A model generated the notes under the pieces. The model made no database searches and had not been told where the DNA came from. It saw nothing but the letters and a program-made list of their open reading frames with translations. Shown piece by piece: positions 1 to 64,000 of a DNA stretch of 64,000 nt. Location of the stretch: assembly GCF_001427985.1 (NCBI RefSeq), contig NZ_LMSA01000007.1, positions 1 through 64,000 of the forward strand, given 5' to 3'. Made by a program: the position numbers and the translations under genes. How positions within the stretch are numbered: position 1 is the first letter of the stretch; each line of letters begins with the position of its first letter. The stretch is from Knoellia sp. Soil729 (lineage in GTDB: Bacteria; Actinomycetota; Actinomycetes; Actinomycetales; Dermatophilaceae).

Positions 1-390
1 TGGGGCATGCCGCGGCGCTACGCCGACTACCTGCCCGAGGACGGCTTCACGTTCGCCAACCAGGTCTCCTCGATGGGTGCCTTCCTCCTGGGCGCCTCGA
101 TGCTCCCGTTCTTCTACAACGTCTGGAAGACCTGGCGCTACGCGCCGCTCGTCGAGAGCAACGACCCCTGGGGCTACGGCGCCTCGCTCGAGTGGGCGAC
201 GTCCTGCCCGCCGCCCCGCCACAACTTCGACTCGATCCCGCGGATCCGCTCCGAGCGCCCCGCCTTCGACCTGCACCACCCCGAGGCGGCCCCCGCCGGC
301 TACGAGCGCAGTGGGCTCGTCAAGGCCATGGGCCCGGCCGACCTGGGTGACGACGCGATGTCGGCGCCGGCGCCGAACAAGGAGAACTGA
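1..390 (+). CDS. ctaD: Cytochrome c oxidase subunit I, C-terminal end (partial)
   Basis: This is the last 129 codons of the aa3-type oxidase catalytic subunit, cut by the window edge; the frame is open from base 1. The visible part runs from the loop [10 protein letters not shown] through the last membrane segment (about [20 protein letters not shown]) to the cytoplasmic tail with [17 protein letters not shown]. These are typical of the extended C-terminus of actinobacterial CtaD. The heme and copper ligands lie upstream, outside the window. It sits three bases before ctaF and is surely co-transcribed with it. Identity rests on family recognition of the tail. Confidence 0.95.
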
Positions 391-393
391 CGC

Positions 394-798
394 ATGCTGG
401 CAATGGAACGGATCGGCTACCTCCTCGGCGTCTTCGCCGGGGGACTGGCGATCATCTACGGCGCCTGGAACGACTGGAGCGAGCCGATCGGCACCGCCGC
501 CCTGGCGGTCGTCGGGCTGTTCGGGTTCATGATCGGTGGCTACCTCAACATCACGATGCGCAAGCTCGAGGCCGTCCCGCCGGAGGATGACCCACTGGGT
601 GAGATCAGCGACATCGCGGGCGACTACGGGTTCTTCAGCCCGCACAGCTGGTGGCCACTGTTCCTCGCCGGCGCAGCAGCCGTGATCTTCCTCGGCCTCG
701 CCATCGGCTGGTGGCTCGTCGCCCTGGGTGCGTTCTTCGTGGTCCCCGCGCTCATCGGCTGGGTCTTCGAGTACTGGCGCGGCCCGCACGCGCTCTGA
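394..798 (+). CDS. ctaF: Cytochrome c oxidase subunit IV (actinobacterial CtaF)
   Basis: A 134-residue membrane protein directly after ctaD. It has an N-terminal hairpin of two membrane segments (about residues 5-52), a short polar loop with PPEDDPLGEISDIAGDYGFFSPHSWWP, and two more hydrophobic segments near residues 88-125. Length, the FSPHSWWP motif and position after ctaD are those of the small actinobacterial subunit IV of the bc1-aa3 supercomplex. The ATG at 394 is preceded by AAGGAGAA about 8 bases upstream, inside the end of ctaD. A second ATG at 403 is possible but less well placed. Confidence 0.93.
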   Translation: MLAMERIGYLLGVFAGGLAIIYGAWNDWSEPIGTAALAVVGLFGFMIGGYLNITMRKLEAVPPEDDPLGEISDIAGDYGFFSPHSWWPLFLAGAAAVIFLGLAIGWWLVALGAFFVVPALIGWVFEYWRGPHAL

Positions 799-850
799 GC
801 CGGTGCCGTGAGCCCTTGCGCTGAGCTGCTCGCCCCTGACGGGGGTCGGG

Positions 851-1204
851 TCAGCCCCAGCCCAGGCTGTGCAGTGCCGCCTCATCGATGCCGAAGTGGT
901 GCGCGATCTCGTGCACGACGGTGACGGCAATCTCCTCGCGGAGGTCGTCGAGGTCCTGGCACATGCGTGTCAACGGCCCGCGGAACAGCGTGATGCGGTC
1001 GGGGAGGTTGCCCAGGCCCCAGCCTGAGTCCCGTTCGGTGAGTGCCACACCGTCGTAGACCCCCAGCAGGTCGGGGTCCTCGGAGGGAGGTTCGTCCTCG
1101 ACGAGGAAGACGACGTTGTCCAGCATCGTCATGAGCTCCTCAGGAACGTCGTCGAGGGCATCCCCGACGAGCCGCTCGAAGGTCTCCCGGTCGACGTTCT
1201 CCAT
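851..1204 (-). CDS. Zincin-like metallopeptidase family protein (COG3824 type)
   Basis: A small acidic protein of 117 residues with the motif HEIAHHFGID at about residues 98-107. This is the HExxH zinc-binding helix followed by an Asp, the arrangement of the short soluble metallopeptidase family common in actinobacteria and proteobacteria. The body carries the family landmarks LPDRITLFRGPL and the early VPEEL segment. The cell substrate is not known. ATG 1204 (MENVDRETFERLV) was chosen because family members begin close to this point; a GTG at 1228 would add eight residues. It lies convergent to ctaF, 52 bases away. Confidence 0.85.
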   Translation of the reverse strand: MENVDRETFERLVGDALDDVPEELMTMLDNVVFLVEDEPPSEDPDLLGVYDGVALTERDSGWGLGNLPDRITLFRGPLTRMCQDLDDLREEIAVTVVHEIAHHFGIDEAALHSLGWG

Positions 1205-1307
1205 GGCGCCAGCCTGCCACGTACCCACGCCTGCGCAGTGGGGTGGCGCACCATACGCGCGGTCCCTTGAGCCTTGGCGCGGTGACCGCCCGCTCCTTGA
1301 CGAGGTG

Positions 1308-1324
1308 AGCCCCTCTCAGGGGCT
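1308..1324. terminator. Short hairpin spanning the sigma-factor stop codon
   Basis: AGCCCCT (1308-1314), a 3-base loop and AGGGGCT (1318-1324) form a 7-bp GC-rich hairpin that overlaps the stop codon of the ECF sigma gene. There is no T-run, as usual in this genome, so a terminator role is an inference. Confidence 0.3.
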
Positions 1325-2470
1325 TGCGGTCAGCGTGTGCAGTCGCGCCGCCTGCCGGGTGAGGTGGTCGCGCTCAGCCTCGCTGGCCGCGGCTCGTGCG
1401 GCCGCGGCATAGAGATGCTGGGCGAGCACGTGGTCGCCGGCCCGCTCGTGCAGGTAGGCGCGCACCGCGGTGTGCCTGGGCACGGTCTCGGGGACCGCGG
1501 CCACCGCCGCGAGCCCGGCCATGGGCCCGTCGACCTCACCGACGGCCACCGCACGGTTGAGCTCGACGACGGGCGTGGGCGCCAGACGCAGGAGCTCGTC
1601 GTACCACTCGAGGATCTGTGGCCAGTCCGTCTCCCGCGCGCCCGGCGCGTCGGCGTGCAGCGCGGCGATCGCCGCCTGGGCCTGGAACTCCCCGAGCCGG
1701 TCCCGGCTCAGGGCGGCCTGCAGGATCTCGATGCCCTCGGCGACGAGGGTGGTGTCCCAGCGGCTGCGGTCCTGCTCGGCGAGCCCCACCAGCGCCCCCT
1801 CGGCCGTCCAGCGCGCCGGGCGACGGGCGTGGTGCAGGAGCATGAGCGCGAGAAGGCCGGCGACCTCCGGCTCGCTCGTGGCGGCGGCGAGCTGGCGGGT
1901 CAGCCGGATGGCCTCGTGGGCGAGGTCGACCTCGCCGGTGTGCCCCTCGTTGTACATGAGGTAGAGCACCCGCAGGACGTCACCGAGCTCCCCGGGCACG
2001 GTGAGGCGCTCCCGCGACAGGGTGCGCTTGGCCCGGGTGATGCGTTGGGCCATGGTGGCCTCCGGGACGAGGTAGGCACTGGCGATCTGGCGCGTCGTGA
2101 GGCCGCCCACGGCACGCAGGGTCAACGCCACGGCCGAGGGTCCGGAGAGGGTCGGGTGGCAGGCGAGGAAGAGGAGCAGGAGGGTCTCGTCGGTGCCGGT
2201 CACCGGGCCGGGGCCGGGATCGACGGAGTCGGCGATCTCACGTCGTCGTCGGGCCGTGCCGGACCGGACGGCATCGAGATGCCTGCGCCAGGCCGCCGTC
2301 ACGAGCCAGGCGAAGGGATCGTCGGGCAGCTGCTCCTGCCAGTGCTGGTGGGCTGCGACCAGCGCCTCCTGGACGGCGTCCTCGGCGGAGGCGAAGTCCA
2401 CGCCCCGACGCACGAGGACCCCCAGCACCCGCGGGCCGAGCTCCTTGACGGCGCCGTCCAGCGCGCTCAC
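1316..2470 (-). CDS. ECF42-type RNA polymerase sigma factor with C-terminal extension
   Basis: A sigma-70 family factor of about 384 residues. Region 2 is the segment with DFASAEDAVQEALVAAHQHW. Region 4 holds the helix-turn-helix around GLTTRQIASAYLVPEATMAQRITRAKRTL. Beyond residue ~180 follows a long TPR-like C-terminal extension (YLMYNEGHTG, ELLRLAPTPVVELNRAVAV, YLHERAGDHVLAQ) that is the hallmark of ECF42. This group lacks an anti-sigma factor and is encoded next to DGPF/YCII proteins, exactly as here. The frame stays open further upstream, but the first in-frame start after the partner gene is GTG 2470. That start leaves 37 bases after the partner's stop and gives the family length. Confidence 0.92.
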   Translation of the reverse strand: MSALDGAVKELGPRVLGVLVRRGVDFASAEDAVQEALVAAHQHWQEQLPDDPFAWLVTAAWRRHLDAVRSGTARRRREIADSVDPGPGPVTGTDETLLLLFLACHPTLSGPSAVALTLRAVGGLTTRQIASAYLVPEATMAQRITRAKRTLSRERLTVPGELGDVLRVLYLMYNEGHTGEVDLAHEAIRLTRQLAAATSEPEVAGLLALMLLHHARRPARWTAEGALVGLAEQDRSRWDTTLVAEGIEILQAALSRDRLGEFQAQAAIAALHADAPGARETDWPQILEWYDELLRLAPTPVVELNRAVAVGEVDGPMAGLAAVAAVPETVPRHTAVRAYLHERAGDHVLAQHLYAAAARAAASEAERDHLTRQAARLHTLTASP

Positions 2471-2507
2471 GACCGCCCCACGTGTGGCCGGTTCACCCGT
2501 GACCAGC

Positions 2508-2921
2508 TCAGCCGTCGATCTCGGGAGGGTTGTCGAGGAACGCGCGAACCTCGATCCATTCGTACAGGGGCCGACTGCCCGCGCCGGGGGCCGACGAGAG
2601 GACAGCAGCGACCTCGTGCGCCCGCTCCCGGGACTCGACATCGATGCACATCCACCCCGCGACGAGGTCCTTGGTCTCCGCGAAGGGTCCATCCGTGACG
2701 GGCGCCTTGCCCTCGCCACCGAAGCGGACAAAGGTGCCGTCGGGGGAGAGCGCCTGGGCGCTCACGAACTCGCCCTGCTCGCGCAGCGACGCGGCCAAGT
2801 GGCCCATGAAGCCGATGTGGTCGGTGACCTCCTGTGGGTCCCACTGGTCCATGGGGATGTCCTCGCCCGTCGCGGGCTGTGGGCCGCCCCGGTAGTGCTT
2901 GAGCAGCAGGTACTTCGTCAT
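2508..2921 (-). CDS. DGPF/YCII-domain protein, partner of ECF42 sigma factor
   Basis: A 137-residue dimeric ferredoxin-like protein of the YCII-related family. It starts MTKYLLLKHYRGG and carries the name-giving motif as TDGPFAETKDLVAGWMCIDV near residues 75-95. Family members are co-encoded with ECF42 sigma factors and in Streptomyces are direct targets of them; the biochemical role is unresolved. ATG 2921 is preceded by AAGGAG at good distance. The frame extends 15 codons upstream without a ribosome site. It is first in the two-gene operon with the sigma factor, so the pair is probably autoregulated. Confidence 0.93.
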   Translation of the reverse strand: MTKYLLLKHYRGGPQPATGEDIPMDQWDPQEVTDHIGFMGHLAASLREQGEFVSAQALSPDGTFVRFGGEGKAPVTDGPFAETKDLVAGWMCIDVESRERAHEVAAVLSSAPGAGSRPLYEWIEVRAFLDNPPEIDG

Positions 2922-2935
2922 GATCCACTCCTTGT

Positions 2936-2960
2936 CTCGGTGACCCGGTGGCCGCCGACA
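2936..2960 (-). promoter_or_regulatory. Candidate ECF42-dependent promoter
   Basis: On the minus strand TGTCGG (2960-2955) is followed by 15 bases and then CGAG (2939-2936), ending about 14 bases before the DGPF start codon. From memory, ECF42 promoters in Streptomyces have TGTCGA in the -35 and CGA or CGT in the -10 element. The match is near but not exact. Confidence 0.35.
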
Positions 2961-3090
2961 TCTCAAGGACGCAGCCGAGCTCCGGTTCTCGACCTCCGCC
3001 AGCCATCATGTCCCGAAAGCTCGGCCCATGGGGCCGTCAGGGAGGCGAGCCCCGCACGTGACGTCAGTGAGCCCGCCGACAGGCGCTTGG

Positions 3091-3134
3091 ACGACAGCGA
3101 CCTCAAGGACGAAGGTCCTCGAGGTCGCTGTCGT
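3091..3134 (-). terminator. Terminator hairpin after qcrB
   Basis: A perfect 14-bp stem (3091-3104 with 3121-3134), one mismatch, then five more pairs (3106-3110 with 3115-3119) closing on the 4-base loop GAAG. It stands 43 bases after the stop of qcrB and is the obvious end of the ctaE-qcrCAB operon. It has no T-tail. Confidence 0.7.
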
Positions 3135-3176
3135 TGCTCACGCGCGGTCGGCCGGCTGCAGCCCACCGCGCGGTGC

Positions 3177-5015
3177 TCACTCCCTGATCGGGCTCGAGCT
3201 GCCGACGCCGCGGGCGTCGACGTCGGATTCCAGACCGGCGTCGGTGTCGGCACCATGTCCGTCGCCACGATGGCCCTCGTGGCTGCCCTCGACGCCCTCG
3301 TAGTCGAAGGGCGTCTGGGCGGCCTCGATGGCCTCCGCCCGGTGGCCGTCGTGGTGGGCCGCTGCAAGCTCGGCCGGCGTGACCGGGTTGACGGCGTCCT
3401 TGAAGTAGAAGTGCGACAGCTTGGCGCGCAGGCGCTCCTTGCGGGTTGCCGGACGGGCCACGCCGTTCTCGTCGACGCTGGGCATGAGCTCGAGGGGAGC
3501 CACGGGCTCATGCTGCACCAGGATCCAGCGCTCACGCTCGGTGAGGGCGTCGTGGCGCTCGTGGAAGGACCCGTCCGCACCGCGGATGATGCGGCCCGAC
3601 TCACGTGCGTGCAGGGCGAGGTCGCGGTCACGACGCTGGAGGCTGAGGCAGATGCGCTTGGTCACCCAGAACGCCAGCGGCGGCAGGACGAACAGGCCGA
3701 TGCGCAGGAACCAGGTGATGTCGTTGATCGACAGCCCGAGCTTGATCGCCATGATGTCGTTGCCCGCGGCGAACATGAAGACCGAGTACGCGACGATGCC
3801 GGCCATGCCGATGCCGGTGCGGGTCGGGTTGTTGCGCGGCCGGTCGAGGAGGTGGTGCTCACGGGTGTCACCGGTCACCCACTTCTCCACGAACGGGTAG
3901 ACACCGAGAACCGTGTAGACCAGCGGCAGCAGCACGAGGGCACCCAGCGCGATGTTGAGCGACAGGGTGAACCCGAGGATGTGGAACTCCAGCCAGCCCG
4001 GCAGCAGACGGAGTGCTCCGTCGGCGAAGCCCATATACCAGTCAGGCTGCGAGCCGGCCGTCACGGGGGAGGGGTCGTAGGGTCCGTAGGCCCAGATCGG
4101 GTTGATCGTCACGAGGGCCGAGATGGCCGCGATGATCCCGAAGACGATGAAGAAGAACCCACCGGCCTTGGCGGCATACACCGGCATGACGCGGTACCCG
4201 ACGACGTTGTCGTTCGTCCGGCCCGGGCCGGGGAACTGGGTGTGCTTCTGCACCGCGACCAGGACGATGTGCGCCGTGAACAGACCGACGAGCAGGGCGG
4301 GGATGAGCAGGACGTGAGCGGAGAAGAGCCGCGGGATGATCGCCTCTCCCGGGAAGGGTCCGCCGAAAATGCCGTAGGCGAGGTAGGAACCGATCACCGG
4401 GGCCGTCTGGACGAAGCCCTCCATGGCACGCAGCCCGGTCCCGGAGAGGAGGTCGTCCGGAAGGGAGTAGCCGGCGAAGCCCTCGATGATGGCGAGGAGG
4501 GCGAGCACGGTGCCGATGACCCAGTTGATCTCACGCGGCTTGCGGAACGCACCGGTGAAGAACACGCGGAACATGTGCACGGTCAGCCCGACGATGAACA
4601 TCAGGGCGGCCCAGTGGTGGATCTGCCGCACGAGCAGACCACCGCGGATATCGAAGGAGATGTCGAGTGTCGAGGCGTAGGCCTCGGACATGCCCTGGCC
4701 GCGCAGTGGCACGTAGGAGCCGTCGTAGACGATGTGACCAGCGCTGGGGACGAACCACAGGGTCAGCAGTGCGCCGGAGAGCAGGCAGATGATCAGCGAG
4801 TACATCGCGATCTCGCCGAGCATGAACGACCAGTGGTCCGGGAAGACCTTGCGCAGCAGGTAGTTCACGCCCTTGGCTGCACCCGTGCGGTCGTCGATCC
4901 AGCCGGCGACCCCGCCGACCTTGCGGGCGGCGTTGCTCGGCTGCTGCGGCTCGGGTCGGTCACCGTCGCGGAGGCGGTCGGCCGGTCGACCGGCGGGGAA
5001 GATCTCGGTGCTCAT
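3177..5015 (-). CDS. qcrB: Ubiquinol/menaquinol-cytochrome c reductase cytochrome b subunit
   Basis: The 612-residue cytochrome b of the actinobacterial bc1 complex, which oxidises menaquinol in the membrane. The conserved core includes the heme-ligand segments around LLVRQIHHWAALMF and FSAHVLLIPALL, the Qo-site region near GYSLPDDLLSGTGLRAMEG, and QPDWYMGFADGALRLLPG. About eight or nine membrane segments are visible. It is longer than proteobacterial cytochrome b because of a cytoplasmic tail of more than 150 residues ending in a His/Asp/Gly-rich stretch (HHDGH, SHEGHRGDGHGAD). ATG 5015 overlaps the qcrA stop by four bases (ATGA), which fixes the start. Confidence 0.97.
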   Translation of the reverse strand: MSTEIFPAGRPADRLRDGDRPEPQQPSNAARKVGGVAGWIDDRTGAAKGVNYLLRKVFPDHWSFMLGEIAMYSLIICLLSGALLTLWFVPSAGHIVYDGSYVPLRGQGMSEAYASTLDISFDIRGGLLVRQIHHWAALMFIVGLTVHMFRVFFTGAFRKPREINWVIGTVLALLAIIEGFAGYSLPDDLLSGTGLRAMEGFVQTAPVIGSYLAYGIFGGPFPGEAIIPRLFSAHVLLIPALLVGLFTAHIVLVAVQKHTQFPGPGRTNDNVVGYRVMPVYAAKAGGFFFIVFGIIAAISALVTINPIWAYGPYDPSPVTAGSQPDWYMGFADGALRLLPGWLEFHILGFTLSLNIALGALVLLPLVYTVLGVYPFVEKWVTGDTREHHLLDRPRNNPTRTGIGMAGIVAYSVFMFAAGNDIMAIKLGLSINDITWFLRIGLFVLPPLAFWVTKRICLSLQRRDRDLALHARESGRIIRGADGSFHERHDALTERERWILVQHEPVAPLELMPSVDENGVARPATRKERLRAKLSHFYFKDAVNPVTPAELAAAHHDGHRAEAIEAAQTPFDYEGVEGSHEGHRGDGHGADTDAGLESDVDARGVGSSSPIRE

Positions 5016-6145
5016 ACTGATCCACGCTCCCAGAAGCTCGGTCCAACGGCTTCCTTGAAGGGGCCCTTGGAGATGAGGTAGCCCTCGTCGTCGACGGTGA
5101 TCGGCAGCTGCGGCAACGGTCGCTTGGCCGGTCCGAAGATCACCTTGCAGTCCTGGGTCACGTCGAAGGTCGACTGGTGACACGGGCAGAGCAGGTGGTG
5201 TGTCTGCTGCTCGTAGAGCCCCACGGGGCAACCCACGTGCGTGCAGATCTTGGAGTAGGCGACGATGCCCTCGTAGCCCCAGTCCTTCTCCTTCTGCGAG
5301 GTGATGATGTCGGGGTCGAGGCGCATGAGCAGCACGGCCGCCTTGGCCTTCGCCTCGAGGAGGTGCTCCTCGAGGTCGAGCAGGCCGTCGGGCATGACGT
5401 GGAAGACGGAGCCGATCGTCACGTCACTCGCCTTGATCGGCGTGTTCTGGGGGTCGCGCATGAGGCGGAGCGGCGTGTTGGCGTAGGTGCCGTCCTCCTC
5501 CTTGGGGCCGTTCCAGTAGCTCACCGACAGGTCGTCGCCCGGCATCGGGCCCAGACCACCGAGGACGGGGAGCACGACCGGGACCGCGAAGAGGCCCAGG
5601 GCCCCGCCGAGGGTGTACTTGAGGAGCGGGCGGCGCTTGAGGTGCGAGCTCTCGGCGCCGTCGTCGAGGATGGAGACGAAGTCCGCGCGGGCCTCGGGGC
5701 CCGAACGCATCGTGTGACGCATCTCGACCTCCTCCTCGTCGGGCATGAGGGTCTTGGCCCACTGCACCGCCCCGAAGCCGATGCCGAGCAGGGAGAGCGC
5801 CATCGTCACGCCGAGGGCGATGTGCAGCGCCTTGTTCTGGCCGATGCCGGGGACGAAGATCGTCGCCTCCGGGTCGATCGCGAAGTAGGCGACGATGAAG
5901 CCCAGGGTGCCCAGGATCGACAGGAGGAAGAGGCCGCCGACGGTGCGCTCGGCGCGCTTGGCCGCGGCATGGTCGATGTCGGCACCGCGGTGGATGTGCG
6001 GCGCGAAACCAGGGTTCTGGAAGCGCTCGGGGATGCCGCCGTCACCGACGACGTGGCCCTGGTCGAGGCGTACGGCACCCGAACCGAACTCACCCGTGGG
6101 GGTGACCTCGCTACTGCCGGTGGGGTGGCTGTCCTGCTCGTTCAT
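5012..6145 (-). CDS. qcrA: Rieske iron-sulfur subunit of cytochrome bc1
   Basis: A 377-residue protein with the Rieske [2Fe-2S] ligand pairs CTHVGC (301-306) and CPCH (320-323), the centre that takes electrons from menaquinol. As in other actinobacteria it has three N-terminal membrane segments (about residues 68-90, 107-128 and 187-210) rather than one. It also has a long acidic N-terminus. It lies between qcrC (51 bases upstream) and qcrB (4-base overlap). The ATG at 6145 opens with MNEQDSHPTG; the frame continues upstream without plausible protein. Confidence 0.97.
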   Translation of the reverse strand: MNEQDSHPTGSSEVTPTGEFGSGAVRLDQGHVVGDGGIPERFQNPGFAPHIHRGADIDHAAAKRAERTVGGLFLLSILGTLGFIVAYFAIDPEATIFVPGIGQNKALHIALGVTMALSLLGIGFGAVQWAKTLMPDEEEVEMRHTMRSGPEARADFVSILDDGAESSHLKRRPLLKYTLGGALGLFAVPVVLPVLGGLGPMPGDDLSVSYWNGPKEEDGTYANTPLRLMRDPQNTPIKASDVTIGSVFHVMPDGLLDLEEHLLEAKAKAAVLLMRLDPDIITSQKEKDWGYEGIVAYSKICTHVGCPVGLYEQQTHHLLCPCHQSTFDVTQDCKVIFGPAKRPLPQLPITVDDEGYLISKGPFKEAVGPSFWERGSV

Positions 6146-6195
6146 CGGTCGTTCGATCCTGTCGACGGTGAGTGGGAAGCGGTGGCACGCATGGG

Positions 6196-6999
6196 TCAGG
6201 CCGACTTCTGGCCGAGCCACACGGCAGCGGCGACGAGGAGACCGAGTCCGAAGAACCAGGCGAACCAGCCTTCGGTGACCGGGCCGAGGGAGCCCAGGGC
6301 GTGCCCACCCTGCTGCGGAGCCTCGTCGATGGCCGTGAGGAACGCGATGATGTCGCGCTTGTCCTTGGGCTCGATGTTGTTGTCGTTGAACACCGGCATC
6401 GACTGCGGCCCGGTGTCCATGGCCTCGAAGATGTGCTTGGGCTCGACCCCCATGAGGGAGGGCGCGTACTTGCCGCGGGTCAGGGCGCCACCAGCGCCCG
6501 CGGCGTTGTGGCACATGGCGCAGTTGACGCGGAAGAGCTCGCCACCCGCGCCCGGGTCACCCTTGGTGGGGTCCACGTCCTCTTCGGAGGGCACGGCCGG
6601 CCCGGGAGCCAGCGACGCGATGTAGGCGGCGACCTGGTCGATCTCCTTCTGGCTGAACTGCACGTCACCGCGCTCGGCCTGGATGCCCGGTTCGCGCAGG
6701 GGCATGCGTCCGGTGCCCATCTGGAAGTCGACGGCTGCTGCGCCCACACCCGCGAGGGCGGGTCCGGCGATCTTGTCGCCGTTGCCCGTGACGCGCCCCT
6801 CGGCGTTGACACCGTGGCACGAGGCGCAGTTGGCGAGGAAGAGCTGCTTGCCTGCGGTGACGTCCTGCGCGGTGCTCGACTCTGCCTGTGCGGGCTGCGG
6901 GGCGACCGCTGCGTAGGCGAAGCCGGTCACGAGGAGGCCCAGCATGAGCAGGATGGCGATCGCTGCCGGGTGGCGGCGGCGGGCGGCCAGTGCGTTCAC
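6196..6999 (-). CDS. qcrC: Diheme cytochrome c subunit of cytochrome bc1
   Basis: A 267-residue membrane-anchored cytochrome cc. An N-terminal signal/anchor (about residues 12-33) is followed by two heme c domains with CASCH (58-62) and CAMCH (160-164). A C-terminal membrane helix follows (about 244-264). Two heme domains in one polypeptide are typical of actinobacteria, where QcrC replaces soluble cytochrome c and passes electrons directly to the aa3 oxidase. It starts with GTG at 6999 and follows ctaE by 75 bases in the same operon. Confidence 0.97.
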   Translation of the reverse strand: MNALAARRRHPAAIAILLMLGLLVTGFAYAAVAPQPAQAESSTAQDVTAGKQLFLANCASCHGVNAEGRVTGNGDKIAGPALAGVGAAAVDFQMGTGRMPLREPGIQAERGDVQFSQKEIDQVAAYIASLAPGPAVPSEEDVDPTKGDPGAGGELFRVNCAMCHNAAGAGGALTRGKYAPSLMGVEPKHIFEAMDTGPQSMPVFNDNNIEPKDKRDIIAFLTAIDEAPQQGGHALGSLGPVTEGWFAWFFGLGLLVAAAVWLGQKSA

Positions 7000-7074
7000 G
7001 GCGTACGTCCTGTCGGGGTCTCGGGGATGTGGGGTCCGGGGGAGGTGGTCGGGCAGGTGCTCAGGGCGACCACG

Positions 7075-7743
7075 TCACTGCAGCAGGTAGATCATCGCGA
7101 AGAGCGCGATCCACACCACGTCGACGAAGTGCCAGTAGTAGGAGGTGACGACGGCGCCCGTCTCCTGGAGGTGCGTGTAGCGGCGCGTGGTGAAGGTGCG
7201 CCCGATGATGAGGAGGAACGCGATGAGACCACCGGTGACGTGCATGCCGTGGAAGCCGGTGGCGAGGTAGAAGATCGAGGCGTAGGAGTCGCTGCTCAGC
7301 GTGACGCCGTCGTGGACGAGGTGGGCGTACTCGAAGACCTGTCCGGCGATGAAGATCGAGCCGAAGACGTAGGTGAGGACGTACCACTCGCGCATGCCCC
7401 ACTCCTTGACGTTCAGGAGCGTGCCGGTGCGTGCGACCTGGCCGCGCTCCGCCCGCAGGACGCCGAGCTGGCACCACACGGAGGAGATCACGAGGACCAC
7501 GGTGTTGCCGAAGGCGAAGGGGACGTTGAGGTCGGCCGCGCGCTCGTCCCACAGCGTCGGGAGGTTGCCGCGCAGGGAGAAGTAGAACGCGAACAGGGCG
7601 GCAAAGAACATGAGCTCACTGGCGAGCCACACCATCGTCCCGACCGCGACCATGTTGGGTCGGGTCGCCGGACCGTAGTCCGGGATGCTGGGAACCGGAC
7701 CGGACACTCGAGTCGTTGCTTCTGCTGTCGCCACGAGCGTCAT
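7075..7743 (-). CDS. ctaE: Cytochrome c oxidase subunit III
   Basis: A 222-residue membrane protein with five hydrophobic segments and the subunit III signatures [17 protein letters not shown] and [14 protein letters not shown]. It ends in the family motif [20 protein letters not shown]. It stabilises the oxidase core and its proton uptake. It is encoded first in the operon with qcrCAB, as in Mycobacterium, while ctaD-ctaF lie at the other side of the window start. The ATG at 7743 is preceded by GAGGCA; the frame is open 21 codons further upstream without coding character. Confidence 0.97.
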
Positions 7744-7817
7744 TATTGCCTCATTCGCCTCCGAATGCTGCACCCACCCCCTGCTTGGTGGTGTCGGGTC
7801 CCGCAAGCGCGCGTGGC

Positions 7818-7823
7818 TAGGAT
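7818..7823 (+). promoter_or_regulatory. -10 element TAGGAT of a leaderless promoter
   Basis: TAGGAT ends six bases before the ATG at 7830 and no ribosome-binding site is present, so transcription most likely starts on the start codon itself. Confidence 0.55.
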
Positions 7824-7829
7824 GACGCC

Positions 7830-8288
7830 ATGACCTCAGCGCACCCGGTTGACCATGCCGCCACGGCTTCGGAGACCCCTCGGAGGGACGCAGTCCACCA
7901 GGTGTCGGTTCTCCTCTACAGCGACGACATCACGACCCGTGACGCCGTGCGCGCGGCAGCAGGACGTCGCCCGGCCCGCGACGTGGAGGTGACCCGGTGG
8001 CTCGAGTGCGCGACCGCGTTCGCCGTGACCGAGGCGCTCGACGCCGGTGGCTGGGACGTCGTGGTCCTCGACGGCGAGGCCGCCAAGAACGGCGGTCTGG
8101 GTCTGTGCCGCGAGCTCAAGAACGAGATCTACCAGTGCCCGCCGATCCTCGTCCTCACGGGCCGCCCGCAGGACGGCTGGCTGGCGGCGTGGTCGCTGGC
8201 CGACGACGCCGTGCCGCACCCCCTCGACCCCATCAAGGTCGCCGAGGCCATTGCGGGACTCGCGCGGTCGCGCGCCTCGGCGATCTGA
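7830..8288 (+). CDS. Response-regulator receiver-like protein
   Basis: A 152-residue protein with the alternating hydrophobic strands of a CheY-like receiver: [20 protein letters not shown] at the start, VVVLDGEAA in the place of the phospho-acceptor strand, and [14 protein letters not shown] later. The Asp of VVLDGEA may be the acceptor. The usual conserved Lys near the end is not obvious, so it may be a non-phosphorylated receiver. No output domain follows. It is transcribed divergently from ctaE and ends one base before trpD. This position recurs in related actinobacteria; the role is unknown. Confidence 0.8.
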
Positions 8289-8289
8289 C

Positions 8290-9363
8290 GTGGCGGCCAC
8301 GGCACCGTCGGGTCTCCCGACGTGGCCCGACCTCCTGACCCTCCTCCTCGCCCACGAGGACCTCTCGCTCGAGCAGTCCCGCTGGGCCATGACCCGCATC
8401 ATGGGCGGCGAGGCGACTCCTGCCCAGGTGGCCGGCTTCCTCGTGGCGCTGCGCTCCAAGGTCGAGTCCGTCGCCGAGGTGCGTGGCCTTGCCGACGTCA
8501 TGCTCGAACACGCCCACCGCATCGAGGTGCCGGGCGAGAGCATCGACATCGTGGGCACCGGTGGTGACCGCTTCGGGACCGTGAACATCTCGACGATGTC
8601 GTCGGTCGTCATCGCCTCGACGGGGTTGCGCGTCGTGAAGCACGGCAACCGGGCCGCGTCGTCGAAGTCGGGCTCCGCCGACGTCCTCGAGTCCCTCGGG
8701 GTCAACCTCACCCTCACCCCTGCACAGGTGCGCCAGGTGGCTCTCGACGCGGGCATCACCTTCTGCTTCGCCCAGACCTTCCACCCCTCGATGCGTCACG
8801 CGGGGCCGGCGCGCGCCGAGTTGGGTGTGGGGACGGCCTTCAACCTTCTCGGACCGCTCACCAACCCGGCACAGCCCACGTATGCCGCGGTCGGTGTCGC
8901 GGACGTCCGTTTCCTCCCGATTCTCGCCGGTGTGTTCGCCGACCGGGGCCAGTCGGCTGCGGTCTTCCGTGGGGACGAGGGCCTGGACGAGATGTCGATT
9001 GCCGGCCCCACGACGCTCCTGTGGGTGCGTGACGGCGCGATCACCGAGGTCTCGGTGAGTCCCTCGGACGTCGGACTGGACGTCTCGGCGATCGACAGCA
9101 TCAAGGGCGGCCTCGCCGACGAGAACGCGGAGGTGGCCCGACGCGTGTTCGCCGGTGACCTCGGGCCGGCGCGTGACGCCGTCCTGCTCAACGCCGGGAC
9201 GGCGCTGGCCGTCGGCTCCGGGGCGCTCGACACCTCGGCAGAGGCGATCATCGACGCCATCCGTCGCGGCATGGAGCGGGCCGCCGCGGCCATCGACTCC
9301 GGCGACGCGGCAGGCCTGCTCGACCGGTGGGTCGCGGCGAGCCGCGACGTCGCCGGGGGCTGA
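8290..9363 (+). CDS. trpD: Anthranilate phosphoribosyltransferase
   Basis: A 357-residue enzyme that joins anthranilate and PRPP in tryptophan synthesis. The PRPP-binding motif GTGGD (89-93) with GTVNIST, the KHGNRAASSKSGSADVLESLG segment and the metal site DE in RGDEGLDEMS are all present. Length matches the family. GTG 8290 begins one base after the upstream stop, so it is translationally coupled to the receiver-like gene. As in M. tuberculosis, trpD stands alone here, next to respiratory genes rather than in a trp operon. Confidence 0.97.
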   Translation: MAATAPSGLPTWPDLLTLLLAHEDLSLEQSRWAMTRIMGGEATPAQVAGFLVALRSKVESVAEVRGLADVMLEHAHRIEVPGESIDIVGTGGDRFGTVNISTMSSVVIASTGLRVVKHGNRAASSKSGSADVLESLGVNLTLTPAQVRQVALDAGITFCFAQTFHPSMRHAGPARAELGVGTAFNLLGPLTNPAQPTYAAVGVADVRFLPILAGVFADRGQSAAVFRGDEGLDEMSIAGPTTLLWVRDGAITEVSVSPSDVGLDVSAIDSIKGGLADENAEVARRVFAGDLGPARDAVLLNAGTALAVGSGALDTSAEAIIDAIRRGMERAAAAIDSGDAAGLLDRWVAASRDVAGG

Positions 9364-9386
9364 ACCGCCGCCGCCGGCTGGGGTGG

Positions 9387-9665
9387 CTACTCGAGACCGA
9401 GGCTGAAGGCTGCCTCGAGGTCGTGCTTGGAGTACGTCTGGAAGGCGATGTGCGTCGCCGTGCCCGTGACGCCCTCGACCTTGTTGAGGTTGTCGGCGAT
9501 GACCTTGGCGAGCTCGTCGTGGTGACGGACGCGGACCATGGCGATGAGGTCGGCGTCGCCGGCGACCGAGTAGACCTCGCTCACCCCGTCGAGCTCGGCG
9601 ACCGCCTGGGCCACCTCGGGGATGCGGTTGACGTCGGCAGTGATGAGGACGATGGCGGTGATCAC
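9387..9665 (-). CDS. Stand-alone Lrp/AsnC ligand-binding (RAM) domain protein
   Basis: A 92-residue protein made only of the alpha/beta ligand-binding domain of Lrp/AsnC regulators: an opening strand (TAIVLITADVNR), the turn motif VSEVYSVAGDADLIAMVRV and the closing strand ATHIAFQTYS. The helix-turn-helix part is missing. Such RAM-only proteins form oligomers and bind amino acids; a regulatory role is inferred. The GTG at 9665 has a -10 element TACGCT seven bases upstream and no ribosome site. It lies tail to tail with trpD. Confidence 0.9.
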   Translation of the reverse strand: MITAIVLITADVNRIPEVAQAVAELDGVSEVYSVAGDADLIAMVRVRHHDELAKVIADNLNKVEGVTGTATHIAFQTYSKHDLEAAFSLGLE

Positions 9666-9672
9666 AGTAGGC

Positions 9673-9678
9673 AGCGTA
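9673..9678 (-). promoter_or_regulatory. -10 element TACGCT, leaderless
   Basis: On the minus strand TACGCT ends seven bases before the GTG at 9665, with no purine-rich ribosome site between them. Confidence 0.45.
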
Positions 9679-9734
9679 GTCGGGTCACGCCCTGCCCCAG
9701 GAGGTGTCGCCGGGGACGCGGGAGGTGGGCGCGA

Positions 9735-11450
9735 CTAGGCCGAGCGGAAGCCGGGAGTGGAGCGCCTGCTCGCCTCGAGCGGCTCGAGGACGTGCCGCAC
9801 ACCGGTCGCCCCGCCCACGGGACAGGTCCACACCCCGTCGATGTCCACGACCCGCACACCGGGAGCGTCGAGCCATCGCAGGATGCGCTCGCTCTCCTCC
9901 GGGGTGGCCGAGGTGGCCGGGGGAAGGGGAGTGGGCACGACCTCGGCGCTGGCCCGCAGTGCCTCGACATAGGGCATCGGGTCCGCTCCCCGAGGAGAGA
10001 GGGTGCTCCCTGCGAGGCGGCCGTAGCGGATGCACATGACCTCCCAGCCGCCACTCTCGCTGCGCCGGGCCGCGATCAGCTCTGCTGTCCGGGACAGGGG
10101 GTCGAGCCGTTGCGCCCGGGAGGCGCCGCGCACCAGGCTGATCATGCGGTCGCGGACCATGCCCGCGTCCTCGAACCGCTCCTGCTGCGCGAGGTGGTCC
10201 ATGCGCTCACGCCAGGTGGACAGGGCCGACCTGGCGTCGCCGGCGAGCAGGGCCACCGTTTCGGCGACGACCGCGGCGTAGTCCTCGACGCTCTGGGCGC
10301 CGGTGCACGGCGCACCGCACCGTCCCATGTCGGCCAGGGCGCAGGCGGAGCGGGGCCTCGAGACGGAGAGTCGCTCGAGGCACTGCCGCAGCGGCAGGAT
10401 CTCGTGCACGGCGGCGACCGCGTCGTCGGCGGAGCCGCGGGAGGCGAACGGACCGATGTAGCGGGTGCCGTCGTCGGCGACCGTGCGCACGATCGACAGG
10501 CGCGGGAAGGGCTCGACGGTGAGCTTGACCCACCACGCGCGCTCGGGGTTGCGCGACCTGCGGTTGTAGCGGGGCTTGTGCTCCTTGATGAGCCGCAGCT
10601 CGCGCACCTCGGCCTCGAGCGGGGTCGCGCAGACGATCGGCGTGACGGACTCGGCGATGCGCACCATCTCGGCCATGCGCCGGCGCTGCTCGGACGCCGT
10701 GAAGTAGCTGCGCACGCGGGTCCGGATCGACACCGACGTGCCGACGTAGAGGACGCGGCCCTGGCCGTCCTTGAACAGGTAGACGCCGGGAGCCTCGGGC
10801 AACCCGTCGGCGAGGTGACGCTTGCGCCTCGTGGCGGTCGGCACCCTGGAGGAGTAGCCCTTGAGCTCCTCGAGCGAGTGCACCCCGAGCGAGCCGACGC
10901 GCGCGATGAGGCCGTGCAGCACGTCGACGGTGGCGCGGGCGTCGTGCAGCGCCCGGTGGTCGGGCGTGGTCGTCGCACCGAAGAGCACCGCGAGGGAACC
11001 CAGCCGGTGGTTGGGCGCCTCGTCGCGCGTCACCAGCTGACGAGCGAGGTGGACGGTGTCGACGACGGGGAAGCGGGGCCAGTCCCTCTCGGCGCGGGCG
11101 CAGGCCGCCTTGAGGAAGGAGATGTCGAAGCCGGCGTTGTGCGCGACGAGGACCGAGCCGGCCGCGAACTCGAGGAACGACACCAGTGCCGGCTCGACCT
11201 GGGGTGCGTGTCGCACCATCGCGTCGGTGATGCCGGTGAGCGCGGAGATGAAGGCCGGGATCGGCTGGCCCGGGTTGACGAAGGTCTGGAACTCGCCGAG
11301 CACCTCGCCGCCGCGCACCTTGACCGCACCGATCTCGGTGATGCCGCACTCGCCGGGACTGCCACCGGTCGTCTCGAGGTCGACGACGACGAAGGTCACG
11401 TCCGACAAGGGGGTGCCCAGGTCGTCGAGGGTGCCCTGGACCATCTGCAT
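9735..11450 (-). CDS. DEDDh exonuclease / GIY-YIG endonuclease fusion (Rv2191-like)
   Basis: A 571-residue two-nuclease protein. Residues ~15-185 form a DnaQ-type 3'-5' exonuclease with VVDLETTGG, the HNAGFD motif and HRALHDARAT. Residues ~215-300 form a UvrC-like GIY-YIG domain (APGVYLFKD, RVLYVGTSVSIRTRVRSYF). A UvrC-like part with a Cys cluster (CALADMGRCGAPC) and a UVR-like segment (FEDAGMVRDRM) follows. It resembles a UvrC N-half joined to an exonuclease, so it probably acts in DNA repair. A -10 TAGCCT seven bases before ATG 11450 supports this start and a leaderless message. Confidence 0.93.
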   Translation of the reverse strand: MQMVQGTLDDLGTPLSDVTFVVVDLETTGGSPGECGITEIGAVKVRGGEVLGEFQTFVNPGQPIPAFISALTGITDAMVRHAPQVEPALVSFLEFAAGSVLVAHNAGFDISFLKAACARAERDWPRFPVVDTVHLARQLVTRDEAPNHRLGSLAVLFGATTTPDHRALHDARATVDVLHGLIARVGSLGVHSLEELKGYSSRVPTATRRKRHLADGLPEAPGVYLFKDGQGRVLYVGTSVSIRTRVRSYFTASEQRRRMAEMVRIAESVTPIVCATPLEAEVRELRLIKEHKPRYNRRSRNPERAWWVKLTVEPFPRLSIVRTVADDGTRYIGPFASRGSADDAVAAVHEILPLRQCLERLSVSRPRSACALADMGRCGAPCTGAQSVEDYAAVVAETVALLAGDARSALSTWRERMDHLAQQERFEDAGMVRDRMISLVRGASRAQRLDPLSRTAELIAARRSESGGWEVMCIRYGRLAGSTLSPRGADPMPYVEALRASAEVVPTPLPPATSATPEESERILRWLDAPGVRVVDIDGVWTCPVGGATGVRHVLEPLEASRRSTPGFRSA

Positions 11451-11457
11451 GCCAGCG

Positions 11458-11463
11458 AGGCTA
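11458..11463 (-). promoter_or_regulatory. -10 element TAGCCT, leaderless
   Basis: On the minus strand TAGCCT lies seven bases upstream of ATG 11450, with no ribosome-binding site between. Confidence 0.5.
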
Positions 11464-11595
11464 GGTGTGGGGTCCGACAGGGGGCGGGAGGCGACCCGGC
11501 GCGGCGGTGCCGCGAGAGCGTTGCCGGGTGGCTCTGGGGGCGTTGTCAGTGCCGGCTCCTAGCGTGGGTGGTGCCCAGACGAAAGGGGTGACGAC

Positions 11596-11853
11596 ATGAC
11601 CCACGACCTGACCTCCGACCACCTGACGATCCTCTGCGCGCGCTGCCCGGTGCGTGACCTCCACTGCGGTGACTGCATGGTCACTGCCCTGCTCGATCCC
11701 GACTCCATGGGGCTGCACGACGAGCTGCCGCTGGACTCCGACGAGCGCGCTGCCGTGACGGCGTGCGTGCGCGCCGGTCTTCTCACGGCCGACGCGGCCG
11801 CGACGGTGAGCTCCCAGCGGGTGCCGTTCAGCATCGGACGTGCCGTCGGCTGA
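11596..11853 (+). CDS. Small cysteine-cluster protein, unknown function
   Basis: An 85-residue protein with an N-terminal CARCPVRDLHCGDC cluster (about residues 14-27). Its two CxxC pairs could bind zinc or an iron-sulfur centre. The rest is a helical segment (DSDERAAVTACVRAGLLTADAAAT). ATG 11596 follows AAAGGGGTGACGAC. It is divergent from the exonuclease gene and 14 bases ahead of the HExxH lipoprotein gene, with which it is probably co-transcribed. Similar short proteins occur in other actinobacteria at this locus; I know no function. Confidence 0.75.
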   Translation: MTHDLTSDHLTILCARCPVRDLHCGDCMVTALLDPDSMGLHDELPLDSDERAAVTACVRAGLLTADAAATVSSQRVPFSIGRAVG

Positions 11854-11867
11854 GCTCCACTGACACC

Positions 11868-12908
11868 ATGGGGCGTGTGCCCCTGACCGAGCGACGAGCG
11901 CGTATGCCGCGCGCCACGGTGCGTGCCCGCCGTGCCACCGTCGCCGTGGCCGGCTTCCTGCTCCTGCCGTCCGTCGGGGCGTGCGACCGCGATGCCCCGG
12001 CTCCCACCGCCTCGGCGTCCGTGACCCAGGTGCCGCCCGGGCGGCCGTCCTCCCAACCACAGACGCCGCCACCGGCGCCCCACCCGCCCCGGACGGAGGC
12101 GGCCTCGCCGGCCGCGGGTGACGAGAGCCCGGTGGCGCTGCCGGGAGCCACGACCGTGCGTGGCCGCTCGAGCACGGTGACGGGCACGGTCGACAGGACC
12201 ACGCTCACGGCATACGCGCGGATGGCCGACAGGGCCGTCGTCGAGGTGAGCAGCCACTGGTCCCGGTCGTGGCCGCGCAGGGTGAGCATCATCGCGCCCC
12301 GGGACGCCACCGCCTTCCGGGAGCAAGTGGGCCGCGCCGACGACCTGAGCCAGGTGGCCGCCGTCACCGACGGACCCGTCGGGACGTCGGGGCTGGCCAC
12401 GGGTGACCGGGTCATCCTCAACCCCGACGCCTTCGCGCGACTGACACCCACCGGACGCCAGTTCGTCCTCACGCACGAGAGCACCCACGTCGCGGTGCGG
12501 GCCTCCCTCGCCGGTGCCGCGCCGCTGTGGCTCGTCGAGGGGTTCGCCGACCACGTCGGCTACTCCGGGTCGGGCCGGAGCACGCGCGAGCTCGCGGCGG
12601 CGTTGCTCGACCGGGTCCGGGTGGGCAAGGGCCCGGCGCGCCTGCCGACTCCGGGGGACTTCGACCCCAGCCAGGGCGAGATCGGGCCGGCCTACCTGGC
12701 CGCGTGGCTCGCCGTCGACCTCATCGCCCGGCGCCACGGCGAGAGCACCCTGCAGCGGTTCTACGAAGCCTCGACCGTCCGCGCGTCGGCGGCCCAGGCA
12801 GATGCGGCCACGGACCGGGCGTTCATCGACGTGCTCGGTACGACCCGCGAGGCGTTCACGAAGCAGTGGCTGGCCGAGCTGGACCGGCTCGCCACCACCT
12901 CACCGTGA
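11868..12908 (+). CDS. HExxH metallopeptidase-like lipoprotein
   Basis: A 346-residue exported protein. After a basic N-terminus comes a hydrophobic stretch ending in SVGAC, so Cys39 is a likely lipidation site. A Pro/Thr/Ser-rich linker follows (about 40-95), then the folded domain with HESTH (203-207) and, 17 residues later, WLVEGFADHVGY. The second Glu is in the position of the third zinc ligand of gluzincins. Proteins of this 'peptidase MA'-like type are poorly characterised. ATG 11868 was preferred; a later ATG at 11904 would still leave a signal sequence. No clear ribosome site was seen. Confidence 0.75.
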   Translation: MGRVPLTERRARMPRATVRARRATVAVAGFLLLPSVGACDRDAPAPTASASVTQVPPGRPSSQPQTPPPAPHPPRTEAASPAAGDESPVALPGATTVRGRSSTVTGTVDRTTLTAYARMADRAVVEVSSHWSRSWPRRVSIIAPRDATAFREQVGRADDLSQVAAVTDGPVGTSGLATGDRVILNPDAFARLTPTGRQFVLTHESTHVAVRASLAGAAPLWLVEGFADHVGYSGSGRSTRELAAALLDRVRVGKGPARLPTPGDFDPSQGEIGPAYLAAWLAVDLIARRHGESTLQRFYEASTVRASAAQADAATDRAFIDVLGTTREAFTKQWLAELDRLATTSP

Positions 12909-12946
12909 CCGGCTGGCAGCCGGGTGCCGGTCTCCTCGACGCGCAA

Positions 12947-12979
12947 CGGCCCGGACACCCCACGTGGGGGTCCGGGCCG
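12947..12979. terminator. Bidirectional terminator hairpin
   Basis: A GC-rich stem CGGCCCGGAC...GTCCGGGCCG with a one-base bulge and a 4-base loop ACGT sits between two convergent genes. It could end both transcripts. Confidence 0.7.
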
Positions 12980-13005
12980 CTGTGCAGCACTGGCTGGTGG
13001 GTCGG

Positions 13006-14775
13006 TCAGCCGTTGACCTTGACGGTCATCTTGCCCGTCTTGTTGCTCTGGACGACCTTGATGCTCACACCCACACCAGCGACCTTGACGCTGCCCATCG
13101 GGTTGGCGGCGTCGTAGTAGCGGTTGGGGTCGCTGTCGTCGAAGACGCGGACCGGGGCCTGGGCCGGCACCTCGAGGGTCGTCATCCCGTCCGCGGTCTC
13201 ACGGTGCAGCGAGATCGGGTCGGTCGCCTCGACGCCGAACGTCGAGTCGAAGGACTGGATCCGGTTCCTCGCCACCACGTCGTCGCTCCAGCGCAGCGCG
13301 GAGGGCCGTGCGTCGACGGGAAGGACCCGACCGGTGCCCGAGTGCGTGCGCGTGTTGTTGTTGGACACGGCGGTGTTCCAGTAGCTGACGAGGAGGCCGT
13401 CCTGGTAGGGGAAGTGCTCCACCCAGTCAGGCTTCGTCGTGGACCAACCGAAGTTGTACGGACCCACCTCGAGCGTGGCGTCGTAGCCGGCGTACTGCCG
13501 GTTCTCGGCGATGTAGAAGCGGTCCTTGCCGTTGGCGTCCTTGGGCAGGGTGACGATCAGGGCCTGCTGCTTCTTGGTGGCGTGCATCGACGGGCCGAGC
13601 ACCACGGTGGCGTCGACCGCGTCGTGCGCGACCGTGGCGTAGTCGAGCCAGCCGAGCTGCAGCTTCTCCCACGCACCCATGTGGTTCGGCGTGGTGCCGA
13701 TGGAGTCCTGGCCGTGACCCAGCCAGGAACCCGAGCTCATCAGCGTCCAGAAGCCGGTGCCGTTCTCACCGCCGCTGGTGTCGTAGAGGTCGGGCAGTCC
13801 GAGGTCGTGGCCGAACTCGTGGGCGAAGACCCCGAGACCGCCGTTCTCCGGCTCGGTGGTGTAGTCGCGGATCCACAGGCCCGTGTTCCCGATCTGCACG
13901 CCGCCGCTCTTGTTGCCCTCCGGTCCGACGGGCAAACGCTGCCCCACGGACCAGCGGTGCGACCAGATGGTGGATGACGGCGCGCCGGCCTCTTCACCCT
14001 CACCGGCGTGCACCGCCTGGAAGTGGTCGATGTAGCCGTCCGGCTCGGTGAAGACGCCGTCCCTGTCGTAGTCGTAGCGGTCCCACTGGTCGAACCCACG
14101 CAGGTACTCGCTGATCTGCGCGTCGGTCTTGCCGCCGGCCTTCTGGTGCTCGTACCACGCGGTGGCACCGTCGCGGATGAACCGGGTCATGTCGGCCTGG
14201 CTCTCGGTCTGGCCGTAGCTCGCCGAGCTGTAGGGCACCGTGACCCAGTCGGAGGTGTCTCCCTTGACGGTGTAGCGACCGCTCGACATCTCGCGGTAGA
14301 CGCCGGACATCGACTCACCGTCGCCGAAGAACATGTCCTGGTAGTGCGCACGGTCGAAGTTGTCGACCCAGTAGGTCGTGTTGTCCTTGGAGCGGTCCGG
14401 CTTCGGGATCTGGTTGTGCACCGGTCCCGCCGGTTCGCTCGGGAAGCGGGGGTCGACCTGGTCCCCGAACTCGAGGAGGAACGTGAGGATGCTGTCGGTG
14501 GACTGCAGGCCGTACTGCGCCCACTGGCCGGGGGAGACCTCGACGGACTTCCCCTTGCCCTTGGTCACGGGAGTCGCCTCACCGTTGACGACGGCCGCCA
14601 CCCCTTGCTCGACCAGTGCTCGCCGGGCGTCGCTCTGGTCGTCCTGGCGGTCGTCCGACCGCTGGGTGGTGCTGTCGTTGACGTCGGGGGACGCCTGGGC
14701 GCTCAGCCCCGGCGCAAGAGACGTGGCCGCAGCAACTGCTGCGCCCACCAAGATCCGTGATCGGAAATGCCGCAT
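13006..14775 (-). CDS. Secreted M6-family metalloprotease (immune inhibitor A-like)
   Basis: A 589-residue secreted protease. The signal peptide spans about residues 1-28 (cleavage likely after LSAQA). The catalytic zinc motif HEFGHDLGLPDLYDT begins at residue 319, followed by the conserved SSGSWLGHG and the Met-containing TPNHMGAWEK segment of M6 peptidases. The N-terminal part has the WVDNFDRAHYQDMFFG motif of the family. The C-terminal ~90 residues look like a beta-rich domain. A very strong ribosome site, GGAGGAG, precedes ATG 14775. Function is probably extracellular protein breakdown. It is separated from the upstream gene by a terminator. Confidence 0.93.
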   Translation of the reverse strand: MRHFRSRILVGAAVAAATSLAPGLSAQASPDVNDSTTQRSDDRQDDQSDARRALVEQGVAAVVNGEATPVTKGKGKSVEVSPGQWAQYGLQSTDSILTFLLEFGDQVDPRFPSEPAGPVHNQIPKPDRSKDNTTYWVDNFDRAHYQDMFFGDGESMSGVYREMSSGRYTVKGDTSDWVTVPYSSASYGQTESQADMTRFIRDGATAWYEHQKAGGKTDAQISEYLRGFDQWDRYDYDRDGVFTEPDGYIDHFQAVHAGEGEEAGAPSSTIWSHRWSVGQRLPVGPEGNKSGGVQIGNTGLWIRDYTTEPENGGLGVFAHEFGHDLGLPDLYDTSGGENGTGFWTLMSSGSWLGHGQDSIGTTPNHMGAWEKLQLGWLDYATVAHDAVDATVVLGPSMHATKKQQALIVTLPKDANGKDRFYIAENRQYAGYDATLEVGPYNFGWSTTKPDWVEHFPYQDGLLVSYWNTAVSNNNTRTHSGTGRVLPVDARPSALRWSDDVVARNRIQSFDSTFGVEATDPISLHRETADGMTTLEVPAQAPVRVFDDSDPNRYYDAANPMGSVKVAGVGVSIKVVQSNKTGKMTVKVNG

Positions 14776-14822
14776 CTGAAAGCTCCTCCGTCCTGCTCCG
14801 TTGCAGGACTGTCACTGGTCTG

Positions 14823-14843
14823 CCCCGGACAGGGGGTCCGGGG
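14823..14843 (-). terminator. Terminator hairpin after the mannosyltransferase-like gene
   Basis: CCCCGGAC (14823-14830), a 5-base loop and GTCCGGGG (14836-14843) form an 8-bp hairpin between two genes of the same strand. The remaining 50-odd bases to 14775 hold the protease ribosome site and presumably its promoter. Confidence 0.6.
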
Positions 14844-14940
14844 CTACCGCCGACTGGCGGATGACGCGAGCCTAGGTGAGGTCGGCCAGTTCCGCTCGTC
14901 GAGCGCAGCCGGTGCGAGCAACGGTCCAGCGCAACGGTGC

Positions 14941-16296
14941 TCAGGTCCTGCGCGGCGGAACGGCGAGGGAGATGGCGACGAGGGCGGCGCTGAGCCAGAA
15001 CTGGTTGTAGAAGGCCTGCTTGTTGACGAGGTTGGCGGCGAGCAGCACGAACGCGAACCACCGCAACAGCTCGTCGACCGGCGGCTGACGGCGGTGGATG
15101 AGCCACGCCGCAGTGGCGAGGGCGGCGAGCACCACGAGGCCCGTGAGCCAGAACGGCAGGGTGACGCCGTGCTCGTTGAGGAAGTAGAGGTACCACGTGT
15201 TCGCGAACCGGATCGGGTGGAAGCCGACGAGAAGGGTGATGGTGTCGTGGACGAAGTCCGAGGGGGAGGCGAGGAACCAGGGTGCGATGAGCACACCGGT
15301 GAGGGCACCGGTCGCCACGGCGCGTGGTGCGCCGAACGGCCGCCAGAGCAGCAGCAGGGGGAGGAGCAGGGCGAGGTGCTGCTTGCTCGCGCAGGCCAGG
15401 GCGAGCGGCAGGACGGCCCACCAGGCGTGCCCACGCCGTACGAGGACCGCCCACCACACGATGCCGGCTGCGAGAAGCGGCTCGGTCCAGGCCTGGTCGA
15501 CCTGGGTCAGCGTGCCGGGTGCGACGACGAGGACCGCCACGGGGACCGCGGCCCGCAGCGCCGTCGCACGCCCGCTGCCCGGCTCGTCGCCGTTCCCGGG
15601 GCGAGCCAGCGCCCAGATGCCGGCGAACAGCACGACGGACCAGAAGGCGATGGCCCACCGGACGTCGCCACCGAACCAGCGACCGGGTGCGAGCAGGACC
15701 GCCGTCCACGGAAGGTAGGTGAACGCGTCCTGGACGCCCGGGGAGTCGGTCCAGCTCATGTCGTAGAAGTTCTCGCCACGAGCGAGCGCGTCGCTCGCCT
15801 GCTGGAGCGTGACCCACACGTCGATCCTGGGTGCGGGGTCGCCGAGGGTCGCGATCGCGGAGGTGACGACGTGACCGACGACCGCCAGCAGGTATGCCGC
15901 GTGCGCCCGTGCCGCTGTCGGCTGCGCCAGCAGGGCCGCGGCACCGACGCCGACGATCGTGAGCGCGACCAGCGCCGAGGTCAGCGCACCATCGCGCAGA
16001 TAGCTGAAGAGGGGGACGGCCCACGTGATCGCCACGGAACCGAGCAGCACCAGCGGCACGAGGAGCGGTGGGACATGACGGACCTCGGTACGGCGCCACA
16101 ACCACACCCCGAGGCCGATCGCGCACACCGTGAGGGTGAGCACGATCGGGACACGGAACCGCACGACGCTCCACTGGAGCACGCCCAGGAAGGCGAGCCA
16201 GCCCACGGCCAGCAGGAGGCCGGCATACCGGTGTGGCCGGGTCAGGCCAAGGGTGTGGGGTGAGGAAGAGGTGGGGTCACCCGCCGTAGAGCGCAT
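14941..16296 (-). CDS. Polytopic glycosyltransferase, GT87 (mannosyltransferase)-like
   Basis: A 451-residue integral membrane protein with about eleven hydrophobic segments. An extracytoplasmic loop with NFYDMSWTDSPGVQDAFTYLPW resembles GT87-type polyprenol-phosphate-mannose transferases. Such enzymes extend lipomannan-type glycans in the membrane, and M. tuberculosis has a GT87 gene (Rv2181) in the equivalent region; the exact product cannot be read from sequence. ATG 16296 overlaps the end of the acyl-CoA synthetase gene by 20 bases, so the two are translationally coupled. The frame is open further upstream inside fadD but has no coding character there. Confidence 0.8.
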   Translation of the reverse strand: MRSTAGDPTSSSPHTLGLTRPHRYAGLLLAVGWLAFLGVLQWSVVRFRVPIVLTLTVCAIGLGVWLWRRTEVRHVPPLLVPLVLLGSVAITWAVPLFSYLRDGALTSALVALTIVGVGAAALLAQPTAARAHAAYLLAVVGHVVTSAIATLGDPAPRIDVWVTLQQASDALARGENFYDMSWTDSPGVQDAFTYLPWTAVLLAPGRWFGGDVRWAIAFWSVVLFAGIWALARPGNGDEPGSGRATALRAAVPVAVLVVAPGTLTQVDQAWTEPLLAAGIVWWAVLVRRGHAWWAVLPLALACASKQHLALLLPLLLLWRPFGAPRAVATGALTGVLIAPWFLASPSDFVHDTITLLVGFHPIRFANTWYLYFLNEHGVTLPFWLTGLVVLAALATAAWLIHRRQPPVDELLRWFAFVLLAANLVNKQAFYNQFWLSAALVAISLAVPPRRT

Positions 16297-18067
16297 CGAC
16301 CTCGTCCGCGTAGTCGCGCATGACGATGTTGCGCTTGAGCTTGAGCGAGGGCGTGAGGTGACCCGACTCCTCGGTGAAGTCGGTCTCGAGGACGGCGAAC
16401 TTGCGGATCGACTCGGCCTTGGACACGGCGCTGTTGGCGTCGTCAACGGCGCTCTGGAGGGCGGCGAGCACGGTCTTGTCGGTGCGTGCCTTCGCCGGCG
16501 TGAGGCCCTCGAGCCCGTTGTTGGCAGCCCACATCGGGAGCATCTCCTCGTCGAGCGTGAGGAGCGCCGCGATGAACGGCTTCTGGTCACCGACGACGAT
16601 GCACTGGGAGACGAGTGGGTGGGCGCGCAAGCGGTCCTCGAGGACAGCGGGGGCGACGTTCTTGCCGCCGGCCGTCACGAGGATCTCCTTCTTGCGCCCG
16701 GTGATCCTGAGGTAGCCGTCGTCGTCGAGCTCACCGATGTCGCCGGTGTGGAACCAGCCGTCGCGGATGGACTCGGACGTGGCCTCAGGGTTGTTGCGGT
16801 AGGTGCCGAAGACCTGGACGCCCTTGACGAGGATCTCGCCGTCGTCGGCGATGCGCACCGTGGAGCCGGGCAGCGGGGGGCCGACGGTGCCGACCTTGAG
16901 TCGCTGGGGAAGGTTGACCGTGATCGGCGCCGTCGTCTCGGTGAGGCCGTAGCCCTCGAGGATCGTCACGCCGATCCCGCGGAAGAAGTGGCCGAGGCGC
17001 GTGCCGAGCGGTGCACCGCCGGAGACGGCGTACTGGACCTTGCCACCCATGGCATCGCGCAGCTTGCCGTAGACGAGCTTGTCGAACACGGCGTGCTTCA
17101 CGCGCAGGCCGAGACCGACCGAGCCGGCCTCGTTGGCCTCGGACCAGGCGATGGCGGTGTCGGCGGCCTTGGCGAAGATGCTGCCCTTGCCGCCGGCGAC
17201 GGCCTTGGCCTCGGCCGAGTTGTAGATCTTCTCGAAGACCCGCGGCACCGCGAGGATGAACGTCGGCTGGTAGGTCGCGAAGTCGTCGAGGAGGGTCTTG
17301 ATGTCGGCCGAGTGCGCCATCTTGGCGCCGGCCTGCACGCAGAGGACCTCGATGAAGCGCGCGAAGACGTGGGCGAGGGGCAGGAAGAGCAGGGTCGAGG
17401 CCTCGGTGGTGCCGACGACCTCGCGCAGCTTCTCGACGGTGTTCTCGGCGAGGTCGAGGAAGTTGCCGTGGGTCAGCTCGACGCCCTTGGGGCGTCCGGT
17501 CGTGCCAGAGGTGTAGATGATCGTCGCGACCGACTGACGGTCGATGTCCGCACGAGCGGCTGCGAGGGTCGCGTCGTCGCAGCCGGAGCCGGACTGGGCG
17601 AGGGCGTCGAGGTCACCGCCGTCGATGACCCACGTGTGCGCGAGGGAGGGGAGGCCGGCCGACACACCCGCGAGCGCGCTCGCGTGCTTCTCGGTCTCGA
17701 GCACGACGCCCACCGCACCGGAGTCCTTGAGGATCCACTCCACCTGGTCCGGGGAGGAGGTCTCATAGATCGGGACCGGGATGGCGCCGGCGGTCCACAG
17801 GGCGAAGTCGGTGAGGGTCCACTCGTAGCGCGTGCGGCTCATGATGCCGACCGCGCTGCCGGGGGTGACGCCGGCGGTGACGAAGCCCTTGGCCAGGGCG
17901 TCGACCTGGTCGGCGAAGTCCGTGGCGGAGACGTCGCGCCAGCCGTCGCCGTCGCGCACGCCGAACAGCACGCGTCCCGGGGTGTCCCGCCGGTGGCGGG
18001 AAGGGACGTCGGCGAGACTGCCCTCGGTGGTCGCGGGGGTGAGGGCTGGAGTGGACTTCTCGTGCAA
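16277..18067 (-). CDS. fadD15: Long-chain fatty-acid-CoA ligase (FadD15-like)
   Basis: A 596-residue adenylate-forming enzyme that activates fatty acids to acyl-CoA. The AMP-binding signature YTSGTTGRPKG, the GYGLTET motif, DGWFHTGDIG and the C-terminal TAGGKNVAPAVLEDRL with its catalytic Lys are all present. The order beside SRPBCC and ArsA genes matches Rv2187 (fadD15). The start is an unusual TTG at 18067 (protein MHEKSTPAL); it is preceded by GGAGAG at ideal distance and no ATG or GTG fits better. It heads the operon with the mannosyltransferase-like gene. Confidence 0.93.
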   Translation of the reverse strand: MHEKSTPALTPATTEGSLADVPSRHRRDTPGRVLFGVRDGDGWRDVSATDFADQVDALAKGFVTAGVTPGSAVGIMSRTRYEWTLTDFALWTAGAIPVPIYETSSPDQVEWILKDSGAVGVVLETEKHASALAGVSAGLPSLAHTWVIDGGDLDALAQSGSGCDDATLAAARADIDRQSVATIIYTSGTTGRPKGVELTHGNFLDLAENTVEKLREVVGTTEASTLLFLPLAHVFARFIEVLCVQAGAKMAHSADIKTLLDDFATYQPTFILAVPRVFEKIYNSAEAKAVAGGKGSIFAKAADTAIAWSEANEAGSVGLGLRVKHAVFDKLVYGKLRDAMGGKVQYAVSGGAPLGTRLGHFFRGIGVTILEGYGLTETTAPITVNLPQRLKVGTVGPPLPGSTVRIADDGEILVKGVQVFGTYRNNPEATSESIRDGWFHTGDIGELDDDGYLRITGRKKEILVTAGGKNVAPAVLEDRLRAHPLVSQCIVVGDQKPFIAALLTLDEEMLPMWAANNGLEGLTPAKARTDKTVLAALQSAVDDANSAVSKAESIRKFAVLETDFTEESGHLTPSLKLKRNIVMRDYADEVDALYGG

Positions 18068-18150
18068 CGTGCTCTCCTTCGACTGGTCCTGACGTCATCG
18101 TCGGGCCAGGTCACCGGCGGCTGGACGGCGGACGTGCCATCCGTGCTGCG

Positions 18151-18156
18151 ATCCTA
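18151..18156 (-). promoter_or_regulatory. -10 element TAGGAT for fadD
   Basis: On the minus strand TAGGAT stands 83 bases before the TTG start. This would give a leader of about 75 bases that carries the GGAGAG ribosome site. Confidence 0.35.
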
Positions 18157-18175
18157 GAGGTACTGGCCGGTTGGG

Positions 18176-18181
18176 TAGCCT
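18176..18181 (+). promoter_or_regulatory. -10 element TAGCCT, leaderless
   Basis: TAGCCT ends six bases before ATG 18188 with no ribosome site, so the five-gene operon downstream probably begins as a leaderless message. Confidence 0.55.
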
Positions 18182-18187
18182 GCACCC

Positions 18188-18640
18188 ATGACAGACAGCA
18201 CGTCCTCCAGCGTCCGCATCACCGCCGAGCCGGGCGCCGTGCTCGACGTCATTGCCGACTTCGAGTCCTACCCCGACTGGGCGGACCAGGTGAAGACCGT
18301 GAAGGTCCTCAGCGAGGACGGCGACGGGTGGGCCGACCAGGTCGAGTACGTCCTCGACGCCGGCGCCGTCAAGGACACCTACGTCCTGGAGTACGACTGG
18401 GACGGCATCGCCGAGGACGGCTCCGGCGTGGTCTCGTGGCACCTCGTGCGGGCCGGGGTGCTCAAGGCGCTCGACGGCAGCTACACCCTCAGCGGCAAGG
18501 ACGGCGGCACCCAGGTCGACTACTCCCTGGCCGTGGACGTGAAGATCCCGATGATCGGCATGCTCAAGCGCAAGGCCGAGAAGGTCATCATCGACACGGC
18601 GCTCAAGGAGCTCAAGAAGCGCGTCGAGTCCCTTCCCTGA
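18188..18640 (+). CDS. SRPBCC-family (START-like) protein, Rv2185c type
   Basis: A 150-residue soluble protein of the polyketide cyclase/START-like helix-grip fold. It has the entry motif VLDVIADFESYPDWADQVKTVKVL and a closing amphipathic helix with KKRVESLP. Family members bind hydrophobic ligands in a deep cavity; this one has no assigned ligand. It is first in a tight operon with an ArsA ATPase, the same neighbour pair as Rv2185c and Rv2184c. The linkage to fadD across the divergent promoter suggests a lipid-related role (inference). Confidence 0.9.
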   Translation: MTDSTSSSVRITAEPGAVLDVIADFESYPDWADQVKTVKVLSEDGDGWADQVEYVLDAGAVKDTYVLEYDWDGIAEDGSGVVSWHLVRAGVLKALDGSYTLSGKDGGTQVDYSLAVDVKIPMIGMLKRKAEKVIIDTALKELKKRVESLP

Positions 18641-18666
18641 GCGACGACGACCTGTCGACCCCGCAC

Positions 18667-19893
18667 GTGACGGCCGTGGCGCCGCCACGTGTCGTCCTCG
18701 TGACCGGCAAGGGGGGCGTCGGCAAGACCACGACGGCCGCCGCGATGGCCGTCGAGTCGGCCCGCGCCGGCCGCCGGACCCTCGTCATGTCGACCGACGT
18801 GGCCCACAGCCTCGGCGACGCCCTCGGCATCGACCTGCGCACCTCGTCCACCTGGGAGCACACGCTGCCGGTCGAGGACCACCTCCACGCCCAGGCCGTG
18901 GGTGCGCGCACGAGCGTGGCGGCCGACTGGGGCACGCTGCGCGACTACCTGCTCACGGTGCTGGACTCCGTGGGCGTCGACCCGGTCGTGGCCGAGGAGC
19001 TCACCGCCCTGCCCGGAGCCGACGAGGTCAGTGCGCTCCTCACGCTGGGCCACCACGCCACGAGCGGCGCGTGGGACGTCATCATCGTCGACTGCGCGCC
19101 GACCGCCGAGACCCTGCGCCTGCTCGCGCTGCCCGAGGTGCTCGGGTGGCACCTCGACCGGCTCATGCCCGCCCAGCGCCGGCTGCTCACCGTCATGCGC
19201 CCGGCAGCCGCCGCCGCTGCGGGGCTCCCGATGCCGGGCAGTGCCGTCATCGACGTCATCGCGACCTGGCGCGCGCACATGGCGCAGGTCCGCGCCATGC
19301 TCACGTCCGAGCGAGCCAGCGTGCGGATCGTCCTCACTCCCGAGAACGTCGTCATCGCCGAGGCCCGTCGCATCCTCACCTCCCTGTCACTGCACGGGTA
19401 TGCCGTGGACGCGGTCGTCGTGAACCGGGTCATCCCCGTCGACGACGACCCGTGGCGGGCGGCATGGAACGCCGCCCAGGCCTCGGGCCTCGAGACCATC
19501 ACGGAGTCCTTCCACGGCACGCCCGTCCTCACCGCGCCCTACCTGGCGGGCGAGCCCACCGGTCCCGACGCCCTGGCGGACCTCGCGGGGCAGACGACGT
19601 GCCTGCACGGGGTGCTTGCCCCGCTGGAGGCGCCGGTACGCTCGCAGGGCCTGCGGGTCGAGCCGGACGGGGTCGAGTTCGTCCTGGTGCTGCCGCTGCC
19701 GCTGGCTCGGTCCGGTGACGTGGACCTCGCCCGGCGTGCGGACGACCTCGTGGTGGATGTCGGTGGTGTGCGCAGGGTTCTCGCCCTGCCGTCGGTGCTG
19801 AGGCGCTGCATCGTCAAGAATGCTGGGGTGCGCGCCGGAGAGCTCCGGGTGCGGTTCGTTCGGGACGAGGAGGTGTGGCCACGTGGACGCTGA
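18667..19893 (+). CDS. ArsA/Get3-family ATPase, Rv2184c type
   Basis: A 408-residue P-loop ATPase. The deviant Walker A GKGGVGKTT appears 14 residues in. The STDVAHSLGDALG switch and DCAPTAETLRLL follow. A C-terminal beta-rich HSP20-like domain ends the protein (about residues 325-405: GVEFVLVLPLPLARSGDVDL), as in actinobacterial ArsA homologues. It lacks the arsenite Cys triad as far as can be seen, so arsenite transport is unlikely; membrane-protein or lipid handling is a guess. GTG 18667 was chosen, 26 bases after the SRPBCC gene; a CTG further up cannot be excluded. Confidence 0.9.
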   Translation: MTAVAPPRVVLVTGKGGVGKTTTAAAMAVESARAGRRTLVMSTDVAHSLGDALGIDLRTSSTWEHTLPVEDHLHAQAVGARTSVAADWGTLRDYLLTVLDSVGVDPVVAEELTALPGADEVSALLTLGHHATSGAWDVIIVDCAPTAETLRLLALPEVLGWHLDRLMPAQRRLLTVMRPAAAAAAGLPMPGSAVIDVIATWRAHMAQVRAMLTSERASVRIVLTPENVVIAEARRILTSLSLHGYAVDAVVVNRVIPVDDDPWRAAWNAAQASGLETITESFHGTPVLTAPYLAGEPTGPDALADLAGQTTCLHGVLAPLEAPVRSQGLRVEPDGVEFVLVLPLPLARSGDVDLARRADDLVVDVGGVRRVLALPSVLRRCIVKNAGVRAGELRVRFVRDEEVWPRGR

Positions 19894-20227
19894 TGCACGA
19901 CTCGACGCCGCCGTGGGGTCGGTGGCCGAGGAGGCCACCAAGCTGCTCGAGGCGCTGGGACGCTCCGAGCAGGAGGAGCACGTCCACGTGGCCATGGGGG
20001 AGGCCGAGACCTGCACGTGGTGCCCGGTCTGCCGTGGCGTGACCCTGCTGCGGGGAGTCAGCCCCGAGACGCTCGGCCGGCTCGCGGACCTGGCCACGAC
20101 GGCGGCGACGGTGCTCGCCGACCTGGCCAGCCGGCATACGGAGTCGTCCGGGGCAACGGGTCCGGCTCCGGACCGCGGTCCACGCACCGAGCCCATCACC
20201 GTCGTCGACGAGGAGGAGAACCCGTGA
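19883..20227 (+). CDS. Small conserved protein with CxxCxxC-like motif
   Basis: A 114-residue protein of two amphipathic helices around the cluster TCTWCPVCRGV (about residues 50-60) and a Ser/Pro-rich acidic tail. The three cysteines could hold zinc. GTG 19883 overlaps the ArsA stop by 11 bases, and the stop overlaps the ROK start (GTGA), so it is strongly coupled to both. Comparable small proteins precede ROK glucokinase genes in Streptomyces; function is unknown. Confidence 0.75.
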   Translation: MDADARLDAAVGSVAEEATKLLEALGRSEQEEHVHVAMGEAETCTWCPVCRGVTLLRGVSPETLGRLADLATTAATVLADLASRHTESSGATGPAPDRGPRTEPITVVDEEENP

Positions 20228-21186
20228 GCCTGGCCATCGGTATCGACATCGGCGGGACCAAGGTCGCCGGCGGCGTCGTCGACGAGAACGGCGAGATCCT
20301 CGCGCGGGCGCGCCGTGACACCCCTCACCGCTCCAAACGGCCCCGGGTCGTCGAGGACACGATCGTCGACGTCGTGGAGGAGCTGCGGGCCCAGCACGCC
20401 GACGTCGCGGCGGTGGGCATCGGTGCGGCGGGCTTCGTCGCGGCCGACCGGGCGACGGTCGTCTTCGCGCCCCACCTGTCGTGGCGGGACGAGCCGCTGC
20501 GCGACGCCCTGAGCAGGCGCATCGACGCGCCGATCATGGTCGACAACGATGCCAACGCCGCGTGCTGGGCCGAGTGGCGGTTCGGTGCGGCACAGGGTGA
20601 CGTGGACGTCGTCATGGTGAACCTCGGCACCGGCATCGGCGGCGCCATCCTCGTGCACGGCGAGATCTTCCGGGGCCGCTACGGCATCGCGGGGGAGTTC
20701 GGGCACATGCAGGTCGTACCCGAGGGCCAGCGGTGCGAGTGCGGCAACCGGGGCTGCTGGGAGCAGTACGCCTCGGGCAACGCCCTCGTGCGCGAGGCCC
20801 GCGCGATGATCCTCGCGAACTCACCGGTGGCCACCGACCTCGCCGCCCGCGTCGAGGGGCGGGCCGAGGACCTCACCGGCCCCATCGTCACCGAGGCCGC
20901 TCGCGACGGCGATGCCACCTCGATCGAGCTGCTCGCCGAGATCGGTCACTGGCTCGGCATCGGCATCGCCAACCTGGCCGCGGCCTTCGACCCGGGCACG
21001 TTCGTCATCGGTGGAGGTGTCTCAGCGGCCGGGGAGCTGCTGCTCGGTCCAGCGCGCGACACCTTCCGCAGACGGCTCACCGGCCGCGGCTACCGCCCCG
21101 AGGCCCGGATCGTCGCGGCCCGTCTGGGCAACGAGGCGGGGCTCATCGGTGCCGCCGACCTGGCCCGCAACGACGTGTGCGCCTGA
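20224..21186 (+). CDS. ROK-family sugar kinase (glucokinase-like)
   Basis: A 320-residue kinase. The phosphate-1 motif is IGIDIGGTKVAGGVV at the N-terminus, the catalytic Asp is in VDNDANAACWAEW, and the ROK zinc signature is EFGHMQVVPEGQRCECG with NRGCWEQYASG. The FVIGGGVS adenosine motif lies near residue 260. There is no N-terminal helix-turn-helix, so it is an enzyme, most likely an ATP-type glucokinase (GlkA class) feeding glucose-6-phosphate. GTG 20224 overlaps the previous stop by four bases. Confidence 0.92.
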   Translation: MSLAIGIDIGGTKVAGGVVDENGEILARARRDTPHRSKRPRVVEDTIVDVVEELRAQHADVAAVGIGAAGFVAADRATVVFAPHLSWRDEPLRDALSRRIDAPIMVDNDANAACWAEWRFGAAQGDVDVVMVNLGTGIGGAILVHGEIFRGRYGIAGEFGHMQVVPEGQRCECGNRGCWEQYASGNALVREARAMILANSPVATDLAARVEGRAEDLTGPIVTEAARDGDATSIELLAEIGHWLGIGIANLAAAFDPGTFVIGGGVSAAGELLLGPARDTFRRRLTGRGYRPEARIVAARLGNEAGLIGAADLARNDVCA

Positions 21187-21208
21187 GCGTCGTCGGGACG
21201 GGCACGGC

Positions 21209-21904
21209 GTGACGACGATCCGGGTCGCGAGCTACAACACCCGCGACTTCCTCGAGGATCCCTTTGCCGCGGCGAGGGTGGTGCGCGCGATCGACCCGGA
21301 CGTGCTGTGCCTGCAGGAGGTGCCGCGTCGACTGTTCTCCACCCGGCGCGTCGCGAACTTCGCGCGGCTGTGTGACATGTCGTGGTCGGGCCACCACCGG
21401 GGCAGCGGTGGCACGACGATCTTCACGTCGCGACGGGTCGATGTCGTCGAGTCCCGCCACCTCCGGCTGCGGGTGGCACGGCTGCAACGCACGCGTGGCT
21501 TCGCGCTGGCCCGGGTCGCAGCGCCGGGCCACGAGCCGATCGCCGTGGCCAGCGTCCACCTCAGCCTCGACGCCCGCGAGCGCGCCGCCCACGCGCGGGT
21601 CATCCTCGACACCGTCGACGTCGGTGGCGAGGTGGTCCTCGCGGGTGACCTCAACGAGGGGGAGTCGGGGGAGGCGTGGAAGGCCTTCGCCGGGGCGATG
21701 CGCCTCGTGTCGCCGATGACCCCGACCTTCCCGGCGCACCGCCCGCGCAGGGTTCTGGACGTGATCTTCGCGTCGCCGGGCCTCACGGCCGCGCCCCACG
21801 CCGACGTGCCGATCCCGGAGGAGGACCTCGTCGGCGGCAGCGACCACCGGCCGACCTGGGTCGACCTCACGCTGGGTCAGACCCGGGCGCCGTCGTCGTC
21901 GTAG
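21209..21904 (+). CDS. Endonuclease/exonuclease/phosphatase-family hydrolase
   Basis: A 231-residue Mg2+-dependent phosphoesterase of the EEP fold. It has RVASYNTRDF at the start, DPDVLCLQEV (catalytic Glu), a central SVHLSLDARERAAHARV, GDLNEGESGEAWKAF and the C-terminal GGSDHRPTWVDL with the catalytic His. No signal peptide is seen. The substrate could be nucleic acid or a phospholipid or inositol phosphate; it cannot be told. It ends the five-gene operon. Its last 28 bases overlap the convergent membrane-protein gene. Confidence 0.88.
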   Translation: MTTIRVASYNTRDFLEDPFAAARVVRAIDPDVLCLQEVPRRLFSTRRVANFARLCDMSWSGHHRGSGGTTIFTSRRVDVVESRHLRLRVARLQRTRGFALARVAAPGHEPIAVASVHLSLDARERAAHARVILDTVDVGGEVVLAGDLNEGESGEAWKAFAGAMRLVSPMTPTFPAHRPRRVLDVIFASPGLTAAPHADVPIPEEDLVGGSDHRPTWVDLTLGQTRAPSSS

Positions 21905-22452
21905 GGGTCACGGTCGTGCGGCTGGCGCATGACCAGCAACGCGAAGCCGCCGAGGAACAGCACGATCGAACCCAGGATCCACCAGCCGCGGTAGAACGGC
22001 CCCGTCAGTGCGACCCACACCATGAGCAGGGGACCCCCGACGAGTCCGAGGATGGCGCCCCAGTAGCCGAGGTCCTCGCCCGGCGGCAGCTGCACCGGGC
22101 CGGGCTCGAAGTGCTCCTCGTCCTCCGCGTCGATGCTCGGGCCCTCGCGCCAGACCTCGGGCTCCGCCGCGGACACCGGCTCGCTCGCCTCGCGCTGCGG
22201 TGTGGCTTCCGGCGCAGCGGCCTCGGGCACAGGGGCCTCGGGCACAGGGGCCTCGGACGCGGGTGTCCCCGGCTCCGGCTCGGCCGGATGGTCCTCGACG
22301 ACCGGCTCGGGCGAGTCGGTCCCGGGAGGCGAGAGTGCGGCATACGCCGCGGTGATGTCCTGGACCGTGCGCGGCCTGGGAGGTGCGGGGGCGTCGTCAT
22401 CCCAGTGGGCGATGATCGCGTCGAACTCGGCGTCGATGTCACGATCGCTCAT
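21877..22452 (-). CDS. Acidic Pro/Ala-rich membrane protein, unknown function
   Basis: A 191-residue protein. An N-terminal acidic segment (MSDRDIDAEFDAIIAHWDDD) is followed by a low-complexity Glu/Pro/Ala linker, built partly from a 15-bp tandem repeat giving PEAPVPEA units, and an acidic stretch. Two membrane helices (about 128-150 and 153-172) end in a short charged tail. The N-terminal helix plus a C-terminal membrane hairpin is common in small actinobacterial envelope proteins; no function is known. ATG 22452 has GAGG nearby. Confidence 0.75.
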   Translation of the reverse strand: MSDRDIDAEFDAIIAHWDDDAPAPPRPRTVQDITAAYAALSPPGTDSPEPVVEDHPAEPEPGTPASEAPVPEAPVPEAAAPEATPQREASEPVSAAEPEVWREGPSIDAEDEEHFEPGPVQLPPGEDLGYWGAILGLVGGPLLMVWVALTGPFYRGWWILGSIVLFLGGFALLVMRQPHDRDPYDDDGARV

Positions 22453-22560
22453 GGCTGCCTCACGCGGATGGGAACTGACAGGAGAAATGGTGCCACGTCG
22501 CGCGCCCTCGACGCGCCGCAGCCTTGGAGGACAACGCTCTTCGGCATCCGTTGAGTCCCC

Positions 22561-22588
22561 TTGGGGCGCCGACACGGTGCACTAGAGT
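22561..22588 (+). promoter_or_regulatory. Candidate promoter for plsC
   Basis: TTGGGG (22561-22566), a 16-base spacer and TAGAGT (22583-22588) precede the GTG at 22617. The leader would be about 22 bases and carries GGAAGGAA. Confidence 0.4.
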
Positions 22589-22616
22589 CGGCGCAGACCT
22601 CGACGGAAGGAAGCCG

Positions 22617-23435
22617 GTGTTCTACTGGGTGCTCAAAACGGTGATCCTGGGGCCGTTGCTCAAGATGCTGTTCCGGCCCTGGGTCGAGGGTGAGAAGCAC
22701 ATCCCGGAGTCCGGTGGAGCGATCTTCGCGAGCAACCACCTGTCGTTCTCGGACTCCATCTTCCTGCCGCTCGTCGTGCCTCGCCGCATCACCTTCCTCG
22801 CCAAGGCCGACTACTTCACGGGGGTGGGCCTCAAGGGGCGGCTCACGGCGGCGTTCTTCCGCGGCGCGGGGCAGGTGCCCGTCGACCGTGCCGGCGGCGC
22901 AGCCAGCGAGGCCGCCCTCGCCACAGGGCTGAGGATCCTGCGCAAGGGCGAGCTGCTGGCGCTCTACCCCGAGGGGACGCGCTCACCCGATGGCCGCCTC
23001 TACAAGGGCAAGACCGGTGTCGCCCGCATGGCCCTCGAGGCCGGCGTGCCGGTCATCCCCGTCGCCATGATCGACACCGACAAGGCGCAGCCCACGGGCA
23101 AGGTCATCCCCAAGGTCATGCGGGTCGGCGTGCGCGTCGGCGAGCCGCTGGACTTCTCGCGCTACCAGGGCATGGAGGACGACCGCTTCGTCCTGCGGTC
23201 GATCACCGACGAGGTGATGTATGCGCTCATGGAGCTCTCCGGTCAGGAGTACGTCGACATGTATGCCGGCTCGATGAAGGACCGGCTGACCCGGGCCAAG
23301 CGTGGACTCCAGCGGGAGCAGGCCGAGGCCGCCAAGCCGGGACGGGCCGTCGACGAGCTGGAGCGTGAGCTCGAGGGTGGCAGCGTGGCCGACGCCGATC
23401 GGGCCGACGGTGCCGACGAACAACGTGCCGGCTGA
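22617..23435 (+). CDS. plsC: 1-acyl-sn-glycerol-3-phosphate acyltransferase
   Basis: A 272-residue peripheral/membrane acyltransferase of phospholipid synthesis, equivalent by position to Rv2182c. The catalytic NHLSFSD (N40-D46, the NHx4D motif) and the glycerolipid-binding YPEGTRSPDG are present. So are the later GVPVIPVAMI strand and a hydrophobic N-terminus (FYWVLKTVILGPLLKMLF). The tail after residue 225 is charged and of low complexity. GTG 22617 follows GGAAGGAA. The sensor kinase gene starts inside its 3' end. Confidence 0.95.
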   Translation: MFYWVLKTVILGPLLKMLFRPWVEGEKHIPESGGAIFASNHLSFSDSIFLPLVVPRRITFLAKADYFTGVGLKGRLTAAFFRGAGQVPVDRAGGAASEAALATGLRILRKGELLALYPEGTRSPDGRLYKGKTGVARMALEAGVPVIPVAMIDTDKAQPTGKVIPKVMRVGVRVGEPLDFSRYQGMEDDRFVLRSITDEVMYALMELSGQEYVDMYAGSMKDRLTRAKRGLQREQAEAAKPGRAVDELERELEGGSVADADRADGADEQRAG

Positions 23436-24618
23436 GCACAGGACCGGGCGCGGGCGCCTGTTCGGGGTGACCTCGCGCTCTCCGCGCACCCTTCGCTCCG
23501 AGCCGGTCATCGTCGAGGCCTTCTCGCGTGGGCTCGACTGGTTCCGTCCCGTCGCGGCCCTGTATGCCGGTCTGCTCGTCGTGCGCCGGCACGACTCGAT
23601 GACGCACCCGTGGGTCGCGTTCACGACCATCGCGGTCCTCATGGCCTTCAGCCTGGCGCTGCTCGCCTTCCGGCGACGCACCACCTGGCTGCTGGGCGTC
23701 GAGGTCCTCCTTGCGGTCGCCGGCATCTTCGCCACCCTCCTGGCCGACCGGGCCGAGGACGTGGCTGCCGGCCAGTTCACCCTGCCGACCATCTGGGCGG
23801 CGGGCTGCGTGGCGGGGGCCGCGGTGCTCCACGGGCGCATCGGGGGGCTCGTCGTGGCCGCTGTCGTCTCCGGGGCCGACCTGCTCGAGGTCGGCACGCC
23901 GACCCAGACGACGTGGCACAACATCCTGCTGCTGTTCATGCTCGGGGGGCTCATCGGCCTCGCGGTCGACCTCGCGCGTGAGGGCATGAGCCGCTACGAG
24001 CAGGTCGTGGCCGAACGCGAGCGGCTGCGCGAGCGCGACCGGCTGGCCCGGGTGGTCCACGACGGCGTGCTGCAGACCCTTGCCTTCGTCCACCGGCGGG
24101 GTGAGGAGATCGGTGGTGAAGCCGCGGAGCTCGGCGGCCTGGCGGCCGAGCAGGAACGCACCCTGCGGCGGCTCGTGTCCCAGGACGGGTTCCTGCCGCG
24201 CGCGGTGGAGGGCGTGGACTCACGCCGTGACCTCCGACTGGTTCTCGGTGCCCACGAGGACGACCGTGTCAGCCTGGCGCTCCCCGGAGGGCCCGTGCCG
24301 GTCGAGGCGACGCGTGCCGAGGAGCTCGACGCAGCAGTGGTCGCTGCTCTGGACAACGTGGCGCGCCACGCCGGCGACGACGCCCGGGCCTGGGTGCTGC
24401 TCGAGGACGATGCCGAGAGCATCACGATCACCGTGCGCGACAACGGTGTCGGCGACGAGCCCGACCACCTGCTCACGGCCGCGAGCCGGGGACGGCTCGG
24501 CGTGAGCCAGTCGATCCTCGGGCGAGCCCGCGCCCTCGGCGGAAGCGCCGACATCAGCACCCGACCCGGCGGAGGCTGCCGCGTCGTCATCACCGTCCCG
24601 CGCGAGGAGCCCGCATGA
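23425..24618 (+). CDS. macS: MacS-like sensor histidine kinase
   Basis: A sensor kinase of about 397 residues. About five membrane segments occupy the first ~170 residues. The HisKA_3 dimerisation helix with the phospho-acceptor His (RDRLARVVHDGVLQTLAFVH) and an HATPase domain (ALDNVARHAGDDARAW, VRDNGVG, GGSADISTRPGGGCRVVITVP) follow. This layout, with a NarL-type partner overlapping by four bases, is the MacRS arrangement of actinobacteria, which controls membrane stress and development genes in Streptomyces. The start is uncertain: GTG 23425, 23410 and 23467 are all in frame. Confidence 0.88.
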   Translation: MPAEHRTGRGRLFGVTSRSPRTLRSEPVIVEAFSRGLDWFRPVAALYAGLLVVRRHDSMTHPWVAFTTIAVLMAFSLALLAFRRRTTWLLGVEVLLAVAGIFATLLADRAEDVAAGQFTLPTIWAAGCVAGAAVLHGRIGGLVVAAVVSGADLLEVGTPTQTTWHNILLLFMLGGLIGLAVDLAREGMSRYEQVVAERERLRERDRLARVVHDGVLQTLAFVHRRGEEIGGEAAELGGLAAEQERTLRRLVSQDGFLPRAVEGVDSRRDLRLVLGAHEDDRVSLALPGGPVPVEATRAEELDAAVVAALDNVARHAGDDARAWVLLEDDAESITITVRDNGVGDEPDHLLTAASRGRLGVSQSILGRARALGGSADISTRPGGGCRVVITVPREEPA

Positions 24619-25319
24619 CCCAGGAAGCCCCCACCCCGGCACGCACCACGGTGCTCGTGGCCGACGACCACCCGTTGTGGCTGCGTGCCCTCGAGCGCGA
24701 CCTCGTCGAGGCCGGTCTCGACGTCGTCGCCACCGCAGCGGACGGACCCTCGACCGTGAGCCGCGCCCGCGCCACCCGGCCGGACGTGCTGGTCCTCGAC
24801 CTCAACCTGCCCGGGATGCGCGGCGACGAGGTGTGCCGTGCCCTGGGCGACCTCGAGACCCGGGTCCTCATCCTGTCCGCCAGCGGCGAGCAGCTCGACG
24901 TGCTCGCCGCCATCAAGGCGGGCGCGACCGGCTACCTCGTGAAGTCCGCCTCGAGTCAGGAGATCGTCGAGGCGGTGGCGGCCACCGCGCGCGGTGAGGC
25001 GGTGTTCACCTCCGGCCTGGCCGGGCTGGTGCTCGGCGAGTTCCGGCGGATGGCCGCCGGTGACGAGGGAGCGACCGCGGCCCGGCCGGCCGACCGGCCC
25101 ATCCCCGAGCTGACCGAGCGCGAGACCGAGGTGCTGCGGCTCGTGGCGACAGGCATGTCCTACAAGGAGATCGCCGCCGAGCTCGTCCTGTCGCACCGCA
25201 CGGTCCAGAACCACGTCCAGAACACGCTGGGCAAGCTGCACCTGCACAACCGCGTCGAGCTCGTCCGGTTCGCCCTGGCCCGGGGCCTGGAGGACGCGCC
25301 GGCCGGCCAGGACGCCTGA
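24615..25319 (+). CDS. macR: NarL/LuxR-family response regulator (MacR-like)
   Basis: A 234-residue regulator. The receiver domain has DD (17-18), the phospho-acceptor Asp62 in VLVLDLNLPG and Lys in GYLVKSAS. The C-terminal LuxR-type helix-turn-helix is LTERETEVLRLVATGMSYKEIAAEL with SHRTVQNHVQNTLGKL. A 40-residue linker is rich in Ala/Arg. The ATGA overlap with the kinase gene fixes the start at 24615. It presumably receives phosphate from the kinase; targets are not visible here. Confidence 0.92.
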   Translation: MTQEAPTPARTTVLVADDHPLWLRALERDLVEAGLDVVATAADGPSTVSRARATRPDVLVLDLNLPGMRGDEVCRALGDLETRVLILSASGEQLDVLAAIKAGATGYLVKSASSQEIVEAVAATARGEAVFTSGLAGLVLGEFRRMAAGDEGATAARPADRPIPELTERETEVLRLVATGMSYKEIAAELVLSHRTVQNHVQNTLGKLHLHNRVELVRFALARGLEDAPAGQDA

Positions 25320-25332
25320 GCCTCTCGTGACG

Positions 25333-25400
25333 CGAGGTGACCAGTTCTCGCCCACGCGACCATGCCGAGCTGGTCGCCTCACCGAGAAGTGGTCATCTCG
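25333..25400. repeat. Two-tier inverted repeat after the response regulator
   Basis: Outer arms 25333-25350 and 25383-25400 pair over 16 of 18 positions. Inside them GCGACCA (25356-25362) and TGGTCGC (25371-25377) form a second stem with an 8-base loop. It may end the macSR transcript. Confidence 0.6.
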
Positions 25401-25471
25401 AGGCAGCGCACCGGCAGCGGCGGGGGACTGACCGGCATACGGGCGCCGCAGGCACGTGTCGACGACCGGCC

Positions 25472-25477
25472 TATCCT
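25472..25477 (+). promoter_or_regulatory. -10 element TATCCT, leaderless
   Basis: TATCCT ends six bases before GTG 25484, with no ribosome-binding site between. Confidence 0.5.
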
Positions 25478-25483
25478 TGCCGG

Positions 25484-26836
25484 GTGAGCCTGACCACCGA
25501 TCCCACCCTGCGCACCCACCTCGAGGCGACCCCGCACCTGCCCGCGGCCCAGCAGCCGCTCTGGCCGGATGCCGGCGCCCTCGACGCAGCCGTGACCGAG
25601 CTCGCGACCTATCCGCCACTGGTCTTTGCCGGCGAGTGCGACGTCCTGCGTGACCGCATGGCCGCCGCGGGTCGTGGCGAGGCGTTCGTGCTCCAGGGCG
25701 GCGACTGCGCCGAGACCTTCGCCGGGGCGACGGCCGACAACATCAAGAACCGCATCAAGACGATCCTGCAGATGGCGGCGGTCCTCACCTACGGCGCCTC
25801 CGTGCCGGTGGTCAAGGTGGGGCGCATGGCCGGGCAGTTCGCCAAGCCGCGCAGCAGCAACACCGAGACGCGCGAGGACGTGACCCTGCCGGCCTACCGC
25901 GGTGACATGGTCAACGACTTCGAGTTCACCGAGGCGGCGCGCAACCCCGACCCGCAGCGGCTCGTGCGCGCCTACCACGCGAGCAGCGCCACGCTCAACC
26001 TCGTGCGGGCGTTCACGACCGGTGGTTTCGCCGACCTGCGCCACGTCCACGACTGGAACCGCGGCTTCGTCGCGAACTCGGCCAACCAGCGCTACGAGAA
26101 GATCGCCCGTGACATCGACAAGGCGATGAAGTTCATGGCCGCCTGTGGTGCCGACTTCGAGGCGATGCGCACGACCGAGTTCTTCGCGGCGCACGAGGCG
26201 CTGCTCCTCGACTACGAGCGGCCGCTCACGCGCGTCGACTCACGCACCGGCGACCTCTACGACACCTCCGGCCACTTCATCTGGATCGGGGAGCGCACCC
26301 GCGACCTCGGTGGGGCGCACCTCGACTTCGTCAGCCGGATCCACAACCCGATCGGTGTCAAGGTCTCGGCCAAGGCCCAGGTTGACGACCTGCTGAGGAT
26401 GATCGATCTCGTCGACCCCGACCGCACGCCGGGTCGCCTCACCTTCATCACCCGCATGGGCGCCGGCCAGGTCCGCGAGTCCCTGCCGGCGATCGTCGAG
26501 AAGGTCACCGCGAGTGGGGCGGCGGTCACGTGGATCTGCGACCCGATGCACGGCAACACGTTCGAGTCGGCGTCCGGCTACAAGACCCGCGACTTCGAGG
26601 ACGTGGTCGACGAGGTGCGCGGCTTCTTCGAGGTCCACCAAGGCCTGGGCACGGTGCCCGGCGGCATCCACGTCGAGCTGACCGGCAACGACGTCACCGA
26701 GTGCATCGGCGGCTCCGAGAAGATCCTGGACGCCGACCTCAACAAGCGCTACGAGTCGCTCTGCGACCCGCGGCTCAACCACCAGCAGAGTCTCGAGCTG
26801 GCGTTCCTCGTCGCCGAGATGCTCAGCCGGGACTGA
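25484..26836 (+). CDS. aroG: 3-deoxy-7-phosphoheptulonate synthase, class II
   Basis: A 450-residue type II DAHP synthase, first step of the shikimate pathway (phosphoenolpyruvate plus erythrose-4-phosphate). Diagnostic segments are [10 protein letters not shown] with a metal-site Cys, [56 protein letters not shown] and [10 protein letters not shown]. The final domain has [13 protein letters not shown]. It is the Rv2178c equivalent. GTG 25484 has a -10 TATCCT six bases ahead, pointing to a leaderless message. Confidence 0.97.
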
Positions 26837-26838
26837 CC

Positions 26839-27912
26839 GTGGCCGACCCGACGGACGCGCGTATGCCGCGTCGCTGGATCGCGGACCTCCTGTCCGACAC
26901 GCTGACCCAACCGACGCAGGCCATGCGCGACGCGATGGCGCAGGCGCCCGTGGGTGACGACGTCTTCGGTGAGGACCCGACCGTCGCCGCGCTGGAGTCG
27001 CGCGTTGCCTCGCTGTTGGGGCACGAGGCCGCCCTCTTCACGCCCACGGGTTCCATGGCCAACCAGCTCGGCATGCGGCTGCACGTGGAGCCCGGCCAGG
27101 AGGTCATCGCCGACACCCTCGCCCACGTGCTGCGCGCCGAGCTCGGCGCTGCCGCCGTGCTCTCGGGCATCTCGTCACGGAGCTGGGCGAGCGAGCACGG
27201 CCGCCTCGTGCCGTCTGGGCCGCTCGACCTCATGAGCGTCGGTGCCGGCCCCTACCAGGTGGGGACTGCCCTCATCGTGGTCGAGAACACCCACAACTTC
27301 GGCGGCGGCACGATCCAGTCGCTCGAGGCGATCCGTGAGGTGCGGGCGGTGAGCCAGAAGGCTGGCGTCGCGATGCACCTCGACGGGGCGCGGCTCTGGA
27401 ACGCCCATGTCGCCACGGGCATCCCGCTGGCGGACTATGGCCGCGAGTTCGACACGGTGAGCGTCTGCCTGTCCAAGGGCCTGGGCGCCCCGGTCGGTTC
27501 GGTGCTCGTGGGCTCGACGGATCTCATGGAGCGAGCCCGCATCTGGCGCAAGCGCTTCGGGGGCGGCATGCGCCAGGTCGGCATCCTCGCGGCCGCGGGC
27601 CTTCACGCCCTCGACCACCACATCGAGCGACTGGCAGATGACCACGCCCGGGCGTCCCGTTTCGCTGCGGCGGTCGGCGCCGTCGCCCCGAGCGTCGTGA
27701 GCCCGGAGCTCGTCGAGACCAACATCGTGATGCTAGATCTCTCCCGGACCTCCTGGACGCCTGCCGAGCTCGTCGAGGCGACGGGGGCACGCGGCATACG
27801 AACCTATGCCGCCGGCCCGCGTGCGGTGCGCCTCGTCTGGCACCTCGACGTCGACGACGCGGCCACCGACGCCGCGACCGAGGTCCTCGTCGACCTCCTG
27901 TCCCGGGCCTGA
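26839..27912 (+). CDS. Low-specificity threonine aldolase / beta-eliminating lyase family
   Basis: A 357-residue fold-type I PLP enzyme. It has [17 protein letters not shown] at the start, [11 protein letters not shown], the [12 protein letters not shown] motif, [10 protein letters not shown] (Asp binding the PLP nitrogen) and [19 protein letters not shown], in which the Lys is the expected PLP Schiff base. These are threonine-aldolase landmarks; the reaction is L-threonine to glycine and acetaldehyde. GTG 26839 begins two bases after the aroG stop, so the two are co-transcribed. ATG 26863 is an alternative start. Confidence 0.9.
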
Positions 27913-27927
27913 CAGCCACTTTTCCCC

Positions 27928-27988
27928 ACTGATTGCCCGTTCGGCCAGTGGCTCGCTGCGCTCGCGACTGGCCGAACGGGCAATCAGT
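27928..27988. repeat. Palindromic repeat, copy 1 of a three-copy family
   Basis: Perfect 22-bp arms (27928-27949 and 27967-27988) enclose a 17-base loop, GGCTCGCTGCGCTCGCG. The arm carries the family core TTGCCCGTTCGG. It lies between convergent genes, so termination in both directions is possible. Copies 2 and 3 are at 36674-36738 and 55888-55952. Confidence 0.9.
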
Positions 27989-27996
27989 CGCGGTGG

Positions 27997-28932
27997 TCAG
28001 ACGTCGTGGTGGAGGATCTCCGCCGGCGGGTCCTCAAGGGCTGAGGCATCCTCCGGGTGCTCGCTGCCGCGCAGCTCGACGAGATACATGGCAGCCAGGA
28101 CGAGCCCGCCGCCCAGGAGCAGCCGCACCGTGACGCCCTCGTTGCCGAAGAGGACGGCGAACAGTGCCGCGAAGACCGGCTCCATCGCCATGACGATCGC
28201 GGCCCGGGTGGCCGTGAGGTGCGCCTGGGCCCAGGTCTGCGCGACAAGTGCACCGGCACCCGCGACGACGGCCATGTAGAGCAGGGAGGCCCACTGGCCC
28301 CCGGTCGAGGGGAGGGCGACGCCGTCGGGGACGGCGGCGATGAGGCAGATGAGCGCGATCACGGCTGCTTGGACCGTCGACAGCCCCAGCGCCGTCGAGC
28401 CGGTGGACCAGCGGCCGAGCGCGAGGATGTGCAGGGCATAGATCACGGCCGAGCCCAGCGTCAGCGCCGCGCCGAACCCTATGGCCAGGCCCTGCAGCGA
28501 CAGCACCGCGATGCCGACGGTGGCGATGGAGGCAGCCAGCCACGCGGCCCGGGGGATGTGGTCACGCAGGAGCAGGGCGCCGAGGACCGGGGTGAGGACG
28601 ATGTAGGTCCCCGTGAGGAACCCCGAGACCGACGCGGCGGTGGTCTCGAGCCCGACGGTCTGCAGGAGCTGCGCCACGGCATACAGGACACCGAGCCCGG
28701 CTCCGAGGGTGAGCTCGCGACGGGACAACGCCAAGGTCTGCCGGTGGAAGAGCGCAAACATGAGCACGGCGGCGATGCCGAAGCGCACCGCGAGGAAGTC
28801 GGCCGACGGGACATGCTCGACGAGGTCGCGGATGAGGAAGAACGTCGACCCCCAGACGGCGGTGACGGCCAGCAGCAGGAGGACGGCGAGGCGGGCCCGA
28901 CCACTATGGGCGGGCGGGGCGGGAAGCGTCAC
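27997..28932 (-). CDS. DMT-superfamily (EamA) transporter
   Basis: A 311-residue membrane protein with ten hydrophobic segments in two EamA repeats. The first begins AVTAVWGSTFFLIRDLVEHVP. The second half has TQTWAQAHLTATRAAIVMAMEPVFAALFAVLFGNE, the typical end-of-repeat motif. Such proteins export amino acids or other small metabolites; the substrate cannot be told. The GTG at 28932 starts one base after the kinase stop, so it is expressed with the PASTA kinase. Its polar His/Glu-rich tail is unusual but short. Confidence 0.9.
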   Translation of the reverse strand: MTLPAPPAHSGRARLAVLLLLAVTAVWGSTFFLIRDLVEHVPSADFLAVRFGIAAVLMFALFHRQTLALSRRELTLGAGLGVLYAVAQLLQTVGLETTAASVSGFLTGTYIVLTPVLGALLLRDHIPRAAWLAASIATVGIAVLSLQGLAIGFGAALTLGSAVIYALHILALGRWSTGSTALGLSTVQAAVIALICLIAAVPDGVALPSTGGQWASLLYMAVVAGAGALVAQTWAQAHLTATRAAIVMAMEPVFAALFAVLFGNEGVTVRLLLGGGLVLAAMYLVELRGSEHPEDASALEDPPAEILHHDV

Positions 28933-28933
28933 G

Positions 28934-30916
28934 TCACACCGTCGTGAGGGTGACCAGAGACCCCTTGTCGACCATGGTCCCCTCGCCGGGGGTGACCCGG
29001 CCGACGGTGCCGAAGTTGATGCCCGGGATGCCGCCCTCGACGATCTTCACGGTGAAGCCGGCGGCCTTGAGGATTCCCTCGACCTCACTGGCCTGCTTGC
29101 CGACGAGCCCGCTCGGCACGGCGACCTTGACGGGTCCCTTGGAGACGACCACCGACACCTTGTCACCCCTGAAGAGCGTGCCACCCGCCGGGTCCTGACG
29201 GATGATCGACCCCTCCGGGATGGTGTCGTTGTTCTCCTGGGGCCCGGCCTCCTCGACGACGAGACCGGCCTTGCCCAGGGCCGCCTTGGCGTCGGCGAGC
29301 GGTTTGCCGGTGAAGTTCTCGACCGTGATGGGCTCGCGGCCCTTGCTCACGGTGAGGGCGACCGGGGTGCCCTTCTTGAGCTGGGTGCCGGCCTTGGGGT
29401 CGGTCGCCATGACCTGCCCCTTCTCGACGTCCTCGCTGAAGGTCTCGGTGACCTTGCCGACCACGAGGTTGACGTCGGCGAGCTGGGCCTTGGCGTCCTC
29501 GAGGCCGACCCCGCCCAGGGTCGGCACGACGTAGCGTTCGGGTCCCTGCGAGACCAGCAACGTCACGGTGGTGCCACGACGCACCTCTGCGTTGGCCTGG
29601 GGGTCGGTCGCGATGACCAGGCCCTTGGCCACGGTCTCGCTGAACTCGTCCTGCCGGTTGGGGTCGAGGTGCTGGGCACGCAGCGTGCTCTCGGCAGCCA
29701 CCACGGGCTTGCCCACGACGGTGGGGACGATGGTCGGGGCACCGGGGCCGGCGATGAAGAACCACGCCGTGGCTGAGGCGATGGCGGCGGAGACGACCAC
29801 GAGGATCCACGGCCACACGGCGCGGCGTGGAGGGCGGGGTGCGGCGGTGCGGGTCCTGCCGCTGTTCACAGGCACCCCGGGAGTCGCTGGTGGAGCTCCA
29901 CGCACCTGGTCGCGCAGGGAGGGCCCGACGCGGGTCGGTGCGCCCCGGGCGGGCGCCGAGGCGGCTGTCGCGCCGGTGCGGTGCCGCTCCACGGGCAGGG
30001 CCGTCGTGCGGGTGAGGGTCGACGCGACGGCTGCGACGTCGACCGGCCGGTCGTCGAGCTCCTCGGGGGTGAGCTCACGCCGTGCGGTGCGCAGCATGGC
30101 TGCGAACGCGGCGGCATCGGCCGGACGACCGTCGGGGTCGAGCGAGGTGGCCGCGGCCACGACCTCGTCGAGGATCTCGGGGGCGTCGGGGGCGCGGCTG
30201 CGCAGCCGAGGAGCGCCTGCGTGCACGTGCTGGTAGGCGACGTTGATGGCGGTGTCGCCGTCGAACGCCTTGGAGCCGGTGAGCATCTCGAAGAAGACCA
30301 GGCCGGCGGCATACACGTCGCTGCGGGCGTCGGCGATGCCGCGTTCGACCTGTTCGGGGGAGAGGTAGGCCACCGTCCCGAGCAGGAGCCCCGAGGACGA
30401 CGTCACCGTCTGCGACGTGACCGCCCGCGCCAGCCCGAAGTCGGCGACCTTGACCGCGCCGTCCTCGCGCAGGATGACGTTCTCGGGCTTGACGTCCCGG
30501 TGGATGATGCCGGCGCGGTGAGCGGCAGCCAGGGCGTCGAGCACCGGGACCATGATGTCGATCGCTGCCCTTGGCGTGAGGGCACCCTCGGTGTCGATGA
30601 CCTCGCGCAGCGTCTGGCCGGGGACGTACTCCATCGCAAGGAACATGCGTCCCTCGTCCTCGCCCTGGTCGAAGACCGCGACGACACCGGGGTGCGACAG
30701 CCGGGCGGCGGAGCGGGCCTCGCGGTGGAAGCGGGAGCGGAACGTTGCGTCCTGGGCCAGGTGCGACCGCATGACCTTGAGGGCGACCTCGCGGTCGAGG
30801 CGCGTGTCGACGGCCAGGTAGACCGTCGCCATCCCACCGTCGGCCAACCGCTCGATGACGCGATAGCGACCGTCGAGGAGCTCGCCGACGAGGTCGTCGG
30901 TGGAGGCGGTGGGCAC
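28934..30916 (-). CDS. pknL: PASTA-domain serine/threonine protein kinase (PknL type)
   Basis: A 660-residue receptor kinase. The kinase domain (about 18-280) has the ATP Lys in ALKVM (K47), HRDVKPEN (139-146) and DFGLA. A juxtamembrane linker is followed by one membrane helix (about 367-390) and four PASTA repeats to the end. PASTA domains bind muropeptides or lipid II, so it likely senses cell-wall synthesis. Position beside an Rv2175c-type gene identifies the PknL branch; M. tuberculosis PknL lacks PASTA repeats but other actinobacterial PknL proteins have them. GTG 30916 follows a -10 TACACT by six bases (leaderless). Confidence 0.93.
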   Translation of the reverse strand: MPTASTDDLVGELLDGRYRVIERLADGGMATVYLAVDTRLDREVALKVMRSHLAQDATFRSRFHREARSAARLSHPGVVAVFDQGEDEGRMFLAMEYVPGQTLREVIDTEGALTPRAAIDIMVPVLDALAAAHRAGIIHRDVKPENVILREDGAVKVADFGLARAVTSQTVTSSSGLLLGTVAYLSPEQVERGIADARSDVYAAGLVFFEMLTGSKAFDGDTAINVAYQHVHAGAPRLRSRAPDAPEILDEVVAAATSLDPDGRPADAAAFAAMLRTARRELTPEELDDRPVDVAAVASTLTRTTALPVERHRTGATAASAPARGAPTRVGPSLRDQVRGAPPATPGVPVNSGRTRTAAPRPPRRAVWPWILVVVSAAIASATAWFFIAGPGAPTIVPTVVGKPVVAAESTLRAQHLDPNRQDEFSETVAKGLVIATDPQANAEVRRGTTVTLLVSQGPERYVVPTLGGVGLEDAKAQLADVNLVVGKVTETFSEDVEKGQVMATDPKAGTQLKKGTPVALTVSKGREPITVENFTGKPLADAKAALGKAGLVVEEAGPQENNDTIPEGSIIRQDPAGGTLFRGDKVSVVVSKGPVKVAVPSGLVGKQASEVEGILKAAGFTVKIVEGGIPGINFGTVGRVTPGEGTMVDKGSLVTLTTV

Positions 30917-30922
30917 CAGTTG

Positions 30923-30928
30923 AGTGTA
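30923..30928 (-). promoter_or_regulatory. -10 element TACACT, leaderless
   Basis: On the minus strand TACACT ends six bases before GTG 30916, with no ribosome site. Confidence 0.5.
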
Positions 30929-30978
30929 CGGACTGGGTGACCGCACTTCGTGGACCCCGGTGCGCCGCCCCACCGGTG

Positions 30979-32112
30979 TCACATACGGCCCTTGAGCGCC
31001 TTGATGTTGGCGACGTACTGCTTGGTGTCGGTGAACATCCCGCGCTGGTTCACGCTGGACAGGCCTTGGTAGTAGCCCGCGATGGCCTCGTCCTCGGAGT
31101 CCGCCGCACGGGTGAGGGCACGCAGCATGACCACGCCCGCCGTGACGTTGTCCTGGGGCTTGAGGAGGTCGAGGTCGCGGCCGACGAGCGAGGAGGCCCA
31201 CTCACCTCCGGAGGGGATGACCTGCATGATCCCCACGGCGTTGGCCACGGAGACCTGGCGCTGGTTCCAACCGGACTCCTGCATGGACACCGCGAGCGCC
31301 AGTCGCGGGTCGACGCCATGGCGGCGGGCGGTCGCCGCGATCAGGGACTTGGTCTGGGTGCGGGTCGGCACGGTGCGCGCGGCGAGGATCTCGCGGTTGC
31401 GGGCCGCGTTGGAGACGACCCTGTCCGGGTAGGTGCGTCCGGCGAACGTGTTCGCCAGCTTCGTGGCCTTGGGCGCGGTCCTGCGCTGTGCCGGGCTGGG
31501 GATGGCCAGGCGCTGGCCGGAGTAGATCACGGTGCCGCGCAGCCCGTTGGCCTTGACGATCGCGGCGACGGTGGTGCTGTGCCTGGCCGCGACTCCCAGC
31601 AGCGTGTCGCCGTTCCTGACCGTGTATGCCGTGCTGGCCGCCCTGGCCCTCGACGTGGCCTTCGCCTGGGACGCCTTGGTTGCCGCCGCACCGTGCAGTC
31701 GGAGGTGCTGCCCCGGGAAGATGAACGACCCGCTGGAGATGCCGTTGGCCTTGGCGAGGGCGGGGACCGTGGTGCCGTAGCGGGCGGCGAGGTCGTACAG
31801 CGTCTCGCCGGCCCTCACCGTGTGCGTCGCCGTGGCCCGGGCGGCGCGTGGGGCCGCCTTCGGCCCGGAACCGGCCCTGCCGGGGACCTGGATCGTCGCG
31901 CCGGCCCACAGGCGCCGGGCCTCGGTGATCTGGTTCTTGGCAGCAAGCGCGTGCGGCGTCGTCCGGAAGGTCGCGGCGAGCCCGATGAGGGTGTCTCCGC
32001 GCTTGACCGTGTAGCTCGTCCAGCCGTGGGGCGCCGGGCTCGCGTGGGCGAACGCGGCGGCGGGGACGACGCCCATGGGAGCAACCGTCGCAGGGGGGAG
32101 GGCGATGACCAT
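30979..32112 (-). CDS. Secreted LysM-repeat lytic transglycosylase
   Basis: A 377-residue exported cell-wall enzyme. After a short signal-like N-terminus (cleavage near AFAHA) come three LysM peptidoglycan-binding modules, starting at YTVKRGDTLIGLA, HTVRAGETLYDLA and YTVRNGDTLLGVA. An SLT domain follows (RRHGVDPRLALAVSMQESGWN; the Glu of QESGW is catalytic; AVGIMQVIP; IAGYYQGL). It cleaves glycan strands. ATG 32112 with GGAAAGGA upstream was chosen; the reading frame happens to stay open far upstream but is not coding there. It lies between the PASTA kinase and the DNA-binding regulator gene. Confidence 0.92.
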   Translation of the reverse strand: MVIALPPATVAPMGVVPAAAFAHASPAPHGWTSYTVKRGDTLIGLAATFRTTPHALAAKNQITEARRLWAGATIQVPGRAGSGPKAAPRAARATATHTVRAGETLYDLAARYGTTVPALAKANGISSGSFIFPGQHLRLHGAAATKASQAKATSRARAASTAYTVRNGDTLLGVAARHSTTVAAIVKANGLRGTVIYSGQRLAIPSPAQRRTAPKATKLANTFAGRTYPDRVVSNAARNREILAARTVPTRTQTKSLIAATARRHGVDPRLALAVSMQESGWNQRQVSVANAVGIMQVIPSGGEWASSLVGRDLDLLKPQDNVTAGVVMLRALTRAADSEDEAIAGYYQGLSSVNQRGMFTDTKQYVANIKALKGRM

Positions 32113-32253
32113 GAGGCCGTCCTTTCCGAGACGACAACCCGCGTCGGGCCGTCGTGTTGGTCGTGTTGTCTGTGTGTCTCCTGTGGTAAGCGTGAACAGA
32201 GTAGCGGTTGTGACTAGTTCGTGGGAAGGAGCCGGTGTGGCACGCTTGACCAC

Positions 32254-32625
32254 GTGACCGATGCGCTGCCTGACCTCGAAACCCTCGTCGGCCAGTGGCT
32301 GACCGTCCCCGACCTCGCTGAGCGGCTCGAGCTCCCGATGTCGACGGTCCGCCGCCTCATCGACGACCGCGAGGTGCTGGCCGCCCGCATCGGCGAGCGC
32401 AAGGTCGTCGCGGTCCCCGAGAAGTTCCTCGACAACGAGGGCGTCCTGCCCGCGCTCAAGGGCACGTTCACCGTCCTCGCTGACGGCGGGATGAACGACA
32501 CCGAGATCCTCACGTGGCTCTTCACCCCCGACGCGTCGCTGCCCGTCGAGGGAGCACCGATCGACTCGCTGCGTGGAGGGTTCAAGACCGAGGTGCGACG
32601 ACGGGCCATGGAGCTCGCCTTCTGA
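32254..32625 (+). CDS. Rv2175c-family DNA-binding protein
   Basis: A 123-residue protein with an N-terminal winged-helix/excisionase-like domain (WLTVPDLAERLELPMSTVRRLIDDREVLA) and a conserved C-terminal part (FTVLADGGMNDTEILTWLF). The M. tuberculosis homologue Rv2175c binds DNA and loses binding when PknL phosphorylates an N-terminal Thr. Here Thr near the N-terminus (VTDALPD) is in a comparable place. GTG 32254 was chosen. It is divergent from the LysM gene and two genes away from the PASTA kinase, so the same kinase-regulator pair is likely. Confidence 0.9.
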   Translation: MTDALPDLETLVGQWLTVPDLAERLELPMSTVRRLIDDREVLAARIGERKVVAVPEKFLDNEGVLPALKGTFTVLADGGMNDTEILTWLFTPDASLPVEGAPIDSLRGGFKTEVRRRAMELAF

Positions 32626-32647
32626 GGGTCCTGCGCGACTGACGTCG

Positions 32648-32750
32648 CAGGGGAACGTGCTGGTTCGCCGCTGTCCCATCCGACCCTCGCGCGCTGAGCG
32701 CGCTCCGGTCTCCCGCCAGGCCCAGCCGGCGGCGAACCAGCATGTTCCTG
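32648..32750. repeat. Long inverted repeat in the 32626-32944 gene-free stretch
   Basis: Arms 32648-32671 and 32729-32750 pair almost completely (core GCTGGTTCGCCGC). The 57-base loop contains a second hairpin, GCGCGCTGAGCGCGC. It is the first of three dyads in the only gap over 300 bases and probably ends the Rv2175c-type gene transcript. Confidence 0.7.
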
Positions 32751-32865
32751 CTCCTCCTGCTGCGTCACCTTCACGCGGCTCGCCACTCTCGCAACGTCTG
32801 CGGAGGTGGTGGTCAGAGCAACCAGATGCGCAGAGGCAAGGGGCGGCGCGACCGGCGCCCATGTT

Positions 32866-32899
32866 GGTGACCGCCGTCCCCATGTGGACGCCGGTCACC
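32866..32899. repeat. Inverted repeat
   Basis: GGTGACCGCCGTCC (32866-32879) pairs with GGACGCCGGTCACC (32886-32899) with one mismatch and a 6-base loop. It is the second dyad in the gap. Confidence 0.6.
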
Positions 32900-32904
32900 A
32901 CGCT

Positions 32905-32930
32905 CTGCGGCGGTCGCGCGACCGCCGCAG
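32905..32930. terminator. Perfect 26-bp palindrome, likely terminator
   Basis: CTGCGGCGGTCGC is followed directly by its reverse complement. It stands 14 bases after the stop of the convergent prenyl synthase gene and could terminate from both sides. Confidence 0.6.
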
Positions 32931-32944
32931 AAATGAGGCGGCGG

Positions 32945-34030
32945 TCAGGCGGTGCGGGCCGTGCTGATCTCCACCAGGTCGTTGAGGACCGCTGCCGCGT
33001 CGGGTGCCACACCGGTGGCGGCGGCCAAGGAGGCGCGGGCCGTGGTGGCCAAGGTGGTGATGTCGGCCTCGACGGCGTCGACTGCTCCCGAGGCGGTGAT
33101 GATGTCGCGCAGCTCGTTGATGGTGGAGGCGTCGAGGTCGGGGGCGCCGAGGTGGGTGCGAAGGGCCTCGCCGCCGGCATGGTCGGTGCCGCTGAGGGCG
33201 TGGGCGATGAGGACGGTGCGCTTGCCCTCACGCAGGTCATCGCCAGCCGGCTTGCCCGTGGCCCCGGGGTCACCGAAGACGCCGAGGAGGTCGTCGCGCA
33301 GCTGGAAGGCGTGACCGAGGGCCAAGCCGTAGGAGGAGAGGTGCGCGAGATCGGATTCGCCGAGGCCACCCGCGGTGGCCCCGATGAGCAGAGGGTGCTC
33401 GACGGTGTACTTGGCACTCTTGTAGCGGATGACCCGCTCTGCGCGCTCGAGGCGCTCCGCCGCGGGGAGGTCGTCCCACGGGCGGACGGAGTCGACGACG
33501 TCGAGGTACTGCCCGGCCATGAGCTGGGTGCGCATCCGGTCGAAGACCACCCGACCACGGGCGAGATCGTCCACGTCGAGCCCGCTGGTGGCCATGAGCT
33601 CGTCGGTCCAGGTGAGACAGAGGTTGCCGGCGAGGATGGCACCCGCGACGCCGAACCGCTCGTCGTCGCCATCCCAGCCACGCTCGGTGTGGACGGCCGC
33701 GAGCGCGCGGTGGGCGGCCGGCATACCGCGTCGTGTGTCCGAGTCATCCATGACGTCGTCATGGATGAGGGCGGCGGCCTGGAAGAACTCCATGGCGCTC
33801 GCCAGCCGCACGAGGGCCTGCGAGTCGGGGCGCCCGGCAGCGCGGTGGCCCCAGTAGAGGAACGCGGCGCGCAAGCGCTTGCCACCGGCGAGGAGGGCGC
33901 GGACCCGGTCCAGGAGGTCGGCGACGTCCGGTCCGAGCTCGTCGAGGACGACGGTCTGGTGCTGGAGCTCCTCGTCGATACAGGTCTGCACGCGGGTGCG
34001 GAGATCGGCCTCGTCCAACGGGCTGGTCAC
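32945..34030 (-). CDS. idsA2: Polyprenyl (geranylgeranyl-type) diphosphate synthase
   Basis: A 361-residue all-alpha trans-prenyltransferase. The first Asp-rich motif is LIHDDVMDDSDTRRG and the second is QLRDDLLGVFGD; GGKRLRAAF and the KSAKYTVEHPL segment are also conserved. It condenses isopentenyl diphosphate onto an allylic primer; product length cannot be set from sequence alone. The position beside the Rv2175c-type gene and metF-like gene is that of idsA2 (Rv2173). GTG 34030 has AGGAG five bases upstream, better than the earlier ATG at 34045. Confidence 0.92.
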   Translation of the reverse strand: MTSPLDEADLRTRVQTCIDEELQHQTVVLDELGPDVADLLDRVRALLAGGKRLRAAFLYWGHRAAGRPDSQALVRLASAMEFFQAAALIHDDVMDDSDTRRGMPAAHRALAAVHTERGWDGDDERFGVAGAILAGNLCLTWTDELMATSGLDVDDLARGRVVFDRMRTQLMAGQYLDVVDSVRPWDDLPAAERLERAERVIRYKSAKYTVEHPLLIGATAGGLGESDLAHLSSYGLALGHAFQLRDDLLGVFGDPGATGKPAGDDLREGKRTVLIAHALSGTDHAGGEALRTHLGAPDLDASTINELRDIITASGAVDAVEADITTLATTARASLAAATGVAPDAAAVLNDLVEISTARTA

Positions 34031-34085
34031 GAACGCTCCTCGCATCTCACGGTGTGTCGGACCCGAGCCTACGGCCTGCACGCCG

Positions 34086-34092
34086 TACTAAT
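34086..34092 (+). promoter_or_regulatory. -10 region TACTAAT for metF
   Basis: TACTAAT ends nine bases before ATG 34102, so the leader would be only a few bases long. No ribosome site is visible. Confidence 0.45.
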
Positions 34093-34101
34093 CTCACCCG
34101 C

Positions 34102-34989
34102 ATGGCGCCCCGCTCGATCCCCGCACTCCTCGCTGGGAAGCGACCCTCGGTGAGCTTCGAGTTCTTCCCGCCCAAGGATGACGCGTCCGAGGCGGTGCTC
34201 TGGGATGCCATCCGCCGGCTCGAGCGGGTGCGGCCGGACTTCGTCTCCGTGACCTATGGGGCGGGTGGGAGTACCCAGGACCGCACCGTCCGGGTCACCG
34301 AGCGCATCGCGCGCGAGACGACCCTCACCCCGCTGGCCCACCTCACCTGCGTCGGCGCCTCCGTCGAGGACATCCGTCGAGTCGTGGGGCAGTACGCGGC
34401 GGCCGGCGTGCGCAACATCCTCGCGCTGCGCGGCGACCCGCCGGGCGACCCCGGAGGAGCCTGGGTCGCGCACCCCGAGGGCCTCGACCACGCCACCGAC
34501 CTCGTCGCGCTCATCCGCACCCTGGGCGACTTCACGATCGGGGTGGCGGCGTTCCCCGACGTCCATCCCTCGTCGGCCGACCTCGACCAGGACGTCGAGG
34601 TCATGCTCAAGAAGGCCGACGCGGGCGCCAGCTTCGCGGTGACCCAGATGGTCTTCGACGCCGACAGCTACCTGCGGCTGCGTGACCGCGTCGCGCAGCA
34701 CCGCGACCTGCCGATCACCCCGGGGCTCATGCCGGTGACCAATCTGCGGCAGATCACCCGGATGACCCAGCTCATGGGCACGCCACTGCCGCCGGCCGTG
34801 GTCGGCCGCCTCGAGGCCGTGAGCGATGACCCGGCCGCCGTGCGTGCTGTCGGCGTCCAGATCGCGACCGAGCTCGCGCAGCGGATGCTCGCCGAGGGCG
34901 CGCCGGGGCTGCACTTCATCACCATGAACCGCTCCACCGCGACGCTCGAGGTCTACGACAACCTCGGACTCTCGGCCACCGCCCGCTGA
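34102..34989 (+). CDS. metF: 5,10-methylenetetrahydrofolate reductase family protein
   Basis: A 295-residue FAD-dependent TIM-barrel enzyme giving 5-methyltetrahydrofolate for methionine synthesis. Landmarks are SFEFFPPKDD, SVTYGAGGSTQDRT, LAHLTCVG, NILALRGDPPGD, a strand with GVAAFPDVHP, and GASFAVTQMVFD. M. tuberculosis Rv2172c has the same position but is atypical; this protein keeps the classical motifs including the catalytic Glu of EFFPP. It is divergent from idsA2 with a 71-base shared promoter region. Confidence 0.95.
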   Translation: MAPRSIPALLAGKRPSVSFEFFPPKDDASEAVLWDAIRRLERVRPDFVSVTYGAGGSTQDRTVRVTERIARETTLTPLAHLTCVGASVEDIRRVVGQYAAAGVRNILALRGDPPGDPGGAWVAHPEGLDHATDLVALIRTLGDFTIGVAAFPDVHPSSADLDQDVEVMLKKADAGASFAVTQMVFDADSYLRLRDRVAQHRDLPITPGLMPVTNLRQITRMTQLMGTPLPPAVVGRLEAVSDDPAAVRAVGVQIATELAQRMLAEGAPGLHFITMNRSTATLEVYDNLGLSATAR

Positions 34990-35024
34990 CCGGCTGGGCG
35001 GCCCGCAACGTGAGGTTTGGCGTC

Positions 35025-35062
35025 TGAGTACCTCGGGCATGTCGAACCTGAGTACCTGTACT
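35025..35062. repeat. Direct repeat TGAGTACCT and short palindrome
   Basis: TGAGTACCT occurs at 35025-35033 and 35049-35057, 24 bases apart. The second copy continues as the palindrome AGTACCTGTACT (35051-35062). It lies just past metF in a 259-base gap. It could be an operator or a fragment of a repeated element; no partner gene is obvious. Confidence 0.5.
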
Positions 35063-35166
35063 GATCCGCGGTGGCCCGGATGGCACCAGAGTGAGGGCAC
35101 GGCCGCGTTGCCAGGTCGGTGAGCGTGGAGGGGCGCTCGTCATCCCGGCGACGCGGCCGTTCCGTT

Positions 35167-35235
35167 GTCCGGGTCCGGGTCCGGGTCCGGTGTCCCAGTG
35201 CCCCGGGTGTCCCGGTGTCCCGGTGTCCCAGTGCC
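35167..35235. repeat. Low-complexity tandem repeat array
   Basis: Four exact GTCCGG units (35167-35190) run into a second set of GGTGTCCC units in which GGTGTCCCAGTGCC appears twice. It lies between metF and the YbaK-type gene. Such short arrays vary in copy number between strains. Confidence 0.85.
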
Positions 35236-35248
35236 GCGGTGACGCGAG

Positions 35249-35770
35249 TCAGTCGACCTGGATCGCCTTGCCGCTGGTGATCCGCAGGAGCTCGTCGTAG
35301 GTCGTCCGGAAGACCGAGTGGCTGTGCCCTGCCGCGGCCCACACCTCGTCGACGCTGCTGAGCGTCACGTCGACGACGGTGCGCAGGGGGGTGGGGTGCC
35401 CGACCGGGGCGACGCCGCCGATGGCGAAGCCCGTCCAGGTGCGCACCTGCTCGGGGGTCGCCTTCTCGAGGCTCGCGAGGTCCAGCAGGCCGGCGATGCG
35501 GTTCTGGTCGACCCGGTGCCCGCCGGAGGCGAGGACGAGCAGCGGCTCGATGGAGCCGTCATGGCGGTGGCCGGCGAAGACGAGGGAGTTGGCGATCTCG
35601 GAGGGGGTGATCCCAAGCGCGTCGGCGGCGGCGCGGGCGGTCCGGACGGCATCGGGCAGGAAGCGCACGACGGGCTGGACATGGTGTGCCGCAAGGGTTC
35701 TCAGCACGACGGCGACCGAGGGGTGCTCACTCAGGTCGTCTGCGGAGACGGCGTCTCCCGGCTGGCTCAT
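35249..35770 (-). CDS. YbaK/EbsC-family aminoacyl-tRNA deacylase
   Basis: A 173-residue single-domain protein of the Cys-tRNA(Pro)/Pro-tRNA editing fold. It has ITPSEIANSLVF (Lys replaced by Asn in the family's ...IvKtlvf motif), LLVLASGGHRVDQNRI, FAIGGVAPVGHPTP (the conserved GG-PxG loop) and VWAAAGHSHSVFRTTYDELL. It presumably hydrolyses mischarged tRNA in trans. ATG 35770 has a -10 TACGCT six bases upstream, so it is probably leaderless. It diverges from the SOS-controlled mutagenesis genes. Confidence 0.9.
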   Translation of the reverse strand: MSQPGDAVSADDLSEHPSVAVVLRTLAAHHVQPVVRFLPDAVRTARAAADALGITPSEIANSLVFAGHRHDGSIEPLLVLASGGHRVDQNRIAGLLDLASLEKATPEQVRTWTGFAIGGVAPVGHPTPLRTVVDVTLSSVDEVWAAAGHSHSVFRTTYDELLRITSGKAIQVD

Positions 35771-35776
35771 GCTGTC

Positions 35777-35782
35777 AGCGTA
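35777..35782 (-). promoter_or_regulatory. -10 element TACGCT, leaderless
   Basis: On the minus strand TACGCT ends six bases before ATG 35770, with no ribosome site. Confidence 0.5.
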
Positions 35783-35825
35783 GGGGCTTGACGACGTGGT
35801 GTCGCGTAGTTGTACAGTGTCGTAG

Positions 35826-35841
35826 TAGAACAAGTGTTCGA
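35826..35841 (+). promoter_or_regulatory. SOS box (LexA site) upstream of the dnaE2 cassette
   Basis: TAGAACAAGTGTTCGA matches the mycobacterial LexA consensus TCGAAC-N4-GTTCGA at 11 of 12 fixed positions. It lies about 65 bases before the DUF6504 gene, just after possible promoter elements (TTGACG at 35788, TACAGT at 35813), where LexA would block RNA polymerase. Confidence 0.82.
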
Positions 35842-35905
35842 ACAACGTCCGGGCTGGAGAAGCTCTTTCTCGCCCTCATCCCATCCTGCCTGAGGAGGCC
35901 ATGTC

Positions 35906-36223
35906 GTGGTGCGCCGGTACGAAGAACCTGTCGAGGTCCGGGTCGAGGCTGTGGTGCCTGCCGGGGACTGCTCGCTCGCCGTCCGGTCCCGCCCACGTGC
36001 CTTCATGTGGCGCGGCCGCATCCTCGTCGTCCGCGAGGTCCTCGACGACTGGAGCGAGCGCCGGGCCTGGTGGCGCGACCTCGAGGACCTGGGTGAGCGA
36101 CCCGAACGGCACGTCTGGCGGGTCGAAGCCGGGAGCGCCGCGGGCACCGGCGTCTACGACCTCGCCTCCGACGCCGCCGACGGGTGCAGCGCCCCCTGGG
36201 TCCTGCTCCGGGCACAGGACTGA
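35906..36223 (+). CDS. DUF6504 protein of the SOS mutagenesis cassette
   Basis: A 105-residue protein starting MVRRYEEPVEVRVE, with MWRGRILVVREVLDDWSERRAWW and ending VYDLASDAADGCSAPWVLLRAQD. This Trp-rich domain is found as a stand-alone protein or at the end of ImuB-like polymerases in actinobacterial dnaE2 cassettes. It probably contacts DNA or the polymerase, but no function is proven. GTG 35906 has GAGGAGG seven bases upstream; GTG 35909 directly follows. It is first behind the SOS box and six bases ahead of the HEPN gene. Confidence 0.88.
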   Translation: MVRRYEEPVEVRVEAVVPAGDCSLAVRSRPRAFMWRGRILVVREVLDDWSERRAWWRDLEDLGERPERHVWRVEAGSAAGTGVYDLASDAADGCSAPWVLLRAQD

Positions 36224-36229
36224 CGCGCC

Positions 36230-36649
36230 ATGGGTGCCGCTCCCGCTCTCGCCCTCCTCGAGCAGTCCCGCCAGTGCCTTGCCGACGCGTATGCCGCGGA
36301 GCTGGCTGCCGCTCGTTTCGTCGCCTCCCAGGACGCCGCGATGCGGGCCGCCGCGGCCCTCGTCGCCGGTCAGCGAGGACCCGGCAGGCGCGGTCGCGGT
36401 TCGTACCAGGACCTCTGGCCGCTCCTTGCCGCCCATGCTCCCGAGCTCGGTGAGTGGGCCGACTTCTTCGCGCTCGCGGCAGTGCGCCGGCACGAGGTCG
36501 AGTCGCACACGGTCCGGGTGTCGGTGCGCGAGGCCGACGACCTGCTGCGTGCCGCCGAGACCTTCGTCGAAGCGGTCACCGTCGCCCTGGGTGTGCCGCG
36601 GGCCGAGCGAGCGGCACGCCGCCTCGCCGCCACCCGGGGGACGGCATGA
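36230..36649 (+). CDS. SAV_6107-family HEPN-like protein
   Basis: A 139-residue all-helical protein of the HEPN type linked to dnaE2. An opening helix ALLEQSRQCLADAYAAE is followed by QDLWPLLAAHAPELGEWADFFALAA and a closing helix in DDLLRAAETFVEAVTVALG. HEPN folds often act as RNases, but no clear RxxxxH catalytic motif is seen; the Arg/His of AAVRRHEVESHTV is the nearest. The recurring gene order DUF6504-this protein-dnaE2 suggests an accessory role in translesion synthesis (inference). ATG 36230 is six bases after the DUF6504 stop. Confidence 0.85.
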   Translation: MGAAPALALLEQSRQCLADAYAAELAAARFVASQDAAMRAAAALVAGQRGPGRRGRGSYQDLWPLLAAHAPELGEWADFFALAAVRRHEVESHTVRVSVREADDLLRAAETFVEAVTVALGVPRAERAARRLAATRGTA

Positions 36650-36673
36650 GTGGCGCCGGAAGACGTCCAGAAC

Positions 36674-36738
36674 CGACTGATTGCCCGTTCGGGCAGTTCA
36701 TCGCTGCGCTCCTCACTGTCCGAACGGGCAATCAGTCG
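36674..36738. repeat. Palindromic repeat, copy 2, between the HEPN gene and dnaE2
   Basis: 24-bp arms (36674-36697 and 36715-36738) pair completely apart from one G-T wobble. The loop is 17 bases, TCATCGCTGCGCTCCTC. It shares the core ACTGATTGCCCGTTCGG with copy 1. It fills most of the 108 bases between the HEPN stop and the dnaE2 start. Confidence 0.9.
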
Positions 36739-36757
36739 AGGTTGGGTCGTGGTGGGT

Positions 36758-39700
36758 ATGACCGGTGACTTCGTGCACCTGCACGTGGCCTCGGGCTACT
36801 CGATGCGGTTCGGGGCGTCGACCCCGCAGGACCTCGTCGAGCGCGCCGCCGCCGATGGGCAGCCCGCCCTTGCCCTCACCGACCGCGACGGCCTCTATGG
36901 CGCGGTGCGGTTCGCGATGGCCTGCGGCCGGGCGGGCCTGAACCCGATCCTCGGTGTCGACCTCGCCGTCGGTGAGGAGCCGGTGCCCGGACGCCGCCCA
37001 CCCAGGGTCCGCACCCCGGTGCGCGGTGGCGCGGTCGTCGACCCCCGGCTCCCGCGGGTCACCGTCCTGGCGCGCGGTCGCGCGGCCGGTGTCGACCGGG
37101 CGCTCGGCTGGGCGGCCCTGTGCCGGCTCGTCACCGACACCCACCTGCGCGGCGAGCGCGGCACCCCGGTCACCCTGCCCGACCTCATCGCCCGCTGGTG
37201 TCGCGGCGGCGACTCTGACCCCGCAGACCGTGCATTTCTCGCCCAATTCCCCCCAAATGAACAGACACCGCGTGTGCATTTGGGGGGAATTGGGCGAGAA
37301 ATGCACGCAGGGGGAGGGCCGAGCCGGTTGCGGGTGCTGCTCGGACCCGACTCCGACGTGGGACGGGCGCTGCTCGCTCGTCGCCCCACCGAGGCCCGGG
37401 CCCGGCTCGAGAGGTGGCGGGCGCTCCTGCCGCCGGACGCCCTCGCCATCGAGGTCGTGGGCAACGGTGGTCCCGAGGGCACTGCGGGCTCCCGGGTCCA
37501 TGCCCGTCACCTGCTCGGCCTCGCCGACGAGGTCCGGGTGCCGGCCGTCCTCACCGCGGCGGTGCGCCACGCCGACCGTGACGGGGTGCGCACCGTTGAC
37601 GTCCTCGACGCCGCTCGCCGTCTCGTGGTCCTCGACTCCCGCCACCTCGACCGGGTCACCGACGCCGGCCACCTCGCGAGCAGTGAGGAGATGTGGCTGC
37701 GGGCCCTCGAGATCACCGGGGACAACGCACGCGCCGCCCGGCTTCTCGGTACCACCCTCGCCCTGGCCGACGAGTGCGTCCAGGATGCCCGGGCGGACCT
37801 CGGCATCGGCGCCGTGCACCTGCCCGAACCGAGCATCCTGGGCATCGAGGCCGGGGTGGACCCGCAGCAGGTCCTCACCGAGCGGTGTCGAGCCGGGGTC
37901 CACACGAGGTTCCCGGTGCTGGGAGACGCGGCACGGCATACGGTGCTGTCGCGCCTGGACGACGAGCTGCGCGTCATCGCGGACCTGGGGTACCCGACGT
38001 ACTTCCTCACCGTCGCGGAGGTGACCGACCTCATCAAGGACAGGGGAGTGCGGGTCGCGGCTCGCGGCTCGGGGGCCGGGTCGCTCGTCAACTACCTGCT
38101 CGGCATCAGTGGCGTCGACCCGATCCGCCACGACCTGCTCATGGAGCGGTTCTGCTCGCCGCTGCGTGCCGAGCTGCCCGACATCGACATCGACGTGGAG
38201 TCGGCGCGGCGGACCGAGATCTACGAGGCGATCCTCGACCGCTTCGGGGGAGACCGGGTGACGTGCGTGTCGATGATGGACACCTACAAGGTGCGGCACG
38301 CCATCCGTGACGTCGGTGCCGCGCTCGGGATGCCGCCCGTCGAGGTCGACGAGATCGCCAAGGCGTTCCCGCACATCCGGGCCAAGGATGCCCGCAGTGC
38401 GATCGCCGACCTGCCCGAGCTGCGTTCTCGCGGACTGGATGCACCGCGTCTGGACACCTTCTTCGACCTGGTCGAGCGGCTCGACGGGCTGCCCCGGCAC
38501 ATCGCGCTGCACCCGTGCGGAGTCGTGCTGTCCAACGCCGGCCTGCTCGACCGCACCCCGGTCGAGGCGAGCTGGCTCGGCTTCCCCATGAGCCACTTCG
38601 ACAAGGACGACGTCGAGACGCTCGGGCTGCTCAAGCTCGACGTCCTCGGCATCCGCATGCAGTCGGCGATGGCGCACGCCGTCACCGAGGTGCGCCGGGT
38701 CGATGGGGTCGACGTCGACCTGGACGACGAGGCGCAGGTGCCGCTCGACGACGAGGCGACCTTCCGGCTCATCCGCTCGACCCACACCCTGGGGTGCTTC
38801 CAGATCGAGAGCCCGGGGCAGCGCGAGCTCATCGGCAAGTTCGGACCCGAACGGTTCGGCGACCTCATCATCGACATCTCGCTCTTCCGGCCCGGACCGG
38901 TGAAGTCCGACATGATCCGGCCCTTCCTCGAGAGCCGGCACGGCTGGTCCAAGCCGCAGCTGCTCCACCCGACGCTCGTGCCGGCCCTCGCCGAGACCGA
39001 GGGCGTCGTCGTCTTCCACGAGCAGGTCCTGCGGATCGTCGCCGAGACCACGGGGGTCACCCTCGCCCAGGCGGACGAGGTGCGGCGCACGATGGGTTCA
39101 CCCCAGGGGCAGGAGGAGATCGAGCAGTGGTGGCGTCCCGCGGCCCGGGCGCGAGGGTACTCACCCGACGACGTGGACCAGATCTGGGCCGTGCTCAAGT
39201 CCTTCGCGTCCTTCGGTTTCTGCAAGGCGCATGCGGCGGCGTTCGCGCTGCCGACCTACCACTCCGCCTGGCTCAAGACCCACCACCCCGCGGCCTTCCT
39301 CGCGGGTGTCCTCACCCACGACCCGGGCATGTATCCCAAACGGCTCATCCTCGACGACGCCCGGTCCCTGGGCATCGCCGTCCTCGGGCTCGACGTCAAC
39401 GCCTCGGGTGACACCTACCGCATCGAGCGGCTCGAGGGTCGTGCCGACGGGAGGGAGCCGGCCTTCACTCCAGTGCACCCTGACCTGCCCGACGCCAGCG
39501 ACTACGGCATCCGGCTCTCACTCACCGACGTCAAGGGGATCAGCGACGCCGAAGTCGCGAGTATCGTTGCAGGACAGCCGTTCTCGAACCTCGCTGATTT
39601 CTGGTCCCGGGCCACCGTGAGCCGGCCAGTCGTCGAGCGGCTCGTCCTCGCCGGGGCGTTCGACTCCATGCACGGCATCGGGGTCTCGGGTTCGGGGCTG

Positions 39701-40657
39701 GGTCGGCGCGGCCGCATCACCCGCCGCGACCTGCTCCTCCACGTCAGTGAGCTCGACCGGTGGGAGAAGGCGACCCGGGGCGGTCGGGCCGGGCGAAGCC
39801 TCGGGGGCGGACGGCATACGCCACCGCCGTCGATCCGGGGGAGCGAGGTGCGCGAACGGGCCGCAGCCCAGTCGCAGGGTGCGCGCCCTGTCGTCGCCGC
39901 CGAGGACCAGCCGGTCCAGCTCACCCTCGACCTCGGTGACCGGCCCGAGCTCACCCCCGGCGCCGGGCTGCCCGAGATGACCGGCACCGAGCGGGTGCGT
40001 GCCGAGCTCGACGTCCTCGGGCTCGACGCGTCAGCGCACGTCGTCGAGTTCTACGGTCCGATGCTCGACGCCCTGGGTGTGGTCCGCAGCCGGGACCTGC
40101 TCCGCTCGCGCAGCAACAGCGAGGTCTGGATCGCTGGGGTCAAGGTCGCGACGCAGACTCCGCCCATCCGTTCGGGTCGCCGCGTCGTCTTCCTCACCCT
40201 CGACGACGCGACCGGTCCCGTCGACGCCACCTTCTTCGAGGACGTCCAGGGCCCGTATGCCGCAACGATCTTCCATTCCTGGCTGCTGCTGGTGCGTGGT
40301 GTCGTTCGTCGTACCGGTCCTCGCGGGATCTCGATCCGGGCGACCGGTGCCTGGGAGCTCGCCGGCCTGTGGGAGGCATGGCGCGACGGTGGTCATGCCG
40401 CGGTGGTGCGGGCCCTCGAGGACGCCGACGCCGAGGCGACCGCCCGGGCCGCGGCGGGGGAGCGGGAGGCCGACACCGGTGGGAAGCGAAGGGTGCTCGT
40501 GCACGCGTCGGGCTTCAGGCAGTCGCCCTACGCCGACATCAAGCCGGCCGGAGGCTCGACCCGCAACGGTCATTCCGTGGCACCGCTGGCCGTCCCCGAG
40601 CATGGGACACCGTCGCGCAAGCTCTGGCACTCGAGCCCCGGCAGCTCCGGCCACTGA
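36758..40657 (+). CDS. dnaE2: Error-prone DNA polymerase III alpha subunit
   Basis: A 1299-residue translesion polymerase, longer than the usual ~1080. The PHP domain starts FVHLHVASGYSMRFGAS with TDRDGLYGAV. Palm motifs include RGSGAGSLVNYLLG and the catalytic PDIDIDVES (near residue 473). GFCKAHAAAFALPTYHSAWLK and an OB fold (VWIAGVKVATQTPP) follow. The end SRKLWHSSPGSSGH is typical of DnaE2. Residues ~158-184 are encoded by an inserted palindrome and have no counterpart in M. tuberculosis DnaE2. ATG 36758 begins MTGDFVHLHV. It is third behind the SOS box, and imuA'/imuB are absent. Confidence 0.93.
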   Translation: MTGDFVHLHVASGYSMRFGASTPQDLVERAAADGQPALALTDRDGLYGAVRFAMACGRAGLNPILGVDLAVGEEPVPGRRPPRVRTPVRGGAVVDPRLPRVTVLARGRAAGVDRALGWAALCRLVTDTHLRGERGTPVTLPDLIARWCRGGDSDPADRAFLAQFPPNEQTPRVHLGGIGREMHAGGGPSRLRVLLGPDSDVGRALLARRPTEARARLERWRALLPPDALAIEVVGNGGPEGTAGSRVHARHLLGLADEVRVPAVLTAAVRHADRDGVRTVDVLDAARRLVVLDSRHLDRVTDAGHLASSEEMWLRALEITGDNARAARLLGTTLALADECVQDARADLGIGAVHLPEPSILGIEAGVDPQQVLTERCRAGVHTRFPVLGDAARHTVLSRLDDELRVIADLGYPTYFLTVAEVTDLIKDRGVRVAARGSGAGSLVNYLLGISGVDPIRHDLLMERFCSPLRAELPDIDIDVESARRTEIYEAILDRFGGDRVTCVSMMDTYKVRHAIRDVGAALGMPPVEVDEIAKAFPHIRAKDARSAIADLPELRSRGLDAPRLDTFFDLVERLDGLPRHIALHPCGVVLSNAGLLDRTPVEASWLGFPMSHFDKDDVETLGLLKLDVLGIRMQSAMAHAVTEVRRVDGVDVDLDDEAQVPLDDEATFRLIRSTHTLGCFQIESPGQRELIGKFGPERFGDLIIDISLFRPGPVKSDMIRPFLESRHGWSKPQLLHPTLVPALAETEGVVVFHEQVLRIVAETTGVTLAQADEVRRTMGSPQGQEEIEQWWRPAARARGYSPDDVDQIWAVLKSFASFGFCKAHAAAFALPTYHSAWLKTHHPAAFLAGVLTHDPGMYPKRLILDDARSLGIAVLGLDVNASGDTYRIERLEGRADGREPAFTPVHPDLPDASDYGIRLSLTDVKGISDAEVASIVAGQPFSNLADFWSRATVSRPVVERLVLAGAFDSMHGIGVSGSGLGRRGRITRRDLLLHVSELDRWEKATRGGRAGRSLGGGRHTPPPSIRGSEVRERAAAQSQGARPVVAAEDQPVQLTLDLGDRPELTPGAGLPEMTGTERVRAELDVLGLDASAHVVEFYGPMLDALGVVRSRDLLRSRSNSEVWIAGVKVATQTPPIRSGRRVVFLTLDDATGPVDATFFEDVQGPYAATIFHSWLLLVRGVVRRTGPRGISIRATGAWELAGLWEAWRDGGHAAVVRALEDADAEATARAAAGEREADTGGKRRVLVHASGFRQSPYADIKPAGGSTRNGHSVAPLAVPEHGTPSRKLWHSSPGSSGH
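37229..37307. repeat. Perfect 31-bp inverted repeat inside dnaE2
   Basis: Arms 37229-37259 and 37277-37307 are exact reverse complements (left arm begins CGTGCATTTCTCGCCC) around a 17-base loop AACAGACACCGCGTGTG. It is much more AT-rich than its surroundings and keeps the reading frame open. Confidence 0.97.
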
Positions 40658-40802
40658 CCGATCAGGCGTCGAGCCCGACCACGACGGAGCCTGCCAAGCA
40701 TTCGGGGCGGCCGTGTGTCTTGCCGCCGTGTCCGGCTGCCTCGACACTGGGAGCAGCCGCCCGTCGCCGACGACGGACCTGCACCTGCACGGAGGGAAAC
40801 CC

Positions 40803-41984
40803 ATGCCTGCTTCCGCGATACGACTGCTGGTGGGGACGACCAAGGGAGCCTTCGTCCTCGACGGGGACGCCGACCGCACGGGCTGGGCAGTGCGCGGGCC
40901 CTACTGCGACGGCTGGCCGGTCAACCACGTCATCGGGGACCCCGCGACCGGCACCATGTGGGCCGCCGGCGGCGGGAACTGGTCCGGCGCCGGGATCTGG
41001 CGCTCGACCGACGACGGTCACACGTGGGACCTCACCAAGCTGACCACCGGCGAGATGGACGCGTGGGCGGCGAACGACCCCGACTTCGCCGCGTCGATCG
41101 GCTGGACGGAGGGGCACGTCCCGTTCGGCGACACGTTCTCGCAGGTGTGGTCGCTGGGGCGGGCTGGCTCGAGGCTCTATGCGGGCACCAAACCGGCGAC
41201 CCTGCTCGTCAGCGACGACGACGGTGCGACGTGGGAGGCGGTCAAGGGCCTCACCGACCATCCCTCCTCCCCGGAGTGGGGACCGGGGGCCGCGGGACTC
41301 GTCCTCCACACGATCCTTGTCGACCCCGAGAGCCCCGAACGGATGTGGATCGGCATCTCGGCCGCCGGCGTCTTCGCCACGGAGGACGGCGGCGAGACGT
41401 GGGAGCGCCGCAACGACCTCGCGGGCCCCACGGACGGTGAGGGGCAGTCACACCCCGCTGCGGCATCGGACGGGCACGTCGGGTTCTGTGTCCACCACGT
41501 GGAGCGTGCCCTGGCCGGGGGCGACCTCATGTACCAGCAGAACCACCACGGCGTCTGGCGCTCCGAGGACGGTGGCCGCGGCTGGGCCGACATCACCGCC
41601 GGCCTGCCCTCGACCTTCGGCTTCCCCCTGTGGGTGCACCCGCGGGACCCGAGGACGATCTGGACGCTGCCCCTCAACGGAGACACGCAGGGTCGGTATC
41701 CGCCCGATGCGGCCGCCGCGGTCTGGCGCTCCCGGGACGCCGGGGCGTCCTGGGCGGCGCTGCGCTCGGGGCTGCCGCAGGAGTCCTGCTTCTTCACCGT
41801 GCTCCGCCAGGCGATGAGCGGCGATCGGCGCGAACCCGCGGGGGTGTACTTCGGGACCAACACGGGCTCGGTCTTCGCCAGCCGCGACGAGGGCGACTCG
41901 TGGAGCGAGGTCGCCCGCCACCTGCCGACGGTCCTGTCCGTCGAGGCCTTCGAGGCCGGTCCGGCTCACGACACCCCCGCCTGA
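40803..41984 (+). CDS. BNR/sialidase-like beta-propeller protein
   Basis: A 393-residue cytoplasmic (no signal peptide) beta-propeller. Asp-box-type repeats occur at IWRSTDDGHTWDL, LLVSDDDGATWEA, VFATEDGGETWER, VWRSEDGGRGWAD, VWRSRDAGASWAA and VFASRDEGDSWSE. Six blades are seen. The opening VGTTKGAFVLDGDADRTGWAV is that of WD40/YVTN/BNR 'exo-alpha-sialidase' annotations, but the sialidase Arg triad is not evident, so enzymatic activity is doubtful. ATG 40803 has GGAGGG upstream. It follows dnaE2 by 145 bases in which nothing else was found. Confidence 0.85.
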   Translation: MPASAIRLLVGTTKGAFVLDGDADRTGWAVRGPYCDGWPVNHVIGDPATGTMWAAGGGNWSGAGIWRSTDDGHTWDLTKLTTGEMDAWAANDPDFAASIGWTEGHVPFGDTFSQVWSLGRAGSRLYAGTKPATLLVSDDDGATWEAVKGLTDHPSSPEWGPGAAGLVLHTILVDPESPERMWIGISAAGVFATEDGGETWERRNDLAGPTDGEGQSHPAAASDGHVGFCVHHVERALAGGDLMYQQNHHGVWRSEDGGRGWADITAGLPSTFGFPLWVHPRDPRTIWTLPLNGDTQGRYPPDAAAAVWRSRDAGASWAALRSGLPQESCFFTVLRQAMSGDRREPAGVYFGTNTGSVFASRDEGDSWSEVARHLPTVLSVEAFEAGPAHDTPA

Positions 41985-42019
41985 TCCGTCGCGCAGGTGC
42001 GGGTCCGGGCCGCGCCACG

Positions 42020-43651
42020 TCACCCGCGTCGACTGCTGAGGACCTCCGAGTCGGCGATCTTCAGGCGCCCACCCTCGTCGACGAGTCGGTAGCTCGTCCG
42101 CTCGATGTCCACCCGGCCGTTGCTGCGGGAGTAGGTCAGGGTGGCCACGACCCGGTTCGGCGGCGTGGCTTCGACGTCGCTCACCTTCACGCCCTCGATC
42201 TTGCTCCAGAAGCTGTCGTACGACGCACGGCCGCCGGCGTGGTTGCTCTGGTAGTCGGCGGTCATCCCGGACCAGGCCCGGTCGGTGTCGCCGGGCAGGA
42301 GGGAGTAGTAGTCGGTGATCGCCGACGAGAGGAGCGCCGCCCGGCTGGGCGATGCGGCTGCGGACGAGGTGGTGGGCGAGGACGTCGGGGAGGGCTTCGT
42401 GGTCGCCGCCCGTGTCGGTGTCGGTGTCGGTGATGGTTTCGTCGTCGAGGGCGTGGCGCTCGGCGCGGCCGGCTCGGAGGTCGACGGCGCAGTCGATGGT
42501 GATGTCGGCGCAGAGGTGGACGTCGAGGCCGTTGTGCCCTCCTCGTCGTCGCCGAAGAAGGTGGCGGACAGCACCGCCGCCAGCACCAGGCACACAGCCA
42601 CGAGGGCGAGACCCACCACCAGCGCAACCGGCGGGCGTCGCTTGCGCCCGGGGTCGGTTCCCGGCGCATCAGGGTCTGCGTCCTGCGCACCTGGGTCGCC
42701 GACCGCCGGTGCGTCCGAGCGTGGCTCGGGAGCCGGGTCATCCTCCATGCCCAGCAGGGCGCCCAGCCCGACGGCTTCCGGCTCCCCGAGCACTGCAGTG
42801 GGCGGCAGGCTCTCCTGAGCCGCGGGCTGGTCGTCGGTCATGGCCCGGGACAGTGCGAGGGAGACAGCCTCCATGGTCGGACGCGCCTCAGGATCGGGAG
42901 AGAGCATGTCCCGCAGGAGCGGAGTGAGGGTGCCGGCGCGAGTCGGTTCCGGCACGTGGGCGGCCGCCACCTTGTGGAGCAGGGCCAGGGAGTTCGCCTC
43001 GGCCCCGAAGGGCGGCGACCCCTCCAGGGCCGCGAACAGCGTCGAGCCCAGCGAGAAGACGTCGGCGGGGAAGGACGCGTCCTCCCCTCGGGCCACCTCC
43101 GGTGCCAGGTATGCCGGAGTGCCGTGGATCATCCCGGTGCGGGTGAGGGTGGCGTCGCCCATCGCGTGGGAGATGCCGAAGTCGCTGATGTGGGCGGCGC
43201 CGTCGGCCGTGATGAGGATGTTGCCCGGCTTCACGTCACGGTGGACGATGCCCAGCCTGTGGGCCGCGGCCAGCGCCGAGGCGACCTCGCTCCCCATACG
43301 CGCCGCCCGCTCCACGGGCAGGGGCCCACCGTCGCGAAGCACCGTGGACAGCGGGGTCGAGGGCACGAGCTGCATGACCAGGCACGGCTGGCCGTCGTGC
43401 TCGACCGCGTCGAACACCGGCACCGCGTGGGCGTGGTGCAAGCGGGCGGTGATCCGGGCTTCGCGCATGGCGCGCTCCTTGGCCTCCTCGGCCTCGACCT
43501 CCGGGACGCCGGGCAGCGTGCGCAGCTGCTTGAGGGCCACCGCCCGGTCGAGGCGTTCGTCCCACGCCTGCCAGACGACCCCCATGCCACCGGTGGCGAT
43601 GATGGACTCCAGACGGTACCGACCGGCGACACGCGTTCCCGGGGCGCTCAC
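42020..43651 (-). CDS. Membrane serine/threonine kinase with extracytoplasmic domain
   Basis: A 543-residue kinase. The kinase domain (about 10-265) has ATGGMGVVW, the Lys of VALKQL, HRDVKPGN, DFGISHAM and the GTPAYLAPE activation segment. A linker of ~75 acidic residues leads to one membrane helix (VALVVGLALVAVCLVLAAVL). A Thr/Ser/Pro spacer follows, partly coded by GTCGGT repeats. The final ~100 residues (LLSSAITDYYSLLPGDTDRAW) form an outside domain resembling NTF2-like sensor parts of other actinobacterial kinases. There are no PASTA repeats. GTG 43651 with AGGAAGG upstream is preferred over TTG 43657. Confidence 0.9.
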   Translation of the reverse strand: MSAPGTRVAGRYRLESIIATGGMGVVWQAWDERLDRAVALKQLRTLPGVPEVEAEEAKERAMREARITARLHHAHAVPVFDAVEHDGQPCLVMQLVPSTPLSTVLRDGGPLPVERAARMGSEVASALAAAHRLGIVHRDVKPGNILITADGAAHISDFGISHAMGDATLTRTGMIHGTPAYLAPEVARGEDASFPADVFSLGSTLFAALEGSPPFGAEANSLALLHKVAAAHVPEPTRAGTLTPLLRDMLSPDPEARPTMEAVSLALSRAMTDDQPAAQESLPPTAVLGEPEAVGLGALLGMEDDPAPEPRSDAPAVGDPGAQDADPDAPGTDPGRKRRPPVALVVGLALVAVCLVLAAVLSATFFGDDEEGTTASTSTSAPTSPSTAPSTSEPAAPSATPSTTKPSPTPTPTRAATTKPSPTSSPTTSSAAASPSRAALLSSAITDYYSLLPGDTDRAWSGMTADYQSNHAGGRASYDSFWSKIEGVKVSDVEATPPNRVVATLTYSRSNGRVDIERTSYRLVDEGGRLKIADSEVLSSRRG

Positions 43652-43871
43652 GAACAACCTTCCTGTCGACCTGACCTGACCTCATGAGCCTACGGGCGGG
43701 ATCGGTGGCGCAGCCCCGCAGCCGCTCCCTCATCCGGTCGTCCACCGCAGGTGGCTCGGTGCCGGAGGTCCGGGTGCGGGGCACGTGTCCCCGCGGGCAA
43801 CTAGGCTCGTGGCGCACCTGCCACGACCCGCCGGTGCGCCGAGCAGTCCGCCCCCCAGGAGAGGTGACACC

Positions 43872-44648
43872 GTGAGCGACGACCTGTCGAGCACCCGACG
43901 CACGGGGGTCTCGACCTCGCCCCGCACTGCTGCCATGTGGGCGGCCGTGGACGAGGTCGTCCGAGCCCGCGCACAGGAGCTCCAGCGGCCGCTGCGTGTC
44001 ATCGACCTCGGGGGTGGCACCGGTGGCCTCGCCGTCCCCCTCGCCCTCGACGGCCACGACGTCACGGTCGTCGACCCGAGCCCTGACGCCCTGGCGTCGC
44101 TGCGTCGCCGGGCTGCCGAGGCACAGGCCTCGTCGCGGATCAGTGCCGTGCAGGGTGACGCCGAGACCCTGTCGTCCCTCGTCGGTCGCGACCGGCCAGA
44201 CCTCGTGCTGTGCCACGGCACGCTCGAGTACGTCGACGACCCGGAGGCCACCCTCTCCCTGGTCGCGGGTGTCCTCGCGCCCGGCGGCATCCTCAGCATC
44301 GTCGTCCCCCAGCGCTCGGCGGCCATCCTGGCGCGCGCCCTGGCGGGCCGGTTCGCCCAGGCCCGGGCCGCGCTCGACCGTCCCGACGGACGGTGGGGTG
44401 ACGGCGACCCCGTGCCCCGCCGGTTCGACCGGGCCGGTGTCGTCGCCCTCGTCGAGGCTGCCGGCCTGACGGTCACGCGAGCACACGGCATACGCCTGTT
44501 CAGCGACCTCGTGCCGTCAGCCCTCGTCGACTCCGACGCCGACCGTGCGGCGCTCCTGGAGCTCGAGCGGGCCGTGGCGGCCCACCCCGAGTTCGCCCTC
44601 CTCATGGACCTCGGCACGTCCCTGCACGTCATTGCGACCCAGACCTGA
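43872..44648 (+). CDS. Class I SAM-dependent methyltransferase
   Basis: A 258-residue Rossmann methyltransferase. Motif I is VIDLGGGTGGLAVPLAL with VTVVDPSPDAL; post-I is VQGDAETL; the strand with DLVLCHGTLEYVDDP and the APGGILSIVVPQ motif follow. These resemble SmtA/CmoM-like tRNA methyltransferases, but the substrate is not assignable. GTG 43872 follows AGGAGAGGTG. It stands nine bases before dinB and is divergent from the kinase gene across a 220-base region in which I could not fix a promoter. Confidence 0.88.
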   Translation: MSDDLSSTRRTGVSTSPRTAAMWAAVDEVVRARAQELQRPLRVIDLGGGTGGLAVPLALDGHDVTVVDPSPDALASLRRRAAEAQASSRISAVQGDAETLSSLVGRDRPDLVLCHGTLEYVDDPEATLSLVAGVLAPGGILSIVVPQRSAAILARALAGRFAQARAALDRPDGRWGDGDPVPRRFDRAGVVALVEAAGLTVTRAHGIRLFSDLVPSALVDSDADRAALLELERAVAAHPEFALLMDLGTSLHVIATQT

Positions 44649-44657
44649 GGACCGGTC

Positions 44658-45911
44658 GTGAGCCGCCGCCAGTTCAGCCTCCCCGCACGCTCGTCGAGCG
44701 CACCACCCGACGACACCGGGTGCACGATCCTGCACGTCGACATGGACGCGTTCTATGCCATGGCCACGTTGCTCTCGCACCCAGAGCTCGTCGGCACGCC
44801 CGTGATCATCGGCGGCGGCAACCGTGGTGTCGTGCTCTCGGCGACCTACGAGGCACGTCGCTTCGGTGTGGCGTCGGCGATGCCCATGACCCGTGCCCGC
44901 AGGCTGTGCCCGCAGGCGACGGTGCTTCCTCCCGACCATCGTCTGTATGCCGCGATCTCGTCTGCGGTCATGGAGACCTTCCGGTCGGTCACCCCCGACA
45001 TCGAGCCGCTCTCGCTCGACGAGGCCTTCCTCGACGTCTCGGGCGCAATCCGGCGGCTCGGCTCACCCGCGACGATCGGTGCGCAGATCCGCGACACGAT
45101 CCACGACCAGCAGGGCATCACCTGCTCGGTAGGGGTCTCCTCGACGAAGTTCGTGGCCAAGATTGCCTCCGGTCTGGCCAAGCCGGACGGGATGGTGGTG
45201 GTGCCGCGTGACGAGGTGATCCCCTTCGTGCAGCAGCTGCCCGTGGGTGCCCTGTGGGGCGTGGGGGACAAGACCGAGGAGCAGCTGACCCGGCTCGGGC
45301 TGCGCACCGTCGCCGACATCGCGCACACGCCGCTGCCGACACTGGTGCGTGGCCTCGGTGAGGCGACCGGTCACCACCTCCACGAGCTCGCCTGGGGGCG
45401 TGACCCCCGGCCGGTGCAGCGTGAGCACCGCGAGAAGAGCATCGGCGCCGACGAGACGTTCGAGTACGACATCGACGACCCCCACGAGATCCACCGGCAC
45501 CTGCTCAAGCTCAGCGACCGCACGGCCGCACGGCTCCGCTCGGCCCGCCTCACGGGTCGCACCGTCTCGATCAAGGTGCGCTTCTCGGACTTCACGACAA
45601 TCACCCGTGCGCGCACCCTGCGAGAGCCCACCGACGGCAGCCGCGAGATCTATGAGACCGCGACCTCGCTGTTCGACGCCTTGGGACTGCAGCGGGCCCG
45701 GATTCGCCTCGTCGGTGTCCGCCTCGAGAAGCTCGTGGCGGTCGAGGAGGCTCCGATCCAGGGAGTCCTCGGGGAGGCGGAGCACGGTTGGCGCGAGGCC
45801 GACCGGGCCGTGGACCGGGCCAGCGCACGCTTCGGTGCGGGGTCCGTGCGACCGGCGAGCCTGATAGCCCGGGGCCAACCTTCCGCCAGCGGCGATGGGG
45901 ACCTATCCTGA
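44658..45911 (+). CDS. dinB: DNA polymerase IV (Y family)
   Basis: A 417-residue translesion polymerase. HVDMDAFYA holds the first catalytic Asp. SLDEAFLDVSG holds the catalytic Asp-Glu. SVGVSSTKFVAKIASGLAKPDG and an HhH region with LWGVGDKTEEQLTRLGL follow. The little-finger domain contains KSIGADETFEYDIDDPHEI, and a disordered tail with an unclear beta-clamp motif ends the protein. It is co-transcribed with the methyltransferase gene. No SOS box was seen upstream of this pair, unlike the dnaE2 cassette 9 kb away. Confidence 0.95.
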   Translation: MSRRQFSLPARSSSAPPDDTGCTILHVDMDAFYAMATLLSHPELVGTPVIIGGGNRGVVLSATYEARRFGVASAMPMTRARRLCPQATVLPPDHRLYAAISSAVMETFRSVTPDIEPLSLDEAFLDVSGAIRRLGSPATIGAQIRDTIHDQQGITCSVGVSSTKFVAKIASGLAKPDGMVVVPRDEVIPFVQQLPVGALWGVGDKTEEQLTRLGLRTVADIAHTPLPTLVRGLGEATGHHLHELAWGRDPRPVQREHREKSIGADETFEYDIDDPHEIHRHLLKLSDRTAARLRSARLTGRTVSIKVRFSDFTTITRARTLREPTDGSREIYETATSLFDALGLQRARIRLVGVRLEKLVAVEEAPIQGVLGEAEHGWREADRAVDRASARFGAGSVRPASLIARGQPSASGDGDLS

Positions 45912-45929
45912 AGAGACCAGCAACTCAGC

Positions 45930-45958
45930 TGGCGAAGCAACGAATTCGCAGCGCCAGA
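45930..45958 (+). terminator. Weak hairpin after dinB
   Basis: CTGGCG (45930-45935) and CGCCAG (45953-45958) enclose 17 bases with an inner CGAATTCG. It may end dinB or shape the DUF3040 leader; TATCCT at 45904-45909 could be a -10 element for that gene. Confidence 0.3.
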
Positions 45959-46021
45959 CGTTGTATTGGTAGAGGATCGACAACACACGTCGAATCACGC
46001 GCCGCACACCAGGAGGACGCC

Positions 46022-46417
46022 GTGCCGCTGTCAGAGCACGAGCAGCGAATGCTCGAACAGTTGGAGCAGGCCCTGGTCGCCGATGACCCGAAGTTCGCTT
46101 CGAGCATGGAGGGGACCCGACGGGGTGGGCCGACGCGGATGCGCTGGATCATCGGTGTCGTCGGGGTGGTCGTCGGACTGGCCCTGGTGCTCGTGGGCAT
46201 CAACACCACGATGTGGGTCGGTGCGGCCGGCTTTGCGGTCATGGTCGCGGCCGTGGCCTACGCCCTCACCCCACCCCGGCGCAGCAAGCTCGCCGTAGTG
46301 CGGCCGGACGGCACCACCGGTCCGGCCGGCTCCGGTCACCGCCAGAAGAGCGGCTCGGGGTTCATGGACAAGCTGGACAACCGCTGGGACCGCCGCGGCC
46401 ACGACGGCATGCACTGA
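46022..46417 (+). CDS. DUF3040 small membrane protein
   Basis: A 131-residue protein that opens with the family signature VPLSEHEQRMLEQLEQALVADDPKFA. Two membrane helices follow (about 44-62 and 66-84), then a basic tail. DUF3040 proteins are widespread in actinobacteria, often near division genes (Rv2169c in M. tuberculosis), and have no known function. GTG 46022 has a strong AGGAGG at ideal distance. Confidence 0.92.
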   Translation: MPLSEHEQRMLEQLEQALVADDPKFASSMEGTRRGGPTRMRWIIGVVGVVVGLALVLVGINTTMWVGAAGFAVMVAAVAYALTPPRRSKLAVVRPDGTTGPAGSGHRQKSGSGFMDKLDNRWDRRGHDGMH

Positions 46418-46431
46418 CCAGTCAGCGGGCG

Positions 46432-46926
46432 TCAGGTGGCGAGGACGCCGACCACCCAGGTGACGGCGATGAGCAGGCCCGCGCAGAGCTCGATGCCCAT
46501 GCTCGTGAGCACGGCGCGCACGGCGTGCTTGGTGCGGGCCCATGCCTGGGTCCGGTCCCGGCTGCGACCCTGCTCGACGAGGAAGATCCCGAGCACGAAG
46601 CCGAGAACGAACCCCACGACCGGGATGACGAACATCCCGATGACCCCGAGCGCGGCAGCGAGCAGCAGCGTGGAGGTCTTGACCCCCTGCTGGCGCAGCC
46701 GTTTGCCGGGGACGAGGAACTGGATGGCCACGCCCGCGAGGTAGATTGCGAGGCAGACCCCGAAGAACGTCCAGGCGGTGGCGCCGCCGGTCTCGAAGGC
46801 CCACAGCAGCACGCCGAGCACGGCGAGGAGCAGGCCGGGGACGACAGGGACGACAATGCCGACGATCCCCACGAGAATGAGGATCGCCGGCACCCAGACG
46901 CTGGTGCCCTCCGTCAGGAGGTTCAC
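46432..46926 (-). CDS. DUF456 family membrane protein
   Basis: A 164-residue protein with four or five membrane segments. It has the family pattern VWVPAILILVGIVGIVVPVVPG at the N-terminus, a central GVIGMFVIPVVGFVLGFVLGIF and an amphipathic VEQGRSRDRTQAWARTKHAVR. The function of DUF456 is unknown. GTG 46926 was chosen as the first start of the hydrophobic part. It is 10 bases after the small zinc-ribbon gene and probably co-transcribed with it. Confidence 0.85.
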   Translation of the reverse strand: MNLLTEGTSVWVPAILILVGIVGIVVPVVPGLLLAVLGVLLWAFETGGATAWTFFGVCLAIYLAGVAIQFLVPGKRLRQQGVKTSTLLLAAALGVIGMFVIPVVGFVLGFVLGIFLVEQGRSRDRTQAWARTKHAVRAVLTSMGIELCAGLLIAVTWVVGVLAT

Positions 46927-46936
46927 TCGGGAAGCG

Positions 46937-47155
46937 TCACACGTCGATGTCTGCGACTGCCGGTGGCTCGGTGAGACGGTCGCTCTCGTCGATGATGTCC
47001 GCGTGGTCGCGGAGCTTCGGCAGGTGCTCGCGTCCGTGGTGGGCGCAGAAGAGCAGCTCCCCCCCGACGTGGAGCGTCGCTCGGATGTAGGCCTGGGCAC
47101 CGCAGCGGTCACAGCGGTCCGCAGCGGTCAGGGTGGGTGCCAGTGCGGTGGTCAC
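46937..47155 (-). CDS. Small zinc-ribbon-like protein (DUF7455 type)
   Basis: A 72-residue protein with the conserved core LTAADRCDRCGAQAYIRATL, then ELLFCAHHGREHLPKL and an acidic end. Cys-x2-Cys and the later Cys-His-His make a probable zinc site. Close relatives occur next to DNA topoisomerase or sigma factor genes in many actinobacteria; no function is known. GTG 47155 has GAGGAGG upstream, better than ATG 47182. The 247 bases to parE hold the divergent promoters. Confidence 0.85.
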   Translation of the reverse strand: MTTALAPTLTAADRCDRCGAQAYIRATLHVGGELLFCAHHGREHLPKLRDHADIIDESDRLTEPPAVADIDV

Positions 47156-47346
47156 ATCGGCCTCCTCGGCTGATCTCGTCATTAAGCCCACGGCGGATGC
47201 GTGGGCGTCAAGCGTTGTAACAGTCAAACACGCCGGGGTCTTCCCGAGGGGGAGGTGCTCGTGTTGTGACCGTTCCGATGCCGACCGGTCGATTCTCTCC
47301 CACGGGTGTGACAGCGCGCCTCGCCGGGGCCGTCGGAGGGCGGAGC

Positions 47347-47352
47347 TAGCCT
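47347..47352 (+). promoter_or_regulatory. -10 element TAGCCT for parE
   Basis: TAGCCT lies 50 bases before ATG 47403 and would give a leader of about 43 bases that contains the ATAGGAA ribosome site. Confidence 0.4.
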
Positions 47353-47402
47353 GAGGGTCCATCGCACGAGAGCCTCACCGCACGACACTTCGATAGGAAC
47401 GC

Positions 47403-49550
<2,148 letters not shown>

Positions 49551-49595
49551 GCCGGCGCCGATGCCGGGCCACTCCTCACGCTGCGCACCTCCGAA

Positions 49596-49667
49596 GGCGC
49601 GCCGGCACCTTCGGTGGGCAACCGGCATACCGGCGCGTTCGCGTTGCCCTCGAAGGTGATCTGCGCC
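49596..49667. repeat. Long imperfect dyad after parE
   Basis: Core arms 49607-49622 (ACCTTCGGTGGGCAAC) and 49643-49657 pair with small bulges. Outer GGCGC (49596-49600) and GCGCC (49663-49667) extend the stem. The loop contains CGGCATAC. Confidence 0.6.
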
Positions 49668-49722
49668 ACAGTAAGCCGGTAACAGGCGCCGGACCTCCGG
49701 TGACCGACCAGGAGGGGTTCGG

Positions 49723-51195
49723 ATGAGTGGACACATCGACAGCCGGGGCGGCACCGACGTCATCGACCCACCGGCAGGCGGGCAGCCGGAGCTCAACCGG
49801 GTCATGGGTCCCAAGCTGCTGCTGCTCTTCATCGTGGGCGACATCCTCGGCACGGGGGTCTACGCCCTGACCGGAGCCGTCGCCGGTGAGGTCGGCGGTG
49901 CCGCGTGGGCACCGTTCCTCGTGGCGTTCGTCATCGCGACCATCACGGCGTTCTCCTACCTTGAGCTCGTGACGAAGTACCCGCAGGCGGCCGGTGCGGC
50001 GCTCTACACGCACAAGGCGTTCGGGCTGCACTTCGTGACCTTCCTCGTGGCGTTCGCCGTGATGTGCTCGGGCATCACCTCCGCGTCCACGGCCTCGGTG
50101 GCGTTCGCCAGCTTCCTCAGTGACGGGCTCCAGATGGACTGGGGCGGCGGGAGTGCAGCGCTCCTCATCGTCGCCCTGTGCTTCATGGCACTGGTCGCCG
50201 CGGTGAACTTCCGCGGCGTGGGAGAGAGCGTCAAGGCCAACGTCGTGCTCACCCTGGTGGAGCTGTCCGGTCTGCTCATGATCATCTTCATCGGCCTGTA
50301 TGCCGTGACGCAGGGTCGCGCGGACTTCTCCCGGGTCGTCGTGTTCGACAGTCCGAGCGACAAGAGCACGTTCTTTGCCATCACCGCCGCCACGTCGCTC
50401 GCCTTCTTCGCCATGGTCGGCTTCGAGGACTCGGTCAACATGGCCGAGGAGACCAAGGACCCCGTTCGCGACTTCCCCCGGGTGATGCTCACGGGTCTCG
50501 GGATCACCGGCCTCATCTACGTCCTCGTCGCGATCACGGCGGTCGCGCTGGTGCCGGTGGGTCAGCTGTCCGACCCGGAGGCCGAGGCAGCGCTGACCCA
50601 GGTGGTCAAGGCCGGTGCGCCCAACTTCCCGTTCGACAAGGTCTTCCCCTTCATCGGCATGTTCGCGGTGGCCAACTCGGCGCTGATCAACATGCTCATG
50701 GCGAGCCGGCTGCTCTACGGCATGTCGAAGCAGGAGGTGCTCCCACCCTTCCTCGGCAAGGTGCACTCCTCACGTCGCACGCCGTGGGCGTCGATCCTGT
50801 TCACGACCGCGATCTCCTTCGGGCTCATCTACTTCGTGGCCACCCAGTCGGACTCCAACATCATCGCGGCCCTCGGCGGGACTACGGCGCTGCTCCTGCT
50901 CGGAGTGTTCACCATCGTCAACATCAGCGTGCTGGTGCTGCGCAAGGACACCATGGACACCAAGCACTTCGTCGCGCCCACGGTCCTCCCGATCCTCGGA
51001 GCCATCGCCTGCGCCTTCTTCGTCGGTCCGTGGACCGGGCGCGACACGATCCAGTACACGATCGCCGGCTGGCTGCTGGGGATCGGGGTCGTCCTGTGGG
51101 CGCTCACCTGGCTGGCGAACCGGTTCCTGTTCGCCAAGAAGACCTACATGCGTGACCCCGAGGAGCTCGGCGACCCGGACCACGCGCACCACTGA
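49723..51195 (+). CDS. APC-superfamily amino-acid permease
   Basis: A 490-residue transporter with about twelve membrane segments. The N-terminal helix 1 has the unwound motif GDILGTGVYALTGAVAGEVGG. A GFEDSVNMAEETKDPVRDFPR segment follows helix 6, as in cationic amino-acid permeases. The substrate is probably an amino acid, not further assignable. AGGAGGGG precedes ATG 49723. It lies alone between parE and the LacI regulator gene, flanked by the dyad at 49.6 kb. Confidence 0.9.
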   Translation: MSGHIDSRGGTDVIDPPAGGQPELNRVMGPKLLLLFIVGDILGTGVYALTGAVAGEVGGAAWAPFLVAFVIATITAFSYLELVTKYPQAAGAALYTHKAFGLHFVTFLVAFAVMCSGITSASTASVAFASFLSDGLQMDWGGGSAALLIVALCFMALVAAVNFRGVGESVKANVVLTLVELSGLLMIIFIGLYAVTQGRADFSRVVVFDSPSDKSTFFAITAATSLAFFAMVGFEDSVNMAEETKDPVRDFPRVMLTGLGITGLIYVLVAITAVALVPVGQLSDPEAEAALTQVVKAGAPNFPFDKVFPFIGMFAVANSALINMLMASRLLYGMSKQEVLPPFLGKVHSSRRTPWASILFTTAISFGLIYFVATQSDSNIIAALGGTTALLLLGVFTIVNISVLVLRKDTMDTKHFVAPTVLPILGAIACAFFVGPWTGRDTIQYTIAGWLLGIGVVLWALTWLANRFLFAKKTYMRDPEELGDPDHAHH

Positions 51196-51231
51196 GCCTG
51201 CTGGCCCCTCCAGGGGTGAGCAGCGCAGCGG

Positions 51232-52290
51232 TCAGTCAGCGGGCAGCGGGCGGTGCGGTGCTGCGGTGCTGCGGCGGACGACGAGCTCGGTCGGCACCAC
51301 CACCTCGGTGGCGGTGCCGTCGGCGACGTCGTCGACCCCCAGGGACCTCAGCAGGATCTCGGCGGCCTCGCGACCCTGCGCGGCGACATCCTGGCGCACC
51401 GTGGTGAGACCCAGGACGTTGCTCAGGGCGTGGTCGTCGATCCCCACGACCGAGAGGTCCTGCGGGATGCGCAGGCCCTGTGCGCGCGCCGCTGCCATCG
51501 CACCGATGGCCATCTCGTCCGAGGCGGCGGCGATGGCGGTGGGCCGGTCCGCTGATGCGAGCAGCGTGTGGGTGTCGGCCGCCGCGCTGTCGGCGGTCCA
51601 GTCCGAGCCCAGGATCCACTGGTCGTGCTCAGCCAGACCGTGCTCGCGCATGACGTCGTGGAAGGCGTCGAGACGCGCCTGCGGCGTCTGGATGTGCGCG
51701 ACGTTGGAGGGGACCGCCCCGACATAGGCGATGCGTTCGTGGCCCAGCGACACGAGGTGCTCGGTGGCCACGCGCATCGCGAGGGCATCGTCGATGCGCA
51801 CGTTGGGCCGGTCGGGCACCGGGGTGCCGATGGCCACGAGCGGAAGTCCGAGCCGGTCGATGAGGGTCAGCTCGTCCTCGGTCATCGGCAGGTTGAGCGT
51901 GATGACGCCGTCGACCCTCTTCCACAGCATGTTCTGCGACAGCGGGAGCCGGCGGTCGAAGCTGTCGTCCTCGAGGTCGAAGAGGAGGACGTGGTGGCCG
52001 TGCTGGCGCAGCGTCTTCTCGATGGCGCTGACGAGCGTGGCGAAGAACCACCGGGTGAGGAAGGGCGCCACGACGCCGACCACCTGGTTGCGACCGGAGG
52101 CCAGCGAGGTCGCGGTGGGGCTCGCGACGTAGTCGAGCTCGGTGGCGACCTTGAGCACCCGCTCCCGGGTGGTCGGGCTGACCCGGTCCAGGCCCCGGAG
52201 CGCGCGGGAGACCGTGGCCACGGAGACCCCGGCCTCCCGCGCGACATCCGTGATCGTGCTCATCCGCCGGTGGCGGTCCCGAGCAGTCAT
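51232..52290 (-). CDS. LacI-family transcriptional regulator
   Basis: A 352-residue repressor. The helix-turn-helix is STITDVAREAGVSVATVSRALRG with the hinge helix SPTATSLASG. The periplasmic-binding-protein-like effector domain follows (GVVAPFLTRWFFATLVSAIEK, ... AIAAASDEMAIGAMAAA, VVGIDDHALSNVLGLTTVRQD). It is the last gene of the aglEFG-type operon: ATG 52290 starts one base after the permease stop. An in-frame ATG at 52263 is an alternative start. It probably represses the transporter by binding the operator at 55815. Confidence 0.92.
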   Translation of the reverse strand: MTARDRHRRMSTITDVAREAGVSVATVSRALRGLDRVSPTTRERVLKVATELDYVASPTATSLASGRNQVVGVVAPFLTRWFFATLVSAIEKTLRQHGHHVLLFDLEDDSFDRRLPLSQNMLWKRVDGVITLNLPMTEDELTLIDRLGLPLVAIGTPVPDRPNVRIDDALAMRVATEHLVSLGHERIAYVGAVPSNVAHIQTPQARLDAFHDVMREHGLAEHDQWILGSDWTADSAAADTHTLLASADRPTAIAAASDEMAIGAMAAARAQGLRIPQDLSVVGIDDHALSNVLGLTTVRQDVAAQGREAAEILLRSLGVDDVADGTATEVVVPTELVVRRSTAAPHRPLPAD

Positions 52291-52291
52291 C

Positions 52292-53245
52292 TCAGCCCTT
52301 CAGGCCACCCGCGAGCAGACCGCGGACGAAGAACCGCTGCAGGGCGAGGAACACCGCGACCGGCACGATCATCGAGATGAACGCCCCTGCCGACAGGAGG
52401 TACCAGGCACTGCCTCGTGATCCGGAGAGCTCGGCGACGCGCACCGTGATCGGCGCGACGTCGGGCGACCCGCCGAGGAAGACGAGCGAGACGAGCAGGT
52501 CGTTCCAGACCCAGAGGAACTGGAAGATGCCGAACGCGGCCAGGGCCGGGGTGAGCAGCGGCAGCAGGATCTTGAAGAAGATCGTGACGTGCCCGGCCCC
52601 GTCGACGCGTGCGGCCTCCATGAGCTCGGCTGGGAGCTCTCTCATGAAGTTGTGGATCAGGAACGTCGCCAGCGGTAGCGCGAAGATCGTGTGCGAGAGC
52701 CACACGCTCCAGTAGGACGCCCCGAACCCGAGCTTGTTGGAGTAGATGTCGAGCAGGGGGATGAGGGCGATCTGCAGCGGCACGATCTGGAGAGCGAACA
52801 CGGCCACGAACAGGGCGTTGCGTCCCGGGAACGGCATCCATGCGAAGGCGTAGGCCGCGAGCGATGCCAGGAAGAGCGGCAGCATCACCGCGGGCACGGT
52901 GATGACGATCGTGTTGACGAAGTACTGGCTCAGGCTGGCGGAGCTGCCAGGCGCCAGGGCCTGCCGGTAGTTCTCGAGGGTGAAGCCGCCGGGGTCGCTG
53001 AAGGCCGTCCACCACCCGCTCTTGTTGATGTCGCGCTGGCTGCGGAACGACGTCACGAGCAGGCCGAGGGTGGGCGTGGTCCACAGGACGGCGATGAGCA
53101 CCGCGACGAAGGAGGCCCACCGGGAGTTCAGGGCGCTCGCTGCGTCCCCGCTGGCGGACTTCTTGGCCTTGCGGGGCTTGCTCGGCGGCTCGAGGTCCGT
53201 GGGGTCGAACGACTCGGGCAGGGCGCCCGTTTGGACGGTACTCAC
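52292..53245 (-). CDS. aglG: Sugar ABC transporter permease, AglG-like
   Basis: A 317-residue permease with six membrane segments after a polar N-terminus. The inner-membrane EAA loop is ELPAELMEAARVDGAGHVTIFFKILLPLL. Features shared with alpha-glucoside AglG proteins are GLLVTSFRSQRDINKSGWW, AAYAFAWMPFPGR and VPLQIALIPLLDIYS. GTG 53245 lies three bases after the aglF stop. It pairs with AglF as the membrane channel; the ATPase is not encoded here. Confidence 0.9.
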   Translation of the reverse strand: MSTVQTGALPESFDPTDLEPPSKPRKAKKSASGDAASALNSRWASFVAVLIAVLWTTPTLGLLVTSFRSQRDINKSGWWTAFSDPGGFTLENYRQALAPGSSASLSQYFVNTIVITVPAVMLPLFLASLAAYAFAWMPFPGRNALFVAVFALQIVPLQIALIPLLDIYSNKLGFGASYWSVWLSHTIFALPLATFLIHNFMRELPAELMEAARVDGAGHVTIFFKILLPLLTPALAAFGIFQFLWVWNDLLVSLVFLGGSPDVAPITVRVAELSGSRGSAWYLLSAGAFISMIVPVAVFLALQRFFVRGLLAGGLKG

Positions 53246-53248
53246 GGC

Positions 53249-54265
53249 TCAGGCCTCCTTGCGCATCTGGACGATGTTGTAGGCCACGATCGGGATGACC
53301 AGGACGAAGAGCAGCACGGCGAGCGCGGCCCCGAGGCCGGCGGCGTCGTAGCGGAAGCTCTGGTTGTAGAACTCGTTGGCGACGACCGAGGTCTTGAACT
53401 GACCCGCGGTCATGGTGCGCACGATGTCGAAGACCTTGAGCGTGCCGATGCCGATGGTCGTGAGGACGACCACGAGGGCGGCCCGGATGCTCGGCAGGGT
53501 GATGAAGCGGAACATCTTGACGCCGTAGACCCCGTCGAGGTGTGCTGCCTCGATGATGTCGTCGGGGATCGCCTTGATCGCCGCGGACAGGATGGTCATC
53601 GCGAAGCCGGCCTGGATCCAGACCATGACGACGATGAGCATGAGCGTGTTGAGGGGAGCGTCGAGCAGGAAGTTCTGGGTCTCGAGACCGAACCACTTGA
53701 GGATCTGGTTGAGCAGGCCGATCTGGGGGCGCTCGGTCTGTTTGTACTGGTAGACGAACTTCCAGATGATGCTCGCGCCCACCATGGAGATCGCCATCGG
53801 CAGGAAGATCAGCGCCTTGGCGAACGCCTCGCCGCGCGCCCGGTCGATGAGGATCGCGTAGAGCAGACCGATGCCCGTCGCCAGGAACGGGACGAGGATG
53901 ACCCACAGGGCGGTGTTGCGCAGCACGATGAGCAGCTCGGGCTGGGTGAACATGGCGGCGTAGTTGGAGAGGGAGAAGCTCCCGTCACCCTTCTTGCCGC
54001 GCAGCGACTGGATGACCGTGAGGATGGCGGGGTACATGAGGCCCACCGCGAGCAGGAGGACGGCCGGAGCGGCGAAGAGCGCACCCTGGGCCTTCTCGCC
54101 GTTGCGCCCCTTGAAGCGCGAGGCCAGCAGCAGGACGAGGCCGAAGACGATGGCGAAGACGGCCACCGCGAAGAACATGAGCAGGAACTTGCCAGTCGTG
54201 CTCTGCGCACGAAGCAACGGCTCGGGAATGCCGGACGGCGCGATGCTCAACAGGCTCGCAGCCAT
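53249..54265 (-). CDS. aglF: Sugar ABC transporter permease, AglF-like
   Basis: A 338-residue permease with about eight membrane segments. Two N-terminal segments precede the core, as in AglF/MalF. Core features are LRNTALWVILVPFLATGIGLL, FLPMAISMVGASIIWKFVYQY, PQIGLLNQIL and the EAA loop IPDDIIEAAHLDGVYGVKMFRFITLP. VLKVFDIVRTMTAGQFKT is close to known alpha-glucoside permeases. ATG 54265 has GGAGGTGGAG upstream. It follows a GC-rich hairpin that separates it from the binding-protein gene. Confidence 0.9.
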   Translation of the reverse strand: MAASLLSIAPSGIPEPLLRAQSTTGKFLLMFFAVAVFAIVFGLVLLLASRFKGRNGEKAQGALFAAPAVLLLAVGLMYPAILTVIQSLRGKKGDGSFSLSNYAAMFTQPELLIVLRNTALWVILVPFLATGIGLLYAILIDRARGEAFAKALIFLPMAISMVGASIIWKFVYQYKQTERPQIGLLNQILKWFGLETQNFLLDAPLNTLMLIVVMVWIQAGFAMTILSAAIKAIPDDIIEAAHLDGVYGVKMFRFITLPSIRAALVVVLTTIGIGTLKVFDIVRTMTAGQFKTSVVANEFYNQSFRYDAAGLGAALAVLLFVLVIPIVAYNIVQMRKEA

Positions 54266-54304
54266 GACTCCACCTCCGGGGTTGAGGGGTGCATCAGGAC
54301 GGAA

Positions 54305-54339
54305 GCCGGGGTGGGGCGGGCGAACCACCCCACCCCGGC
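54305..54339 (-). terminator. Intra-operon hairpin between binding protein and permease genes
   Basis: 12-bp arms (54305-54316 and 54328-54339, GCCGGGGTGGGG) and an 11-base loop. Such a hairpin would protect or partly terminate the message so that more binding protein than permease is made. Confidence 0.65.
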
Positions 54340-54364
54340 GAGGAACCGATCAGCTCGGATCAGG

Positions 54365-55741
54365 TCAGGACTTGGGCCAGGAGTTCTCGATGTAGTCGAG
54401 AGTGGCCTTGTCGTCCTGTCCGGTGATCCAGTTGGTCATGCCCTTCCAGAAGGTGCCCGATCCCACGGCGCCCGGCATGAGGTCGGAGGCGTCGAAGCGG
54501 AACGTCGCGGACTTGTCGGTGAGCTGCTCTGCCGACAGCTTGTCGACGGGGTTCTTGAGCAGGGAGGCGTCCGCGTTCTTGTTGGCCGTCACACAGCCAC
54601 CGGAGCCACAGGTCTTGGCGCGCTCGTTGGCCCACTCGACCGACGAGAGGTAGGTCTGGAACGCCTTGACCTCGGGACGGTCGGCGAAGGCGGCGACGAA
54701 CTCACCACCACCGAGGACCGGGTGGGTGGAGTCGTCCTTGGCCGGCAGGTAGAAGGCCCAGACGTCGCCGTCCTCGGCGACCTTGGTGCCCTCGGGCCAG
54801 TTGGCCGCGTAGAACGACGCCTGGCGGTGCATGTAGCAGCCGCCATCGTCGAGGATCGGCTGGCCGGCGTCCTGGAAGGACGTGGAGGCGATCGTCTTGA
54901 CGTCGCCGAAGCCACCGTTGACGTACTTCGGGTTCTTGAGGATCTTGCCGACCTCGGCCAGGGCCGTGGCGACCTGCGGGTCGTTGAAGGGGATCTCGTG
55001 GTTGGTCCACTTGTCGTAGACGTCGGCGCCGGCGGTGCGGAGCATGACGTCCTCGACCCAGTCCGTGGCCGGCCAGCCGGTGGCGTCACCGGACTCGATG
55101 CCTGCACACCACGGCTTCGCATCGGGGTTGTCGGTGGCGATCTTCTCGGTGAGCGTCATCAGCTCGTCCCAGGTCTTGGGGATCTCGTAGCCCTTGTCCT
55201 TGAAGGCGGACGGGGAGTACCAGACGAACGACTTGACGTTGGCGCCGAGGGCGGCGGCGTAGAACTTGCCGTCGACCGTGCCGTAGTTCTTCCAGTCGGG
55301 CATGTTCTTGTCGACGTTGGCCACCGTCTCCGGGGGAGCGGGGATGACCTTGCCGGTCTCGACCATGGTCTTGAGCAGACCGGGCTGGGGCAGGTAGGCG
55401 ATGTCCGGGGCGTTGCCGCCCTTGACGCGCACGGGGAGCTGTGCCTCGAACTCCTTGGAGCCCTCGTACTTGATCTTGATGCCGGTGCAGTCCTCGAAGG
55501 GCTTGTACGAGGCGATGTGCGGTGCGTCCTCAGGGGCCGTGATCGAGGTGTAGACCGACACCTCCTTGCCCTTGAGCTCACCGAAGGTCTTGTAGGGCGC
55601 GCAGTCGATGGTGCTCTTGGCACCCGCGTCTGCCGTGGTGTCGCCGCCGTCGTCCGAGGAGCCGCAACCTGCGACGCTCAGCGAAACCGCGACGATGCTG
55701 GCGAACGCCATTGCCGTGCGGCGATGTGATGTGTGGGCCAT
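54365..55741 (-). CDS. aglE: Sugar ABC transporter substrate-binding lipoprotein, AglE-like
   Basis: A 458-residue exported binding protein. The signal peptide ends in the lipobox SVAGC (lipidated Cys26), followed by a Ser/Gly/Asp linker. The mature part has the cluster B fold of carbohydrate-binding proteins with GNAPDIAYLPQPGLL and a hinge-near FAADRPEV-type segment. Several extra Cys (DCTGI, CAGIES, CYMHRQ, CGSGGC) suggest disulfides. Alpha-glucosides such as trehalose, sucrose or maltose are the expected ligands by analogy with AglE. ATG 55741 has GGAGG upstream. It is the first gene of the operon. Confidence 0.9.
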   Translation of the reverse strand: MAHTSHRRTAMAFASIVAVSLSVAGCGSSDDGGDTTADAGAKSTIDCAPYKTFGELKGKEVSVYTSITAPEDAPHIASYKPFEDCTGIKIKYEGSKEFEAQLPVRVKGGNAPDIAYLPQPGLLKTMVETGKVIPAPPETVANVDKNMPDWKNYGTVDGKFYAAALGANVKSFVWYSPSAFKDKGYEIPKTWDELMTLTEKIATDNPDAKPWCAGIESGDATGWPATDWVEDVMLRTAGADVYDKWTNHEIPFNDPQVATALAEVGKILKNPKYVNGGFGDVKTIASTSFQDAGQPILDDGGCYMHRQASFYAANWPEGTKVAEDGDVWAFYLPAKDDSTHPVLGGGEFVAAFADRPEVKAFQTYLSSVEWANERAKTCGSGGCVTANKNADASLLKNPVDKLSAEQLTDKSATFRFDASDLMPGAVGSGTFWKGMTNWITGQDDKATLDYIENSWPKS

Positions 55742-55814
55742 GCCCGCCTCCAACTCTTCAGGGGACGCGCCAAGGCCATTCCTGACCTCGGCGCTGAGGG
55801 AACCACTTGGCAGT

Positions 55815-55828
55815 GTAAAAGCGGTTAC
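55815..55828 (-). promoter_or_regulatory. LacI-family operator candidate upstream of aglE
   Basis: On the minus strand GTAACCGCTTTTAC contains the LacI-family core AANCGNTT flanked by GTA and TAC half-sites. It lies 74-87 bases before the aglE start, near where a promoter is expected, and the operon encodes a LacI-type repressor. Confidence 0.6.
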
Positions 55829-55887
55829 GCGCACGGGGGAAGGATTCTGCTCCTTTGGGAAGTCACGATCACGTAACGCGACAAGGG

Positions 55888-55952
55888 CGACTTATTGCCC
55901 GTTTGGCCAGTTGCGAGGGCAGCGAGCCACTGGCCAAACGGGCAATAAGTCG
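55888..55952. repeat. Palindromic repeat, copy 3
   Basis: Perfect 24-bp arms (55888-55911 and 55929-55952) around a 17-base loop. The reverse strand reads almost like copy 1 (loop GGCTCGCTGCCCTCGCA), with paired C-to-T and G-to-A changes in both arms that preserve the stem. It lies between the parC stop and the aglE promoter region. Confidence 0.92.
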
Positions 55953-55966
55953 GAGGGGATGCGCTG

Positions 55967-58414
55967 TCAGGACAGCGGTGCGCCGATGCCGGTGATGACG
56001 GCGGAGCCCTGCACTCCGGAGCCGTCCCGCCGGCCGGTGGCCTCGGGCAGCTCGAGCGCGACGCCACCGGCGCCGCTGGCTCGGGCCGGTGTGGCACCGA
56101 CCCAGGCGAGCACGAGGGTGTCCTCGCCCTTGAGGAAGCGGTGGGCCCGGACGCCGCCCGTGCCGCGCCCCTTGGCGGGGTACTCGGAGAAGGGGGTGAC
56201 CTTGAGAGCGCCGGGCTGGGTGCCGGGCAGGGCGTCGGCCGCCCCGCTCGCGGTGACGACGACGGCCTCACGTGCCGGGTCGACCACACCGAAGAAGACG
56301 ACCTGCTCGCCGGCGCTGACGCGCACACCCGCGATGCCACCGCCGGTGCGGCCCTGCGGTCGCACCCCACTGGCCGGGAAGCGCAGCAGCTGGGCGTCGG
56401 AGGTGACGAACACGAGGTCCTCGTCGCCGGTCGCGACCTGACCCGCACCGACCACACGGTCACCGTCCCTGAGCGAGATGACCTCCCAGTCGTGCGACTT
56501 CGGCTGGTCGGCGGTGACCCGCTTGACGATGCCCGAAGCGGTGCCGAGCGCGAGACCGGGGCCGTCGGCGGCCAGCGACGCGATCGAGACCGGTTCCTCG
56601 CCGCGCGGCAGGTCGACATAGGCGGCCAGGGGTGCGCCGCCGGACAGCGACGGAGCGCCACCCAGCGGAGGCAGGGTCGGCAGCTCGAGGGCGCTGATCC
56701 GGATCATCCGGCCCAGGCTCGTGACGAGACCGACCTCGCCCCGAGCCGTCGTGCGCACGGCAGCGATGACGGCGTCGTGCTTGGCGCGGCCGCCCTCGGC
56801 GGGGATCGGCTCGTCGGTGGAGGTGCGCGCGAGCAGCCCGGTGGAGGACAGCAGGACCCAGCACGGGTCGTCACTCACCTCGAGCGGCGCGGCAGCACTG
56901 ACCGGGTTGCCGGCCGACTCGAGCAGGACGGTGCGGCGGGGGGTGCCGAACTTCTTGGCGACCTCGCCGAGCTCGGTGGACACGGTGCGGTGGAGCAGCT
57001 TCTCGTCGCCGAGGATCGCCTCGAGCTCCTCGATGGCCTTCTGGAGGTCGTCGCGCTGGGTCTCGAGATCGAGGCGGGAGAACTTCGTGAGGCGTCGCAG
57101 CTGCAGCTCGAGGATGTAGTTGGCCTGCAGCTCGCTGAGGTCGAACACGCTCATGAGGCGCGTGCGCGCCGTTGCCGTGTCGTCGCTCGTGCGGATGAGC
57201 TGGATGACCTCGTCGATGTCGAGGATCGCGATGAGGAGGCCGAGGACGAGGTGCAGCTGGTCCTGGGCCTTGCGCAGCCGGTGGGCGGTGCGACGGCGCA
57301 CGACGTCGATGCGGAACTCGACGTAGTGGCGCAGCAGGTCCTTGAGCCCGAGCGTCTGCGGCTGCCCGTCGACCAGTGCGACGCTGTTGATGCCGAAGGA
57401 GTCCTCCATCGGCGTGAGCTTGAACAGCTGCTCGAGGACGGCCTCGGGGTTGAAGCCGTTCTTGACCTCGATGACCAGGCGCAGCCCGTGCTTGCGGTCG
57501 GTGAGGTCCTTGACGTCGCTGATGCCCTGGAGCTTCTTGCCCTGCACGAGCGTCTTCATCCGCTCGATGACCTTCTCGGGACCCACGAGGTAGGGCAGCT
57601 CGGTGACGACGATGCCGGACTTGCGCGGGGTGAGCTTCTCGATGCGGGTGGTGGCACGGGTGCGGAAGGTGCCCTTGCCGGTGAGGTAGGCGTCGCGGAT
57701 GCCGTCGAGGCCGACGATCTTGCCGCCGAGCGGCAGGTCGGGCCCGGGGACGAACTTCATGAGGTCGTCGAGGCTGCAGTCGGGGTGGGTGATGAGGTGG
57801 CGGGCGGCGCCGATGACCTCGACGAGGTTGTGCGGTGGCATGTTGGTCGCGAAGCCGACGGCGATGCCCGAGACGCCGTTGACGAGCAGGTTGGGATAGG
57901 CCGCCGGCAGCACGCCGGGCTGCAGCAGCTGGTCGTCGTAGTTGGGGACGAAGTCGACGGTGTCCTCGTCGAGGCCGGCCGTCATCACCAGGGCTGCCGG
58001 TGCGAGGCGGGCCTCGGTGTAGCGCGAGGCGGCCGGGCCGTCGTCGAGCGAGCCGAAGTTGCCGTGCCCATCGACGAGGGGCAGGCGCATGGTGAAGGGC
58101 TGGGCCATGCGCACCAGCGCGTCGTAGATGGCGGTGTCCCCGTGCGGGTGGTACTTGCCCATGACGTCGCCGACGACGCGGGAGGACTTCACGTGGCCAC
58201 GGTCGGGACGCAGGCCCATCTCGCTCATCGAGTACAGGATGCGGCGCTGCACCGGCTTGAGGCCGTCACGCACGTCGGGCAGGGCACGGGAGTGGATGAC
58301 CGACACGGAGTACTCGAGGAAGGCGTTCTGCATCTCGAGCCCGACGTCGATGTCGACGACCTTGCCGTGGATGTCCGCGGCGTCAGAGGAGGGGGTCGGG
58401 GTGCGCTTGGCCAT
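55967..58414 (-). CDS. parC: DNA topoisomerase IV subunit A
   Basis: An 815-residue subunit that cuts and rejoins [24 protein letters not shown], the [17 protein letters not shown] quinolone-region helix and ASRYTEARL with the active Tyr are clear. The coiled-coil tower follows ([22 protein letters not shown]), and the C-terminal beta-pinwheel has GRxxRxxxLELP-like repeats. The GyrA-box QRRGGKG is absent from the pinwheel, as expected for ParC. ATG 58414 opens [17 protein letters not shown]. It pairs with parE at 47.4 kb. Confidence 0.93.
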
Positions 58415-58483
58415 GGGTGAGCGGTCTGCCTCGGGTATGTCGGTGTCTCGCTGCGGGACAGCGAACGATCACTGCATCCTCCC

Positions 58484-59122
58484 TCAGGCCTCCGACGTCC
58501 CTGCACCCGACGCGCCGAACCTGCCGAGGTGGAGCACCTCGTCCAGCGGGCGGCGCCCTCGCCGCAGGGAGGGGCTCCTCACCCGCTCCGCCTCGTGACC
58601 CAACGCGATGACGCCGACGACCCGCCGACCCGGCGGGACGGCATACGCGGTCCTGAGGGCATCGTGACGCGCGGCCGGCACGCCGAAGAACAACGCACCC
58701 AGCCCCGCGTCGACCGCCCCGAGCAGCACGATCATGGCGGCCATGGCGGTGTCCGTGTCCCAGTAGGGGATCGGCCACCGCTCCGGTGAACGGTCCGTCC
58801 AGCCCTTGTCCGGTTCGGCATAGCGGTCGAGGTATGCCGTCGGGTCGGCGAGCATGACCAGGAGGACTGGCGCTGCGGAGACGCCGCGCAGCCAGGCGTC
58901 GGGCTCGCCCGGGCCCTCGCGGGTCACGTCCCAGAAGCGGGCCCGGTCCTGCGCGCCGGTGAGGGCGAGGACGTCCCACCCCTGGGTGTGGCCGGCGCTC
59001 GGGGCGCGCTGGGCGAGGGTCACGAGGCGCCGCACCGTGTCGAGCGGGACGTCGCGGTCGGGGTCGAAGCGCCGCACCATGCGGCGACGCGACACCGCGT
59101 CGATGAGATCCATGGTCGTCAT
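58484..59122 (-). CDS. Nitroreductase-family protein
   Basis: A 212-residue FMN-dependent oxidoreductase fold. It has the N-terminal RRRMVRRFDPDRDVPLDTVRRLVTLAQRAPSAG motif (FMN-binding Arg/Ser), a central PVLLVMLADP, and a dimer-interface DTAMAAMIVLLGAVDAGLGALFFGVP. The C-terminal GVIALGHEAERVRSPSLRRGRRPLDEVLH closes the FMN site. The substrate is unknown; the family reduces nitro compounds, flavins or F420-like substrates. ATG 59122 or 59113 are both possible; the earlier one at 59146 would overlap the divergent gene. Confidence 0.88.
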   Translation of the reverse strand: MTTMDLIDAVSRRRMVRRFDPDRDVPLDTVRRLVTLAQRAPSAGHTQGWDVLALTGAQDRARFWDVTREGPGEPDAWLRGVSAAPVLLVMLADPTAYLDRYAEPDKGWTDRSPERWPIPYWDTDTAMAAMIVLLGAVDAGLGALFFGVPAARHDALRTAYAVPPGRRVVGVIALGHEAERVRSPSLRRGRRPLDEVLHLGRFGASGAGTSEA

Positions 59123-59144
59123 CGTGCCGTGCCACGATGTCCGC

Positions 59145-61808
59145 ATGAGCGAGGACGTCGATCTCCCCCCGGGCTACCCGGTGCAGTGGGAGGCGGACGT
59201 CGTGCTCCGCGACGGCAGCGTGGGGCACCTGCGACCGATCCGGCCCTCCGACGAGGAGGGACTGCACGCCTTCCACGCGCGCCAGTCCGACGAGTCGATC
59301 TACCTGCGCTTCTTCGCGCCACTGCGCCGGCTGTCCGACAAGGACGTGCACCGCTTCAGCCACGTCGACTACGAGGACCGGGTGGCCCTGGTCATCACGG
59401 TGCGCGACGACATCCTCGGGATCGGCCGCTACGACCGGATCGACGCCGGCTCGGCGGAGGTCGCGTTCAACGTCAGCGACCACTACCAGGGTCGGGGCAT
59501 CGGCTCCGTCCTGCTCGAGCACCTCGCGGCGATCGCCCAGGAGTTCGGCATCACCCGCTTCACGGCCGAGGTCCTTCCCCAGAACCGCAAGATGCTCACG
59601 GTCTTCTCGGACGCCGGCTACGAGGTGAGCCGCAAGGTCGAGGACGGGGTGGTGGCGCTGCACTTCGACATCGAGCCGACCGACCGCTCCAAGGCGGTGG
59701 TGATGTCGCGCGAGCACCGCGCGGAGGCGATCAGCGTGCGGCGCATGCTGCGGCCCTCGACGGTCGCGGTCATCGGGGCGGGCCGCTCGCCGGACTCCAT
59801 GGGCCACCACTTCCTCAAGAACCTTCTCGGCGCCGGTTTCACCGGCGAGGTCCACCCCGTCAACCGCAAGGCCAAGAAGATCCTCGGTCGCAAGGCCTAC
59901 GACACGATCAGCGACGTTCCCGGTCGTGTCGACCTCGCCATCATCGCGGTGCCCGCCGAGAACGTCCTCAAGGTGGTCGACGAGTGCGCGGCCGCCGACG
60001 TCGACGCACTGCTCATCGTCAGCGCGGGCTTCGGTGAGGGCGGCGGGGACGGGGACGAGCTCCAGGCCGAGCTCGTGCGCCGCGCCCGCGGGTCGGGCAT
60101 GCGCATCGTGGGGCCGAACTCGTTCGGGCTCATCAACACCGACCCGGCGCTCTCGCTCAACGCCTCGCTGTCACCGACGATGCCCCCCGTGGGGCACCTT
60201 GGCCTCTTCGCGCAGTCCGGCGCCCTGGGCATCGCCGTCCTCGCCTCCGCGGCCAGGCGCAACCTCGGGATCTCGACGTTCGGGTCGGCCGGCAACCGGG
60301 TCGACGTCTCGGGCAACGACTTCATGCAGTACTGGATCGACGACGACGACACCCACACGGTCGGCCTCTACCTCGAGTCGATGGGCAACCCGCGCAAGTT
60401 CTCGCGGATCGCGCGCAACCTGGGGCGGATCAAGCCAGTCATCGTGGTCCAGTCCGGCGTCTCGGCCTACGGCGTGCCGCCGGGGCACCGGGTGCGACGC
60501 ACCAAGATGCGGCCGGCGGTGTTCACCGCGATGCTCAAGCAGGCCGGTGTCATCCGCGTGTCCAACGTCCACCAGATGTTCGACGTGGCCCAGCTGGTCG
60601 TTCACCAGCCGCTGCCCGCCGGTCGCCGGGTTGCCATCGTGGGCAACTCCTCGGCGCTGGGGGCACTCTCCGCCGGGGCCGTCGCGAGTCGCGGGTTGAC
60701 CGTCACGCACGGCCCCGTCAACCTCCCGTCCGAGGCCACGGCCGAGGAGTTCCTCGAGGCCCTCACGAGGGCGTTCCAGGACCCCGACGTCGACTCGGTG
60801 CTCACCTGCTTCATCCCGCCGATCGTGGCCCACGACGAGGACGTCACCGACGCCGTGCGCTCGGCGGCGCGGGGCTCCGACAAGACCTGCGTCGCCACCT
60901 TCCTCGGCATGCGCGGGGTCGACTCGTCCACCTACATGGACGAGGGCGGCACCGGCCAGGCCATCCCGATCTATGCGATGCCCGAGGACGCGGCGTACGC
61001 CCTGGCCAAGGCCACGAAGTATGCCGAGTGGCGCAACAAGGACCACGGGGTCCCGGTGGCCCCGGCCGGCGTCAACCGCAGGGTCGCCGAGGACGTCGTG
61101 CAGACCGTCCTGTCGGTCGACCCCGAGGGGCGCCGGCTGGATCCCGACGAGACGGCGGCGCTGCTCACGGCCTACGGCATCGAGGTGTGGCCCACCCGGC
61201 GGGCCGCCACGGTCGAGGAGGCGGTGGAGGCCGCCGGAGACATCGGCTACCCGGTCGTGCTCAAGTCCACGGCCCCCATGCTGCGTCACCAGGGCGGAAT
61301 CACCGGTGTGCGGGTGGACCTGGTGGGAGAGCAGTCGGTCCGCGAGGCGTGGGCCTCGCTCAACGAACGCCTCTCACCGCTCGCGGCCGGCCAGCTCGAG
61401 GTCCAGCGCATGGCGACGCCGGGAGTGTCCTGCGTCGTCACCGCGGAGGAGGACCCACTGTTCGGACCCGTCGTGAGCTTCGGGGTGGCCGGGCTGCCGA
61501 CCGAGCTGCTCGACGACATCTCGCACCGGATCCCCCCACTCACCGACGTCGCCGTCTCCGAGCTCATCTCCTCGGTCAAGGCGGCGCCCGTGCTCCACGG
61601 CCACCGAGGTTCCACTCCCGTGCACCGGGCCGCGCTCGCCGACCTCATCGCCCGGGTCTCGACGATGAGCGACGACATGCCCGAGATCGCCTCTCTGCGG
61701 CTCAACCCGGTCAACGCCCACCCCGGCGGCGTGCAGGTCCTCGGGGCCGAGGTGACCGTCGCCCCCACCGCCCGCCGGGCCGACCCCGGGCGTCGCTCCC
61801 TCACCTGA
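59145..61808 (+). CDS. GNAT acetyltransferase fused to ADP-forming acyl-CoA synthetase (Pat-like)
   Basis: An 887-residue multi-domain protein. N-terminal GNAT acetyltransferase (about 20-175, acetyl-CoA loop VSDHYQGRGIGSVLLEHLA). Then a CoA-binding Rossmann domain (about 200-320, VAVIGAGRSPDSMGHHFLKNL). Then succinyl-CoA-ligase-like domains with GPNSFGLINTDP and FAQSGALGIAVL. Finally an ATP-grasp domain (YPVVLKSTAPMLRHQGGITGVRVDL). Proteins of this composition are protein lysine acetyltransferases (Pat/PatZ type) that silence acyl-CoA synthetases. Here GNAT is N-terminal, whereas enterobacterial Pat has it C-terminal. It begins back to back with the nitroreductase gene. Confidence 0.92.
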   Translation: MSEDVDLPPGYPVQWEADVVLRDGSVGHLRPIRPSDEEGLHAFHARQSDESIYLRFFAPLRRLSDKDVHRFSHVDYEDRVALVITVRDDILGIGRYDRIDAGSAEVAFNVSDHYQGRGIGSVLLEHLAAIAQEFGITRFTAEVLPQNRKMLTVFSDAGYEVSRKVEDGVVALHFDIEPTDRSKAVVMSREHRAEAISVRRMLRPSTVAVIGAGRSPDSMGHHFLKNLLGAGFTGEVHPVNRKAKKILGRKAYDTISDVPGRVDLAIIAVPAENVLKVVDECAAADVDALLIVSAGFGEGGGDGDELQAELVRRARGSGMRIVGPNSFGLINTDPALSLNASLSPTMPPVGHLGLFAQSGALGIAVLASAARRNLGISTFGSAGNRVDVSGNDFMQYWIDDDDTHTVGLYLESMGNPRKFSRIARNLGRIKPVIVVQSGVSAYGVPPGHRVRRTKMRPAVFTAMLKQAGVIRVSNVHQMFDVAQLVVHQPLPAGRRVAIVGNSSALGALSAGAVASRGLTVTHGPVNLPSEATAEEFLEALTRAFQDPDVDSVLTCFIPPIVAHDEDVTDAVRSAARGSDKTCVATFLGMRGVDSSTYMDEGGTGQAIPIYAMPEDAAYALAKATKYAEWRNKDHGVPVAPAGVNRRVAEDVVQTVLSVDPEGRRLDPDETAALLTAYGIEVWPTRRAATVEEAVEAAGDIGYPVVLKSTAPMLRHQGGITGVRVDLVGEQSVREAWASLNERLSPLAAGQLEVQRMATPGVSCVVTAEEDPLFGPVVSFGVAGLPTELLDDISHRIPPLTDVAVSELISSVKAAPVLHGHRGSTPVHRAALADLIARVSTMSDDMPEIASLRLNPVNAHPGGVQVLGAEVTVAPTARRADPGRRSLT

Positions 61809-61829
61809 CCCATCTTTCCCGCCGGAAGT

Positions 61830-61882
61830 GGGTTTCTCTCAGTTCGCCTCATCGCCGCGGTCACGCGAGGTGAGAGGAACCC
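61830..61882. repeat. Inverted repeat after the acetyltransferase gene
   Basis: GGGTTTCTCTCA (61830-61841) pairs with TGAGAGGAACCC (61871-61882) with one G-T wobble and a 29-base loop. It is a probable terminator. Confidence 0.6.
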
Positions 61883-61925
61883 GAGCGCGGAGCTCGCGAC
61901 TGGAGGCGTGCGGCAGAATGGCGGC

Positions 61926-62585
61926 ATGATGCGATCGTTCGACGTTCCCACCCTGCCGGTGGACCTCACTGCGGCGATCGAACGGGCGGGCTACTACCCG
62001 GCCCTCGTCGGTGACGTCGTCGCCGCTGCGCTCGCGGGCGAGCAGGTGCGCTCGCACCTCGTCCACCTCGAGACGACGTTCGACCACGACGTCATCCGGC
62101 GCCACGTCACCGTCCTCGTCCTCACGCCGTCACGGCTGGTGATCGCGCACGCCGACGACCACGCCGACGAGGCCGCGGGTGCGAGCGTGACCGACGGAGT
62201 TGGTGGCGCAGGAGCGTCCACCGATGCCGAGCTCGACAGCGCGGCGGCGGGCGGACAGGAGGTCGCCACGGCCACGACCGAGAGCATCCCGCTGTCGGCG
62301 GTGCGCGGCGTCATGCTCACCCACGTGGTGTCCGACCCCCAGAACTACGTGCCGGGCTCCCTCGGCCGTGAGCTCACCCTGACGCTCGGCTGGGGCGCGG
62401 TGAGCCGGGTGGACCTGCTGCCTGCGACCTGCGGCGATCCCGGTTGCGACGCCGACCACGGCTACGACGGCACGATCTCCAGCGACGACATCGCCCTGCG
62501 GGTCTCGGCGACGGCGGACGGCGACGTGGCCCTGCAGCAGGCGATCGGCTTCGCGCACGCCCTCTCGGCGTCGCTCGGCCAGTGA
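61926..62585 (+). CDS. DUF5998-like conserved actinobacterial protein
   Basis: A 219-residue protein: LPVDLTAAIERAGYYPALVGDVVAAALAGE at the start, a His-rich strand LVHLETTFDHDVIRRHVTVLVLTPSRLVIAHADDH, a variable Ala/Gly linker, then VSDPQNYVPGSLGRELTLTLGWG and CGDPGCDADHGYDGTISSDDIALRVSA. The three-Cys/His group could bind metal. The family assignment is from memory and no function is known. Two adjacent ATG codons (61926, 61929) can start it; CAGAAT six bases ahead fits the leaderless pattern. The GTGA overlap couples it to the next gene. Confidence 0.8.
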   Translation: MMRSFDVPTLPVDLTAAIERAGYYPALVGDVVAAALAGEQVRSHLVHLETTFDHDVIRRHVTVLVLTPSRLVIAHADDHADEAAGASVTDGVGGAGASTDAELDSAAAGGQEVATATTESIPLSAVRGVMLTHVVSDPQNYVPGSLGRELTLTLGWGAVSRVDLLPATCGDPGCDADHGYDGTISSDDIALRVSATADGDVALQQAIGFAHALSASLGQ

Positions 62586-63856
62586 CCGAGACGGAGCCCC
62601 GACCCAGCGAGGCGAGGGAGCCGCGCAAGCCACGCAAGCCGCGTGCGGCGCGGCGATCCGCCGTCGAGGCCGCGTCCGGCGTTCCCGCCGCCTCGCCCGT
62701 GCGGCCCAGCGGTCTCCCGCTCGGGCCACCGGTCCCGGCTCCCGCCTATGCACAGGGTGGTCTCAGTGACGTCCTCCCAGCAGTGGCTGCCTCCCTCGGT
62801 GTGCCCGCCGCGGGGCCCCAGTGGGTCCTTCCTCCAGCACGCAGTGCCGTCGTCGTCCTCGTGGACGGCTTGGGCTACGACCTGCTCCGGCGCCGCGGCG
62901 GGCACGCCCCCTGGCTGCGGTCCCTGTTCGGGGACGGTCGTCGCATCGTCAGCGGCTTCCCGTCAACCACCCCGGTCTCCATGGGCTCCTTCGGCACGGG
63001 GCTCGTGCCCGGCTCGCACGGGATGCTCGGGTTCGAGGTGCTCGTGCCCGGCGAGGACCGGCTCCTCAACGAGCTGTCCTGGGAGGACGGGCCGATCCCA
63101 GAGCGGTGGCAGCCGAGGGCCACGTGGTTCGAGAGGGCCGCGGCTGCCGGCATAGACGTCATGCGCACCGGTCCCGGGTTCTTCGACGGCTCCGGCCTGA
63201 CGCGGGCAGCGTTGCGCGGAGGGCGTTTCGTCGCGGCCAAAGGACTCGACGCTCGTGTCGAAGAGACCCTCCTCCATGCCCGCTCACCGCTGCCGAGCCT
63301 CACCTACCTTTACTGGGGCGACCTCGACAAGGTGGGCCACGTGCACGGCTGCGAGTCGTGGCAGTGGGGTGACGAGCTCGAGACCATCGACCGCGCGCTG
63401 GCGCGGCTCGCCGACGGGCTCCCGTCCGACTGCTCGCTGACCATCACGGCCGACCACGGCATGGTGGACGTGCCGATGGCCGACCGGATCGACGTGGCGT
63501 TCGACACTGAGCTCGCCGCCGGGGTGCGCCACACCGGTGGCGAGCCCCGAGCGCCCCAGCTCTACTGCGAACCGGGCGCCGTCCGTGACGTCCTCGAGAC
63601 GTGGCAGGCGCGTGTGGGGGAGTTCGCCTGGGTGCTCTCGCGCGACGAGGCGGTCGCGCAGGGCTTGTTCGGCGCGGTCCACGACGAGCACCTCGCCCGC
63701 ATCGGGGACGTCGTCGTGCCGATGCGCGACGCGCACGCAGTCGTCGACTCACGACACCACCGGCCTGAGCTCCTGGCGCTCATCGGCCTGCACGGTTCAC
63801 TCACCGACGACGAGGTCCCGGTCCCGATGTTCCACGTCCCGGCACGGGCGTCATAG
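62582..63856 (+). CDS. Alkaline-phosphatase-superfamily nucleotide pyrophosphatase/phosphodiesterase
   Basis: A 424-residue metalloenzyme of the NPP type. After a basic low-complexity N-terminus come VVVLVDGLGYDLL (metal Asp), GFPSTTPVSMGSFGTG with the catalytic Thr, LTYLYWGDLDKVGHVHG (metal Asp/His) and TITADHGMVDVP (metal Asp-His). It cleaves phosphodiester or pyrophosphate bonds. No clear signal peptide is seen, so it is probably cytoplasmic. GTG 62582 overlaps the DUF5998 stop by four bases. Confidence 0.92.
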   Translation: MTETEPRPSEAREPRKPRKPRAARRSAVEAASGVPAASPVRPSGLPLGPPVPAPAYAQGGLSDVLPAVAASLGVPAAGPQWVLPPARSAVVVLVDGLGYDLLRRRGGHAPWLRSLFGDGRRIVSGFPSTTPVSMGSFGTGLVPGSHGMLGFEVLVPGEDRLLNELSWEDGPIPERWQPRATWFERAAAAGIDVMRTGPGFFDGSGLTRAALRGGRFVAAKGLDARVEETLLHARSPLPSLTYLYWGDLDKVGHVHGCESWQWGDELETIDRALARLADGLPSDCSLTITADHGMVDVPMADRIDVAFDTELAAGVRHTGGEPRAPQLYCEPGAVRDVLETWQARVGEFAWVLSRDEAVAQGLFGAVHDEHLARIGDVVVPMRDAHAVVDSRHHRPELLALIGLHGSLTDDEVPVPMFHVPARAS

Positions 63857-63867
63857 GGTGTCGCCTC

Positions 63868-64000
63868 GTGGCTGAGCTGGTGTTCTTCTCCGGGACGATG
63901 GACTGTGGCAAGTCCACCCTCGCGCTCCAGATGGACCACAACCAGCGGGCCCGCGCACGGGTGGGCCTGATCTTCACCAAGCTCGACCGGCTGGGCGAGT
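63868..64000 (+). CDS. tdk: Thymidine kinase, N-terminal part (partial)
   Basis: The first 44 codons of a type II thymidine kinase, cut by the window end. VAELVFFSGTMDCGKSTLALQ holds the P-loop (GTMDCGKST), and IFTKLDRLGE follows. The form SGTMDCGKST, instead of the common GPMFSGKS, is typical of high-GC actinobacteria. GTG 63868 stands 11 bases after the phosphodiesterase stop. TAGGGT (63854-63859), which overlaps that stop codon, could be a -10 element for a nearly leaderless message. Confidence 0.9.
   Translation, partial: MAELVFFSGTMDCGKSTLALQMDHNQRARARVGLIFTKLDRLGE

Follow-up and report, generated by a model that had tools for sequence, protein, structure and literature searches.

A palindrome in the dnaE2 gene of Knoellia as a probable copy of a dispersed REP/RPE-like repeat in a variable linker

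Background

The palindromic elements of Rickettsia (RPE) were reportedly the subject of studies by Ogata in 2000 and 2002. A part of PMC10969869 describes them as palindromic repeats situated in frame in unrelated genes. According to sections of Di Nocera, De Gregorio and Rocco 2013 (PMC3733652), REPs of the GTAG and CGTC super-families also occur within genes, that of DnaE2 among them, over half of these intragenic REPs are dimers or groups encoding 20-30 residues, and recB of two Xanthomonas has a REP at about the same site; a role in hypermutation for REPs in repair genes is offered there as speculation. Long perfect inverted repeats in working protein genes are also described, in a part of PMC6649704, as the coding palindromes of Nematomorpha mitochondria.

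So far, REPs and RPEs within genes have been catalogued per species, and in those sections of PMC3733652 a shared protein site is noted for recB alone. The genus Knoellia, with nine genomes, offers both filled and empty states at a site in dnaE2 and a site in tilS, and it thus allows us to ask whether a small number of permissive loops merely let repeats persist or actually attract them.

Results

The palindrome in dnaE2

The window analyzed here is the whole stretch of 64,000 nucleotides from Knoellia sp. Soil729, whose 3.6-Mb genome is denoted G000; other G numbers are comparison genomes. The features of the dnaE2 region are as follows.

36674..36738, no strand assigned: second palindrome ("A family"), 19 bp ahead of the dnaE2 start codon
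36758..40657, + strand: dnaE2, error-prone DNA polymerase III alpha-type subunit, 1299 aa (Pfam, NCBIfam and homology)
37229..37307, no strand assigned: palindromic element ("B family"), DnaE2 residues 158-184
37229..37259, + strand: left arm, 31 bp, from the inverted-repeat geometry
37241, no strand assigned: G pairing with C37295; A at this spot in other matched arm cores
37260..37276, + strand: loop, 17 nt, a GACAC..GTGT stretch similar in several other copies
37277..37307, - strand: right arm, 31 bp, fully complementary to the left arm
37295..37297, + strand: codon 180, CGA, where the family sequence GGGTGAG would give TGA (stop) in the dnaE2 frame

The start ATG at 36758 was picked by homology, and the stop is at 40657. 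The protein has the Pfam domains PHP, DNA_pol3_alpha, finger, HHH_6 and OB fold; its top NCBIfam model, "error-prone DNA polymerase", scores 609 bits, under the cut-off of 939. The palindrome lies in the N-terminal part, in a linker between the conserved motifs RW(C/S)RGG and RLRVLLGPDSDVG. A structure model of DnaE2 (mean pLDDT 38) was too poor for judging the flexibility of this linker. Downstream of it, dN/dS in five comparisons is 0.08-0.13; this part of the gene is under purifying selection, and dnaE2 thus appears functional with its insert.

A sequence-only reading of the region had described a perfect palindrome with 31-bp arms and a 17-base loop that is AT-richer than its surroundings and keeps the frame. 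All of this was borne out: the arms pair at 31 of 31 positions in 37229-37307, the element has a G+C content of 55.7% against 72.1% in the remaining dnaE2, and it lies inside the open 1299-aa frame. With one mismatch permitted, the arms grow to 35 bp and the loop shrinks to 9 nt. The RNA of positions 37220-37316 folds with -70.1 kcal/mol (z -11.6). In Rfam, positions 36400-37600 matched 12 microRNA precursor models and one snoRNA with E values up to 1, each of these 13 below its gathering score; a known structured RNA family was rejected on this ground.

The palindrome-encoded peptide is in frame and stop-free, as an ordinary coding sequence that is palindromic by chance would be. However, when the window was resampled 30 times with a first-order Markov model, the longest perfect arms reached 11-14 bp, against the 31 bp observed, and the element has dispersed copies in the genome. 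A chance origin, refuted on both counts, retains a next to negligible probability.

Dispersed copies in the Knoellia genome

Further copies of the arm, for which the sequence-only reading had suggested a search, were indeed found. The palindrome stretch gave 29 matches within G000 (self and both strands counted), which correspond to about 16 separate places, some with half elements only; the count omits one weak 18-base match at C2:112727. Three of the 16 copies are in genes, namely dnaE2, an ABC exporter of 595 residues (C1:734229) and TilS (C2:656685). Both of the latter copies are in frame, and the one in TilS precedes the SGGGDS loop. Among the 15 copies other than that in dnaE2, 12 are at most 30 bp from where a likely coding frame ends and six lie between convergent likely coding frames. 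Alignment of 11 copies, including that of the window, gave the common core TTTCTC(A/G)CC(C)AATTCCC and its complement, and a composed 79-base query found matches in three of 58 genomes, each of the genus Knoellia.

A survey covering the window and 20 further stretches of G000, 464 kb in all, found 36 palindromes with a score of at least 14 and 22 with a score of at least 16. By a codon-position test, one of these 22 is in a gene, the dnaE2 copy. Copies close to the start of a protein can escape this test, as did the TilS copy, so that in-gene counts are lower bounds.

Over the 31 arm pairs, 89% of the cells in the aligned copies are paired. Joint change of the arms exceeds that in shuffles for two measures, the observed covariation score being reached by three of 500 shuffles and the number of cells changed on both sides by seven of 500; it does not for pairs changed on both sides (96/500), further pair types (137/500) and cells paired (30/500). 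Only seven of 26 repeat units have a terminal stem of at least 6 bp, and the reading of the element as an inverted dimer is therefore a loose one.

Some half elements occur near one another, single or directly repeated, in the stretch L018 (around 1282, 6875-6990 and 8676-8787), some of them beside a GCCGGTATGCCG-like motif; the cluster is at C1:575-583 kb. A third palindrome family in G000 is seen at L211:6876-6950 and L217:13023-13087, with an arm that by eye is like that of the dnaE2 hairpin of G029 described below.

A MITE would have terminal inverted repeats with a target-site duplication and a parent transposon. The B-family elements have inverted repeats, but inspection by eye of the dnaE2 and TilS sites revealed no duplication of the target, nor did it show an unpaired GTAG or CGTC tag at the ends of the units in the aligned copies. 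A search of G000 for the Y1 tyrosine transposase domain PF01797 gave no matches, the same search being positive in five of 14 control genomes; a RAYT-driven REP was rejected on the absence of PF01797 from G000.

Codon 180 and the stop-free variant

The dnaE2 copy differs from the family sequence both in the base that avoids the stop at codon 180 and in its pairing partner. Among the 24 arm cores of G000 that match the search pattern, 22 carry A and two carry G, the latter being the left and right arms of the dnaE2 copy. The G version of the core is also present in copies of G001 and G003, which suggests a filter for stop-free copies and not a repair after insertion; stop-codon repair in dnaE2 is accordingly not claimed. 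Judging by the sequences of these copies, the stop-free variant may simply be the one able to insert in dnaE2.

The dnaE2 linker in related genomes

Our sample of dnaE2 comprised 109 genomes, five of them from other families and 104 drawn from the 145 matching family genomes. The linker was placed in 107 of them, leaving out G191 and G094; in these it is 3 to 183 nt long, with 1-61 residues in other genera. The 48 linkers of at least 40 nt were tested for palindromes against 300 dinucleotide shuffles each, the 59 shorter ones being outside the test. Six linkers beat all 300 shuffles (G000, G005, G006, G007, G029 and G082). The other 42 fall short of this, including six at p 0.01-0.02 (G024, G196, G001, G171, G071 and G015). 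The linkers of G024, G071, G087 and G181, all from other genera, contain short tandem peptide repeats.

Strong linker palindromes are present in four of nine Knoellia: that of G000 is of the B family, and those of G005, G006 and G007 form a CGACTT family. The arms are CGTGCATTTCTCGCCC in G000, CGACTT(T/C)(G/T)TGCCCC in G005-G007 and GACAGTCGAAAGTAGA in G029. The five remaining Knoellia have a short linker and no strong palindrome; it is of one kind, with 10 or 11 residues, in G001, G003, G004 and G008, and has eight residues in G002. No Knoellia was seen to encode the residues of the G000 element in a non-palindromic sequence, since each of the other eight has a short linker or else another palindrome.

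The G007 and G029 palindromes are likewise dispersed in their own genomes. The G007 hairpin has 88 matches in G007, 12-23 in each of G004, G005, G006 and G008 and one in G003, and no match in G000, G001, G002 or G029; among the best of the 88 matches, none of 18 other copies passes the codon-position test on both sides. The G029 hairpin has 30 matches in G029 and two in G000, and none in eight further genomes searched. The G082 linker has a hairpin of its own sequence, for which a copy search with a partly guessed query did not establish dispersal. The linker arm of G006 is one base from another G006 copy and five bases from the G007 arm. A tandem array in G007 (L179, C61:46673-47058) consists of the palindrome loop and right arm with 54-bp spacing, in six extra copies.

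The two Knoellia families and the third one in G029 amount to at least three entries into the dnaE2 linker. If the tree allows no losses, the sequences would imply three entries in Knoellia alone.

About 27 added residues had been proposed for the G000 element. This figure is right by comparison with five relatives, whose linkers have 8 to 11 residues, but not as a general measure, the linker length of the family being variable; that the element was inserted rests for this reason on its dispersal and not on length alone. The alignment of relatives, too, gave a mixed picture of presence and absence: five Knoellia have the short linker, whereas the other occupants are different palindromes with unlike flanks. 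The (E)RRxxWxxHP stretch of G001, G003, G004 and G008 is missing in all four palindrome-bearing Knoellia linkers, and dnaE2 is thus not a clean pair of empty and filled sites. The suggestion of a recent insertion is therefore retained in part: with a dispersed repeat and a short linker in five of nine Knoellia, in-frame insertion is the best reading, but the flanks are not preserved.

The TilS, ABC exporter and antiporter sites

TilS provides a parallel case. Palindromes with scores of 18-36 lie at one site, directly ahead of the ATP loop, in four of nine Knoellia (G000, G001, G003 and G007), and the site is empty, always at one length, in G002, G004, G005, G006 and G008. In the ABC exporter, the G001 palindrome is at the same position as that of G000. 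A NuoL/Mrp-type antiporter of G001 has an in-frame palindrome of the same kind (L239:2578-2635). The exporter site was covered in G000 and G001 and the antiporter site in G001; among ten G001 loci sampled, the codon-position test found an in-gene copy in two, these being the exporter and the antiporter. In-frame copies thus occur in unrelated genes, namely dnaE2, the ABC exporter and TilS in G000, and TilS, the ABC exporter and the antiporter in G001. The presence of such elements in TilS, the exporter and the antiporter argues against repair genes as special targets here.

Phylogeny of filled and empty sites

In the tree of dnaE2, built from the gene after the linker, G000, G006 and G003 form one group and G007 and G005 another, with G008, G001, G004 and G002 outside (supports 56-100). 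The TilS tree recovers both groups, G000/G003/G006 and G005/G007, at lower supports (55-98) and differs on G001, G004 and G008. Filled and empty species stand side by side on both trees. G003 lies inside a palindrome-bearing clade yet has a short dnaE2 linker, so that a single ancestral gain followed by loss through recombination is conceivable; a search for recombination at G003 in 100-bp windows gave no clear signal.

These trees bear on an explanation by one old, inherited insertion per site, in which gene conversion would homogenize the arms with the repeats of each species and empty species would represent losses. The joint changes of the arms among copies (3/500 shuffles for the covariation score, 7/500 for cells altered on both sides) are consistent with it, as is the sharing by G000 and G001 of two filled sites, TilS and the ABC exporter, with arms that follow each species' own family; for TilS, four gains are also about equal in event count to one gain and three losses. 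Repeated scarless loss, however, fits poorly with five empty TilS sites of equal length, that of the basal G002 among them, the occupants of dnaE2 come from different families and are not a product of within-family conversion, and two covariation measures are unremarkable (96/500 and 137/500). We regard old insertion as unlikely.

The region upstream of dnaE2

The A-family palindrome at 36674-36738 has 62 matches in the G000 genome. Further copies in the window are at 27928-27988 and 55888-55952, and a palindrome upstream of dnaE2 is also present in G005 and G007. At 35826-35841, upstream of the DUF6504, SAV_6107-like HEPN and dnaE2 frames, we noted TAGAACAAGTGTTCGA, which we take to be LexA-box-like, with one mismatch to the presumed consensus. 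LexA-like matches with at most three mismatches number 53 in the window against 29 expected. The three frames are perhaps an SOS gene cluster.

A palindrome could also be preferred or selected in the dnaE2 linker for tuning the error-prone polymerase or its synthesis. At least three entries by unrelated families into one linker, a very stable RNA hairpin, the second palindrome just upstream of dnaE2 in G000, G005 and G007, and the LexA-box-like site, one mismatch away from the consensus, upstream of the gene cluster would all suit such a role. So would the inclusion of DnaE2 among REP-carrying genes of other bacteria in sections of PMC3733652. On the other hand, the same kind of element sits in TilS, the ABC exporter and the Mrp/NuoL-type antiporter, and 42 of 48 tested linkers do not outdo all shuffles; we find this explanation distinctly improbable. 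RNA control or polymerase tuning by the dnaE2 palindrome is unsupported, and so is the earlier idea of a special RNA switch or cruciform site for dnaE2, in view of about 15 other places in G000, 12 of 15 near frame ends, and in-frame copies in other genes.

Discussion

The dnaE2 palindrome is probably a copy of a dispersed, non-autonomous REP/RPE-like repeat that is tolerated in a variable linker. A repeat of about 79 bp, roughly two units of about 34 nt in inverted orientation, would have been inserted between RW(C/S)RGG and RLRVLLGPDSDVG. Most copies are intergenic and near gene ends, and copies in genes would survive only with a flexible protein loop, an open frame and no stop read. Permissive sites would then be few, and one orthologous site could be filled repeatedly by repeat families that are unrelated to each other. 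Ribosomes would read through the hairpin, adding a disordered loop with little effect. We infer in this way the movement by insertion, the near neutrality of the element, the flexibility of the linker and the filter on survival.

Six occupied linkers are many when set against one of 22 strong palindromes in a gene in the 464-kb sample of G000, and this counts against mere tolerance. Certain linkers, that of DnaE2 above all, might be true docking sites, targeted or favoured when occupied and entered repeatedly by unrelated families. We hold this to be rather doubtful; if it were so, the error-prone polymerase gene would be altered repeatedly by the genome's own repeats. What is worth following is that unrelated families have used one linker repeatedly, and the locus also makes a clean case for asking whether a 31-bp perfect mRNA hairpin slows an error-prone polymerase gene.

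Intragenic REPs, with DnaE2 among their hosts, are already in print in the sections cited of PMC3733652. What is new are actinobacterial families that have no GTAG or CGTC tags, with the Y1 transposase not found in G000, and one codon region used repeatedly by unrelated palindrome families. Our search of the literature on Knoellia palindromes and on palindromes, repeats or insertions in dnaE2, in which subscription journals were thinly covered, found no report of this case. The dnaE2 palindrome family has no name in the REP and RPE literature covered, repeat databases being outside this comparison.

Comparison with known palindromic repeats

Like the GTAG and CGTC REPs in sections of PMC3733652, the Knoellia repeat is dispersed, mostly intergenic near gene 3' ends, and in part intragenic. 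It differs from them in having neither a GTAG or CGTC tag nor a PF01797 transposase in G000, in its arms of 20-36 bp compared with stems of 5-13 (Table 1 of PMC3733652), in its actinobacterial host and in the unrelated families found in one linker, features set here against those same sections. Its copy number, about 16 places in G000, is low for a typical REP.

With the RPE, as described in part of PMC10969869, the Knoellia copies share an in-frame location in unrelated protein genes, a likeness of description and not of sequence. However, an RPE is about 150 bp in size and the Knoellia element about 79 bp, and 13 of 16 Knoellia copies were not found in genes. The Nematomorpha coding palindromes in the relevant part of PMC6649704 likewise place a long perfect inverted repeat within a working protein gene; their arms encode conserved regions, whereas those of the Knoellia palindrome encode a variable linker and belong to a dispersed repeat.
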